DNA of 64,000 bases from Polytrichum commune (lineage: Eukaryota; Streptophyta; Polytrichopsida; Polytrichales; Polytrichaceae): contig OX485806.1 in NCBI GenBank assembly GCA_950295325.1, positions 38,314,001 through 38,378,000 on the forward strand, given 5' to 3'. Below, piece by piece: positions 1 to 64,000 of this stretch (position 1 is its first letter; every line of letters begins with the position of its first letter). Below the pieces are notes generated by a model. It saw only the letters and a list, made by a program, of their open reading frames with translations. It was not told the origin of the DNA and did no database searches. The position numbers and the translations under genes were made by a program.

Positions 1-2223
1 CATTGTCACTCAAAATATCCGGATGGAGAAGTTCATCTAGTTGATCTTGATCCCTTATATCATCCAATATTATGAGAACCTTCTTACCAATCATAAATTG
101 CTTCAACATGTTTTGTGCATTCACCAAATTTGTTGGCAAGCTTTTAGGACCTTCTTCAAAGTCTTTTAACATATCACATATAATTCCAAGGGAATCACTT
201 TTATTCTTCAAGTCTTTGGCAAAACATGATGCATTGTATGCAAACTTCAATTCATCAAATACGGCATTTGCCAACGTAGTCTTCCCAATTCCACCCATGC
301 CAATGAGACCCAAAATTCTCACTTCCTTGAGGCGATCCTTGACTTTTCTAAGGTTTCGTTCAAGACCAACCACCTTGTTGTTCATTGGCTTTGTTGTTTC
401 CTTCACCTACGTAAACAATGCATGCAATTAGAACCTACTTTTGATTCGAATTACATCCTCAACGACCTACATTTTAATCCTAATAAACAGAAATGACAAG
501 CTATCCATATGAAAATAGTTTTTATTAGGCATTTGAACACCAAAACGGTTCGCACCTTTATAATAGGTTTCTCTTTGACCTCCTTTGCCTTCTCAATTCT
601 TGAGTTCCTTTGGAGCAAGGCTCCATCCTTTTCAAACTCGGGACATAGGGTTGCCGAGTATGTTCCTCTCAAAAACATTTTCTTCAAAGCTATCAATTTT
701 TCACAAATTTCAAAAAATGTTGGCCTTTGTAAAGGATCCTCCACCCAACATTCCTCGATCAACCTCGTAAGCTCTTCACAATTCATTGGCAATTTTGGCC
801 TTTCAAATTCCTTTATTTTTTCCAAAACATCTTTGCAGCTCACGTCATCGCTCCCAAATGGAGCAGTTTGTGACAAGATCTCTGAACATGTCATAGCAAA
901 GGACCATACATCAGCTTGAAATAAACTTGCATGAGATCCAAGATCGTTATCAACTATCTCCAGTGCCATATACTTAGGTGTACCAACACGATAGTAGCGT
1001 TGTTCCTCGGAAACTTTGCTTGGAACATCAATGTTGGAAGTACCATAATCAACCAACTTGACCAAGAATCCGCTAGAATTCAATTTTCCTCCTTTCATGG
1101 AATTAGGTCTCAAAAGCACATTGTCCGGCTTTAAATCAAGATGGGCAACATGCATGTCATGAAGATAACACATGCCACTTGCAATTTGAAGCATGATATC
1201 AATTGCAACAACATATGATAACGGTTTAGATTGCTTCTTCAACATGCCACTCAAGCTCATGTCCATGAACTCCATCACCAAATACAAATTTTCTTCGCCA
1301 CATTTTTTTAAAGGATCGTGAGGCCAAGAACATAACTCATCTAAGCACCCACTAACTCCACAATAAATGAATTTGATGAGATTCGGATGGCTCAAGCCTG
1401 CTAGAATACCGATCTCTTTACGACAATTTGGCACTTGCGAAATCTTTGTTGCACATTGAAAGCCGAACCATATAGATTCATAGACCGCACCACATGCTCC
1501 TGTCCCAATTTCTTCACGAAGCTTTGGTTTCAATGAATCAATGACATTTGGAACCTCCACACTATCGAGCTCTCCACCTTCTAGTTGCGAGTCTCGCAAT
1601 CTTCGCTGTAAATATTCTCTCCATTCATGGTTGCTATCATCCTTGAGAGTTTCTTGAAGAACCTTTTCATCGTGCTCAATATCTTTCAAGGTGGGCATGT
1701 CAACATCAACAATAAGCCTCATAGAATGCGACCTTGGATGGTTTTGTGAGTGCATCTCATATATCACATCCCAACAACACTTCAAATCGGACACAAGTTC
1801 TCGAAACGCCTCCTTGTTATTTATTTGGAATGCAATTGCTTGACACCGATTCCCGCATTCCACCGCATTCCCGCATTCACGCACCGCAACTCCCATTCTT
1901 TGTGTAATGCGACATAGCTCCTCAAGTGCAACACCAAACTCTTGCACCTCATTACTCAATGTGATAATCTCACCAACACATTCTACGACTTTGTTAAGTT
2001 TGGTGAGAAGATGTTTACATTGCTTCTTATTCAATACTTCATTTCCATTCGAAATCTCTTCAAGTCTACGTATTTCTCCCTTCTGCCATTGCAATAAACC
2101 TTCAATGTCATATTCATAAATGGATCTTCTTTGTCGATATGTCCAAAACATCATAAAGCAAGTGCCAATAAAATCCCAAAATCTTGATAGTTGCTCAAAA
2201 AACAATTGTAAAAGCTTCGCCAT
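1..2223 (-). CDS. PNL-type immune receptor (helical bundle - kinase - NB-ARC), 5' part
   Basis: Probably an intracellular immune receptor. Exon 1 (2223-556, 556 codons) joins exon 2 (406-1) across a phase-0 intron; the gene continues past position 1. The ATG at 2223 is the first in its frame after an in-frame TGA. Residues 1-27 are hydrophobic and aromatic-rich (LLQLFFEQ, FIGTCFMMFW). Residues about 60-160 are helical and resemble the HeLo/MLKL-like bundles that precede some plant kinases. Kinase about 235-515: glycine loop GTGACGAV (240-247), Lys260 in CATK, HLDLKPDN (361-368), DYG (392-394), ALE (420-422), DVWSF (438) and Arg500. The catalytic Lys, Asp363, Asn368 and Asp392 are present; HRD reads HLD (non-RD) and APE reads ALE. 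NB-ARC: P-loop GMGGIGKTT (592-600) and Walker B KKVLIILDDI (about 662-671). LRRs would follow outside the window. No lesion is visible. Kinase-NBS-LRR layouts are known from mosses; signalling by this protein is inference. Confidence 0.9.
407..555 (-). other. Intron between kinase and NB-ARC exons
   Basis: On the minus strand the donor is AAAG|GTGCG (555) and the acceptor TTTACGTAG|GTG (407). The 149-nt intron is phase 0. Without splicing, the kinase frame ends after an unrelated hydrophobic tail at 451. With splicing it continues as KPIIK-VKETTKP straight into the NB-ARC. The boundary falls exactly between two protein modules. Confidence 0.8.
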
Positions 2224-2339
2224 GATGAAATATTTGCTAGACAACGAAATTGTCTCGATCGCCAAAAAATGTCCGAAGAGAGGATAATCTTCGTAGTTCC
2301 AAGCATACAAAAGTGGTCACTCCATCTGCAAACACCCAT
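2151..2339 (-). promoter_or_regulatory. Overlapping upstream ORF in the PNL leader
   Basis: A 62-codon ORF starts 116 nt upstream of the PNL start codon and ends 73 nt inside the coding region in another frame. The second PNL copy has the matching ORF with the same start context (MDVCKWSD versus MGVCRWSD) and the same stop (46907). General nucleotide similarity could keep it open, so a role in translational control is only a hypothesis. A tiny ATG-GAG-TGA ORF also lies upstream in the main frame. Confidence 0.35.
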
Positions 2340-2650
2340 GTAGCATCAAGTCATAGTGACAACCACCTAAAATATCCACAACTATAATAACACATGAAAA
2401 CACCTACATACAAATTGTCATGAAAGTAATCAATAAGAGATGGATGCATTTAATTTTACTTAGTCTTGGCCCAAGTGCACTCTTATTACGAATATATGAA
2501 ACATGCTAAGGCCATCCTCACTTATGTTCGGTATGCACATGCATTTTTTTTCTATTTAGTTGGGGGCTATCATGTTTATTTCAAGATTTTTCCAACATAC
2601 TCCCCAATCCCTAAAAATGTGACATTCGATACCGTTCCCGGGGTACAAAT
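2224..2650 (-). promoter_or_regulatory. PNL leader/promoter block shared with second copy
   Basis: This stretch upstream of the PNL start matches 46980-47405 almost throughout, with small indels, and similarity stops near 2650/47405. It should hold the leader and proximal promoter. A possible 3' splice site (TTTGCAG, about 2330) precedes the main frame, so a leader intron is possible. I see no convincing TATA box. Confidence 0.4.
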
Positions 2651-4973
2651 GCGATACACCTAACACTACATAAGTGTGGTACATTTCATAGTATGTCATT
2701 CGTAATAGTTTGCTCCGCCGAAATAAGACTTGGAGTTCTAGTTTAAATACAAGAATACAAATTTTATTCTATAATATTTGTACTCAACAAATATAAAAGC
2801 AAGGTTATCAACTCAACATAACTCGTAGGTTCCTAGCGTCGATAAATAAGCCACTTGGGGCTAAAAGTGGGTGGTCACCCAAACGCAAGTCATCAAGTGT
2901 AAGAAAGCAACACTTCATTCAATTTCCCATACAAAAACTTAAAGCAACTTCTTGCAAGTTAAAATTCTCATAGTGCAGACTCATAATGTTAGTTGATAAT
3001 TATGCTCCTATTTTTGTCATGTTCATCAACCCCATATCGACATCCTTGTGTTGAGTTCAATGGGGATTGACAATGGATGCATGATATGATATGAAAGATG
3101 AATGATATGAAATTACCTAGAGGGTCATCAAAATTCGAAGATCACAACAATTTAAGGATTAAATAAAGGTGCACATTCAAGTTGATAAAGCTTCGAATTG
3201 CATAACTTCCATTCATTAGTTGCTAGAGATAAGTTCTTTTAAAACCATAAAAGGCAGAAAGTCAAGTTCACATTGTCAATAAATTGTAGTAGGAAATTTG
3301 CTTATCATCATATGAATATGTAAATTACTTGATTTCAAAAGACCATTAAAGAATTCAAATTCTAATCAACGCATAACACTAGCCCCTACTCCAATCAAGA
3401 CTGTCTATATGATGCATGTTACAAGGCCAACAAGTTTATGTATCAAATGCAAAATGAAGAATCTTCACTCCATTTTCATAGGTTCAATGAAATTACCTAA
3501 CACATCTTTGTAGAAGAGAAAAACAATCCCCAGAGGAAGAGAAAAACTTCTTCAATGTATTCTTGCTTTTTTAGAAATGCATCAAATGACACCCCTACCA
3601 AAGCTGCAACAAAGTTCAACCAATGTTTCCTTCGTTGATAAGAACAATGCCTACAAACATGAGATGTCAACCAACTGACACAAACTTCTTGCTTCGTGCT
3701 CTAAAGAAAGGTTCATCTATTGCCACCACCCTAGATCACAGCTAATCGGACATCATGCCCCACATTGGTAATACTGATGATGACATGTGGGTGTTTATGT
3801 GGTAAAAAATAATTCCAAATGAATTCTTGCAATGGCTTCAACATGAGATGTCAACAAAGTTCATGATTGTCACTTTCTAAGGCTCTCTACTCTAATCGCA
3901 AATGAGATTGGGTTCATAAATTGCAAATGAACCCAAATAATATTTCCACCAATATCACAATCCTGGCAGTGTAAAAACCAATTAAATCTTTATGTGCAGA
4001 TCTTCTTCCATTGAGTACTTATATTTGATGTCTCTCACATCAAACTCCAGTTTGGTTTGATGCAAATATGGTTCGTTACTTAATGGTGAAACAAAAAACT
4101 TTCAAGACTCATTGCCAAACTCAACACTTGTGAAAGAAAGAACTCTTATGGTCCTTATTCTAGAGGGAGCTCTTCTATTTTCCTCCTTTCTGACTTTACC
4201 AACAACTGAAGAACAACCACTTGGTCCTTGCACTTCAAATTAACATCAAGGTTTGAGCTATTTTAAAACGCCTTGCAACTACAATAGTACCATGGAAGAT
4301 CAAACACTAATTCATTGAATTTGCCTTGGTGACAATGACAGTGCGATGGTGTGATAAAACCATTAATGAAAGCAATGATAATGCTGACATCGCACATATT
4401 TGAAATTCCAAGTTATTGAAATTTGAAACTGCCATGAAACTACGGGATATAAGTGATGTTTTGTTCAAAACATGCAAAAATCACTTCGACTTCAATCCCG
4501 ATCACTTCCTAAACTTTCCATCAAGTCATAATCCTGATCAACTTTAAACTCAACCCGCTCGCATTCTTGCAATCACAAATAAGGGCCTACATCAGTGTTA
4601 ACCAAAACCTCCTCCACCCAAAACCCTCGAACTAAAACTTCCACATTGTTCAAGTCATGAAATAACCCATCCATGGGCCGACGAAATACATTCTCCACAC
4701 AAGGCGGACATCCCTCAAGTTAAAAAGCAAACCCAAGCTGTGAACAAACCCTAGACCATAACCATCATCCTCGGGCCGTCTCCATCATCCATTATCATTT
4801 TGGAGAAAAAGTGAACAATGCTTGCATCCAACTTTCCACACAAAATTACCACATCTGAAATTTTTGTCCAAGAGCAATCTTTTATTAGCGAGTCCTAGCA
4901 ACCACATTCAAGTATGGACGGTAAACCCTGAACTTCGACGCTAAACCATGTAAATGAAACCCTATACTTCACC
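2651..4973. other. No gene recognised
   Basis: AT-rich sequence with no long open frame and no protein motif I recognise on either strand. A short direct repeat of GAGAAAAAC lies near 3515-3550. Confidence 0.5.
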
Positions 4974-5338
4974 GGTGTTGGATTGGTATAACCTTTGCAT
5001 GATACAACACGGGTATATGTAATGGGGAATTCACATTTTTTTAAACAACTAGGCTAAGGTTATGCGACAATGTATTTGATTTGGATACCAGTTGGGTTTG
5101 TATACCATCCAAAGACCTTCCTACCAAGGTAAAACTACCCTACTATCTATATGGTATTCGGATTGTGTTGACCCAAATAATGACTCGGGTATACAAAGAT
5201 TATCCCATATTGTGATACCCACCAAGTATCAATATCTAATTCAATTATACTTTTGATACCGGTTTGGTAGGTCCTTTGATAGTGTTGTTCAATTTCTATA
5301 TTGATAACACACATTTACCTAGATACCAATCCAACACT
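4974..5338. mobile_element. MITE-like element with 16-bp inverted termini
   Basis: The left end GGTGTTGGATTGGTAT (4974-4989) is matched in inverted orientation at 5323-5338 as AGTGTTGGATTGGTAT, bounding about 365 bp of GGGTAT/ATACCC-rich sequence without coding capacity. No clear target-site duplication, so the superfamily is open. Similar GGTAT-rich text near 44.35-44.52 kb may be a relative. Confidence 0.5.
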
Positions 5339-6873
5339 AGTTTAAATCCTAGAGCATTCTTCTATGTACACAGTCAAAAACAAGAAATAAACACGTTAAT
5401 GAAATCCACACAAATTCAAAGGAGTCATCGACAGATTAATATCTGTAAGATTTGCTCCAATATTTGGCCAACAAAATCCACAACTAGCCAAGTGAGAAAA
5501 GCCTACAAAATTCACATGTGTATAGACAATGCGTTTATGTCAGACAACAAATATGTTACCATTTACAGTGCAAGAAACTCTAATTTATGATGAATGTTCA
5601 ATATTATGCATAACTAAGGAGTCATATGCAAACTCAATTGCTTTGTATACACCAACACTGAAACCATGACTTTAAATTGGCACAAGACTGTATAAGAGCC
5701 CATTTTCATTTCTCCTCGGACCTATGAGCTTGAGTTGCAGCATAATGCCTTTGCAAAACGCCACTTGGATATTGGAACACTTTGCGGACACCGGAGAGAT
5801 TTAGAAACCGACAAGATTGCACCACCGATCAAAGCAAGAGACGAATTCTTGCCACATCACATCCAGACCAATTTATGAAGTCCCAATTGCACTAATATGG
5901 GTGCTGGTTTGAAATTTGTTGATTATGTAATGAGCCCCACCCCAAGCCAACGCTATGGTAAGGCTCGCTAAAAAATACTCATTATCAGAATGATCCATCC
6001 ACCTTCGACTAAGGGGATGTTGCAAACCTCTAGTGCAATGTACTCCAGACTATGATTCCCCATTCCTATATCTAGCATTCTTGCAAATTGGGGATAAGGG
6101 CCTACATTAGAGAACACAAGATACTAGGAATTATGGGCTAATGAACTTGTGATTTGCATCTGAATTTGTGGGTGACACTAAGATGTGCTATGGCTAGAGT
6201 TGAAAACATAGGTTGAGCTGGGAAAATCAATAAAGATTTACAAAATTGGGATTTTTAAATTGAGATGCAAACTGGAATTCCTGAGCAACTAGAACTCTTG
6301 AGCAAAAAAAATCTAGAACAAGGAAGAGCTCGCCCTACACGTTAACACAGGGTTGGAAGGCATACTACTCAGAATATTAATAGGCATGCACCTGCCATGC
6401 ATACAACTCTTTAAACTCATTAAATTGTTTCCAATGCTCCTAAAAAATTGTGGAACTGTAGATTACTCTAACAATCACTTTTCAATTGCAATGTGTGCTC
6501 CGCTGCCATAAATTTGCGGGTGCTTCTATCTGCATGCATAAGAGTCTCCAAACTATGCACGATTCTTTGAATTTCTAACAAAGAGCCTTGTAGGATGTGT
6601 CAAGAAATTCTTAGGCTCTGAACATCAAAAGCTCAATTTTACAGAACCCATGAAGACTAAGAGTAAGCAATCAACTAAGGCCACGACTAATAACAGAAGA
6701 CTCCTCTCTAACTCTGGTAACTCATAGTTTGTACAATACTCGATCGCATTGTAACTACCTATCTGAGAATGAGAAGGAGAGTGATCGTTTCGTTCCGTTT
6801 GGGTTGATTTGTTGATCGCCTCCGAGCAACCGTTGGCCGCAGCGTGCAAGCGAACGGAAGCAAGGAGGAAGTG
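5339..6873. other. No gene recognised; one 40-bp repeat scrap
   Basis: No supported gene. Positions 6325-6364 (GGAAGAGCTCGCCCTACACG and following) repeat the left end of the 1.2-kb dispersed repeat that starts at 6874. The short open frame at 6625-6849 (minus) matches nothing I know. Confidence 0.5.
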
Positions 6874-7640
6874 TAGAGAAAGGAAGAGCTCGCCCTACAC
6901 GTTAACACAGGGCTGGAAGCCTGAAGCGTGAGAGGGATGGAATCTGGGCCGTTGGCTCACATCAATCTTAGCCGCTGCATTTCAGCAGAGGGCCCATCCC
7001 ATGCCTCCGGATTCCAGGCATGTGCACTTTGGATTCTGCGTCACTGTCCCCACTTCCCATCCCCATTGAGGAATCTTTTTAAATTAAATAACAATAAACA
7101 AATTATGATTGACCTAGTACGGTGGCATAGCCCAAGAACCGGGACAGCCAAACTACAGTCGATCTACCTTGCTTTGATAGAATGGCACATTTTGGGAAAC
7201 GCCAAAAACCTTCGTGTTCACATTGGGAATCTACACTATATAAACTACATGGGTCTTAAATGGTTACTATTTTCGACTAGCCCACTGCATCTCCTAGGAT
7301 ATGAAACACCAGATTAGAATGAGATGGGTAGCCAATCCAAATAGAGGCCGTAGCCACTTGTCTCCTAACATTTGGAGCTTGTATGAATAAGTTACTCTTT
7401 GGTTTCATTACTACTCCACCCGACCGTTGATCATGATGTATGATTTAAGTTGCGGAAAACAAAAAATTAAATAATATTGGTATTAGGATTTATGATTTGC
7501 GTTTTCAAATATGTACTAATCCAAGTTTGGATGTTGAGACTACTTATAATTGAAGTATTGACATGTACCATAGGGGCCAGCGGGACTTATCACCCCTATG
7601 TGTTTGCTTTGAAGAATCATTTTCATCATCATCATACTGA
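6874..7640 (+). repeat. 1.2-kb dispersed repeat, copy 1 (3' truncated)
   Basis: Closely matches 13449-14234 and 15438-16647. It starts TAGAGAAAGGAAGAGCTCGC. All three copies carry a TATA-like ACTATATAAA motif (about 7236 here) some 15 bp before ATGGGTCTTAAATGG, the left end of a more widespread repeat family in this window. It ends in a CAT-rich tract (about 7620-7640). There is no convincing ORF. It may be a promoter-bearing non-autonomous element or a solo LTR; I found no LTR termini or target duplication. Confidence 0.6.
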
Positions 7641-7729
7641 AGGTATACATTATGTGCAAAAGAAGGAGAAGAACTCCAATCTTCAAGAGCCCACATGAAT
7701 TGTTAGCATAGAAGTGGATTGCACATCAC

Positions 7730-10424
7730 CTAAGAGTTTGTAGATCCGAACGGACATGGGCCTGATCTGCAGAGGATTGCATCCGAGTTGTTAAAAGCAG
7801 TGCCTATTGTTTAGCCTTCTCTGCATGAGCTTCAACCCATTGTCTCTCACTAACTCCAAATCTGTATATCAAACCCCATCAATCTCCTCAATAGATGCAT
7901 CCACTAGCAACAAAGCACAAAAGCAATAAATGAATAAACCCCTAAAATTGCTAAAAAAAACAAATGAAAATCATAACATCCATACATTCCATGAAGCAAG
8001 AGACAACACCACCACAACTATTTGATAAGTGCACTACGATTATCACATTTTTGACTCCAGGGCTAAAAGTGGAGCACCGGTATATTACAAAATATGTAGT
8101 TTAATACAAATATATACATTGATGTGACAAATGTGGGAGGACAGGCAGGCAATATACATGGATCTGAGACGCTGGAGCTCCACTACCCGATGATGATACG
8201 TTCTTTCTGAATATCATGTACATGAGGAAGTATTGAGCAGCCAGTACTTAAACCTAAAACAAGGTCCAAGAAAAGGAAAAAAACACTACAATTCAATTGC
8301 AATCACCAATTTTCCAGTAGGGTAAGATTATGGTGATTCTTTACAGCACAAAGGACTTGCACACCAGAAAAATTGTCTTGATTATGTGTCCACATGTAAA
8401 CTTACCCCTAATAAAACGGTTAGTCACATCATCAAGTGTCACCCATGCACACTTTGATTTCGCTTCCTCTGCAACCAGTCGGGAAGGACCCTGAAATCAC
8501 AACATCAACATCAAAAACCAGCTACTTGGCAAGGCCAATAGGGATAACTTCAAAAAAGCCACAGAAATATAGACTAGAACCACATCTAAATATTTCTGTA
8601 ATCAACCCCAATGCAGTAAATGAAGCCAACACCACTAGGACGCTCAGGTTATCACATAAACCATGCCACAACCAACCGAAATCACAGTGAAATCAAAAGC
8701 ATATGACAAGCAGAAACATGGAATAGAATTAAGAGAAGAGGACAGAAGGCCAACATGTACAAGTGAAAGGATAACATGACCTCCTTGGCCTACGGGAATA
8801 ACACAAACTTTTGTGCATAACAAGGTGTTATACAATTGACATCATAAAACATGCAGGTAGAGAATGTTACAGACCCCATCAAACTGTTTGGAAAACCAAT
8901 CACTGAGAACTTTTGTACAAGCTTGATCTTGGCTGGTGTAAGGCCGCAAGTCAGCAAAAGAGATGTAAATTCCCTCCTCTGTCACAGAAATTCATCATTA
9001 GCATATGGGCAAGAATGGAGAAATGCTAAACTTAGAATATATGTCAAACTCATTTTGCATCAACACATACGAAGATCATTAACCAGAAGAAGGATCAAAA
9101 ACTAAAGAACTAACATTGTTAGAACACAATAAACTAAGTGTATGACTCTAGGGTTGAACATTGAGACATTCATCTCGAGTACTAACGTAGAGATAAGAAC
9201 ATTTGGATAAAAGTACGAAGTCCAGAAAGTAAAACAAATGGCAATTAAAAGCACCTTCTCCAGAGTGGTAGTATGAGAGTTTGACGGCTGATGACGACAA
9301 TTTTTCCAGCACAGTATTGAGCTGCCCCAAGGTAACACAGATGTCTCATTTGCAACAGCCTCAACAATAAGTCCCTCTCAAACAGAAAATGTTCTCTCTT
9401 CTCGGATTTGTGATAAACTTGCAATGAAATCCTCTATGAATCATATTACCATTGCCACAACCTACCTCCAAGTTACGACCAGCCAATTTTTCCTATACCA
9501 CCTGAAGGTTCCCAACAGCACCTGCTGCAGCAGCAGTTCGAGCTCTACCCCCCTATATAAGGGACGAAGTCTGGACACCTAATGATTCCAGTTGAAACTG
9601 TAGTCGTTGCAATCGTTTTTGCAAAGCATTGGCCTCAGCTTTGTATGATACTGTTGCCTCTCTGATTGAAATCATCACGGTAAGAAATTACACATGTGTG
9701 AGACATTTAATAGATATTCATAGATGAGGTTCCAAACATCCATTGTCAGAATAAACAACCCACTGTATGCAACAAGTGATACTACAGGATTCACTGAGAG
9801 TAGAACACATAACAGAAATAACATAAGAGGATAAAAGATATTGATACAATAAAATGCAGAAAGATGTTATAAGACGGCTCCATGACAATATGATCGAAGT
9901 TTCTTTTGATTAAATTAAAGGTTTTGTTTACAGCACTGACATACTTGATCTCTTTAATAGATTCCTCGGCTCCTAATATGGCCCCCTGATTTGTCCGCCT
10001 GCTTGCAAATGCTGAGATACTCCCATATGCAAAGTCTAGATCTTCCCCCTGCAAAATACACCCAATCTCATATTATGATATGGTTACAAAAAGGAGTTAT
10101 TTACATATACTGAAGAGACTGATTGTAGCAATAGCCCTACATTAACCCTGAGGGTCCACATTCTAAAAGTAAAAACAAGCCTTCTCAAGGCTTCTAGGCA
10201 ATTTAAGTCATGGTTTGAACCTCTCAGTGAGAATTCATCACAACATTTTTTATTGTATGCATAATTGATGCAGTGGTAGATCCTTTCTTGACTTTTGTAG
10301 CTATGGATCTCCTTATAACTTTATTCGAATAGGTAATTGTAGGTGAGATTCCCAAAACCAGCAAATTGAAGCACGCTTGGAACAAACCTCAAGAAGTTTG
10401 CCCTCTCCCTTGAGCTCATTGTAC
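7730..10424 (-). pseudogene. AUG3: Augmin subunit 3 (AUG3/HAUS3) relic, eight exons
   Basis: AUG3 is part of the augmin complex, which recruits gamma-tubulin to existing microtubules in spindles and phragmoplasts. Eight consecutive exons with GT-AG borders and compatible phases are visible: 10424-10388 (YNELKGEGKLLE), 10048-9945 (GEDLDFAYGSISAF), 9661-9466 (EATVSYKAEANALQKRLQ), 9321-9255 (SYYHSGE), 8978-8875 (GIYISFADL), 8490-8406 (SRLVAEEAKSKCAWVTLDD), 8206-8158 (RVVELQRLRS) and 7861-7730 (SERQWVEAHAEKAKQ). They follow the order of the N-terminal third of plant AUG3. The first exon and the C-terminal two thirds are missing; a dispersed repeat follows immediately. In-frame TAG codons sit at 9553-9555, 9493-9495 and 7804-7806, so it is inactive. 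Retained introns argue against retroposition. Confidence 0.85.
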
Positions 10425-11240
10425 CTAAAATAGACACATGACAGTGAGGAGTAGAATGTCAATTACCAATTTCAAAGTTTTGTGGGAAGGAACCTACAAT
10501 CATATGATCCAACAATCAATTCCATCAAACTCCTGGGAAGGAAATCACATATGCTCCCATGAAGAGATTCATTTTAAGAAATTATTACAGAGCTGATGCC
10601 ATCCCTAATTACTCCAGGAGCTCGGGCACAGAGACATAACTGGTCGCCTGTCAATTGACAATTTACTTTCTGTAAAGGCTCCCCGTTTAATAATATATCA
10701 CACAGTAGCTCTTTCACATTCCTTCGATAGTGCAAGAAAACCACACAATTCTTGCTTTAAGCAGAACAATGCACGAGCTCGGGTACAGAAAACGCATCTA
10801 GTTTGTTCTCCGTCCATATTTTCCGTCAGCATTTTAGTAATCCATCACTCAGCTCTTTCATGGACCTCTACAAAGAAACCACATAGTAGTTTACTGTCAC
10901 TTGCATAGTCATGTATGCACAGTATGCAGCCAGTGACAGTAAACTACTGTAGCACAGATAAAGGAACGGATGATGAGGAAAGAGACTGATGCATGACCTA
11001 AGGAAAATGTAGCTCCCGAACCTCAGAATGCTATCATGGCCGAGGATTTGTAGAACTCCTGCATTTCAGTGACATGATTCAGCAAAGAGGGATTGTTGTG
11101 ACGATAGCTACAATTCAAACAACTCTTTCTATCAAATTCAAATTCAAAGTGTGTTGAGTTTCTTTGCGGCTTCCGGTGAGGCTGACAGACGAATTGTACA
11201 AAACATAGTACATCCGTTGCATAAAAACAGAAGAAAAGTA
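10425..11240. other. No gene recognised; region upstream of the AUG3 relic
   Basis: The missing N-terminal AUG3 exons would lie here on the minus strand. A fragment reading KLDAFSVPEL near 10775-10805 is reminiscent of the family but has no fitting splice junction, so I do not call it. A hairpin within this stretch is listed separately. Confidence 0.4.
10885..10948. repeat. Perfect 17-bp inverted repeat (hairpin)
   Basis: Arms AGTAGTTTACTGTCACT (10885-10901) and its exact complement (10932-10948) enclose a 30-nt loop. The loop holds a smaller dyad (TGCATA/TATGCA). No flanking duplication shows it to be a transposon. Confidence 0.6.
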
Positions 11241-11459
11241 CACTAAATATGATATTTAGTGTCTCTTACTATTGAAATTACGCAATGGCATATCCATTTA
11301 CTGTATATCCCATATGTTACCAACAAAGATGACACTGGTAGTTTGGACATTATAGAACATTAACATTCTTACTTGATAAAACAACTACATCAACAGTAGA
11401 AACATATATAGCACTATGTAAATCCAAATAGTAAGTAACACTAAATATCATATTTAGTG
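11241..11459. mobile_element. MITE with self-palindromic ends
   Basis: Both ends carry the same 21-bp dyad: arms CACTAAATAT and ATATTTAGTG around a single base (11241-11261 and 11439-11459). TA dinucleotides flank the 219-bp unit on both sides and may be a target duplication. No ORF. A second member lies at 33869-34253. Confidence 0.6.
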
Positions 11460-11461
11460 TA

Positions 11462-13140
11462 CCTATTTTTATTATTATCCTCACAACGGCAAGCTTCAAC
11501 TGCTACAAAATCTATTCTCAAGAAATAAAAGTAAAGCAGGACAGAGCCAGAAATGCATGATGTTCATAGAATGCTTCCAGCTAACAAGGGTTGTTGGTGA
11601 CAAGTACAAACTCGAAGTATGAACTCTATCAACTTTATCAGCTTTGAGGCAGCTGAAACAAAAACAGGGGCACCGAGGCAGACAACCTCAAATCAAACCC
11701 ACAAATGTGCAAATGCAGCAAATGTGCAAATGAAGAGGATTCGTTGCATGCGAGGAGGGGAAGGTAAGTTGCAAGGTGGCATCATTCATCGTACTTCCTC
11801 CTTGAAGACAACATCAGAGATTGCGGAAAAGGAAGGGTACAATCATCTCACATCAGGAAGGAGGGATTTTCAAGGGAAATGTCACACATGAAAGGGAAGA
11901 AAGTGGAGCCATTTAAGGTGCTCACAACCTCGATGTCTAGCCAAGGGTGGAATGAACATCTAATTCGCAGCATCATCAGTTTTAGCGTGACATAAAAGGC
12001 GGCTGACCCGTTTACTGAGTCAATAAGTGATCCAGGTACTAATTTATTATCGTGCAGAAAGTACAGATCTTAACCACAGAACCGAAAATAATATAAACAA
12101 CTCAATGTCGAAACCAAACTCAGCAAGAAACAGCATCAATCTAATACTACCCCCCTTGACCGTACTATTCAACGTAAAACTGCAGAGTTCCTCCATCTAC
12201 GCTCGATGGACCGCCCTCACCTTAATAACATACAGCGGACTTTGAGCGCCGAACTGTCATTGTTGATTCATGGCGAACAAGCAGAACAAGGGCCAATGGA
12301 GATAGAAACTACTAAAGCAATGGTGACCCTGTCATTGTGTCAAATCACCATCAAGGCTGTTTATTAGTTAGTGAGTAAACGCTTAAGAGATTCCTCAGAG
12401 GGTTCCTCAGTCCAGGCTCCACCAGTTGTCGAAGGCAACATGGACGTGCACATGAACTCATACATTACCTTCACAATTAGTCGACTAATCTTACTTCCAA
12501 GGCGACCTTCGATTTCCAAACACCAGGGCTACCCAACGGGAGGCGCCATGGCTTCCACATATGGCGATCTCGTGCACGCACTAAGCACTAACAAAAAAAA
12601 AGACCACTCTCATTTCTCAATGTTGTAGGTTAGGCCATAACCTACAGAGTTCTCTCATACAAGACAAGAAATCTTGCAGGTCGTTCGGTGCATCCCTGAG
12701 TCCTAAATGCATTTCCCTAGGCACTTCGTGATGAAAACTCCATAGCCATCAAATAGGGGAGGCGGTAGATAAAAAAAGTGAGCAACACACATACCTCAAG
12801 CCGATGTCGCCGGTACGGGCACCTTTAAGCCTTACTACATGTTCAGCAGCACTGCTGCCCACACCGTCGCATCTCGCGTTCACCAAGGATGTGCAGGACA
12901 CAAGCCACACATGAAGGCGCGCCTCCTCCAAAACAGAGCACTCTCAAATGCAATGTTGCAAACCTGAGATACAGTATTAGAGACTAGTCACACTCTTCCT
13001 TGTACCTATTGCCCAGAAAACCTTGAGGTATCAGCACTTTCTCTTCCGAACTCTTCCGGTGAGTGTGTGAGGAGTTATTGGACCTAAGGTCCCGCTAAGG
13101 TGCTAGAAAGAACTGCATACAGCAGCTCACTACTAACTTG
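11462..13140. other. No intact gene recognised; GC-richer stretch
   Basis: Apart from the methyltransferase scrap at 11855-11936 I recognise no coding region. From about 12.0 to 13.1 kb the sequence is visibly richer in GC than its surroundings and has short open frames on both strands (for example 12371-12628 plus). None shows a domain. Confidence 0.4.
11855..11936 (-). pseudogene. METTL2/8-like methyltransferase scrap
   Basis: About 80 bp nearly identical to 29435-29510, encoding IEVVSTLNGSTFF then FMCDISLENPSF. This is the segment after the SAM-binding motif in the larger relic at 28.2-29.8 kb. A 3' splice site (TGGCTAG) directly precedes it, so it may be one exon of a second copy. No neighbouring exon was found. 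Confidence 0.65.
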
Positions 13141-13316
13141 CAGGAGATGTACAGTACCAGGCTACCTACAGACGCTGTTGATCCGGGCATACAGGAAGGA
13201 GAGCAATAATGGGGGGACGAGGCAGCAGGAGATGTACAGTACTAGGCTACCTACAGACGCTGTTGATCTGGGCATACAGGAAGGAGTGCTCGTGCAATAA
13301 TGGGGGGACGAGGCAG
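13141..13316. repeat. Tandem duplication, 85- and 91-bp units
   Basis: Two adjacent copies (13141-13225, 13226-13316) each start CAGGAGATGTACAGTA and end GGGGGGACGAGGCAG; the second has a 6-7-bp insertion. Each can be read as an exon start after an AG (EMYSTRLPTDAVD). I do not recognise the peptide. Confidence 0.7.
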
Positions 13317-13448
13317 GGCTGCAACGGCAGCTGCAGCTCTTATCAGTGCGAGGGCCCCTAGGCGAACTCTAACCCTAAAAAAAAATGGAGGTGACGTGGC
13401 CGCCCGAGAGGGCGGCATTTCGGGAAGAGGCTATAAGCCTCCTCCTCG

Positions 13449-14234
13449 ATAAACAAATATTGATTGATCTAGTACGGTGGCATAGTCCAAGAACCGAGAC
13501 AGCCAAACTACAGTCCGCCTACCTTGCTATGATAGAATGGCACATTTTGGGAAACGCCAAAAACCTTCATGTTCATATCGGGAATCTACATTATATAAAG
13601 TAGATGGGTCTTAAATGGTTACTATTCCCGACTAGCCCACCGCATCTCCTAGGATATGAAACACGAGATTATAATGAGATGGGTAGCCAATCCAAATAGA
13701 GGCCGTAGCCACTTGTCTCCTAACATTTGGAGCTTGTATGAATAAGTTACTCTTTGGTTTCATTACTGCTCCACCCGACCGTTGATCATGATGTATGATT
13801 TAGGTTGCGGAAAACAAAAAATTAAATAGTATTGGTATTAGGATTTATGATTTGCGTTTTCAAATATGTACTAATCCAAGTTTGGATGTTGAGACTACTT
13901 ATAATTGAAGTATTGACATGTACCATAGGGGCCAACGGGACTTATCACCCCTATGTGTTTGCTTTGAAGAATCATTTTCATCATCATCATCATCATCATT
14001 ATTATTATTATTATCATAACACTATCATGTTTTGTGATATTACTCAAAATGAAAAAGTTTACAAGTAAAACGTCCGTTGAAAAGCGTTGGGGTACCAAGT
14101 CAAAATCAAAGTTGTATTTTGATTTGTAATCTAATTTCGAAAGTGCTTGTTGTGGACTAAATATATAAAAGGTAGTTGTACAAGATAAATATCAAACTAC
14201 ATCTGTACAATTGGAACTAGCAACATCATTGTTG
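13449..14234 (+). repeat. 1.2-kb dispersed repeat, copy 2 (5' truncated)
   Basis: Matches copies 1 and 3 from the TGATCTAGTACGGTGGCATA segment onward, including the TATA-like motif near 13592. It continues to the shared end AACTAGCAACATCATTGTTG. A (CAT)n/(TTA)n tract sits at about 13978-14015. The first ~230 bp of the full element are missing. Confidence 0.6.
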
Positions 14235-14286
14235 CGACGCGTAGCAGTGCCTACATTGTGGATGTTAACGGAAGCAAAGAGATAGA

Positions 14287-15436
14287 GCCAATTTACACTA
14301 TGGACCATGAAGTCGGACCATGGAAGAGGGCCTTTTCTAATGGTCCGAGTTCATGGTCCAACTTTCTTGGTTTGACTTCTTAAAAAAACAGTTTCAAAAG
14401 CATTGGGCCCCCTCGCTAGGTCTAAACCAAATGTGCACCAAGAAGAATGACCATGCACCGAAAATTTAATTACTGAATCTTTTTTAATACATGCCCAAAA
14501 AGGGCAATTTTGAAAAATAATAAAGTTTGACCATTCTCTTGTCCTCTCTTGGGCTTCACTTGTCTTCATTTCTTGTTAGATGTGTCGAAGATGTGGCTTG
14601 CAAATCTAATCATAAAAGATTTTACGTAAAGTGAGCGATTTAATTTGTACATGTGACATGTAATTTACATGTGACATGTACCTTGTGTTGTCACTAGTAG
14701 AAACTATGCGGAAAAAAAACCGCAATCGTGTTCCCATTGCAGTTTTTTTGAGCACCCTGATCTATAGTCCTTAAAGAACTACAAATTTTTATTTTTTGTA
14801 TTGCAAGTGCAAATTTTTGGGGTGTGTAATATACTTTTACAAAGGTATTTTCAAGACCTTTCCATCGGTATATTACAAGCCCCCATATTCTGAACACTTC
14901 AATTGGTAGACCAAAAAAACAAATTTGTACTCGAATTCTTGAATTCTAGATATCCCACGTTGTTTGGTGAAACATGTGGGAATCGGTTCAAGGGGTAAGG
15001 CAAATTAGAAATGGTATTTCTTATGGGCTATGATATGATGAAGGCACATAGAGGGTAAATCTACTTCTCAAGACTCAATATAGCACATAGATGTTGAAAA
15101 GTGTGTCTTGTGAGCCTTTACCACTAGTGGGAAGAGTTGTATATTAAGCCCCCCAAAAAATTCATTACATATTTATTATAAGAGCATTTCTTTGCCATGG
15201 GCCCCTGTTTTTTCCTACCATACCACCTCTCTTACCTCTCTCACTGCAAAACCTGTTGAACCATGTCAGTGGATTAGTTAGGCCTTAAAATATGCCTTTT
15301 GGAGACCTCAACCTCCATGATCACTCTGCCATTTTTCCTTAATGTAAACCGTAGTGGTCCCGGGACGAGTTCAACGGCCAATCAACACTCTTACAACGCC
15401 ATGGGACAACTTCATGGTCCATAATGCAAACCGTAG
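14287..15436. mobile_element. PIF/Harbinger-like element, diverged, with internal insertion
   Basis: The left end TTTACACTATGGACCATGAA and an inverted right end (GACAACTTCATGGTCCATAA) match the termini of the element at 51691-52186, as do the flanking internal segments. The extra central length (about 14.6-15.17 kb) is absent from that copy. Flanking TTA or TAA duplications are not preserved. Confidence 0.65.
14692..15129. mobile_element. Possible CACTA-like insertion
   Basis: This block lies inside the PIF-like element, starts CACTAGTAGAAAC and ends in TTTACCACTAGTG, giving short CACTA-type inverted ends. The expected 3-bp target duplication is not visible (TGT versus GGA). Tentative. Confidence 0.3.
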
Positions 15437-15437
15437 T

Positions 15438-16647
15438 CTAGAGAAAGGAAGAGCTCGCCCTACACGTTAACACAGGGCTGGAAGGCTGAAGCGTGAGAAG
15501 GATGGAATCTGGGCCGTCGGCTCACATCAATCTCAACCGCTGCATTTCGGCAGATGGCCCATCCCATGCCTTTGGATTCCAGGCATGTGCACTTTGGACT
15601 CCGAGTCATTGTCCCCACTTCCCATCCCCATTGAGGAATCTTTTAAAATTAAATAAAAATAAACAATTCGCGACTGACCTAGTACGGTGGCAAAGCCAAA
15701 AAACTGGGACAACCAAACTACAGTCAAACCGCCTTGCGAATAGCACATTTTGGGAAACGCCAAAAACCTTCGTATTCATATCGGGAATCTACACTATATA
15801 AAATAGATGGGTCTTAAATGCTTTTACACTTTTTGAGTAGCCCACTGCATCTCCTAGGATATGAAACACGCAATTGGAATGAGTTGATCAACCAATCCAA
15901 GTAGAGGCCGTAGCCACTTTCCTCATAATGTTTGGAGTTTGTATGAATAAGTTATTCATTGGTATTGTTAGTGCTCCACCCAACCATCGAGGACGATGTC
16001 TAGTTTTAAATCTAAATTTCATTTTTTTTTCTATTTCTATCTTTTCTCCTACAAAAAAAGTAAAAAAATCTAAATTGTCACTTTTTTAATGGTAACTATC
16101 TTACTTCTCTATAGATTCTTTTAGTATTCTATTAAAAATACTTTATCTCTTTAGGATCTGATACTACACCCCTGTTTAATACACAATTTAAATCAACCTT
16201 ATTACATAGTGAATTTTTTTTATAAATGAAAGTTTAGCTTTAACCATTTTCTAAAAATTTCTTAGTCTGTTAGTAAATTTTACTCATTTAGGTAGCGAAA
16301 AACAAAAAAATCAAATAATATTGGTATAAGGATTTATGATTTGTGTTTTTAATTATGTGCCAAACCAAACTTGGATGTTGAATATTTTAATAATTTGAGT
16401 GTTGAATTATCATTATTATTATTATTATTATTATTTGTGATATTACCTTGTATGAACTCAAAATGAAAGAGGTTAGGGGTGAAAAGGTTGTTCAAAAGCG
16501 TTGGAATTTCAAGTCAAATCAATGATGTGTTATAATTTGTAATTTAATTTCAAAAATACTTGTTGTGGACCATACATACAAAAGGAAGTTGTACAAGATG
16601 AATTTCAAACTACGTTCATACAATTGGAACTAGCAACATCATTGTTG
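15438..16647 (+). repeat. 1.2-kb dispersed repeat, copy 3 (longest)
   Basis: Shares both ends of the family: TAGAGAAAGGAAGAGCTCGC at the left and AACTAGCAACATCATTGTTG at the right, with the TATA-like motif near 15795. About 270 bp at 16.00-16.29 kb are absent from the other copies. An ATT-repeat tract lies at about 16410-16435. It directly abuts the preceding PIF-like element. Confidence 0.6.
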
Positions 16648-16979
16648 TTTTTCATCAATTATTTTGGGAACAATTGACAACATATACTCATTGATTTGGC
16701 CCCTTGAGTAGGATTTCAAGATGAGTCATATCTATTGCTTTGCATACCCTTGGCATTTGCTATCCCAACCCATGTGGAAACAAAGATGTAGGATATATCC
16801 TCCTCTTCACTTTATCTCTCCTCTTTCCATCCCTACACCTCCATCTATTCCGTCACAATCGCTACAAATGTGAAGCACATGTTCAACTCAATCTCATTGT
16901 CAAAATCTAAAATTTGAATTGTATGTGTATAGAACATGCCTAAAAACATGCGTGAAGCTTTAATTGTTTAACATCCTTC

Positions 16980-17260
16980 AAAGTTCGTCACAAAGGACGT
17001 AAGCGATCTCCAACTTCAAATTCTTAATGGAACTATCAAATTGAAGATATCCATGCTATGTAGGTAATATAGGTCAACCCAATTATGATTACTAATGAGC
17101 CTACAATGGTTATCATGTTTTGAGTACAAAATCCAATCTCTTTTGAATAGATGTCTTTATGGTATCCGTCCTTTTAGTCACACCTAACTACATACCACTC
17201 AAATATAGGTGTTTGATTTAAGATAAGTAACCAAATTATGCACAAATTCTATCTTAGGTG
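16980..17260 (+). repeat. Dispersed repeat R2, fragment
   Basis: One of about ten copies in this window of a family (R2) marked by AAGTGAAGATTCTCATGCTC, an AATTATGTTGACTATTGAG segment, and a run ending in TAAGTAACCAAATTA. No coding capacity. 16.96-17.66 kb as a whole is paralogous to pieces of 38.55-40.51 kb. Confidence 0.55.
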
Positions 17261-17278
17261 ATTCATTGAATGTTAATT

Positions 17279-17445
17279 CATAATATTATTCAGATCCATA
17301 ACAAGGTTTTGTGGGACTAGCGGCATTTCATAGAATATTCTCTTATATTTCCCACATTCAACCTGAATGTGGGAAATATTAGGAAATATTCTTTGGAATA
17401 TTTTCAATCCCACAAAACATTGTTATGAATAGGAATAATGTTATG
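17279..17445. mobile_element. 167-bp palindromic MITE
   Basis: Ends CATAATATTATTC and GAATAATGTTATG are inverted repeats. Similarity continues inward through CATAACAA.GTTTTGTGGGA, so the unit is largely foldback, with a second inner dyad (TTTCCCACATTCA/TGAATGTGGGAAA). A diverged relative is at 42555-42712. Confidence 0.6.
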
Positions 17446-18769
17446 TTCAACTTGCAACAATGAACCAATTTATCTAGGGCGCATTCTTTTTGGAAAACAC
17501 ATATTCTCTTCGATGTTTGTTGTTATGAGACATGATTTCTCATGAACAATTTAGTATTTTTTGGAACACCAAAGTTGGGTCATATTATGACAAAAGTTTC
17601 AACAAGTTGTAACAAGACAACATATCAATATGAAAGAGTTCAACTATTAATGTGGTCCGCAATAGGCATGTGACATGGTACTATTTTGTGCCACACAAAA
17701 TCAAAATATCTACAGTAGATACAAAATTATATAACTTGGGACCAATTGTTGTTCAAACCCCTACTACATGAAGCTTCAGACCTTTAAATATCACCTCCAT
17801 AATGGGTCCCTATTATAACTTGGTAAAACCCATGTAAAGCATTCAAGTCTTTGAAATTAGATAAATTCATAACAAGCAAACTTCGCTCGGGTTTTACTTG
17901 CATTTATTGGGGATGATAAGAGATCCCAATGTGAGACTATTTATTAAAAAGAGGGCACTTGAGTGGGAGAAAGCAAACAATCCCCTATTGGTAGGGCAAT
18001 TGTTTTTACCGTGTGAATTGCACGGAGGACGTGCTACTTGTGGGTGGACTTGAACCAACATAAAGGTAGTTGCTTGTCACACAATATCGCTCTTGTACAA
18101 AAAAAAAAAGTTTTTAATGTGAGTTAGGCTTACAAAGTATACATATGGAATGTGTATTGTTCCATTTAGTTTCCAAGACATATGAATACCGTGTGCATAA
18201 TGTGGGAGAGGTAAGTGTCATAATCTGCATTTAAAAAAATAAAAAAATAAAAAAATCCCCTTGACTTTTGCTAATGTTTTTGGCATGGATTATGATTCCA
18301 CTCTCAATAGAGTCGTGGATGATTCACATTCAACAAACTTTGGGGAAAATGCCGGTTAATCAAGAAGTAACAATCTAATCAATATGACAGTTGGAATCTC
18401 ATTGTTGTAATATTGAGGTCTCATTTTGACCTTTTAGGTTTGAAGAAAGAATCCTTAAATGAGTGAAAGAAAAATCTAAAACAAAGTTGCTATGTAAAAT
18501 ATTGTGGAATTTGCATAATGTAATCTGGTAACAAGTTAAATAGGGATACCAAATTGTTCTGTAACAATTGTTGCATGTAAATTTAACCCCCCCCCAAAAA
18601 AAAAAAATTATTGATGAAAGTTTTGTTGCTCTATTGAGGTAGGAGTACATTTTCCATAGCTGAAATTAGGCACCTCATTGTACATCAAGACTAAAAGTTC
18701 ATGGTAAACACCGAGAAAACAACTCTGAAGGGAAGGGGGGGGGGGGGGTGGATGCACTCAATGTAGGCA
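17446..18769. other. No gene recognised
   Basis: 17.47-17.66 kb is paralogous to 40.32-40.51 kb. Homopolymer runs occur at about 18099 (A), 18587 (C then A) and 18735-18748 (14 G). No supported ORF. Confidence 0.5.
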
Positions 18770-18960
18770 GCCGGGGATTCGTGGCACTCAAGTAAAGTCA
18801 TCCGGTAACAAAAATCGGATGAGTCCATCAAGAAGCTCGGATGGAGCTTACTTTAGTGAAACACCTCCGAGTTGGCATGTAAGACATCTTTTCTCCCTCA
18901 TAGCTATTTTGTAAATATTAATTAGATGGCAAGGGGCAATGATACGGCCTTGGATTCTCT
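18770..18960 (+). mobile_element. Mutator-like terminal fragment
   Basis: Starts GCCGGGGATTCGTGGCACTC and is about 95% similar to 20255-20440. It has the same left end as the 243-bp element at 23290-23532. No matching right end follows nearby, so it is a truncated copy. Confidence 0.55.
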
Positions 18961-19494
18961 GGAGGCGAACTTTCTTGTCCGAGGCTTTGAGGTTGCCCAA
19001 GAAACTTGACCTCCATAAAACCCCCCTTCAAAAACGTGTCGCCATGTTGGCAACCATGTCATTTTTTCACCACTGTACAAAGTTCTCCACCAAAGTGGAC
19101 TCTCGGCCGTGCTGTAAACCACCACCAGACAAGAATGTCACTCTCGGCTAATCAAATTTCAAAATTCCCCTAGAATTCATGACCAGGGTGAACTTCTCCG
19201 TCAGGTGGTCCTACCTTTCCCACCAAACTTGACTCGATGATTGTGCAATGGCACTTGAATAAAAGTTCCCTGACTTTGATGATGACACAAAACGTAATGT
19301 ATTCCGTGAGGTACATCACATTAATAGGACTTGCAACAGCAGCAATCAACATACGGCTTGCGCAGACAGCCACAGATCCAGGACCTGTACACACATGCAT
19401 TGTCTGCAGACAGATAGTGGGCTTGTGCAGACATCAACATGACACTTGCCTTGCAATTCTTAGTGTACAGACAGCACTTCATGCATCCTATATA
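18961..19494. other. No gene recognised
   Basis: Short frames on both strands show no domain. CAGACA-rich text at 19365-19475 precedes the pogo-like element. Confidence 0.45.
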
Positions 19495-20162
19495 CAGTCT
19501 ACCCTCTATAAATGTTAACCCTCGGGAGTGGATCAAAGTTAACATTTATAGAGGTGTTAACAATTAACAATTATAAAATTACTTTTTTGAGCAATATACA
19601 AATCTTAACATTTATAAATAGAAGAAATTGTGAAGAGTCCTTGTGAGAGAATACCATTCATAAAATTGCAAACCCAATCAAAACTTTATTCAATATCAAG
19701 TTTACAAATCACAGGTGAAGTATGAATCAATGGTTCTTTGGTGAGAGTCATCTGCATGCACAACTTGCAAATATTTCTCAATATGCACCAACAAACCCAC
19801 ATACTTGGACACATCACATGAACGTGATTCCATGTACCTTCTAATGGTACCAAAACTAGATTGCAAGTCACTATAAGATGGAATGGGTTCCACCTCACAC
19901 TCCTCTCCCTCACAATCATCATCTGAGACATTAGAAGTCCCACCAATACATTGTAACTGGATGTGTAGTTTTTATCATCCATATTATGGTTGTATTTCAT
20001 TCATTAACATTTATAGAGTCAAATTTACAAAGAAGGGAGTACCATTTTGTTAACAGTTAACACGTTTAGCATTTATAGTGTGCAATATGTGGGGAGTAGA
20101 AGAAAGTTAACATTTAGAGAGGGTTAACACTTATAGGTGTAACTTTTATAGAGGGTGGACTG
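19495..20162. mobile_element. Pogo/Tigger-like (Tc1-mariner group) element
   Basis: Inverted ends CAGTCTACCCTCTATAAATG and, at the right, CAGTCCACCCTCTATAAAAG are flanked by TA on both sides (19493-19494, 20163-20164), the Tc1/mariner target duplication. Subterminal GTTAACATTTATAG motifs recur inside both ends. It holds the end of a transposase gene (listed separately). At 668 bp it is an internally deleted copy. A 488-bp relative is at 24942-25429. Confidence 0.75.
19702..19971 (-). pseudogene. Transposase C-terminal remnant (pogo/Tigger-like)
   Basis: An 89-codon open frame inside the TA-flanked element reads VEPIPSYSDLQSSFGTIRRY and ends HQRTIDSYFTCDL before a TAA. The acidic run DDDCEGEECE, the helical segment and the final TIDSYF-type motif resemble C-termini of pogo/Tigger DDE transposases. 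The DDE core and DNA-binding domains are absent. The family call rests on this pattern plus the CAGT ends and TA duplication. Confidence 0.45.
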
Positions 20163-20254
20163 TATTAAAAGCAGCTCCCAAGAATGGTCGTGCAGAGCAG
20201 TATTCTGTGGTAAAAGTAACTCTAGGGCCGTATTACTAATTACTCCACTTTAAC

Positions 20255-20694
20255 GGCCGGGGATTCGTGGCACTCAAGTAAAGTCACCCGGTAACGAAAA
20301 TCGGATGAGTCCATCAAGAAGCTCGGATGGAGCTTACTGTAGTGAAACACCTCCGACTTGGCATGTAAGACCTATTTTCTCCCTCATAGCTATTTTGTAA
20401 ATATTGATTAGTTGGCAAGGGGCAATGATATGGCCTTGGATGCTCTAAGCCTATTTTCTGACCTCCCATGAGTTATTTCCAAGGCCATGATGTGGCTTTG
20501 AATTCCACATGGTTATTTTGATAAATATCGCAAGATATCAATGTGTGCAATATATAATTATGACGTGTTGTCATGAACATTGCTTTTGTTCATAATTCAT
20601 TTATTTTGCACGGGTGTGCTTGCTCAAACATTTGTAATATGTCAAAATAATATATATCACCTTATGATAAATCGGTGAACTAAAAAAACCAATT

Positions 20695-20735
<41 letters not shown>

Positions 20736-21676
20736 AAAATAACTAATATATACCATGTGACGAGGATAAATTATTACAATAATTTAGATAGGCTATAGTC
20801 ATAAACTTATGATTTTCTGAGTATACCCCATCCATAACGTTGTCCCACAAGTCTAATTCCAAATAATATATCATTTATTTATACCTTATATTATATTACC
20901 TCAAAAATAATATTTATATTTATATATTTTTGTTCTATGTTTTCTATTCTATCTTCATTGTTTTATTTTTGTCATCTTATGAACACTTGCACTAATCTAT
21001 CATTAGAATGACATATAATTTTAAATGGTAAGTCACAAAATTATAACCTCAATGTTAATGAGGATTTTGTAATGTTTTTGACCTCCAAGTTAATTACGTG
21101 CTTCATTGATGGTTTCACTTCCGGAATGAAATCCCAATCAATTGCTTATTTGCTAATTGGAAGTGCACATATATATATATTGGATTTTAGACCTTGAAGG
21201 TGAAGTGCATTCAATATGGGATTTGTAGTCACGCGGCCTTCAAGAATGCAAGGGCAATGTTTTTTTCGAAGTTGGGCAAGGCGGACAACAATTTTCGGTC
21301 GGGTTTAGAAAATTTCTAAGGGTTGCCCCAACCCGGATTTGATACCTCCGAAAGTTCGTGAGGGGTATTTAACATCCGCCCATGTTAAATTTAAAAAAAA
21401 ATAACCGCATTAGTAGTGATAGGTTGGCAACACATGATGCCCCCACTTGCTTCTATATGAGGCATTATTTATGTTTTTATGTCTATACCCCTTTATATTG
21501 ATGCCTTAAGTACTAGATTAGACTAGGATTTTTAAAACTACTAAAACTTGGTATTTTTGAAACCCTTGAGACAAGGAGCCGACGACGTATGGAAGTGTCT
21601 AAAGTGATTCATCTCATCCGCGAAGATGAATGAACTCTCACTAATGAGAATACATGAGTGCCATGAATCCCCGGCC
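20255..21676. mobile_element. Mutator-like element, about 1.4 kb
   Basis: The left end GGCCGGGGATTCGTGGCACT is matched in inverted orientation at 21656-21676 (GTGCCATGAATCCCCGGCC). The ends belong to the family of the 243-bp element at 23290. No transposase ORF; the interior is AT-rich. Flanks (TTTAAC, CAATAT) show no duplication, so the two ends may come from different insertions. Confidence 0.5.
20699..20730. repeat. (TA)16 microsatellite
   Basis: Uninterrupted TA dinucleotides within the Mutator-like element. Confidence 0.9.
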
Positions 21677-23069
21677 CAATATATATATCATCCATTATTG
21701 GAATAATTATTGGCTGAGATCTCAGTGCACATATATACAAATATACAAGAAGAATTGCCTCTCCCGAGGACATTTCTAGATTTGAGGTTTTGTATTGGTT
21801 GAATGCTTAACAAACCTAACATTATTCAGCCATGTGGTTTGGTTCCGTGGTCCCAAAATATGTCAATTATATTATGTGGGCCCTTGAACAAATTGGGAAT
21901 ATTTGTTATTCATACATTGAGGTTGGACTTGGAAATTTGGGCGGAGTTGTACTCCCGGCATTATGCGTAGGAAACACTATTCATCCCAAGAATATTTGTA
22001 GGATACATTGTTCATCCCAACATTATTCCTTGAAATTTCTATTAATAAGATATATATCATTAAAAATGCCAGCACTATTCACAATATTCTTACTATTCAA
22101 ACCGACGCTATTCATTATTTGCACCAACGTCAATTCCTTCGTATTTTAGAAGTTTCTTCCCATGAAGGTAAGACAGTGGAGGCCCATGTGAAATGCTCAA
22201 TGTAGATTGGAACACAACTGTGCAACTAAATAATGTATAGAAAGTGAAACCAAAGAAAGAAGAATTTTTCCTTACATTAATCATTGACCGGGCCTTACCT
22301 TTGGGTCGCACATATATCCACCATGCATGCACTAGTAGGAAAGGGGGGTCAACAAAACACCTTCGAATGAAATACCATCGTGTATACAGTCATGGCTCAT
22401 GATTGCATAGGGTGCGTTCATGACATGTGACCACACCTACTACAGTAGTGAGCGCACATAGGAAATGTTTTTCACTCATGTTGCACTTCTAACCCCCTCT
22501 CAACCACACTATTACCTCCTCCCCCCAAAGTTAGTGTGTGTTACTACTTGGGAGTTATGCAATGCTAAATCTGTTCAATGAGAATGTAATATTCCACCAA
22601 GCAAAGTCATTTATGTTTTGTAATGTCCGAACAACTTATTGAATTTTTGTTGGTAAAAATTGAACTCTTGAGTAAGATGCTATTGCACTGCGTAACTCCG
22701 AACAATATCATGCACTAATGGGGATAATCAATGTAGTGTCTGAGAAGTTAATTACAAGCTTTAACTACAAAGGTTAACTACACTAATATGTGCAATTAGG
22801 TTGCCCCATGCTAATATATCAACATTCCACATTATTTAAATAACTACTACTACAATAATAATAAAAATGCAATATCTACTATAACTTATATTGTAGTTTC
22901 TATACGGACTAATGAACAAAGAGAAACATTTTTGTAATCTAGTTTTCACCCAAGGTAAGTGGATGGGTAAGGAGGCGACCTATTTGCAAAGGCAACTTGA
23001 TTGCACATACCAGTGCAATGAAAGGGAAGAACCGACCGCAACTTACAAATGAAGTTGAGTTAGAGAAAT
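21677..23069. other. No gene recognised
   Basis: Short frames (21832-22149 plus and neighbours) overlap on both strands and have no domain. Nothing else seen. Confidence 0.5.
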
Positions 23070-23289
23070 CACAGGTTGAGAAGTCCAAGCTTTCAAGAAA
23101 ATTGCAGATCATTCTAGAGGCATCTACAGTATATACCTCGAATTAATAAAGAAAAAATCGAGCTCCCAACATGTAACTGGTTGGGCTTGGAAACAGTAGG
23201 AATTTGGCCCATTATGCCTAAAAACCTGCCCGGGCACTGTACCAAAGTACAAAACTCTGCTAGGTCGAAGCACGTGGTCTTCATGTATG

Positions 23290-23532
23290 GCCGGGGATTC
23301 GTGGCACTCAAGTAAAATCATCCGTGCGGATGAAAAAAACACATGAATAATCTAAATGGCTATTTTTGGGCAATTTGATTCCGGAAATAGAGTCAAAGGC
23401 CCCGAATTAGTCTAGTGACGTCACATTCAAATGAATCGGCCCTCAACCCCATAGGGGGGCTTTTTTTTTGGAGCCACTTCATCCACGATATCTTGGATGG
23501 ATGATTTTACTTGAGTGCCACGAATCCCCAGC
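23290..23532. mobile_element. 243-bp Mutator-like MITE with 11-bp target duplication
   Basis: Inverted ends of about 34 bp (GCCGGGGATTCGTGGCACTC... versus GCTGGGGATTCGTGGCACTC...) with one mismatch. The 11-bp sequence CTTCATGTATG flanks both sides (23279-23289, 23533-23543). Copy B has one uninterrupted version at about 48098-48110, the empty site. Target duplications of 9-11 bp point to Mutator. Confidence 0.85.
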
Positions 23533-24384
23533 CTTCATGTATGTAATAATACAACCATTGTACTTAGATGGCCATGGTGTGGGGTCTTCGAAAAGGCACT
23601 CAGGTGAGCACCATGAGGTAAGCAGTTCCAATCCTAGCATTGTAACTAAGCATCACATTTCTTTCTCTGTCTTTCCACGATTACTAGATGATGAGTTCGT
23701 TGAGATTGGAGGGCCTTCCCTTAGTAGTTGCAAGAGCAAGGTAGGCTGCTTACCTCACTCGAGCTTTTTACGAATTTATCCACTAGGTTTACCTCACCTA
23801 GTTTTAGTACTTATCGCGTGCCTGATGTTGATGATTACCTCCCCTAGCAATAGACCACGTCCGGAATGACACCAATTTGACATGGTCAGGGCTACCCCAC
23901 ATGGAATTTGACACATTTTAGATTGGTTAGAATGATGTCATTTTAGTGTTATCACACGTACTGATGAAATTTGCAGAAAGATTTGAACCACTTGTAAAGT
24001 ACGCATAATCACATCGCAATAGATAGCTCATGACATGACCAACTTCGATTATCTTAGGGTAGAGGGTGCTTCAAGCGACTTTAAGCTATTGCACATACAT
24101 ATGGCTATGTGGTTGATATAGAAGGAATTTGTGATTAGCCTTTGGGTTATAAATAGGTATTAAGAAAAAGAAAAAAAATCTCAAGTGAAATTTCTACGAA
24201 TATTCAAAGTCAAAACCACTAGCTTCTTTAAATAAATCCCTAGGCCCCACGTATGACGACCTTTGCATATGATGAGGACCCCCACCTCCATTGCACATGG
24301 CAAAAAAACTAGGCTTTGCTTTGCACACATTCACATAGGGTTCCCTAAGACCCAAGCTGCCATGAAAGTGGAGGGGGTGTTAAA

Positions 24385-24690
24385 TGGTTTCTCTTTACTA
24401 GTAGCCCACTTCTCCTCAATTATGAATCACGCAATTAGTACGGGTTGGTTACCAAATCTAATTCGAGGCCGAAACCACTTTTCACGTTACTCTTGGAGCT
24501 CATATGAAATAATTTTATTCATAAAGTTACCATTCTCATGCTCATTTATATGGTCATTTAGATTCTCCTAGTTAAATTGACTACATGAGTCTGGAATGAT
24601 TATCATATTTTCAACATGCAATCTAATCTCTTTTACAAACAAACCACGTGCCACTGAAACATAAATGTCCACAAAAAGAGTAACCATTTT
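24385..24690 (+). repeat. Dispersed repeat R2 (copy-A member)
   Basis: Begins near GTGTTAAATGG, continues through AGCCCACTTCTCCT, AATCACGCAATTAGTACG and GAGGCCG.AACCACTTTTC. The counterpart in copy B is 49465-49719 plus 51260-51370, split there by a transposon. Confidence 0.55.
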
Positions 24691-24941
24691 AGGCATGTCT
24701 ACCTTAGCTCAACCCAAGCGTGCTCCCTTTGGGTGATTCCACCATCACATTCAAGTCTTCGGTGATGCAAGTGTTTGCAAATGGCCACCAAGTGTAGACA
24801 TTACGTAAAGACTGGAGCTAGGCAGCCCTCAACCAATCCTTGCATACGATTTTGGCTAGCCAAGAGCATCATAAGAGTTCGGAGACCTAAAAAACAATAC
24901 TAATTCGCTCGGGTTACGATGGAATATTAGTCTTGGTACTA

Positions 24942-25429
24942 CAGTCCACCCTTCATAAATGTTACACTTATAAACGTTAACTCATTATATTTGTTAACAA
25001 AATCGTACTCCCCTCATATTGCTAACTAGAATGCTAACTATGTTAAATGTTAACAATAATTTACTCCCCTCTTTGTTAATTTGCCACTTATAAATGTTAA
25101 CCTACGAAATACATCCAATACTGTGTGATGACATCCATTACACTGACTCATAACCTTTCAAAGTGGCAAAAGCCATCAAATTTGACTTTTGTGATCAAAT
25201 TATTCATCAAGACTATATTGATTCTTATTTTGTTTCATAAGAATAAAAGATTGATTTGATACACATATTTAATATATGATAATTTTGCAAAACTCTCCCT
25301 TCATAATTATAATGAATTTATATTTGTTAAGCATTCAAAAAACTCTCTTTATAACTGTTACAATGTTAACTCGCTATAAATGTTAGGAAAATTTTACTCT
25401 AGAGCCTGACATTTATAGAGGGCGGACTG
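24942..25429. mobile_element. 488-bp pogo/Tigger-like MITE
   Basis: Ends CAGTCCACCCTTCATAAATG and, inverted, CAGTCCGCCCTCTATAAATG, flanked by TA. The empty site GGTACTATATGAG is preserved in copy B (about 51606-51617), which verifies the boundaries. No ORF. Confidence 0.85.
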
Positions 25430-25594
25430 TATATGAGGCCATGTCCCTGTCCACTTGGCTTTAAAGCTAACACCATATACATTCATGTGAGTTCTTTGTA
25501 GCTTAGAAGAGAATAAGCCCTAAGAACCCTTTGTCTAGGGTTCTCTAATGTCAAGTGAAGAGAGATTTTAAGAGCATTCTCTCACAACCACCTA

Positions 25595-26045
25595 AGCTAG
25601 ACGTGCCTTAGATGGAGACTCTTCTACCTGCACATGCTTCTCATAGAATATGAAACATGCTATCAAAGTGACATAATTAGCGAATCCAAATTGTGACCGT
25701 AGTCATTTGTCTCATAATTTTCAGAGTCAATGAGAATATCTTATTCATTGTCAAAGTGAAGATTTTCCTACTCATTAAGTGGTCATATAAGTTCAACCCA
25801 CAATTGTATTGACCATTGAACTTAGAATGGTCAACATATTTTGAGTTAGTAGTCCGATCCTTGTTAGACGCGTGTCTTTTTTCTTTTCTTTTTTTAAATT
25901 AATTAATTAATGTTTGTTCTTAGATGTGAACCTAATTGTATACAACTCTATATAGGTGCCCAAATGATTTCTATGTTTGATTTAGGCACAACTACCTTAT
26001 GTTGGAACTTCTTGTAGCTTCTTCAAGTCATTAATAATAATAATA
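25595..26045 (+). repeat. Dispersed repeat R2
   Basis: From GACGTGCCTTAGATGG through ATATGAAACATGCTATCA to TTGGAACTTCTTGTAGCTTC and an (AAT)n tract. Paralogous to 52270-52690. Confidence 0.55.
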
Positions 26046-27791
26046 ATATAAATATAAAAAGGTTAAGAAATATTACACCAATGGTTTCAACTATTATTCA
26101 TCATTAGAATATGTGGACGGTGACGTGGATTCGTGTACATTTTTTAGAGTTGACCTATATTATTACCCATTACTTTTACGGTTGTATGACAAAGAAGGCG
26201 TATCTCGCTTCAAGTGAAACTTCACTCAAACCCTTCTTAAGTTTTGACGTTAGAATGTTGATCCTTACTATTGCGGTAAGCATTGGCTTTGTACAAGGCT
26301 CCAATAAAATTGTTCACACTAGCTTCAAGTTCATAAAACTATGCATAGGTACAAATCACTGCAAAAAAATCCAAATTCCCATGGAAACTCCTTGGACATT
26401 AAAGGATTAAGAAACATATTTTGCAATACATTGTAATTTCCTTCATATTTTGTTTTCCCATTGCAGTTACATGTACATTTTTGATGGTGTGTACAATTTA
26501 CAACTCCCTAGCTATTGAAGATGTAGTAAGTTAGGGTTGACCAAGATCGATTGATTCTATAGATGCCCTCTTCAAATTTACATGCAGATCAAGCACTACA
26601 CACACAACTCCATAACACTAGTCGTGGAACTACAACCACAAGGAGCTTCGGACAATTTAGCACCTAGGAACATGTGGTAAAACCGATAAATCCTTGGGAA
26701 TAAGCCTCGCTGGGTTATGTGGGGGGCTTTGTTGGGAACGGCAAAGTCTATCCCAATCTTGAGGTTTATATTTTAATTTTGCCAATTTGCAATCATCATG
26801 CCAACTGCCTCATATTTGTCCAAAGATATTTGTTATAAAAATTTCACATTCATCCAAGATTCAACCCATATTATAATCAACCTTTGACAAAATACGATCG
26901 CATAAGCATGCAAATCTATACTAAGAAGTGCTTCACCCACGGGCGTTACTAGATTAACTTAGGTTTTATAAGGGGATGAAAACCAATGATAAAACTCAAA
27001 ATCTAGAATGATTCACCAAGAAAAACACTTTTCATTACATGAACACCGATCCCATAAGTGAATAGTCACGTTTCCATGTGGCATCTTTTTAAAACCACAT
27101 TGATTATCCCAATTACTGCATGTGGTACTAATTACAGGAACACTCAATATTTTGCCACGTCTCTAGATTAGTTAAAGGCTAATTTTTTTTTTAAAGTGAT
27201 ACTAAATTCATGAATACATGCTCATTTACCACACACTTCAAGGAAAATAGTGCGTGCTCAAGGTTCTTGAAGAGTGATAAAAATGATTATGTGCAAGTTA
27301 GTGAACAATGCCAATATGAATATGTTGGTACTTTGCTATAAATAATATTTTCAATGAATAATGCTGAGATGAGCAGTGCTTCCTAAATCTTTTGGTGGCA
27401 CTAATTTCATAGCATGAGGAAAATTAGTATCACCTTCGCTAATTTCCCACGCACACTATCAACACTCCCTCACTAAATATGATATTAAGTGTAGTAGCTT
27501 CAAAGCTTCAGAAAGTAGACTCTATCTTAAGAACATTCTCCAACACTAAGCCATGTTGGAGCTTCTCCGAGCATCTTCAAGTCAATATGTTAATGAGGAT
27601 AGTTTACGAGAACTTGAAAGCTAAGAAAGCTTGCTACTGTCAATGTATGTTTACATCTTCCAACTCAAATGTAAGAACCAAGGAGTAATTTAGATTACAA
27701 TTTCCAAAGTCTGTGGCAGTGAATAGCGCAATGGAAGCGTGTACTGTAACAGAAATACACTGGAACTCGTGGAATGGGCCGCTGTCACATA

Positions 27792-28199
27792 TTCCTCACC
27801 CTTCCTCCAGATGAGTGGTTGTGCAGCTTTACAGCCTTTGGAGCAAAATAAGGTAAGTGGGCACTTTTGGATTGGATTGGGAATTGTTTCATCTGGTTAG
27901 CAATACGATGAAGATTGTCATTTCAAACTTCAGAATTGGAGTTTCATGAGATGTAGAGGGTCATGAGAGGTCAAAGTGAAGATTCTCTTCAAACCATCAC
28001 ATACGCTCTCCCAATTCTGATGTTCACTATTGAATTTACAATGGTGTCCATACTTAGAGCATGTAGTCCAATCTCATAGTAAAATACGTCATTTTGGTGT
28101 CCGTTTGTAACTACAAGCCTTGCCATATAGCAATCTATTATAGGTGTCCAATCAAAGAGATGGACCACATAAGGCCCACATGTTTTTGATTTGGGGTTA
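27792..28199. other. Junction region; R2 fragment
   Basis: After the duplication ends, 27960-28170 is a diverged piece of R2 (AAGTGAAGATTCTCTTCAAA to TAGGTGTCCAATCAA). No gene. Confidence 0.45.
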
Positions 28200-29209
28200 A
28201 GGTGTAGGGTTCTGGAACTCTGGTTCACCAGCTGCAACTCTTGCTCCACAAACTCCACCTACTTGAAATCTCCCTCAAAACCTCAAGCGAAAAAAATAGG
28301 AAAGAGCTCCATCCTCGCTCTCATAAACCAGTCAAAAATATCTCGCCAAGGCACAAACCAAGGCATTGCCATGTCGAAGAAGCCATATTCACAAGAGCAA
28401 CATGCCTCCATGTTTGTAGCACTGCCAAGCACTCCAAGAGTACATGTGCCATCCTTTCCTCTGGAGTTGCAGATAATGTGACGATCGTTGTTGCTATGTC
28501 AAAGGTTTCTGGACCTTCTTGTGAACTCATACATGCCTCATGGGAACCTCTTTCTTCCGGCTCGTCAACTGCACACATCAATAATCCAGCTCTTGCTCCA
28601 CAAACCTTTGTGGAAATCTCCATCACCACCTCAGAAGATAAGAATATAGGAAAGCCTTCCATCTTCGCACTGGTACAGACATTCGGAAATCCTCGGGCCA
28701 AGGGGCAAATCGAAGCATCGTCATATCATATACACTGTAATCAAGAAATAGCAACATGCCTCTAGGTTTTAGCATTGCCAAGCACTACGAGGGCGCATGT
28801 GCCATTCCTTCCACTAGAATTGCAGATAATTTGATAAACATCGTTACTATGTCAAAGGTTTCTGGAACTTCGCGTGAACCCATACTCGCTTCATGGGAAC
28901 CCTCTTTCCTCCGATTCATTAGCTGCACACAGCAATACTCGAGTTCCCGCTCCACAAACCCTGCCTTTGTGAAAATCTCCCTCACAACCTCAAGCGCAAG
29001 GAAATACGAAAGAGTTCCATCCTGGCGCTGATAAAGCCTGTCGGAAATCCTTTGCCAAGGTGCAAACCGAAGCATCGTCATGTCGTATAAACCTTAATCG
29101 CGAAAGAGCAACAAACCTCCAGGATTTAGCACTGCCAAGCATTCTGAGAGCACATGTGCCATTCTCTCCACTGGAATCGCAGATAATGTGAAATCATTGT
29201 TACAATGTC
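28200..29209 (-). repeat. Tandem triplication of the methyltransferase 3' part
   Basis: Three head-to-tail units of about 353 bp (29209-28856, 28853-28501, 28500-28200, the last shortened). Each starts at the DIVTM codons and runs through the glycine-rich and RDGT segments to the C-terminus. Each junction fuses the end of FQKPLT-stop to the next DIVTM codon run over the short shared string TTGACATAGTAAC/TAGACATTGTAAC. Confidence 0.8.
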
Positions 29210-29664
29210 TAAACCTCCGTCACAGACAGGAAGAAGGGCTGGTCCACCCAAAATCCCTAATTGCAACTTCTTACTGTTCTCCATGCTTGTAGAAATGTCA
29301 GGATCTGATCCATCTTCGTCGTCATCAAGTGTGATGACGTCCATTTGCTTCAGCCCAAGTGTGGGCAACTCTTTAAACATTTTGGTCACATGGGAGTGAG
29401 GTCGATCACATGGCGGGCGGCATAAGAAACTCGGCAGATTTTCAAGGGATATGTCACACATGAAAGGAAAGAAAGTGGAACCATTTAAGGTGCTCACAAC
29501 CTCGATGGCCTTTCGCAAAGCCGCAGCACTGCAATCGCATGCATACACAACTGCTTCCTTGTTTGCCCTAAGAACTGGAACCACGGAGCTCCCTGTGCCA
29601 CAACCAATCTCAAGCACACGAAGCGGTTTGTTGTTCTCCTCGGTCTGGAAAGCTCTGGAAACTC

Positions 29665-29717
29665 CGCTCCTTGAAGAAAGCGGCGTTACTTATCAAGTAA
29701 CGCCGCTCCTTGAAGAA
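29665..29717. repeat. Short palindrome flanked by direct repeats in METTL relic
   Basis: AGCGGCGTTACTT (29679-29691) is followed after ATC by its complement AAGTAACGCCGCT (29695-29707). The 14-bp CGCTCCTTGAAGAA occurs on both outer sides (29665-29678, 29705-29717). The insertion repeats the FFKER codons and shifts frame. Confidence 0.8.
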
Positions 29718-29790
29718 GATGTTGCGTGAGTGCCGCGTGTAGAATGCCTCCCATGGGATCATTGACGAAGTGCAATCCACATCATTCCTC

Positions 29791-30714
29791 TATGGTCGCT
29801 TACGGGTTGGGGTTGGGGTTGGGGTTGAAGTTTTGTCTGGCTTCGCCGTTCCCTCTGGAAATCGTGGCTATGCTAAGCTTCAGCTGACGAAATCTCGTCC
29901 TCATAAACCTCCATTTTCTCTACTCATCAGCTCTGCCGAAATTCCCCGATTTCGAAACCCTACGGATGAGCTCAAATTCAAACAACCACCCCCCTCACTG
30001 GAACTCGCGGCTATGGATTGGGTTATCCGGGCACTCGGACGCCTGCGTCATTGAGCTCTGTGGTCGCACGCTAAGAAGATCACGGCCGTCGATTGCGATC
30101 TGATATATCTAAAGGTTCCTATGTTACCTCAGCTTTTGGCTTCTCTTCCCCTCATGTAGAGCTTGAAAAATTTCACGTTACACAAAATCTCCACATCCAT
30201 CCGCTTATGAATCTAGGATGAAATTTTTCAAACTCAATCCTTCATTGAAAGGATTTGTGAAAGAGATGATGCCTGGAGGGGAACCCCATTGGGAGCTTTG
30301 GGAACCCTTTGGGAACCTTCAAAATCCCACACAAATGCTCTCATACAACAAGATGAAAAATCAACCCCTTCATCTTGCAAACATCGATCTTTCATCCGTT
30401 GAAATTTCATCTATCATAATTTTTTTCCGGGTTGCCCGAGAAGTTTGGTAGACAGTAGGATGGAGCAATGTGAATGGATGGCTTGGATGTGGTTTGCCCA
30501 CAAAACCACACCCTCCATTCATAGCACCTCAGTGACATGGCTCGGGTGCTGTAAAATGGGCCATGTGTGGTTGCGGGCATGGTGGATTTGCACCGTGGAC
30601 CCACCCAAGCCCATCCAACGGCCAATTGAGCCTCTGTGGTTTCAACAAGGCGCCAACCCTGGTTGTCTCCACGTAGTGGGACCCCTGTGTAAATTGTGCC
30701 CTTCACCTTAAGGT
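29791..30714. other. GC-richer stretch, no assigned gene
   Basis: Contains a (GGGGTT)n tract (about 29808-29825) and a minus-strand frame MRTRFRQLKLSIATISRG (start about 29901) that could be a transit-peptide-like N-terminus upstream of the methyltransferase relic; this is weak. 30.48-30.70 kb is GC-rich without a domain. Confidence 0.3.
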
Positions 30715-32417
30715 AGATGGGTCTTAAATGGTTATTTTGTCCAACTACACCGTTCATGATGGTTAGTGTCACATACACTATTTGCGAAGGGGCCTGAACT
30801 AAATGCCTCTAGGCCTCAAAGTGTCACATCCACTAATCGTCAATATGATACTATTCATCAACATAAGTAACCTTTTTAAATGATAAATTATTTACATTAT
30901 GACATTCATAGCACATTGGGATACTTGAGATGATAGATATGTGCTTTTTTTTGCAAGGGCAAGAGAGGAAAAATATTCTTGAGCATAGTAATGCCAATTG
31001 TCATGTGTGTACAATTTAGTCAACTTGTGGACCATTGTGTAATATAGGCATACACCCATGCTAGGATATTAGTAAGCGCACTTGAGTGTCAAGTTCCAGA
31101 AGGTGACACTAACAATGAAGTCGTTGATCATTAGTGTGACCTAGAATATGCCTCAAAATAGGGTAGGTAACATTATTGCGCATGTGACACTAAATACAAT
31201 AAACGATATAGTCCACTTCTCTTAAGATATAATAGAAAAAGAAAAGAAAAAGGAATATCAATGTTTTTACACTGACATGCGATGTTTGTTCACCACCTCC
31301 TACTCATGAGCGTGTGGTAATGGGGGGTGTGGAGGTGTCTTAGGGTTGGTTTCCATGTAGGTTTGCTCACCCACAAAGTGGAATCTACATTTTCAATAGT
31401 ATGTAGTGGACGAGCAACCTACATGGCAACTAACGTTTGATGCAAGTTTTCACATGTAGACCGTGAGTTATTGTAAGCAAATAGCCAGTTTGGCACTTCT
31501 GTGCCGAATAATTATTCAAAGTGTCAAAAGTCGGTATTGTGCTTCACAATATATATTATTATTTTATTTCCAAACAACTTGTGTATGATTTTTCCCCAAT
31601 TTTGACTTGTTTATATATACCCAATTAATAGGTATTATGTGTTCACAACACACATCACATTAAATGTAAGATTTAGTATATGATCCTTATGTCCACAATC
31701 CATGTGGGATATCTAAACTTGAGAGATGAAGCCATGGTGGTCCTCTTGTATGTATTGTTTGTGTTTTTTGGTATAGCAACTTCAAATTGTAAATGTTTTT
31801 GTTGGAGGTCGTATTATGTTTGAGAGTGTCTAAGTTTTCTTAGTTTATCACAACTCCAACAAAAATGCTTCTTTGCACAAGCAAGCTCAAAAAATACGTG
31901 CATGACATATTTTCTCTTCAAACCTCCTTACTTCTTGAAAATGCTTGTTGAATTTTGTTCATATTTTGTGCACAACATTTTATGATCACAAAGTTCTTTT
32001 TGGAGACGGTACTTTGTTTGATGCACCAACTTATTCTACTTGGACACAATTCTAAACAAGTGCATCCTCTCGTTGTTAAGTGGATGTAGAATTGAGGTTC
32101 GGAAAGTTATCGAGGACACAAACCAAGTTCTTAGTACATGGTCTTGTAGTTTAATGTTAATTCACATTATTTGCGATGACTAAGGATGACCTCAAATATA
32201 AAGTGAACCCCTTCTCTACTTATGTATCCTACAATGAACTATTAACACTACATAAGGTTATGTAGAGTGAGAATTTACCATATTTTGGAAATTGGGTAAG
32301 TTAATTAATGTAATTATGACAAATTGTGTTTATTGTTTTCAAAATAATCCAACATCTATTTGGAGAATTATTTTGTGCCATGCCAGCTATATAGCTACGA
32401 TAGTGTTAGTTCTACAA
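30715..32417. other. No gene recognised
   Basis: Begins with a 5' scrap of R2 (GATGGGTCTTAAATGGTTA, 30717-30735). The rest is AT-rich and featureless to me. Confidence 0.5.
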
Positions 32418-32578
32418 TATATATAGATATATGTATATATATATATATATGTATATATGTATATATATGTATATATATGTATATAGATAGATAGATAGAT
32501 ATATATATCTATATATATATATGTATATACATATATACATATATACATATATATATAGATATATATGTATATATGTAT
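32418..32578. repeat. ATAT/GATA-type microsatellite
   Basis: Imperfect TATATG/TATA and (GATA)n tract. The Tyr/Ile-rich frame across it (32412-32615 minus) is low-complexity, not a gene. Confidence 0.85.
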
Positions 32579-32589
32579 AAAGCTTAGAG

Positions 32590-33170
32590 TTGTTGTTAGT
32601 AAGTATTCTAATCAAGTGGGACCGGAGCTTATTTCTTTTCTAATTTTCTTTTGTTTAGAATGATATGCATTTAGTATATTATGGCTATATGTGAAAAGAG
32701 CTCCATCAATTTTTGGATTTTAGGAGTGGGAATTTGGAGGTCTTGGAGATGTTTAGTGGTTGTTGTGTGTATAGTTCCTCTTATTTTTGCCATAATGATG
32801 GTAAGTGGTAGTACATCCATCCTAACTGGGATAGGAGTGGGTGGAGGATGGTGTACTTAGTTCATATTTCGAGTTTTAGCATCCATGGGGAATCTATTGT
32901 TGCAACATGTTAACTTAAATATTTGTACTTTGAAGTTTGCGTTGCGTCTGAAGGGTGGTTTGGTTGTTGGTGGAGCTTTTGTTACACAAAATATATCTAG
33001 GATTTAATCATGCAAGGCATGTGCATGTTGGGAGCCAACATGTGCACATGAGTGGCCATGAGGGTATGGTGTTCTCAAGTGTTCGATCTTTTAAGTTTGC
33101 TAACGTTTATAAGGGTAAAGCATATGTTGTAAGGTGGGATAATAGTGTGTTTGCAATGCGTTAACTACTT
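32590..33170 (-). pseudogene. LINE ORF2 C-terminal domain, copy 2
   Basis: Minus-strand reading gives FKVQIFKLTCCNNRFPMD, a gap, then AKIRGTIHTTTKHLQDL, QIPTPKIQKLMELFSHIA and [10 protein letters not shown]. This aligns segment by segment with the domain at 35348-35848 (LQIHINEFTFCHNGLPKD, VRVSGEIHTPTINCLL). From memory, this C-terminal block is common in retroelement polyproteins of green plants. Several nonsense codons; inactive. Confidence 0.5.
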
Positions 33171-35347
33171 TGTTGTGTCAGTTGGTCCATAGATTGTTTA
33201 TATGTTTATTTTTGTAGCATGATAGCAGGCAGATGCATGTATCATTTTGGTGGGATGTACATACTTACATAATGGGGATATGTATTTGTTTGAGGATGTA
33301 TTTCTTACAGTAGTTGCCTAAATATTTGTTGTATCAAAATTTAAGAGTTTGCATGATTTGCACATCAATAATCCAAGGAGTGTCCCAAAATAGGTTGGAC
33401 CATTTTATATGGATATCAGTGTCAATAGCCATTTGTTTACAAAAGGTAGTCATGCAAAGTCAGTAAAATTAAATTAAATTTGGCAATCCTATTGCCAAAG
33501 TGATTGAGAGCTCGTTCTTCCCAAAGTTTGTCGAATGGGTTAAACCAATTTGAGTCTACTCCTGAAAATATTACCTACATGTAGATATGCGGGGGGGGGG
33601 GGGGTCCACCTATTGAGTTTCTTGAGCAACTAGGACAATTATTTGGATTTGTAATGTTTGAGCATGTTAGGTCTTGGGAAGGGGGGGGGGGGGGGGGGGG
33701 AGGGAGTATAATGCATGCGTGATTTGCTAGGGTGGGGTGTGAGGATGTCAGATGTAAATTTAAGGGAAGGAAGGGGGTGGACATGCTAAAGTTGCGTGTT
33801 TTAGGTGGTGGTTTAACTATGACCTATGTGAAGGGTCAAGGTTGAGTCCTTCTAAGCCCATAATGCTACACTAAATATGATATTTAGTGTCATCAATTCT
33901 AATTGTCTTGCTCTATACTAATTGTAAACCACAGTATAATGTCACAGACACTTAATTTTGACCCCACGTTATTTGTCATTCCTTGTAATTTTTTGGGGGA
34001 TTATAGATTTACAGTGTTGCAATTACTATTACTTACCAAATGATATTTCATCCACATATCAATCATCTATGACAATATTTCATCACAAGTTGCTGACAAT
34101 AGAAGGTAGGGTTTTGGCCAATGGATGAACTCACCCATTATCTATCATCCATCATCTATGACAATACTTGTTCACTTGTTCATAAGAAGCGTCATCCGAA
34201 AAGTTACCATAGTGACATTAAATACCATATGACACTAGGTATCATATTTAGTGTAGTTGATGTTGGAAAAAGCTATTCCCAACTTTGAGCTTGATATGAG
34301 TTGGCCCTTGTCCTTAGCATTTCTTTATGTGTTTGAAAGAGGGAGTGTGGCGGCATGTGTAGTTGGTAGGAAAGTTGGTTAACTTGTGGGTGAAGTGTAT
34401 CGTGCATTGAATTTTAATGACTTAGTGTGCTTGGGTAGCATTTTGAAAAAGCTAGTAGTGTTAAGACTTGCTTGGCTAGGTGGGCATGTTGTGTGTTTGT
34501 AGGTTTGTGTATGCATGTTTCTCTATAATTTTGAGAAATGGCTTTACCAAAGGGTGTGAGTGATTTGGAGGTGGTCATTCCCCTAACAACTAGGGTGGAT
34601 GATGCAACTGAAAAATACATGGGGGTTTGCTTGGGTTTGGTATGGGAAAAACTCATGGTTGAGGAGGGTCTAGATGCAATCCTCGATGTTGTTGTTGCCT
34701 CATAGTTAGGCTTATGACGACCATGGGAGGAAAAATCCGACGTTAGCTTTGTGTATTGTGTGCATCTTCGATCAGTTAGATGGTCGCCCAGGCATGCGGG
34801 TCTTCTTGACGCGCTGGTTCAGAGTTTAGTGATCATGTTGGAGGATGGCCCTTCAAATATTGGATTTGGTCAACATGTCAACCTACTGAGGGCTTTGTGA
34901 GGGAGCATGTGGAGCAATTTCCAATTGGACTAAGGATGGTGATATGATTTTCAACCATCATCAATGATTGGGGGGGGGGTGGAGGGGACCAATGTTACCC
35001 TCATGGCCTAATAAGGTGTTAAAGTTGTTGTTTTGTTGACATGGCAACTAACAACTTTTATGACTCATGAATGTAGGGGTTCTAGTTAGATGAAGGTATT
35101 GTTGGTTTCGCATTTGTTTGGGTAGAGCAAAGTTTAGGATAATGGCTCGCATTAGCTTCATATTGTGGAGCTTGTGTAAACATTGTGGTATTGGTAATAT
35201 GAAGGGTGCCCATTTGAATACGTTTCCTTATTGGTGCTTATGGTGTATTGACCATGAGAGTCATAGAGAAGGGGTTTGTGGGTTCAAGGGGTGGGTGGGG
35301 GGCACGAGGGCATTACGTAGTTTGATTATGTTTCCAATTTGTGTTTG
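33171..35347 (-). pseudogene. Probable decayed LINE interior
   Basis: The minus strand is A/C-rich with long frames broken mainly by TAG, TAA and TGA at possible former CAG, CAA and CGA codons. It lies between two copies of a LINE C-terminal domain of the same orientation. I could not place reverse-transcriptase motifs. Poly-G runs (plus strand) at 33591-33603 and 33680-33700; a MITE is inserted at 33869-34253. Confidence 0.3.
33869..34253. mobile_element. MITE with self-palindromic ends, second member
   Basis: Left end is the exact 21-bp dyad also found at 11241; the right end (34233-34253) is a diverged version. TA flanks both sides. 385 bp, no ORF. Confidence 0.6.
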
Positions 35348-36330
35348 CTAAGAATGATATAGTAAGTACCGTATGGATATGTGGTGTAATTTTTCCATTA
35401 AAGGTAGAGATGGATGGTGCAGAGAATTTGAGGTTAGTAAGCAATTTATTGTGGGCGTGTGGATTTCACCTGAGACCCGTACTTTGAATATGATAAGTGA
35501 TTTGACTTGCCAACCTAGTGTGTGTAGCTTATCTATAAATGGGTTATATTCTTGTATCTTGACTTCTATGGAGTCTTTTGGTAGTCCGTTGTGACAAAAA
35601 GTGAATTCATTGATATGAATTTGTAGACCGGGTACGGAGAGGGAAGGAAGGGTTGTTTTTTTGGTGGTTCCAAGGACACACATTATGTGAGGTCTAAATC
35701 TTGCCAAACATGTGTATCTTGGGGAATAACATTCATATGGTAGAAGCCATGAGGAGAGGGTGTTGTCACTTGGTATGTTGTTTCGTGTACTTGTGTGGAT
35801 AACCATGAAACATTTGGTGAGATTGCTAAAGAGGAACATACAAACCATTTCATATATTTATTTTGTTGTGTCTAGATATATGTATGATGCGTACGTGGTG
35901 ATTTGTGTATTTGGATAGTAGATGGGACCATGTGTCCATTACTCTTAGGGAACAAAGGTTACAATGTATGTTTATGTGGATACATGGCCAAAATATATGT
36001 TTTCATAGCTTATCCATGTTTAGTGCATAGCAAAATTTAAGGACTTGGCTAGTTCGTGCATATGTTGTCCAAGGCATTTTTCAAAATACATTGGATTGTG
36101 GTTGGCTTATCTTATCATTGCCCAACCATTGACAGGCATATGGAAAATGTCCTATGGCATGGATGATTTGCATACGAGTGTGTTGCTTTCATATTGCTCT
36201 ATTGAGGTTCATGGTGGAACCATCATGCTTTATAGAGGTGGGTGTGGAGTGCCACCAATGAGGCGTGGTGAGGGTTGTGTTGACGGTAAAAATGTTTACC
36301 TTTTACTAGAAGCATGTGATAGAAGAAAGT
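35348..36330 (-). pseudogene. LINE ORF2 C-terminal domain, copy 1
   Basis: Longest frame here is 166 codons (35848-35348), including LQIHINEFTFCHNGLPKD, KIQEYNPFIDKLHTLGWQVK, VRVSGEIHTPTINCLL and LMEKLHHISIRYLLY. Upstream the same frame continues to about 36330 with several stops (FEKCLGQHMHELAKSLNFAM). Homologous to 32590-33170. Retroelement assignment is by pattern; the sequence itself shows the homology between the two copies. Confidence 0.5.
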
Positions 36331-38549
36331 AGTAGGGCATGGATAAATATTAGAAGAAAAAGGGCACGAGATAATGGGTTAAGATAGAAGGTTCCGTTGA
36401 AGAGGGGCCCACTATTTGAAGGAGTGGTTAGGAGTCAAAGATAGAATTTAAAGATTTGGATTAGAGAAAAGACAATATTTAGAAGAGGAACAATGTTTTT
36501 GTTGTGAACATTTTTCCATTAAGTACTTTATGAAGGCTACCTATTTGTGTGGATTGTATGATAGCAAGATTCCTTTGTTGGGGTCCCCTTCAACCCTCAA
36601 CCTTAGACGGTGTAACCCACTACTAACCGGTTACATGAACATCACCCCTATCGGAATTAGACTTCACATAATTCCAATATCCTTGAAGGTAGAGATATGC
36701 ACGATTGATTGCAAGGGGTAGGATTTCCTCTTAGTTGAATGGGTTATCAAGGACTTTTGAATGCTCTTGAGTATTAGGTGCTCAAGTATTTTATAAGCAT
36801 GTGTTCCCCTAAAACCTTATTGTCAAGGTTAAGTGTCTTCAAAGTAGTAAAGAATCTTGCATGTCTAACAACATTCTTTACTTGCAATTAATACATGTTT
36901 AGTTATCCCCTTCATGATACCAAATCCTATGTCAAACATTCTTCCGATCAAATGCCAAAAGAAAATTTTGTTCAATAATTTTAGAAATTTTCTCATAAGT
37001 GTTTTGAACATGATTTAGAATGTACGTCTTTGTTGGCAATGTTGGCCTTTTGTCTCAAAAAAATAGAAAAGATTGTATGTCTTTATTTAATTATCCAATC
37101 CACCTAGTTGATAGGATGTTCCTCATTGAAGTGAAATTCTAAGTTGTGTTCGAGTATGAAGGGATAAGGGATTTGGCCCACTTGATGGTTTGGATAAGTA
37201 TTCAAGTCACATGTGCGTAGTTTCTGTGTACAAATCTAAGTTCTAATGTGTAAAGTTTCCAAGTAATCCGCATGTCCTGAGTGTCATAGTTTATCCAATA
37301 ATTTAACTCTTTGGGTTTCAAGTGACTCTAAGTATCTATCTCCATATTGTTCTAATTAACCTAAGTTATGCGTCTTCCGGATCTCATGTACAAGTAGCTC
37401 CAATTTCCAAGTTTTCAAGTGTATTAAATATCTAAGTATCTCAAGTCACTCAAGTTACATGTTTTCCAATTTCTAAGTGATTTCCATACATCAAGTGAAA
37501 GTCTTCAAGCCTTCAAAATTCTAAGTATTGCTATGAGTAGGACTCGATTGGAGCTTCTGGATTTGTAAGTAAAATTTTGAGTATCCATATGTCAAGTTCC
37601 AAATGTCATTCTAGGTATCCAATTCTAATTTCCAAGTCCCAAGTGGTTCCCACCTATATCGAGACCTTGGTGACACCTCATGTAAATTGTTTGGGGCCAA
37701 CACGGGGAGGTCACTCAGTAGGATTTTTGTGTACCACGTGCGGCGGAGGGGTATTTGTTTAGGGGCTATTTACCTCCAAGGCACGAATTAAAAGCTCCCT
37801 ATAATTACATAATATTCTAAAATGGCCTATTTTTTTGTACCCTACCATTACTTATAATGCTCATGTCATTGAAATTTTTTGTAGTCTATATTCCTTTTAA
37901 TTAAAAAAACTGAATTTAAGAATGTATGCAATGCAAAAGTGATGGGAAAAGCATGGCAACAAAAAAATATAAAAATTACGTACCATTGCAAAAACCAAGT
38001 ACAAAAACTTAAAGTGAAAATACAAAAAGAATACTTAGGATGGAACACAACATGATTGAGTGTGTTTACAAACACAACAAGATTGTGTGTGTGTTCATAA
38101 ACACAACACCCGCTCCATAAACCCTAAACACAACGGTGAGGCTCAAATGTTGTGCACAAACGGGCACCCTACAATCGGGTTGAAGAGTTTCAAAAGAGAA
38201 GGGGAGAAAAACCACCAAGAAAAGTCGGGCATAGAGTTAGGCTTCCAATTTCATCCATTTTTGGGTGAATGATGAGTAATTTTTTATCCATCCCTCATGA
38301 GGCATGCGTACGAAATTGATTCTACTAAACATACATCCTAAGATCCTTATTTTCAGCCCCTATATTTTTTTACTAAAAGGGAATGGCCCATATTTTATAC
38401 CTATCTATTTTACTTGTAATGGGCTCATGTACTTTTAATGGACCCTTCATTACTTGGAATTATTTTATAATTTTTATGTCAAATGATTTTAATCCTCCCT
38501 ATATTATGCCGCACGTTGTTTTTAAAATGCATTAAGTGACCTCCCCGTG
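36331..38549. other. No gene recognised
   Basis: 37.22-37.64 kb is a loose run of CAAGT/TAAGT-containing phrases, possibly a very old tandem repeat. ORFs here are short and unsupported. Confidence 0.45.
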
Positions 38550-38885
38550 AGAACATGCCGGGAAACGTTGGTTGAAACTTTCATTGATGAGCTTACTTAA
38601 GAGTTCATCACAAAGGGCATAAGCCATTGACTTTAATTTGTTGATGGAATTATCAAAGTGAAGATTCTCATGCTCAGTGAATGGTCTATAGGTCTCCCCA
38701 ATTATGGATACTATTCACCCAAAAATGCTTATCATGTTTTGAGTATGTAATGAATTTATTTCAAATACGTGTCCTTTTGGTATATGTTATTGGAGTCACA
38801 CCTATTCACATATCACTCAAAGAAAGGTGTTCGATTAAGATAAGTAGCCAAATTAGGCACGTGCATGTTAGGTATTTTATTGAAT
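38550..38885 (+). repeat. Dispersed repeat R2, paralogous to 16.96-17.26 kb
   Basis: Contains TTCATCACAAAGGGCATAAG, AAGTGAAGATTCTCATGCTC and TAAGTAGCCAAATTAGGCAC in the same order as the 17-kb copy. Confidence 0.6.
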
Positions 38886-38922
38886 GTATGTTGCACTATT
38901 TATTCTCAACCCCTATAATTGG

Positions 38923-40283
38923 GGAGATCCGACCACTACTATAGATGGGCCGATTGAGTTTGAAAAATGATTGGTTCAAGACTAAGACTTTCAACAAATT
39001 GCATATCTTTTTAGAGGAATGATTCTATGGAATATACCTTAAGGGAATAGAGGAAAGCCATAATATTGTTTAGGTGCTATCATGTGTTCAATTCTAATAG
39101 TATTCAATGACAATGCTTCACTTGACATTCTCCCATTTCTTAGGTTGAATTTACTTAAAGACAATCGTCTATGATGCACAATTCTAGCACCTTACATGAC
39201 ATATGTGGCAACCCTTGCTAGCACCCCTTAATTGTCTTGACCGTTTCTCAATTCCAACAAGGGTCACTAGCGCTAGCCCTTCGCAATCCACCCATGTGAA
39301 TGATTAGCTTCACATATTGCGAACCTCTCTAGCTCATAAATGGGGAACCAACCCTCCTACACTTGCATTCGACTATGCCCTTAATCGGTAGTCAATGATT
39401 AGATGTGGACTTTCAGATGGTTAGTTGATCATCGCGTTGCCAGAGCAACACTATAACACCCGAACCATACTAGGCAACTATGCCCCCATGTTAGGCCAAG
39501 GCCCGTGGAGGCGATGCCATTCGACCTCAGGTGGGTTCAGTCGGCCACGCCGCCTCACTCATATAAGCCTCTAGGACTTTGGACAGAACCTTTACCCCAT
39601 CATCAAATAACCTTTTGTCTCTTTCCCAAAGGTTGGGGCCATGTAAACATATCCCTTTAGCCGTTGGGCTGGAAGCCCCCAACAACTTCAGACCACCATA
39701 ACTTCTTCCTGTGATCTCTGATGCTATCAAGCAAACACTCCATTGTCATCTAGGCTTCACGTAAATGCCGATGGACTCCTCACTTGCCCCATTTAGGCAA
39801 GTAATGAGGAAGCTATGGCTGCTCAAACCTTGGCAGTCCCGGGCGCCACTCCCAGGTCACTGCTGTTTGAGGGCGCTGTCCCTAGGCAACACTCCATTCA
39901 AATTGCCATATCTCCTAGCTCACAAGCCCGATTGAGGTGTTCTTGAGCATTTTAAAATCCGCACGCCATAAGCTACTCAAAGCTCATGGCCTTACCTTCG
40001 TGACTCTTAGTTTCCGTGGGTGGGAGGTGTTCGCAACACCCAGGGGCCTCACCCACACTAGGATCATTTGGGTTGTCTCACCAATGGCGCCACAAGTCTT
40101 GGGTGTCACTCCGGGGTCCCCCTTGTGCCCATGGTGTTTTGGACACTCCTCATGGAGAGGTGTGCGACAACATATTCCCAACCCCACCCAACCTAGTCAC
40201 TCACTTGAATAATGCTACAAACATGTAACCAATAGGACTTGAAAGCACTTGGATCTTGACCAATTATGCCCAAAAATCTTCTT
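38923..40283 (+). mobile_element. GATCGGGGAGA-family element split by about 1.16 kb
   Basis: Left part (38923-39058, from TTGGGGAGATCCGACC) and right part (40226-40283, TGTAACCAATAGGACTTG to CCCAAAAATCTTC) are the halves of the small Mutator-like elements at 42977-43180 and 48312-48534. Between them lies GC-richer sequence (39.06-40.23 kb), possibly a solo LTR or captured DNA; I found no TG...CA borders or coding motifs. Frames at 39527-39730 and 39937-40212 are unassigned. Confidence 0.4.
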
Positions 40284-41660
40284 GGATACGATTCAACGAA
40301 AGAAAATGAACTAATTTATGTAGCTCATATTTTGTATTAGGAAACATATTCTTCTTAGTGTATACTTTTGTGGGGCATATGATTTACTATGAATGGTTTA
40401 GTATTTTTGGACCACCAAAATTGGGTCATATTATGACAAGAGTTTCATTAAGTTGTAACAAGGCAACATGTCAATCTGAAAGAGTACAATTATTAATGTG
40501 GTTTGCGATTCATTGGTTTGGAGCATCGATTATCAGCCTATATGGAACTCATGCACAAGGGAAAGGCACCCTACCTTGGACAGTGCAGGCCACTTCACAC
40601 ATGGTCCCAAGTCCTGGCTATGACATGGATGCCTACATGGCAACACTTTTTGGAGGTGAGACTTAAGACTTGTGTTGCGAGTTGGATCGAGCAAAAAGTT
40701 AGACCCAACTCTCAATCCAAGCCCCACAAATATTTTTGCATTAAAATAATCAAGATCCGACTTTAATAATATTTAACCATATTTTTGTGATTGCTTGAGT
40801 CTCACAAGTTAGGACTTTGTCTCCATATTGGAACTTGCTAACATGAGTGGGACTTGGGACTCCGTGTGAACCAACCAGAGCTTAGTTAACTTGACTAGAG
40901 CTTCATGGGGTCTAGGCAAACTCATGTTGTGAAGATGAAAGGTCAAAGCAAAATGAGGTACTCTTGAAGAATGATTTGAGAATAAATGAATAGCACAATT
41001 ATTTTGGCTCCGAAATTGACATTGGAGACACCGGATTAGGTAATCTAAGCAAGACCGAACTGGAAGTTGGGGTGAACCAACTCTCAACTTTAAGTGGGTT
41101 TGTTTAAAAAATGCAACAAATCATACTGCAGGAATTGCTTTGCTTGTGTAATTTTGTGTGAAATTCATAGTGAGCATGTTAAGGACTATGTATTCCGCTC
41201 TGGATCTCCCATTCATGATCTTGGAACTCAATCTTGTTCATTGGTGATGAATTCTGGTTTCTTGCAATCTTTGCTCTCCGGTTCCGTGGTCACATGCATC
41301 TTGAGTACTCGAGGTTAGTTGGTTGGCTAGTTGGCTGGTTGGTCGGAATTGAGATTTTTCTCTGAGGGTTTAGGTGCGATTATCTGAGGTTTTAAGTGCA
41401 TTATGTAAGGAATCTAAATAATTTCAGTTCATCATTTTTTTGCATGTACTTCTTCAATGTCGTGAGACATCATATTATATTTATATTCAATATAGAACGG
41501 CCAATATCAAGTTTTTTTTTGTGAATTGTTACAAATTTTTTTTTGAAAGTTTGAGTGAAGTGTGATTATTTTGAAGCCCTTCACATTGAAATGCATGTGC
41601 ACACTTCAAACTTGAACACTGCTACTAACCACCCCTGAACATGCTATTGTGTAGTTAAAA
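40284..41660. other. Paralogous segment, then unassigned sequence with a possible exon
   Basis: 40.32-40.51 kb matches 17.47-17.66 kb. At about 41130 a 3' splice-like CTGCAG is followed by an open frame to 41318 (HVKDYVFRSGSPIHDLGTQS, then CSLVMNSGFLQSLLSGS). It reads like protein but I do not recognise it. Confidence 0.35.
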
Positions 41661-42378
41661 AAAAACACCCCTAGCATGGCCTAGGTGGCCTCAACATGAA
41701 GGCAATAGCCACAACAATGCCACCTTATCCAAATATTCCACAAGAGAAGTCTTCAGTAGCAACCTCAAAAGATCTAGCAAAAGAAGAAAAACACCAAGCT
41801 CGATACCGTCCCCAATGACATCCTCAAAGCATTACCCACGACCCTCCACGACATGCTTTCTTATAATTTCAACAATCCTATCTCCAAAAGAACATCCAAG
41901 GATACTAGAAACATAGCAAAATCGTACTACTCCGCAAGAAAGATGACCTCTTACTACTCAATAACTATAAACTCATAGCCCTAGCCAACACTATCTACAT
42001 ACTCTATACTAGTACCCTCATGGCCCTCCTTACAAATTATGGTGGAAAATACAAAGTACTACACTTTAGCCAAGAAGGGTTTAAACCACAAAGAAACACC
42101 ACGAGACAAATACAAGTAATTGTCGTTGCACTAGAAGAAGTTAAGCTCACAAATACTACTATTTACCTTACATACATTGAGTTTAGAAATTTATTTTTGG
42201 CTTCATTGACCATGCGAGATTGCTCACCTCGATGGGCTACCCTAGAAACATAGTGGAACTAATCGATAACATCTACACAAATTCCACCACCTCCTTCTAT
42301 GGCAACCACTTTGGTGCCACACCACCAATCGAGATCAGGAAAGGTATGATACAAGGCGACACACTCAACCCACAATAG
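41661..42378 (+). pseudogene. LINE reverse-transcriptase fragment
   Basis: Encodes part of a non-LTR reverse transcriptase: KKDDLLLLNNYKLIALANTI, HFSQEGFKPQRNTTRQIQ, the motif-A region YLTYIEFRN then (frame +1) IDHARLL, and IRKGMIQGDTLNPQ before a TAG. In motif A the expected catalytic Asp is Glu (YIEF). A frameshift lies near 42195, with earlier ones near 41850-41930. The YADD segment is missing. Dead LINE relic, distinct from the minus-strand LINE at 32.6-36.4 kb. Confidence 0.75.
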
Positions 42379-42554
42379 AGTGATGGCTGCAAGAAAGAGA
42401 CATGTGAAAAACTCCTCTGGTAACACAAATTACAACTTCAGAAAAGTTAAGACCGTGTGTATGTGTGTAAGTGTCAGGGACTTCAAAAAAACCAGAGTCA
42501 CACAAGCTCGTGGTGTCGGATTCTATTTATTACTATCCGGACTTTTTGTAGTGA

Positions 42555-42712
42555 CACAACATTATTCATATCCATAACATTGAATGTGAAACTGACAATA
42601 TTCTAATGAATGTTCCCCACAATATCCATTGAAAAGTGAAAAATATTCCACATAATATTGTCAATCCCACATAACATTGTTATGCATCTGAATAGTGTTA
42701 TGGATTTTGTTA
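42555..42712. mobile_element. Palindromic MITE, relative of 17279-17445
   Basis: Shares ends (ACAACATTATTCATATCCAT; TAACATTGTTATG, GTGTTATG) and the CAATCCCACA block with the 17-kb element, with a different centre. Confidence 0.5.
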
Positions 42713-42976
42713 CATTTTAGTCATTTGGAGTTAAGTTGTCACCAGTTGTGAGAAAATCCTCCAGTTTTTTGCAGTGTCAAAGGATGGAACACATGGGAGC
42801 CTGGCAGTGGCTGAGAGGACATAACGTAATACATCTCCAACTTTAAGTCAGGAGTCACTCATGTAGCGGCTCTCTGTTTCAAAAACAAAATAAAAAATAA
42901 ACAACAAAAACACTGGAAGTCAGTGTAACAACTTCCATCAATCTGTAACTAGGTAGTGTCATAATGCCACCAACTG

Positions 42977-43180
42977 GTGATCGGAGAGATTTTTGGGCAT
43001 AATCGGATGAGATCCTAGTGTTTGCAAGTCCATCCGGTTACATGTTGACATCCTTTGGATTTTCTATATTAATTTGAGGAATATTCTATAAATTCCTCTA
43101 AAGTGATCGGTAATTCTCCTGAAGTCTTGAACTTCAACCAGTTCATTTGTAACTAACGGTCGGTTCTCCTCGATCATTGG
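42977..43180 (-). mobile_element. 204-bp Mutator-like MITE with 9-bp target duplication
   Basis: Flanked by CACCAACTG on both sides (42968-42976, 43181-43189). Inverted ends GTGATCGGAGAGA and CCAATGATCGAGGAGA. The interior matches 48312-48534 in opposite orientation. Confidence 0.75.
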
Positions 43181-43189
43181 CACCAACTG

Positions 43190-44270
43190 AGGTGGATGGG
43201 TCTTAAATGGTCATTTTTTTTTCTAACTAGCTGACTTCTCCTCGAATATGAAACATGCGATTAGTATAAGATAGTAGCAAACCCGAATTGAGGCCATAGG
43301 GACTTTCCTCATAATTTTTGGAGGTCAAATGAGTATTTTATGCATTATCAAAGTGAAAAAAAATTCATGCTTGCTAAATGATCATATAGCACCCCCCCCC
43401 CCAATTATGTTGACTATTGAGTTTATAATGGTTATCGTATTGTGAGCATGCAGTGTAATTTCTCTCAAACTCATGATGCCTTTTTAATATCCGTTCTTGG
43501 AGCCACACGTAACCACATACCACCCAAATATAGATGTCTGAAACAGACAAGTAACCGAATTAGTCACATCTACCTTATGGTGGAGTAAAATGCAACCAAT
43601 AATAATGTGGTGATTGGAATCTTGAATGTTACCATAATGTTTATGTATCTATTGATTATGATGGGGGTAGCGAGGTTCCTTAGCAAAGAAAAAGAGTAAC
43701 TTTAAAAGCTAGCATAGAAATTGCGTTTTTGCAAATAATACATAAAACACTGGGAAGTTACTGTACGGTATAATATGGCCTTGTTGTGGGCACTTCCAAC
43801 TCCACTCACGTTTCTAACCATTGGATCCACTTGGGAATTGTCTCATCCATTTTATTATTGCAAATCACGAAGTTTGTTTTTCAAAGTTTTAAAATTAGAG
43901 TTGAGATGCAAAAGTTATAAGAGTCCAAAGTGAATAGTCTTCTCTTTCTTTAAATTATCACACAAGGCCTCCCAATCGTAACGTTCACTATTGATCCTAG
44001 AATGGTGTCCAAATTTGGAGCACGCAGTCACAAATATATTCTTGGTAGATGTGCCTTAAATAGTTACTTATTCTAACTAGCCCGCTTCTCCTAGTACACA
44101 AAACACCTCAACTAGTACAAGGTGGTTAGCAAATCCAAATCGAAGCCGTAAGCCACTTTCCCTCAATACTTGCGGAGCTCATATGAATGTCTTGTTCATT
44201 ATCAAAGCGGAGATTCTTATGCTCATTAAGTGGTCATATAGGTCCTCCCCCCTGATCATGTTGACGCATG
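43190..44270 (+). repeat. Two consecutive R2 copies
   Basis: First from GATGGGTCTTAAATGG (43196) to about 43600. A second partial copy at about 43900-44040 runs into a third start at TAGATGTGCCTTAAATAG (44047). Non-coding. 44.35-44.52 kb holds GGTAT/ATACCC-rich text like the element at 4974. Confidence 0.5.
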
Positions 44271-44544
44271 TAGTTCCATATTTTTTAAACACATTTCTTT
44301 GTGTGCCCGAGTTATTATTTGGGTCATTTTACCATCCGAAAACCATATTGATATGAGGATAATTATACCCTAGGTATATGTATACCCAAGTGAATATCGG
44401 ACACAAAAACACCATCAAATACCCATACCCTTCAGGTATCAACAAATCACGAAATCTTCATTATAGATACCCCAATGGTTTCAATAAATGACGATACCCA
44501 CCCTGTTACTCATAAGTAACGACCTACCTTGTTATTATCTGCAG

Positions 44545-45902
44545 GTCTGAAAGCAGTGGAGTATACTGCAAATCATGCAGAGATTTTGATTGCCATGGTC
44601 CACGAGGCTAAACGGCCTTTGGTACAAGACTAGCTTTTTTTTCTTTTCTATGTCACATTATTTTTATTTCTTTATTTCGCCTGCGATGTTTTGACTATAT
44701 TTTTTTAAGGATAGGCGTACCCCAAACGAACTTATAACCTTAAACAAAACATTATGTATCATTGTCATACATTGGAACCCCTTAATTTATAACTATAATG
44801 ACATAGTCTTGAGTTCTTATATATATATATGTATATGTTAAAGTTTTGTGCTAGTTTCTTCTTCATTGTTTTGATGCTAACTGCAAATCTATAGTGGCCT
44901 TACAGATGATTGAAGCACTCCCCAACTCCACAACATTTTAAAAGAATACTGTGTACTCTCAACGCAAATTTAGGATTATACCTAGACTTTGGACGAGACC
45001 TACTTGATGTCTAGAATCATGTCTTGACCTTTTTGATTGATTAAACTCTCCTCCCCATCGATATATATATATAAGTGATGTTAGAGTTTTGGATTATTCC
45101 TCGTTCCTCTATTTAAAAAAAAGGGAGAAATAGAAGTATAAATCTTTACGCGGACTTCACCCAAAATAAACAAGTTTGTGGATTATATGTATATTGGTAA
45201 CAAGTAGTTAGATGTAGAAATCTAGACTGGTATTTGTTTCTCATTTAGAAATTATATTTGGTGCGAACTTTGCTTCCTTGCAGCTATAGTGAGTTTCGGT
45301 GGTGTCAAGGCAGAACATAAATCTAAAGTTGAGGAATGTACACATGAGAGGAATTCTTGAACATGGTGAGTAGTCTTGGTTATTAGAAAGAAGAAAAAAA
45401 ATTAAAAAAATTGGGAGATTTTTTAAGCGGATGTTCCCTATGTTAAATGACATGAGTATTTGAAGCACGTTAGCATGTCTCTACTTTAGATTTCTCCTTA
45501 TAAGTATTGTAGTCCATACTGATTCTCAAAAATATTGAAGATCGCATGTATGGTTTCAAATTCATATAGTTGAGTCCAAGTATTTTAAAGAATAATATTA
45601 TCTTTTTTTGAAATGCAAGTCACTGGTCACCAATGAATGCTCAGTCTAAGTGTTGATGCACACCTTTCAGGGTTTTAATACTTTCTCAGTGCTAACCTCA
45701 AAAGTCAACGATTGAGCTTTGGTTGGTGATTTAGGGTGATGTAGATAAGGAGATTGAATTGGCACCTCCAAAGAAAGAGAATCTCTCCACAATCATGTAC
45801 ACAAGTGGCACCATAGGAGAACCCAAAGGAGTGGAGCTCACCAACGAAAATGTTTCGTTCACCATTGTGGGTCTCAACCATTATTTGAATTCCTTGAATG
45901 AA
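44545..45902 (+). pseudogene. Long-chain acyl-CoA synthetase (LACS) relic
   Basis: LACS enzymes activate fatty acids with ATP and CoA. Four exon-like pieces with AG/GT borders: 44545-44621 (LKAVEYTANHAEILIAMV), tentative 44906-44945 (MIEALPNSTTF), 45284-45365 (IVSFGGVKAEHKSKVEE, then in another frame EEFLNM) and 45735-45902 (GDVDKEIELAPPKKENLS, AMP-binding motif TIMYTSGTIGEPKGVEL, TNENV). Order and borders fit the middle of plant LACS. The third piece has a frameshift and TGA where Trp is expected (YS-W-EEF); the second ends in TAA. The signature TSGTTG reads TSGTIG. The N-terminal third and everything after the AMP motif are missing. Confidence 0.75.
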
Positions 45903-46534
45903 GTGATAAGTGCGCGGATATTTGATATTTGTTGATAGAAATAATTGGGATGTGTATTTTGCAAATGTATGCTCCCAAATGGACCATTGCATACTAGTTT
46001 AGAAAATTAGCCTTTGTAAGCTAACATACCGAGGCTTAGGGCCACTTTACTCTACAGCCAAGGACCATGGCCATGAAGTTGTGAGGGGGCCCTTGAAACT
46101 CATCCAAAGATAGTACCATTGAATTTTGAAATTAAATTTAGTGTGATCACGGGCCTTCAAGTGTAGTACAAAGACATTGTACTCAACCGGATTCTCATCC
46201 GAATCCTATCTCATTACCATCCTACTCATGTGGCCCTTTCTATGCAACAAGCTACAAGAAAGCAAGGGGTGTGAGAGTTTGAAATGTCATGGTCATCCAT
46301 TTCACCCTCCGTGGACCCTTAGGCCCTCAAGCTCTAGTGTCAAGTGAAGTGGGAAGGCCATCTTGGCAATTTTCACCAATGAGAAATTCTAGATTTCAAT
46401 GGTCACATGTCCTAAGCTCCAGTGTAAAGTGCCCCTAACTCAAGTTTTGATGTACTTAAAAATCTTGATGTCTTCTTACTTTATAATAATTGTTATTATT
46501 ACATTGATGTTTTCAAGGCTTTGTCTTGGTGGTG
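45903..46534. other. No gene recognised
   Basis: Later LACS exons would be expected here but were not found. No other motif. Confidence 0.45.
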
Positions 46535-46979
46535 GGCATCCCAACAACACCTCAAATCGGACACAAGTTCTCGAAAAACCTCCTTGTATTTTGTTGAAAT
46601 GCAATTGTTTAACACCGATATTGATTTTCACATTCACTCACCACAATTCCCAATTTTTGTGTAATGCAACATAGCTCCTCAAGTGCAACACCAAACTCTT
46701 GGACCTTGCTACTCAATGTGATCATCCTACCAACACATTCTACAACTTTGCTAAGCTCAGCGAGAAGATGTTTACATTGCTCTTATTCAATACTTCATTT
46801 CCATTCGAAATCTCTTCAAGTCTCCTTATTTCTTCCTTTTGGCAATGCAATGAACCTCCAATGTCATGTATGTAAATGGTTTTTCTTTGCCGAAATGTCC
46901 AAAACATCATAAAGCAGGTGCTAATAAAATCCCAAAACCTTGATAGTTGCTCAAAAAACAATTGTAAAAGCTTTGCCAT
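46535..46979 (-). pseudogene. PNL receptor relic, 5' end only
   Basis: From the ATG at 46979 it reads MAKLLQLFFEQLSRFWDFIS, close to the intact gene at 1-2223. A 1-bp loss near 46780 (TTGCTC versus TTGCTTC) then shifts the frame after NGNEVLNK. Homology continues in broken form to about 46535, matching 1760-1790 of the intact copy, and then stops. Kinase, NB-ARC and LRR are absent. Confidence 0.85.
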
Positions 46980-47405
46980 GATGAAATATTTGCTAGGAAA
47001 CCAAATTCTCTCAATTGCCAACAAATGTCCAATGAAGGGGTAATTTGCGTAGTCCCAAGCATGTAGAAGCGGTCACTCCATTTGCAAACATCCATGTAAC
47101 ATAAACTCATAGTGACAACCACCTAAAATCTCCACAACTCACAATGAAAATATACATGAAAACAACCACATACAAATTGTCATGAAAGTAGCCAATAAGA
47201 GATTCAAACATATAAAATTAGTTAGTCTTGGCCCCGAGTGCACTCTTATTAGAAACATGTGAAACACGACAAGGGCATCCTCCCGTATGTTTCGTATGCA
47301 CATGCATTTTTTGAGTATGTAGAAAGGGCCTACTATGCTTAATTTAAGACTTTTCCAACATACTCCCCAATCTTTAAAACGTAATATTTAAGAGTGTTCC
47401 TAGAA
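46980..47405 (-). promoter_or_regulatory. Leader/promoter block of the PNL relic
   Basis: Matches 2224-2650, including the overlapping upstream ORF (start about 47098, stop 46907). Here the possible splice acceptor TTTGCAG reads TTTGCAA. Confidence 0.4.
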
Positions 47406-47439
47406 GTACAGATTCACGACACATTTTAATACTACATAA

Positions 47440-47931
47440 GTGTATTCCAAGTCCCTTTTAGGTATTATTGTCAAGCTTCGACAATTTGACAAATTAAGCC
47501 TTGTCAAAGAAGTGAGGTTTCCAAGTCCCTCGGATAACGCTCTCAAGCTTGAACATTTTGACAAATTAAGCCTCGTCACAGAAGTGAGGTTTCCAAGTCC
47601 CTCGGGTAATGTTGTGTTATCAAGCTTAAAATATTCCTCGAACAAAACTCTGTCACAGAAGTGAGCTTTTCAAATCCCTCGGGTAATGTTCTCAAGCTTG
47701 GGAACATCCTAACAAATCAAGCGTGGTCAAAGGTGTGAGTTTTCCAAGTCCCTCGGGTAATGTTGCCAATCTTGAACATGCCGACAAATTAAGCTTCATG
47801 AAAGACGTGAGATTTCCAAATCCCTCGGGTAATGTTGTCAAGCTCCAACAATTTAGCAAATTAGATGAGTTGGTTGAGTTTAAAAAACAACATGTTGCAA
47901 AGTTCAAGTCTTCAAGGAAATTGCAGATCAT
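47440..47931 (-). pseudogene. LRR array relic
   Basis: Two broken frames (47931-47692 and 47645-47440) with 24-residue repeats such as SLTTLPEGFGNLTSF and LEGLGNLTSLTRLNLS-type units, as in the array at 62.46-64 kb. On the minus strand it precedes the PNL 5' relic, so it would be the tail of a further upstream copy. Frameshifts separate the pieces. Confidence 0.75.
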
Positions 47932-48311
47932 TTTAGAGGCATCTAGAGAATATGCCTCAAATTAATAAAGAAAAAATTGAGCTCCCAACATGGAACAGGT
48001 TGGGCTTGGAAACACTAGGATTTTGACCTAGTATGCCCAAAAATCTGCCCAGACACTGTACCAATGTACAAAGCTCTGCCAGGTCGAAGCACGTGGTCTT
48101 GATGTATGTAATAATACAACAATTTTACGTAGATGGCCATGGTGTGGGGTCTTCGGAAAGGCACTTAGGTGAGCACCATGAGGTAAGCAGTTCCAATCCT
48201 AGCTTTGTAACTAAGCATCACATGATTAGAGGGCCTTCCCCTAGTTGCAGAGCAAGGTAGGCTGCTCACCTCACTCGAGCTTTTACGAATTTACCGACTA
48301 GGTTTATCTCA

Positions 48312-48534
48312 ATGATCGGGGAGAACCGGCAGTTAGTTACAGATGAACCGGTTGAGTTTGAGAAATAACTGGTTGAAGTTGGAGGCTTAAGGTGAATTAC
48401 CGATCACTCTAGACAAATTTATGGAATATATCTCAAATTAATATAGAAAATCCAAAGGATGTCAACATGTAACCGGTTGGACTTGCACATACTAGGATCT
48501 CAACCGTTTATGTCCAAAAATCTCCCCTTTCATT
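48312..48534 (+). mobile_element. 223-bp Mutator-like MITE with 11-bp target duplication
   Basis: GGTTTATCTCA flanks both sides (48301-48311, 48535-48545); copy A has a single GGTTTACCTCA at the same place. Ends ATGATCGGGGAGA and, inverted, AATGAAAGGGGAGA. Same family as 42977-43180. Confidence 0.8.
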
Positions 48535-49464
48535 GGTTTATCTCATCTAGTCTTGGTACTTACTGTGTATCTAATGTTGGTGTTTATCTCATAGCTTGGT
48601 ACCTTTTGGTTCGTAGGGGCATGTACTCTACTCCCTAGTAGTAGACCACGTCCAAGATGACACCACTTCGACATGGCCAAGGCTACCCCTGCATGGAATT
48701 TGACATAAGTTAGATTGGTTAGAATGGTGTCATTTCAATGTTATTCTAGTGTCCCCTTGACACACCTTTCCTAATAGTGATCTCCTAGGACTGGACCGCT
48801 TGAGTGCATGAAAAGGTGGACTCTGTCCTACTAAAGGTCTTTCCTTACCTGAGTCGACCCTACCTAACATATAGTGATGGAATTTGCAAAGAACTTTGGA
48901 CCAATTGTACATTTTGCATAATCACATCGCAATACCTAGCTCATAACCAGTTTGATTATCATAGGGTAGAGGGTGCTTAAAACAAAACTTTAAGCTATTG
49001 CACATACATCTATGACGACCTTTGCATATGACAAGGACCCCCCCACCTCTATTGCTAGAACCAACACAAGATTGTTTAGAACCAACACAAGATTGTTTAG
49101 AACCGACACAACATAATTGAGAAAACTCAAGCTAGATCAAAGCCCAACATGGCCACCTTCATGATCCCACCCGGAATTTATCCCCTTTGTACCCATAACT
49201 AGTTCCCTTGGGTTTGTGACGTACCTCCTCAACTTTGTGGGCTTGAACCGTTCCCCCTGTAAATAAAATGGCTAGAATAGGTTGTGGTTTTGGATGGGGT
49301 GTTGCTTTAAGCACCCTCTACCTTATATGGGTTATTGCGTATTGGCTACTCACACTTCGTCAATAAATTATTCATCAAAATGCTGCCACCTAGCAAAAAA
49401 TGTCGACTTCGCTTTCCACACATTCACATAGGGCATTTCCTAAGAACCAAGTTGCCATAAACAT

Positions 49465-49719
49465 AGAGGGGTGTTAAATGATTACTCTTGACGAGTAGCC
49501 CACTTCTCCTAAGATATGAAACACACAATTACTACGGGTTGGTTAGCAAATCCAAATCGAGGCCGTAGCCACTTTTCTCGTAACTTTTGGAGCTCATATG
49601 AATATATTATTCACGAAATTAACATTCTTGTGCCCATTTATATGGTCATTTAGGTCCACATAGTTAAATTGATTGTACGAGTCTAGTATGATTATCATAT
49701 TTATCAACATTCAATCTAA
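49465..49719 (+). repeat. R2 copy, left part
   Basis: Continues at 51260-51370 after the inserted element 49720-51259. Counterpart of 24385-24690. Confidence 0.55.
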
Positions 49720-51259
49720 GGACCGCTTCACACTATGGCCGTCCAAGTTGAGAGGCGGTGGGATTGAGTGGCCAAACTTTGTTGAGAGTCCAAAGAAATG
49801 AGCTGAAAATAGCCAATAAAATATAGTAAGTGGAACCTTCGGCCGGGCATAGTGTGAAGCCTCCAAAGGCCAAGCCCAAAGTCCAAACCCAAAGGAGCAT
49901 CCCACTTTATTCCTTGCCCAAAATAACCCCTTCAATCTAATGGCCAAGATCTTGTCAATGTTTGATTTTTTATGAAAAAAAACCGACGGCCTCTCGACCA
50001 TAGTTTGGGTTTCCATTCCCATCCGACCCAAACTTCCTTCGAGAGTCCACTGCCTTTTTCAAAAAGTAATCATTTTAAATTGCAACGGCCTTTGGACTTT
50101 GGCCATAGTGTGAAGGATCGAGATCAGGGTTCGGGAGATATTTGAGCTCAACCAACTAAAATCCGCCCCTTCACAACTTCTACTGGTTTTTTCAGGATTT
50201 GACCAGTTGCAAACCTATTGCCATTAATTTGGACCGGCCAACATCCTATAGTTTTTTTCAAGTGCTAGCTAATTTCCTCTTCATTGTAATGACAACCAAC
50301 CAAAAACTTGGGCATTGATAAGTAAGTTGGTTTTCCAATGTAGCAGAGTTATATCTACAAACAACATACACCATTCAACAACAATGTCCAAAGAACACAT
50401 CAACATACACCGATAATATGTAATGATATCAACATCCAACAACAATGATCAACAATTCATTACATACAAGAAACAACAACAGTGATCAACAATTTATCCA
50501 TAGCAAGAGTTGAACCTAAAATAACACATGAACCGGTTGATGGTCGTGGATTTACTCTTCTATCATACCTATGTCTTAAAATCCCATATTAGATTTGAGG
50601 CCACAACATGATAAAAGAGTAACCTAACGTACCATACTATATACAAAAATGAAATTCATGAACTGTTAGAGTCAAAATTAGCAGTGCATCTTCATCTTCA
50701 AGAGGAAAACGCCTTGAAAGGTATCTTTGTGGATGTGAAGACAACCATCTAAACTTTGTAGAGTTCCTCCATTAAGCTATGGCTTCCATTAGTACGTTAT
50801 CAAGATCACCACAAAGATCTTCCATAGACACACTCATAGAACATTCTAAGCGCTAGCCGTCAATAATGAAACAAAAGCTTCGCATGTCCGCCATTCACCA
50901 AATCGCTACAAGCCTACAACGAACACATAACCTAAACCCTAGAACCAGATGATATCTGGCCCTAGATGAATCAAACTGGATGAAATAGAACAATTTCGCA
51001 ATTGATGAAATTCCGCCTATCTCAAAATGGTTCCCGTTTGAAATCCGTTTTTTTTTTAGTTTTTTTAAAAGATTATTTTAAACCACCGGTTTCACATCCT
51101 CCACTTTCCCAATTAAACCATACTTTTCACAAAACCAACCGGCTGCCATTACAATAAATACCGGTGACATTGGTTGAGATGCCAAACTCTTGGTTTCTTG
51201 CAATTTAATTGGTGGAGATCGACGGCCTCTCAACCTTCGGCCATAGTGTGAAGCGCGCC
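49720..51259. mobile_element. PIF/Harbinger-like element, 1540 bp, TAA duplication
   Basis: Ends GGACCGCTTCACACTATGGC and, inverted, GGCGCGCTTCACACTATGGC. TAA flanks both sides (49717-49719, 51260-51262); copy A is uninterrupted here. Extra end-like motifs inside (GCATAGTGTGAAG near 49845; CCATAGTGTGAAGG near 50103) suggest nested or internally rearranged copies. No transposase recognised; the minus frame at 49711-50031 has no known domain. Confidence 0.75.
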
Positions 51260-51690
51260 TAATATCTTGTACAAACATGTATGTTTGGTATGTGTTCTTG
51301 GAGCCACACCAAACCATGCACCACTGAAACATAGGTGTGCAAAAAAAAGTTAACCGAATTAGGCATGTCTACCTTAGCTCGACCCAAGTGTGCTCCCTTT
51401 GGGCAATGGCCACCATCACATTCAAGTTTTCGGTGATGCAAGTATTTGCAAATGGCCACCTAGTGCAGACATTATGAAAAGACTGGAGCTAGGCAGCCCT
51501 CAACCAATCCTTGCATGCGAGTTTGGCTAGCCAGGAGCAACATAAGAGTTTGGAGACCTCAAAAATAATACTAACTGGCTTGGGAATGATGGGATATTAT
51601 CCTTGGTACTATATGAGACCGTGTCCCTGTCCACTTGGCTTTGGAGCTAACACCATGTACAGTACATTCATGTGAAATCTTTGTAGCTTA

Positions 51691-52186
51691 GGGGCGGTTT
51701 ACACTATGGACCATGAAGTCGTCCCACGTAAGAGGCCTATTTTGCGTGGGACGACTTCATAGGACGACTTCCATGGTCCGAGTTATTAAAATATTAGTTT
51801 TCATGGTTCGTGGGCCCTTCACTAGGTGTAAACCGAAGGTGGACCATGAAGAATGACCATGCACCAAAAAGTGGAGTCATTAACTAAGTTGGAAAAAAAA
51901 TCATTAAAAAAATCCAAAAAAATCATTAAAACGGCATTTTTCTGACATGGGCCCTTGCTATTTTTCCTAGACCACCTCTTTTGCTTGTCCCAACGGAAAA
52001 CCCGTTGGACCATGGCAGTGGATAGAGTAGGCTTAAAACAACAAATTTGTGGACCTCAACCTCCGTGGTCCCTCTGCCATTTTTTCCTTGGTGTAAACCC
52101 AAGTCGTCCCGGGATGACTTCAACGTCCAATCACATCGCTTAGACGGCCGTGGGACGACTTCATGGTCCATAGTGTAAACCGCCCC
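51691..52186. mobile_element. PIF/Harbinger-like MITE, 496 bp, TTA duplication
   Basis: Perfect 38-bp inverted ends starting GGGGCGGTTTACACTATGGA. TTA flanks both sides (51688-51690, 52187-52189); the empty site TAGCTTAGAAG is in copy A near 25501. No ORF. Perfect ends suggest a recent insertion. Confidence 0.9.
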
Positions 52187-52269
52187 TTAGAAGAGAATCA
52201 GGCCTAAGAACCCTCTCTCTAGGGTTCTCTAATTTCAAGCAGTGAGAGACCTTCAGAGCATTCTCTCAC

Positions 52270-52690
52270 AACGACCTAAGGTAGACGTGTCTTAGATGGA
52301 TACTCTTCTACTTGCACATGCTTCTCATAGAATATGAAACATGCTATCAACATGACATAATTAGCGAATCCAAATCGTGACTGTAGTCATTTGCCTCATA
52401 ATTTTTAGAGTCAGTGTGAATACCTTATTCATTGTTAAAGTGAAGATTTTCCTACTCATTAAGTGGTCATATAAGTTCAACTCACAATCGTGTTGACTAT
52501 TGAACTTAGAATGGTCGACATATTTTGAGCTAGTAGTCCAATCCTTGTTAGACACGTGACTTTTTTATGTCCGTTCTTGGATGTGAACCTAATTGCATAC
52601 CACTCAATATAGGTGTCCAAATTATTTCTATGTTTGATTTAGGCACGTCTACCTTATGTTGGAGCTTCTTGTAGGTTCTTCAAGTCATTA
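52270..52690 (+). repeat. Dispersed repeat R2
   Basis: Counterpart of 25595-26045, from GACGTGTCTTAGATGG to TTGTAGGTTCTTCAAGTCAT. Confidence 0.55.
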
Positions 52691-54469
52691 GTAATAATAA
52701 TTTTTTTTTAAAGGTTAAGAATATTACATCAATGGTTTCAACTACTATTCATCGTTAGAATATGTGGATGGTGACGTGGATTCGTGTACATTTTGTAGAG
52801 TTCATCTATAATATTACCCATTACTTTTATAGTTGTGTGACAAGGAGGGGTATCTCCCTTCAAGTGAATCTTCACTCAACACTTCCTAAGTTTTGACGTT
52901 AGAATGTCGATCCTTACTATTGCGGTTAGCATTTGGCTTTGTACAAGGCTCCAATAAAATTAATCACACTAGCTTCAAGCTCATAAAACTATGCATAGGT
53001 ACAAATCACTGCAAAAAATCCAAAGTCCCATGGAAACTCCTTGGACATTAAAGGATTAAGAACCATATTTTGCAATGCTTTGTAATTTCCTTCATAGTTT
53101 GTTCTCCCCATTGCAGTTACATGTGCATTTCTGTTGGTGAGTATATTTTACAAGTCCCTACCTATTGATGATGTAGTAAGTTAGGGTTGACTAAGATTCA
53201 TTGATTCTATAGATGCCCTCTTCAAATTTACATGTAGATCAACCAATACACACACAACTTCATAACATTGGTTGTGGAACTACAACCACAAGGAGCTTCA
53301 AGCAATTTAGCACCTAGGAACATGTGGTAAAACCGATAAATCCTTGGGAATAGGCCTCGTTGGGTTACGTGGGGGGCTTTGCTGGGAATGGCAAAATCTA
53401 TCCCAATCTTGAGGTTTATATCTTAATTTCACCAATTTGCAATCATCATGCCAGTTGTCCCATATTTGTATAGAGATGTTTGTTATGAAAATTTCACATT
53501 TATCCAAGATTCAACTCATATTATGATCAACCTTTGACGAAATGTGATCATGTAAACATGAAAATCTATAATAGGAAGTGCTTCACCCACGGGTGTTTCT
53601 AGATTAACTAACGTTTTATAAGGGGATGAAAACCAATGATAAAACTCAAAATCTAAAATGATTCACCGAGAAAAACACTTTTCATTACATCAACACCGAT
53701 CCCATGAGTTAATGGTCACATTTCCACGTGGCATCTATTTTGAACCACATTGATTATCCCAAACGGTGCATGTGGTACGAAGTACCGGTTCACTCACTAT
53801 TTTGCCAAGTCTCTAGATTGGTTAAGGGTTTAATTGTTTTACTAAGTGATACTAAATTCATGAATACATGCTCATTTACCACACATTTCAAGGAAATTAG
53901 TGTGTGCTTTAAGGTGCTTGAAGAGTGATAAAAATAAATATATGCACACACATGTTTGTTAGTGAACAATGCCAATATGAATATGTTGGTACTTTGCTAT
54001 GAATAATATTTTAGTGAATAGTGTTGAGATGAGTAATGCTTCCTAGATCTTTTGATGACACTAATTTCATAGCATGAAGAAATTTAGTATCACCTTCACT
54101 AATTTCCCACTTGGACTAATTTCCCACGCACACTATCAACACTCCCTCACTAAATATGATATTCAGTGTAGTAGCTTCAAAGCTTCAGAGAGTGGACTCT
54201 ACCTCAAGAATATTCTCCAACACTAACCCATGTTGGAGCTTCTCGGAGCTTCTTCAAGTCAATATGTTAATGAGGATAATTTTCAAGGAGAACTTGAAAG
54301 CTACGAAAACTTACTACTATCAATGTATAATTGCATCTTCCAACTCAAACGTAACAACCAAGGAGTAATGTAGATTACGATTTCCAAAGCCTGAGGCGGT
54401 GAATCGTGCAATGGAAGCGTGTAACAGAAATACTCTGGAACTCGTGAAATGGGCCGCTGTCACATATTC

Positions 54470-54861
54470 TATGAAATTCCTTTGTAATCTGTGCACTTGA
54501 TAAGATTTTTCAGGTGAGTAAATTTATGCATTCTTCAACTTGGGAAATTGGTCATTGGAACTCATCATTAGAATAGTGGGTGCGGGTTGTGTGACCTATG
54601 GTAATTTACAAATGTTGTTCAAACTGTGGATATCTTAATGGTTGCAGTCCAGCGTCCAATCCACAAAACCCTAACAACACAATATTCATTAAAATGAGAG
54701 TTTTCGAGTGAATTGACAGTACATAAAGCAAACTATTAATCCAAGAATGAAATGAAAACCACTGGAAAGTTGTAGAGTACAAGTAAAAAAATAACATTTG
54801 ATTTTCCGCCGTAAATTGCGGAGTGCTGGGCTACCTAAAAATTGACCATTTAGGATGACAG
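54470..54861. other. No gene recognised
   Basis: Sequence after the end of copy B; short minus frame 54606-54797 has no domain. Confidence 0.45.
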
Positions 54862-55069
54862 TTCAGGTCGACTCGACCTGAATTGGCATGTATATTATGG
54901 TTGCACATATAGTATTCTTAATATTTAGGTCGACTCAACCTAAATTGACTAACATAATTGTCCTCATTTAGGTCGACTCGACTTAAATTGACAACATAAT
55001 GTCCTCATTTAGGTTGACTCAACCTAAATTGACAAAATATTGTCCTCATTTAGGTCGACTCGACCTAAA
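54862..55069. repeat. Array of five GTCGAC-centred palindromes
   Basis: Five 21-bp dyads (arms TTTAGGTCGA and TCGACCTAAA around one C) start at 54862, 54924, 54967, 55008 and 55049. The last three intervals are 41-43 bp, with a shared TGTCCTCA spacer. The first and fourth copies carry matching changes in both arms, so they stay palindromic. Confidence 0.85.
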
Positions 55070-58000
55070 TGAGTCGATTTCCCAGCTTAACATACTCTCA
55101 TTTTAATGGAAACTACACGTCTGAAGTATAATCTAATATTCATCAACCTAACATGACTTTTAGGTGTCCAAATGACCAATATTATTTTGAGAGGATTCCA
55201 CTCTCTCAAAATATTGAATATCGTGTTTAACATGCAACATGAAAAAGAAACTCGCACATTGCCATTGGCTTCCACAAACAAATGATAAGAGCTCTGCAAC
55301 ATTGTCACAACGAAGATGCATGAAGTGTTCTCCACCTAGATGAGCAGAAGCTTGGTTATAACTTCATGTTGTCCCCCTACTTGCAAACATCATGCAAATT
55401 GTCATGCGTTTGTTACATGACGTTGTATTGTGAATCCAACATCGAGCACCCAACCCAAGGGGGCCCTCATAGTAAAATTTTGGACACCTGCGATAACCAC
55501 TTATTTTCAAGGGGGTAATTATCTTTGGGAATTTGAATATTATGAGTCCTTAAAGTAAAAAAATCTACCGAGCTTAAAATTTTAAAACCCTATTGGTATT
55601 TAGAAATCTAGAATGCAATTCATACTAAATACTCTAATTTTCTTATAAATTTTTGATTGCCCTTAATGTTTAGCAAGGGGGAGGGGTACATTGTGAATTG
55701 GCATTTAAAAAATAGGATTGCATTGTTGGGGTATGGCAAGAACAAAACATAATAGAAATTAATTACACCAACAAGTAGAGTGCAACCTTAAAATTTAGTG
55801 TGTTAAAAAACACAATTGTCCACATTTGTAGGATATCAAGAGTTTGTACAACATTTACAAAAGAATTTCAAACATCAAATAGTATCTCAAATATACCCCT
55901 ACGCGTCAATGTTTAAACATAATGGAGTTCAAAGTATCCTCAATGAACTCCATGGAATAAAATCAAACCCTCCATCTTCTTTGATGAAGCAAAATGTGGT
56001 CCCTTACTTTTTGCTTCACATAACCAACACATTGAAAATGCCTTAGTCATTGCCTACCTCTATAAAAGTGGACATCATTTTCTAATAAGCTAAACTAATT
56101 GAAACCAAAAACTTACTAAATAATTGAAAAGGTTGCCATATACCTATTGAAGCACTTGTTGAGGAGGTGTGCTTACTCCTCCATGATCTCTGCAACCGAC
56201 TGCCACAAAGCGCCATAAGTTGTATCGACACCATGCTCCGCCAACCGCTGTCACTTGTACATCATGCTATTCAAGGCTATTTTTAGTTTAAATATATAAT
56301 ACAATTACACATATTATATTGTATGGTATTTTTTATAAGAGGTTGCCAACATAAATTCACCCCCAATATTTTATATAAAATTCTTCAAATTTTTACCTTG
56401 AATAAATATTAAATACCCTATATTTTATCGCATGTCGTTTCTAAAACATTGCCAGTGCCTCCCCCCCCCGGGCACCTAGTGAAGCTCATTTTTACGCAAC
56501 CCTATATTTTGAGGCGAAAAGTAGTAGATTGTGAAATGTGAAATTAAAAATAAGACAATTATGGATGAAATTATCATAACCATCCCCCAAAACAATATTG
56601 AATGTGTTTAAATATGGATGAAAACATGCAATATTATGCATATGTAGCTTCATCAATCCAATGTTGTCGTCATCTTGACTTTCTTGAAATTTTGAAATCA
56701 AAAGGCTCCAATTCCACATGATGACATGATAGTAGTCAACCCACAACTTAAATAACAAAGGCCCATGATGGATCCCACAGTCTAAATTCAATTGCAATCC
56801 TCATTCTTGTTGATCTTGATTTGCATGTCAAGAATATTCATCATGCATTCAAATGCCCCAATAATCCTTCTCGACACAAAATTGACCTACATGCCTTTGG
56901 TTCTTGTGAAGATTGGTGGGGGGGGGGATTTTTTATGCTAAAGCAAAGAATGTGTCTATAAATATCCAAAAACATCCTTGAGCCTAATACAATCCTTACA
57001 TTTTAACCACATGGTGGACTTGGAACCTAGATATTCATTTAAAAAGATTCATCACAAATATGTGCATGGTTGGAAGTGGTTATGGTTGAGGTTAGCAAAC
57101 ACTTGATTTATGAATGTCAATTGGTTAATCTTCAAAAACCTTAATTAGAGGAATTACATTAGCTAGAGTTAAAGAGAAATTTTAGCAAGGATTAGCCATG
57201 TTACTCTACGTCGTATGTTATGACGGCCAACAACACAATTTGTGAATCAATTTTGTAATACACCTACATGACTTTGCTAGGCCTTCAGTTGCACAGAGGA
57301 AATAAAATATAGTAGCCATGTCTAAGTTTGGTGGACATTTGGTGTAACGTGTAAGGCCTATGTGAAGGTGCCCACACCGAGAATTCTAATTAATAGAACT
57401 AGAACTCCACTCTAAGATGGGCATGTGATATGCAAGCTTTTGTATAAACAAAACTAGGCCAAATTATAGAGAACTCTAATTCTTTGAGGCGTAGGGGAAG
57501 AGCCTATGAAAGCAAACAGAAGGGGAGCATGCATAAATTCATTTATCTCCATGTTGTTTGCTCTCAATTCCCTCTCCCATAGCTCATTGTTTGGTGGTAT
57601 GTGCCACATAAACTCCTTTGGACTTGCAAATATGTTAGATCCCCAATACTTGAGAAAATTGTAATTCTAGATGCTCGATTAAAGTTTGAAGCACTTGGGC
57701 TCGTTGCATCTAAGAGCATAAGGAGGAAGAAGAAAAGCTTGAAGGATATTTGGTTGCTTTAACTTTGAAGCATTTCAAAGCAACCTTAGCAACTCATTTG
57801 TTATAGAAAGTTGGGTCAAGACAATGAAAATTTTAATGAAATTGCAAATTGAAGGAGTTATGCGAAATGGCAATGGAAGAGAAAACTAGCTCAACATGCT
57901 TCTAGCCCTTATAAAAAATATTTTTTCTTGTTTCATCCATTGTGAACCAAAGTCCATCCACGTGAACCAAATCTCGTCCATTTTGAATGAAATTCCATTC

Positions 58001-60909
58001 ATGTTTCCAACGAACCAACACTATTGTTTTAACATAACTCAACACACCCTCCAAATGTACTCATACTCCAAAAAATAATTCATTCTAATTGTTAGGCTAT
58101 TTTACAACAAGAAGAAGTGAATAACCACATTTGGTAATTATTGTAAGTTATTTATAAATTACTTATGAAATTTCATTAGAGCCTAATGTAGGACTAAATA
58201 AAATATAAAAGTTACATCTTACAAATTTATGCCACCTTACCTTTTCTCGCACTTCGATTCCACATAAATTGCTAGTGAACTCCCCTAGCTTCTAGTTTTT
58301 GAATTATTTTCTATATGCTTTCGACAAAAATATGATTTGGAGATAAAAAGTAATCCATATTATGGGTTTGAATTTTGAAGCACTTAGCTTTGTTTCACCT
58401 AAAAATAGAGAATCTCTAAGTATATTTGAAGCTTTGAATTTGAGGCATTGGAATCAACCCATAGCAACTCTTAAGTTCTTATATAAACTTGGGTTGAGTC
58501 AAAAAAATTCCTTCCAAAGTTATAACTTGTTAGAATTTCATAATTTGTGTGGAATTTAGAAGTTAGGTTTTGTGCATTTGGCATGGAAACACTTCCACTT
58601 CATATTATTTGTGGAGGTTAAACGAGCATTAAAGACATAATCACACATGCAATTTCATGCTAAATAATATATTCTTGAGGCAAGGACCTCTAGGGATGGA
58701 TTAAAAATGTGCAAATCATTACAAAAAAAATTCCAAAATGAAAGGTCAAGGTTTCAACCACATGTCATGTTACCCTATTCCTCCTAGCTATGAATTTTGT
58801 GGCCTTCCAATGGCTCATGTAATTATGATGCGACCTAGAAGATTTCATAATTGTTGGAATTATTCTTGATAGGTTGAAGGTGTTCTGCATCAACCTTGAA
58901 GAATTTGGAGTTTGGCTTTTTGGCATGCTCATTGTGAAGAGCTATTGCTTAAGATTGGTTCTTATTGGCATCCATTTCCCAATATTATTTTGTTTCCAAG
59001 TGTGATTTGTTAACTTGGACTTAATCCAACTTTACAAGATATTGTGGGTTGTGAGAGTCATATGTTATCATGAGATAAGTATGGTGTCAGTTTTTTCGGT
59101 GGGGACATTTCGTACGCGAAAGATCTCATTAAATTTGCTCTCTTGCAAGACTTGACATCTTTATTTCCCCTCAACCAAGAGGAAACAATTTAGATATGGT
59201 GTATGAGTTGTTAATCCTTGGAAACTTGAGATCTCCACGCTTTTAAAAATTGATGATAATGGCTATTTACTTTGACATTTTGTCATGAGAATTCTAATAG
59301 CATTAATTCCATCTCTTTTATTTTGCTTGCACTAAAGAGAAGGAAGTTTTATAATTTTCATAATTAGAGTTCCTAAGATTCAAAACTTTTTCATTTTGAG
59401 AAGTTTTCCAAATCATTTTTAGGTCTTTCTCTTAGTTTTGGTCAAAGAACTATGTGTTTTTGCCTTGTACTCTCTACGTGCTAGATTTGAATTTGAAGAT
59501 ATTGGTAGATGTTCAAAGTTGTGCATTGGTAACATCCTCAAAATCTTTCAGAGCAAGAGAATTTTGTTGCACATTTACTCTTTGGAAGTTTTACATGCAA
59601 CAAAGATTTGTCAATGAGAGCAAGCACGGTCAATTATACGGAAAAAGTGTTGCGGTATACTAATTCCATAATTGTTTTGCTCAAACTCCTAAAAATGTTG
59701 TTTAAGTAGGATTTCTTTTCATGGCACCCTCTATTGTTGTGTTACGTACTCAACATGAGATCTTTAAAATTTATCAGTAAAAATAATGCTCAAAAGGTAA
59801 TGACTAAATCTAGTCTTGGATATTTTGAAGTTAAATTTCTTTCATATTCCTTGAATTCATTATGCACTCACCGGAAACATCACAAAAATCTATAGAAAAT
59901 ATCAATTTAGTTTTATTTTATCATATTTGAAACAAAATTTAATTATGTGTTCAATGTACCTACTTGCACACTACTTGCACCGTCTTCTAAAATATGTAGA
60001 CTTTTCTTGAAAAATTATTTATCAACATAAATTGCTTGGCTTTGTAGATCAATGTGTTTTCCAAATATTATGATTTTTCCCATACAAAACTCAAAGTTGG
60101 TATATAATTCTAAATCACTTTCACTTGGACCTATGTAGGGTGATGGAGTTCTGTACTTGACTGTGCTTGCACCTGAGTTTGAATTTGGAATATTAAGAAG
60201 TTGTTATGTCTTTTGCTCGATTACATATTTAAACATGCAAGAAGTAGATTGGGGTAGAATCCAACTTGACACTTCTCTTGGAGAAGAGAATGTATTTGCT
60301 GGCACCTTTCACTGTGAGTGAGCATGTTATCAAGAAATAAAGAGAGGACTTCATAAATACATATACATAGATAGTATTTGAATTTGAAGCTACTCTTAAT
60401 TCATAATTTTGCTGCTATTGTTCATTGTGAAGGTCTAGAGATTCGTTAACCATTCTGGAAATTCCTATGATAAATGGGTGAATGTTGTGCCTCTTGCAAA
60501 CTAATCACTATAGAAGGAGCATGAGGGAATTCAAGAACCCGACGTTACAAAGACTTGTGAGTTGTTGGGCCACTAACTTTGAAGCAATTCTATAGAAGGC
60601 ACACGACCATCAATTTGAGAGAACCTTGACTAGAAATCGACACCCTCAATTTAGCCTAGTTATTGTTTGAACCTATAGCTCCTTTGAGCCTACTACATGA
60701 TACACATGCAAGTTAGCATTTGGCCATGCCCAAACACAAGTCTTTGAAAATTTGAACTTCAAATTCTTGCCATGTTCTTTCCATCTCTTTTTTATCACCC
60801 TCTCCGCATTCAACTAGACCCTCTTCAATACTTCATTGTGCAGTTATAATTTGAGGAAATTATGTTTGTGTCACTAGCTATGTGATAGGACCATTAGCAT
60901 TGTAGAGTC
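55070..60909. other. Long stretch with no recognisable gene
   Basis: AT-rich. A minus-strand phrase RLAEHGVDTTYGALWQSVAE (about 56240-56180) reads like protein but is unassigned. Phrases around TTTGAAGCACTT recur at about 57690 and 58375, suggesting an old duplication. C-run at 56461-56470 and G-run near 56922. Confidence 0.45.
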
Positions 60910-61440
60910 ACACACATGTAGGATGAAGATGTTCAACTAAAACTTCCATTCCTTCCATCGAACTGACATGAATCTTCCCAAGAACAAGGTTCATATAGCA
61001 TTTGGTTTCATATAGCTAAATTTGCATAAGTGTGTGGATATTCCATGTAGATAGTAGTACATAGTACTATCATGCATGCCTATGAACAATCGACATAAAT
61101 TCTCACCTCACATGATACAATCCACTTGTTAGTGGCAACTGCAAAATACTCTCACCATGAAGAAACTCTACATATCATCTAAGACAATGCAGATTTTACT
61201 TGCGTCATTGGCTCAGTGACAAAATCATTTCACATAGTAAACACACATGTAGGATGATTACGTTTAACAATGACTTCCGTTTCTTCCACTCACATGAATC
61301 TTTTCCAAGAACAAAGTTTGTTGCATTTGCTTCCATATACCTAAAATTGCAAAATTTGTAGACAACCTATGTAAAAAAACAAAGTAGTATAATGGATGTC
61401 TTTGATAGACTGACATAGATCATGGATCACAATCTTGTGG
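60910..61440 (+). repeat. Diverged tandem duplication, about 335-bp period
   Basis: CACATGTAGGATGA starts matching segments at about 60911 and 61243. Both continue through a CTTCCATTCCTTCCA-like phrase, a CATGAATCTT..CCAAGAACAA segment and a CATATA(G/C)CTAAA segment. Confidence 0.6.
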
Positions 61441-61494
61441 TTAGATGAACATCCACCATGAACATAACTCTACTTCCGAGGTATTGAACGTAAC

Positions 61495-61690
61495 TGAGAT
61501 GGATATTTTTCTCTCTACACCCACTTCTTGTAGAATATGAGACATGCAATGAGTGCAAGATGGTTCACAAAATCCAATTGTGCCCAAAACCATGTGCCTC
61601 ATAATTTCCAGAGCTCAAATGAATATCTTATTCATTATCAAAGTGAAGATTCTTTGTGCTCATTAAGTGGTCATACAAGTGCCCATGAAG
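61495..61690 (+). repeat. Dispersed repeat R2, 5' part
   Basis: GAGATGGATATTTTTC through CACTTCTTGTAGAATATGAG to AAGTGAAGATTCTTTGTGCTC, then breaks off. Confidence 0.5.
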
Positions 61691-62460
61691 ATTCAAAGTG
61701 CTCATTAAGAAGATCACAAAGTTTTGGCATATGGGGTATGAATCGTCTGTACTTTTGCATTCCACAAAATTGGCACTACGTGAGACAACGTTTGTTTTGG
61801 AGGAGCATTTGCATGGTGCACTTACGCCTTTGAAATCCACATAGAATTTGTTACTATTAAAGTTTCAAGAGAGAGAGTAAACATATATAAATATAAGGGA
61901 TAGCTAGCAATTGATCTTGTTCTTCCTTAGTTCAAATGAAAGAATGACTTACGCCAACAATGAATATGATAGACGAGCACAAGATAAAAGTTATATACAT
62001 AAATTATCATACTTTGATGGTTTAAGAATTTGAGATATAATTCAATAGGAGAACCAACTGTAAGAAGTGGAATTATTGCAGCCTATCAAAAGATCCCCAA
62101 TCCACGTATATGAAAATAATTGTGAAGCAAACCCATCCTAAGTGTAGCAACAATACCAAATGTATTCTTGTTATAGCTAAGGGGGAAGGAAGAGGAATGA
62201 AAAAGGCAACAAACCAACAACCAATACACATGGACATATCTATTTAGGTATCTTGGCTTACTTGTGCCGTATGCATCCCACAATATCTAGAATGTCAAAG
62301 AGTTGCCACATGGATATGCAAAAATAGAAGCAATTTTGTCGCCTCAACAACATGTGGGCTCCAAAATACATGGCCTTCATCCTTGTAGGTCACCAACAAC
62401 CTTAGGTCATCTGACATCTAAACTCTCGTATTAAAGAAAGATGTCACTTCGTTTCTCCAA
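61691..62460. other. No gene recognised
   Basis: Downstream (minus strand) of the decaying LRR array. No terminator or 3' end could be identified. Confidence 0.45.
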
Positions 62461-64000
62461 AAAATAAGGTCCCCAAGTCCCTCATGTAATGTTGTCAAAC
62501 TTGAACATCTAATGAAATTATCTTATCTCAATAAAGTGAGGGGTCCAAATCCTTCAGGAAAAGTTGACAAGCTATATCATTTCAACACATAAAATTATGA
62601 CACGGAAGTGAGGTTTCCAAGTCCCTTAGGTAACATGGTGAAGCTTCAACACCCCCACAAACTAAGCTATGTCCAAGCATAAGGGTTTCCAAGTGTCAGC
62701 CATAGATTTTTCAAGGATGTACGATTTTCAAGTGCCTCATGTAATGTTGTCAAGGGAGTAAGGTTTCTGAGTTCCCCGTGTAGTGTTGTCAACCTCAAAT
62801 ATTCATTCATATCAAAGCATGTCAAGGAGGTAAATTAGTAAGGACATCACGTCAAGGAAGTATTAAACAAAGACAAGACTTTGTTACAATAGGAAATGAG
62901 ATCTCTAAATCCCTATAGTAATGTTCTCAAGCTTGAACATTTTAACCAATCAAGCTCTTACACAAAAGCGAGGTTTCCAAGACACTCACGTAATGTTGTC
63001 AAGCTTGAATGATCTCACATATCGAGCTTTGTCAAAGACATGAGGATTCCAAACCCCTCGGTTATTGTTGTCAAGCTTGAACAATTCCACAAATTAGGCT
63101 TTGTCAGAGAAGTGAGCTTTCCAAGTCCCTCGAGAACTGTTGTCAAGCTTGAACAATTCCACAAATTAGGCTTTGTCAGAGAAGTGAGCTTTCCAAGTCC
63201 CTCAAGAACTGTTGTCAAGCTTCAACAATCGCGCAAATTAAGCTCCATCAAAGAAGTGAGGTTTCCAAGTCCCTCGGGTATTGTTGTCAAGCTTGTACAA
63301 TATGACAAATTCAGCTCTATCAAAGAAGTGAGGTTTCCAAGTCCCTTAGGTAATGTTGTCAAGCTTGAACACTCTAAGAGTTTAAACTCCATCAAAGAAG
63401 TAAGGCTTGCAAGTCCCTCGGGTAATGTTGTCAATCTCCAACATTCTGACAAATCAAGCAGTGTCAAAGTGAGGTTTCCAAGTCCCTTGGGTAAAGTTGT
63501 CAAGCATGAACAATATGACAAATCAAGCTTTATCAAAGAAGCGAGGTTTCCAAGTCCTTCAAGTAAAGTTGTTAAGCTTGAACAATTGCGCAAATTAAGC
63601 TTTATCAAAGAAGTGAAGTTTCCAAGTCCCTCATGTAATGTTGTCAAGCTTGAACACTCTAAGAATTTAAGCTTTGTCAAAGAAGTGACGTTTGCAAGCC
63701 CTTCAGGTAATGTTGTCAATCTCCAACATTCTGACAAATCAAGCGTTGTCAAAGTGAGGTTTCCAAGTCCCGTGGGTAATGTTGTCAAGCTTGAATAATA
63801 TGACAAATCCAACTTTGTCAAGGAAGTGAGGTTCATAAGTCCCTCCGGTAAAGTTGTCAAGCTTAAGCACTCTGACAATTTAAGCTCCGTCAAAGCATTG
63901 AGGTTTCCAAATCCCTCAGGTAATGTTGTCAAGCTTGAACATCCCCACAATTCAAGTTGCGTCAGAGAAGTGATGTTTCCAAGTCCCACGGGTAATGTTG
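62461..64000 (-). pseudogene. LRR array of a PNL-like receptor copy, 3' part
   Basis: Entering at 64000, the minus strand encodes about 11 uninterrupted 23-24-residue leucine-rich repeats (LGNLTSLTELNLS and SLTTLPEG type) down to 63225. A TGA at 63222-63224 stands where the repeat has Ser (DC-stop-SLTTV), followed by three more in-frame repeats and another TGA near 63013. From about 63010 to 62461 the 72-bp period is recognisable but frames are broken. LRRs of NLR proteins sense ligands or restrain activation. Two 285-bp higher-order units (four LRRs each) and one near-identical 72-bp duplication (63068-63211) show recent reshuffling. It could encode a shortened protein ending at 63222 if the upstream gene is intact. 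Confidence 0.8.

Follow-up and report, generated by a model that had tools for sequence, protein, structure and literature searches.

A moss kinase-NLR gene of Polytrichum commune with an N-terminal exon homologous to MLKL-type proteins

The question raised by this locus is whether a single moss protein joins a helical N-terminus, a protein kinase and an NB-ARC domain, and what kind of module that N-terminus is. The window (the whole stretch of Polytrichum commune DNA that was analysed, 64,000 nucleotides) carries these parts at its start on the minus strand, and a preliminary description had read them as one polypeptide with a possibly HeLo-like N-terminus. The neighbouring 8 kb of the contig were added to the window to complete the gene. 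The following features were defined:

ATG at 2223, running off the window start, minus strand: kinase-NLR gene, called from the open reading frame and the neighbouring DNA
556..2223, minus strand: exon 1, an MLKL-like unit (leader, bundle, linker, kinase and tail), 556 codons with a phase-0 donor
2113..2223, minus strand: N-terminal leader (residues 1-37), amphipathic and hydrophobic; conserved across the HLD clade
1744..2112, minus strand: residues 38-160, bundle, homologue of MLKL_N / DUF1221, with the motifs LNxxQC and QxNNxEAFREL
1519..1743, minus strand: residues 161-235, linker at the position of the MLKL brace, between bundle and kinase
679..1518, minus strand: residues 236-515, protein kinase with HLD and DYG; K260, E270, D363, N368 and D392 present
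407..555, minus strand: intron 1 at the kinase / NB-ARC border, 149 bases, GT...AG, phase 0
1..406, minus strand: first part of the NB-ARC exon, with about 670 bases more beyond the window
278-301 and 59-82, minus strand: P-loop and KVLIILDD, respectively, both in the window

The enclosing minus-strand open reading frame spans 451-2316, and the ATG at 2223 lies inside it. The joined protein has 2787 residues and is encoded by three exons: the N-terminal bundle and kinase, the NB-ARC, and a very long LRR. Exon 3 begins about 935 bases beyond the window, contains 1872 codons and ends with TAA about 6550 bases beyond the window; its product is a 1872-residue LRR rich in 24-residue repeats. Intron 2, at the NB-ARC / LRR border, is 263 bases long, GT-AG and phase 0. 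In the protein the P-loop stands at residue 592, KVLIILDD at 665, GLPL at 758 and MHD at 878, the last two being encoded beyond the window. Pfam matched Pkinase at residues 236-508 (E=5.9e-38) and, for the in-window part only, NB-ARC (E=1.4e-14). The N-terminus, the HLD kinase and the spliced NB-ARC with P-loop and Walker B were all recovered as the preliminary description had listed them; the DYG, the ALE, the LRR exon and the membership in a described class were absent from it. Under a strict pattern the LRR exon of 1872 amino acids (L001:602-7066, just before the window) comprised 56 near-alike 24-residue units, and further LRR units were present after the exon-3 stop codon, in a separate 281-residue frame.

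Kinase, NB-ARC and LRR follow one another in this order in one gene, and phase-0 introns lie at the kinase/NBS and NBS/LRR borders, as they do in the accessible text on the kinase-NBS-LRR (PNL) class of the moss Physcomitrella (Xue et al., 2012, PMC3352924). The gene belongs to this moss PNL / kinase-NLR class (Xue et al., 2012; Chia et al., 2024), so its architecture was already known.

The 408 Mb genome was searched with residues 1-249, which gave 154 matches, fragments included. Fifty paralogous loci (L002-L051) were picked by their N-terminus and not by a P-loop: L002-L031, among them the window copy L003, were cut from the best matches, and L032-L051 were 20 more distant, hand-chosen loci. 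A P-loop was found downstream in 28 of the 30 close loci (exceptions L013 and L015) and in 17 of the 20 distant loci (exceptions L039, L043 and L048), or 45/50 overall. The N-terminus, kinase and P-loop shared a single open frame in seven of the 20 distant loci (L040, L044-L047, L050 and L051). Two of these seven, L045 (2433 amino acids) and L044 (1583 amino acids), were scanned with Pfam and contained kinase, NB-ARC, Roq1-type winged helix and LRRs in order. Since in paralogues a single open frame covers N-terminus, kinase and P-loop, the chain is not the product of a splice guess, and the data support exons 1-3 encoding one chain rather than an artefact of the gene model. The single polypeptide that had been proposed therefore stands, on its phase-0 introns and on the seven uninterrupted paralogues. 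Some other paralogues had internal stops or short frames. An NB-ARC was also counted within 4 kb downstream in 1/30 and 39/49 N-terminal places and in 0/79 for the upstream control, but these counts derive from 79 listed N-terminal places and 45/126 NB-ARC places that were hand-chosen, and with that bias they carry no argument.

Among close paralogues the median dN/dS was 0.47 for the leader, 0.58 for the bundle, 0.43 for the linker and 0.51 for the kinase, from 304 to 353 non-independent pairs. This range (0.43-0.58) indicates moderate constraint only, alike across all parts.

The window is located amid other PNL copies. Locus L002 (C4:38236947-38240693), 77 kb away, encodes a first 249 residues identical to those of the window copy, and ungapped 3747-base stretches of the two had 3229 equal positions, which suggests recent duplication or conversion. 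A decayed PNL N-terminus fragment was found at 46526-46979 of the window (minus strand), with pieces 61-72% identical in different frames, and more PNL fragments lay about 1.8-2.5 kb beyond the end of the window (C4:38379803-38380545). Outside this family, window positions 20165-20800 contained a dispersed repeat with 87-95% identical copies on contigs C1-C7 among the 40 scored of 1379 candidate places, and C5:1751760-1846160 (about 95 kb) held 14 chlorophyll a/b-binding matches with identical scores. One Lhcb protein of this genome matched 9vfj, 8htu and 7xqp best in the PDB, the last two being Physcomitrium entries; this and the many PNLs agree with a moss genome.

The nature of the N-terminus was addressed with profiles. 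Pfam gave no match over the first 235 residues of the window protein other than unrelated DUFs at 0.13 and 0.19. Profile A1 was built from an alignment of 21 PNL N-termini, in which invariant positions included L-N-x-x-Q-C and Q-x-x-N-x-E-x-F. Against 177,635 PDB sequences its best match was 6lba (‘protein kinase family protein’), residues 20-127, with a modest E-value of 0.0017; the next match was at 0.039. Among Pfam families, MLKL_N matched the most PNL N-termini (5/21, best E 3.2e-4), and RPW8 matched two of the 21 (best 2.9e-6).

The MLKL_N model occurred at 37 places in the genome at E<=10, and six moss kinases taken from these places formed profile A2; all six match MLKL_N by construction, which is no evidence. 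A2 matched 6lba (2e-5) and 4btf, which is named MLKL (0.0024), in the PDB. A P-loop was absent from the further 3 kb downstream of five of the six A2 kinases (L063 was left out). Alignment of A1 with A2 in hhalign gave a probability of 98.6% and a score of 107.5 over 130 columns, compared with 20.4 for the best of 200 column shuffles and 18.7 for reversed A2.

The DUF1221 model found 15 places in the genome, of which only L070, a 569-residue DUF1221-kinase, exceeded the Pfam cut-off. In BLASTP, residues 77-520 of L070 (bundle and kinase) matched residues 32-484 of the PNL L050 with 29% identity (E=4e-44). The N-terminus of L070 alone matched 20 of the 21 A1 members (all but L018), and in a database of 27 sequences it matched the window N-terminus at E=2.3e-5. 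The L071 N-terminus matched 14/21 A1 members, the window's not among them. In hhalign, A1 against the L070 and L071 N-termini gave 97.9 with a score of 85.6 (best of 100 shuffles 22.9), and this match with DUF1221-kinases extended into the linker (161-235); A2 against the same N-termini reached only 47.9 with a score of 34.5. Of the 15 DUF1221 places, at least two (C4:5412060 and C3:8796763) lay inside PNL N-terminal matches, under the cut-off. At assignable PNL places the genome scans gave 16.8-20.9 bits for MLKL_N (cut-off 27 bits) and 17.4-19.5 bits for DUF1221 (cut-off 25 bits), and the window N-terminus had no hit by either model. The clustered DUF1221-type kinases L070-L073 were located at C1:75.40 Mb and C5:49.25-49.40 Mb; L070 has HRD with an altered DFG (HFS), and L072 and L073 have HLD with DFG.

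Profile methods consequently place the bundle as a homologue of MLKL N-termini, and across bundle and kinase together exon 1 is, at the level of primary sequence, colinearly homologous to a whole DUF1221/MLKL-type protein. We infer that the bundle has a four-helix fold, and the linker at 161-235 is a putative MLKL brace. A single-sequence AlphaFold model of residues 1-240 contained helices only and, with a pLDDT of 41.7, was too poor to count as evidence of a fold. The HeLo-like reading of the N-terminus has in this way been raised to sequence homology with DUF1221/MLKL-type kinases.

Other N-termini were considered as relatives of the PNL N-termini and were rejected. The loci L056 and L062, whose N-termini are presumably U-box-like, reached 41% and a score of 32.8 in hhalign, and L054 reached 12% and 26.1, all far below the 107.5 of the MLKL-type comparison.

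The kinase of the window protein has its G-loop (GTGACG) from residue 240, followed by K260, E270, H361-L362-D363, N368 and D392-Y-G. The preliminary description had listed the catalytic residues and HLD for HRD; the kinase also carries DYG for DFG and ALE for APE. Searched alone against the PDB, the kinase matched 6ka4 first (1.5e-24), 9p9u second (2.3e-23) and 6lba third (1.2e-22); 9p9u is an EGFR entry with two kinase copies that scored 42.4 bits per domain, compared with 88.5 for 6ka4 and 82.8 for 6lba. We take 6lba and 6ka4 to be Arabidopsis MLKLs (AtMLKLs). Within the PDB comparison, this kinase, which directly follows the bundle, is nearest to MLKL kinases.

In total, 36 rows formed an HLD clade and 13 rows were of other PNL type. 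All 36 HLD-clade rows had HLD, with the Arg of HRD replaced and the catalytic Asp kept, and at the DxG motif Tyr was present in 34, Asp in 33 and Gly in 29 of them. The 13 other PNL-type rows had HRD (12) or HHD (1), and DFG in every case. Catalytic K, E and D were kept in all 36 + 13 rows. The HLD clade formed one group with 100/100 support in a tree of 55 rows (without L003, L024, L049, L052, L054, L056 and L062) that had no named outgroup and in which long branches were flagged. HLD with DYG is read as a derived, probably secondary state of one clade. The non-RD label holds for the window gene; as a feature of the whole receptor class it was rejected, with HRD in 12/13 and DFG in 13/13 of the other PNL-type rows. 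HLD was also seen in the DUF1221-type kinases L072 and L073. Loci L060, L043 and L048, with no P-loop in their stretches, were grouped with the RD-type PNL rows, and L061, which has a P-loop, joined L058 and L063, which have none in their stretches. RD-type rows needed three changes on the tree and MLKL-like rows two, and a single clean origin of PNLs from MLKL is not demonstrable from it.

In the HLD clade, residues 1-37 combine hydrophobic and aromatic character with a basic end. A transmembrane helix was considered for this leader and set aside: the Kyte-Doolittle value over 19 residues reached 1.6 in only 3 of 36 clade members, and the leader is therefore read as an amphipathic helix with no clear membrane span. 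The leader was not seen in the RD-type loci L041, L044 and L045. Locus L060 had its own hydrophobic start (Kyte-Doolittle 1.61).

On balance, and with slightly more confidence than doubt, the gene is interpreted as a moss-type kinase-NLR of the PNL class in which NB-ARC and a long LRR come after an N-terminal output module that would be a complete MLKL-type protein, made up of a HeLo/DUF1221-type bundle, a brace and a kinase. What the DNA documents is the anatomy: the order of parts in one gene, the colinear homology, the kept catalytic residues and the large paralogous family. The mechanism that this anatomy suggests would run in one chain. The LRR would sense a ligand or a modified host protein, and the NB-ARC would exchange nucleotide and oligomerise. 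Activation through NB-ARC and LRR would cluster the MLKL units; the kinase would then trans-phosphorylate or change shape, and the bundle would be released. The bundle, perhaps with the amphipathic leader, would insert in or permeabilise the membrane, and the cell would be killed. A necroptosis-like death would thus have its sensor, its activator kinase and its executor in one chain.

A wider proposal, put forward tentatively and with confidence somewhat short of even, is that the whole class of moss kinase-NLRs consists of necroptosis machines in a single chain. In these the oligomer would directly fire the attached MLKL, which would be both activator kinase and membrane executor, and the NB-ARC would carry a TIR-type (Roq1-like) winged helix. 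The MLKL module may have entered NLRs as a whole exon, after which one clade would have become non-RD (HLD/DYG) and gained a membrane-seeking leader.

Three other explanations were weighed. The most serious of them, although we regard it as rather unlikely, is that the kinase is the output: the exon-1 module would phosphorylate downstream proteins, and the bundle would be merely a regulatory or docking domain. The kept catalytic residues of all 36 + 13 PNL-type rows speak for this explanation, since animal MLKL and the AtMLKLs are called pseudokinases in the available text of PMC10951266, and one review takes the kinase NTD for an output that acts by phosphorylation (PMC10952240, accessible sections). 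The bundle, however, is about as constrained as the kinase (dN/dS 0.58 versus 0.51), and cell death is attributed to the related bundles of AtMLKL, RPW8/NRG1 and HET-S (PMC10951266, same portion). In the accessible portion of Chia et al. (2024, PMC11218826), the response to a Physcomitrella patens NLR kinase construct was modest and variable, and every kinase tested there, apart from a Tsn1 mutant, gave mild ion leakage. The Pkn constructs of that study reach up to the start of the NB-ARC, and so would take in a bundle should the P. patens protein have one. This response fits an executor, although its weakness counts against one, and it does not decide between an executor and kinase output.

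An integrated decoy, in which a pathogen-targeted host MLKL-like kinase was fused to an NLR as bait and the bundle-kinase senses without executing, appears improbable. Integrated domains of nonflowering NLRs do include kinases, seen as effector targets (PMC11218826, accessible text), but the unit stands at the N-terminus, the usual place of NLR output domains, it recurs in many loci, and within exon 1 no TIR or CC domain precedes it. Very improbable indeed is that the three exons are separate neighbouring genes or a decayed copy from which no such chain is made: stops or short frames in some paralogues and LRR repeats resuming in another frame past the stop codon would agree with it, yet the GT-AG phase-0 introns (149 and 263 bases), the open 2787-codon chain, the P-loop downstream in 45/50 paralogous loci and the single open frame in seven are against it.

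Under the favoured interpretation of exon 1 as an MLKL-type output module, the part that looks new is the recognition of the N-terminus as such a unit. In the literature searched, mostly open-access full text, no statement linking PNL N-termini to MLKL was found, though one may be in print elsewhere, and no work within this scope joined MLKL, Physcomitrella and kinase. In its accessible text a 2023 review (PMC10952240) leaves the role of the kinase-NLR N-terminal module open. NLRtracker (PMC8559963), which was applied in the 2024 survey, identifies MLKL with the DUF1221 model according to the available description; with PNL N-termini scoring under the cut-off, surveys may for this reason label them as kinases. 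Should this module prove to be an MLKL, there would be a concrete executor hypothesis for a major class of moss immune receptors, testable on 556 residues, and plant NLR signalling and necroptosis-type death would be physically one protein.

Known systems share different parts of this layout. CC/RPW8-type NLRs (ADR1, NRG1) and fungal HeLo NLRs likewise have a helical-bundle output domain on an NLR, and the RPW8 model matches a few PNL N-termini (2/21); they differ in that the winged helix of the two scanned PNL paralogues matches the Roq1 model. To our knowledge no kinase lies between bundle and NB-ARC in either of these groups. Wheat Tsn1 and other monocot kinase-NLRs have a kinase before the NB-ARC, and we know of no bundle before the Tsn1 kinase. 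In the accessible text of Chia et al. (2024, PMC11218826), kinase NTDs fall in structural cluster AF1, with Tsn1 as the representative, and independent acquisition in monocots is hinted at.

Animal MLKL (4btf) has the same layout of bundle and kinase-like domain, and is linked to the PNL N-termini via the A2 profile and not by A1 directly. Its activator kinase and sensor are separate proteins, and it has no NB-ARC or LRR. Plant MLKLs (6ka4, 6lba and the DUF1221-kinases) have a bundle and then a kinase, both homologous in sequence to those of the window protein. Pm13 (MLKL_NTD-kinase) also keeps its kinase residues; the available text of PMC10951266 describes MLKL_NTD as a bundle of four helices, for which HeLo and DUF1221 are other names, and superimposes that of Pm13 on the domains of animal MLKL, AtMLKL and NRG1. 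Unlike plant MLKLs, which end after the kinase, the window protein continues into NB-ARC and LRR, has an extra amphipathic leader, scores under the DUF1221 and MLKL_N cut-offs and is not a pseudokinase by its residues. The PNL or Pkn-NLR genes (PMC3352924; PMC11218826) resemble the window gene in that each unites kinase, NB-ARC and LRR and has a phase-0 intron at either border. In the accessible text of those papers only the kinase is named at the N-terminus, whereas in the present analysis an MLKL/DUF1221-type bundle and a linker were recognised in the 235 residues preceding the kinase, and the window gene is further set apart by its LRR of 1872 amino acids.
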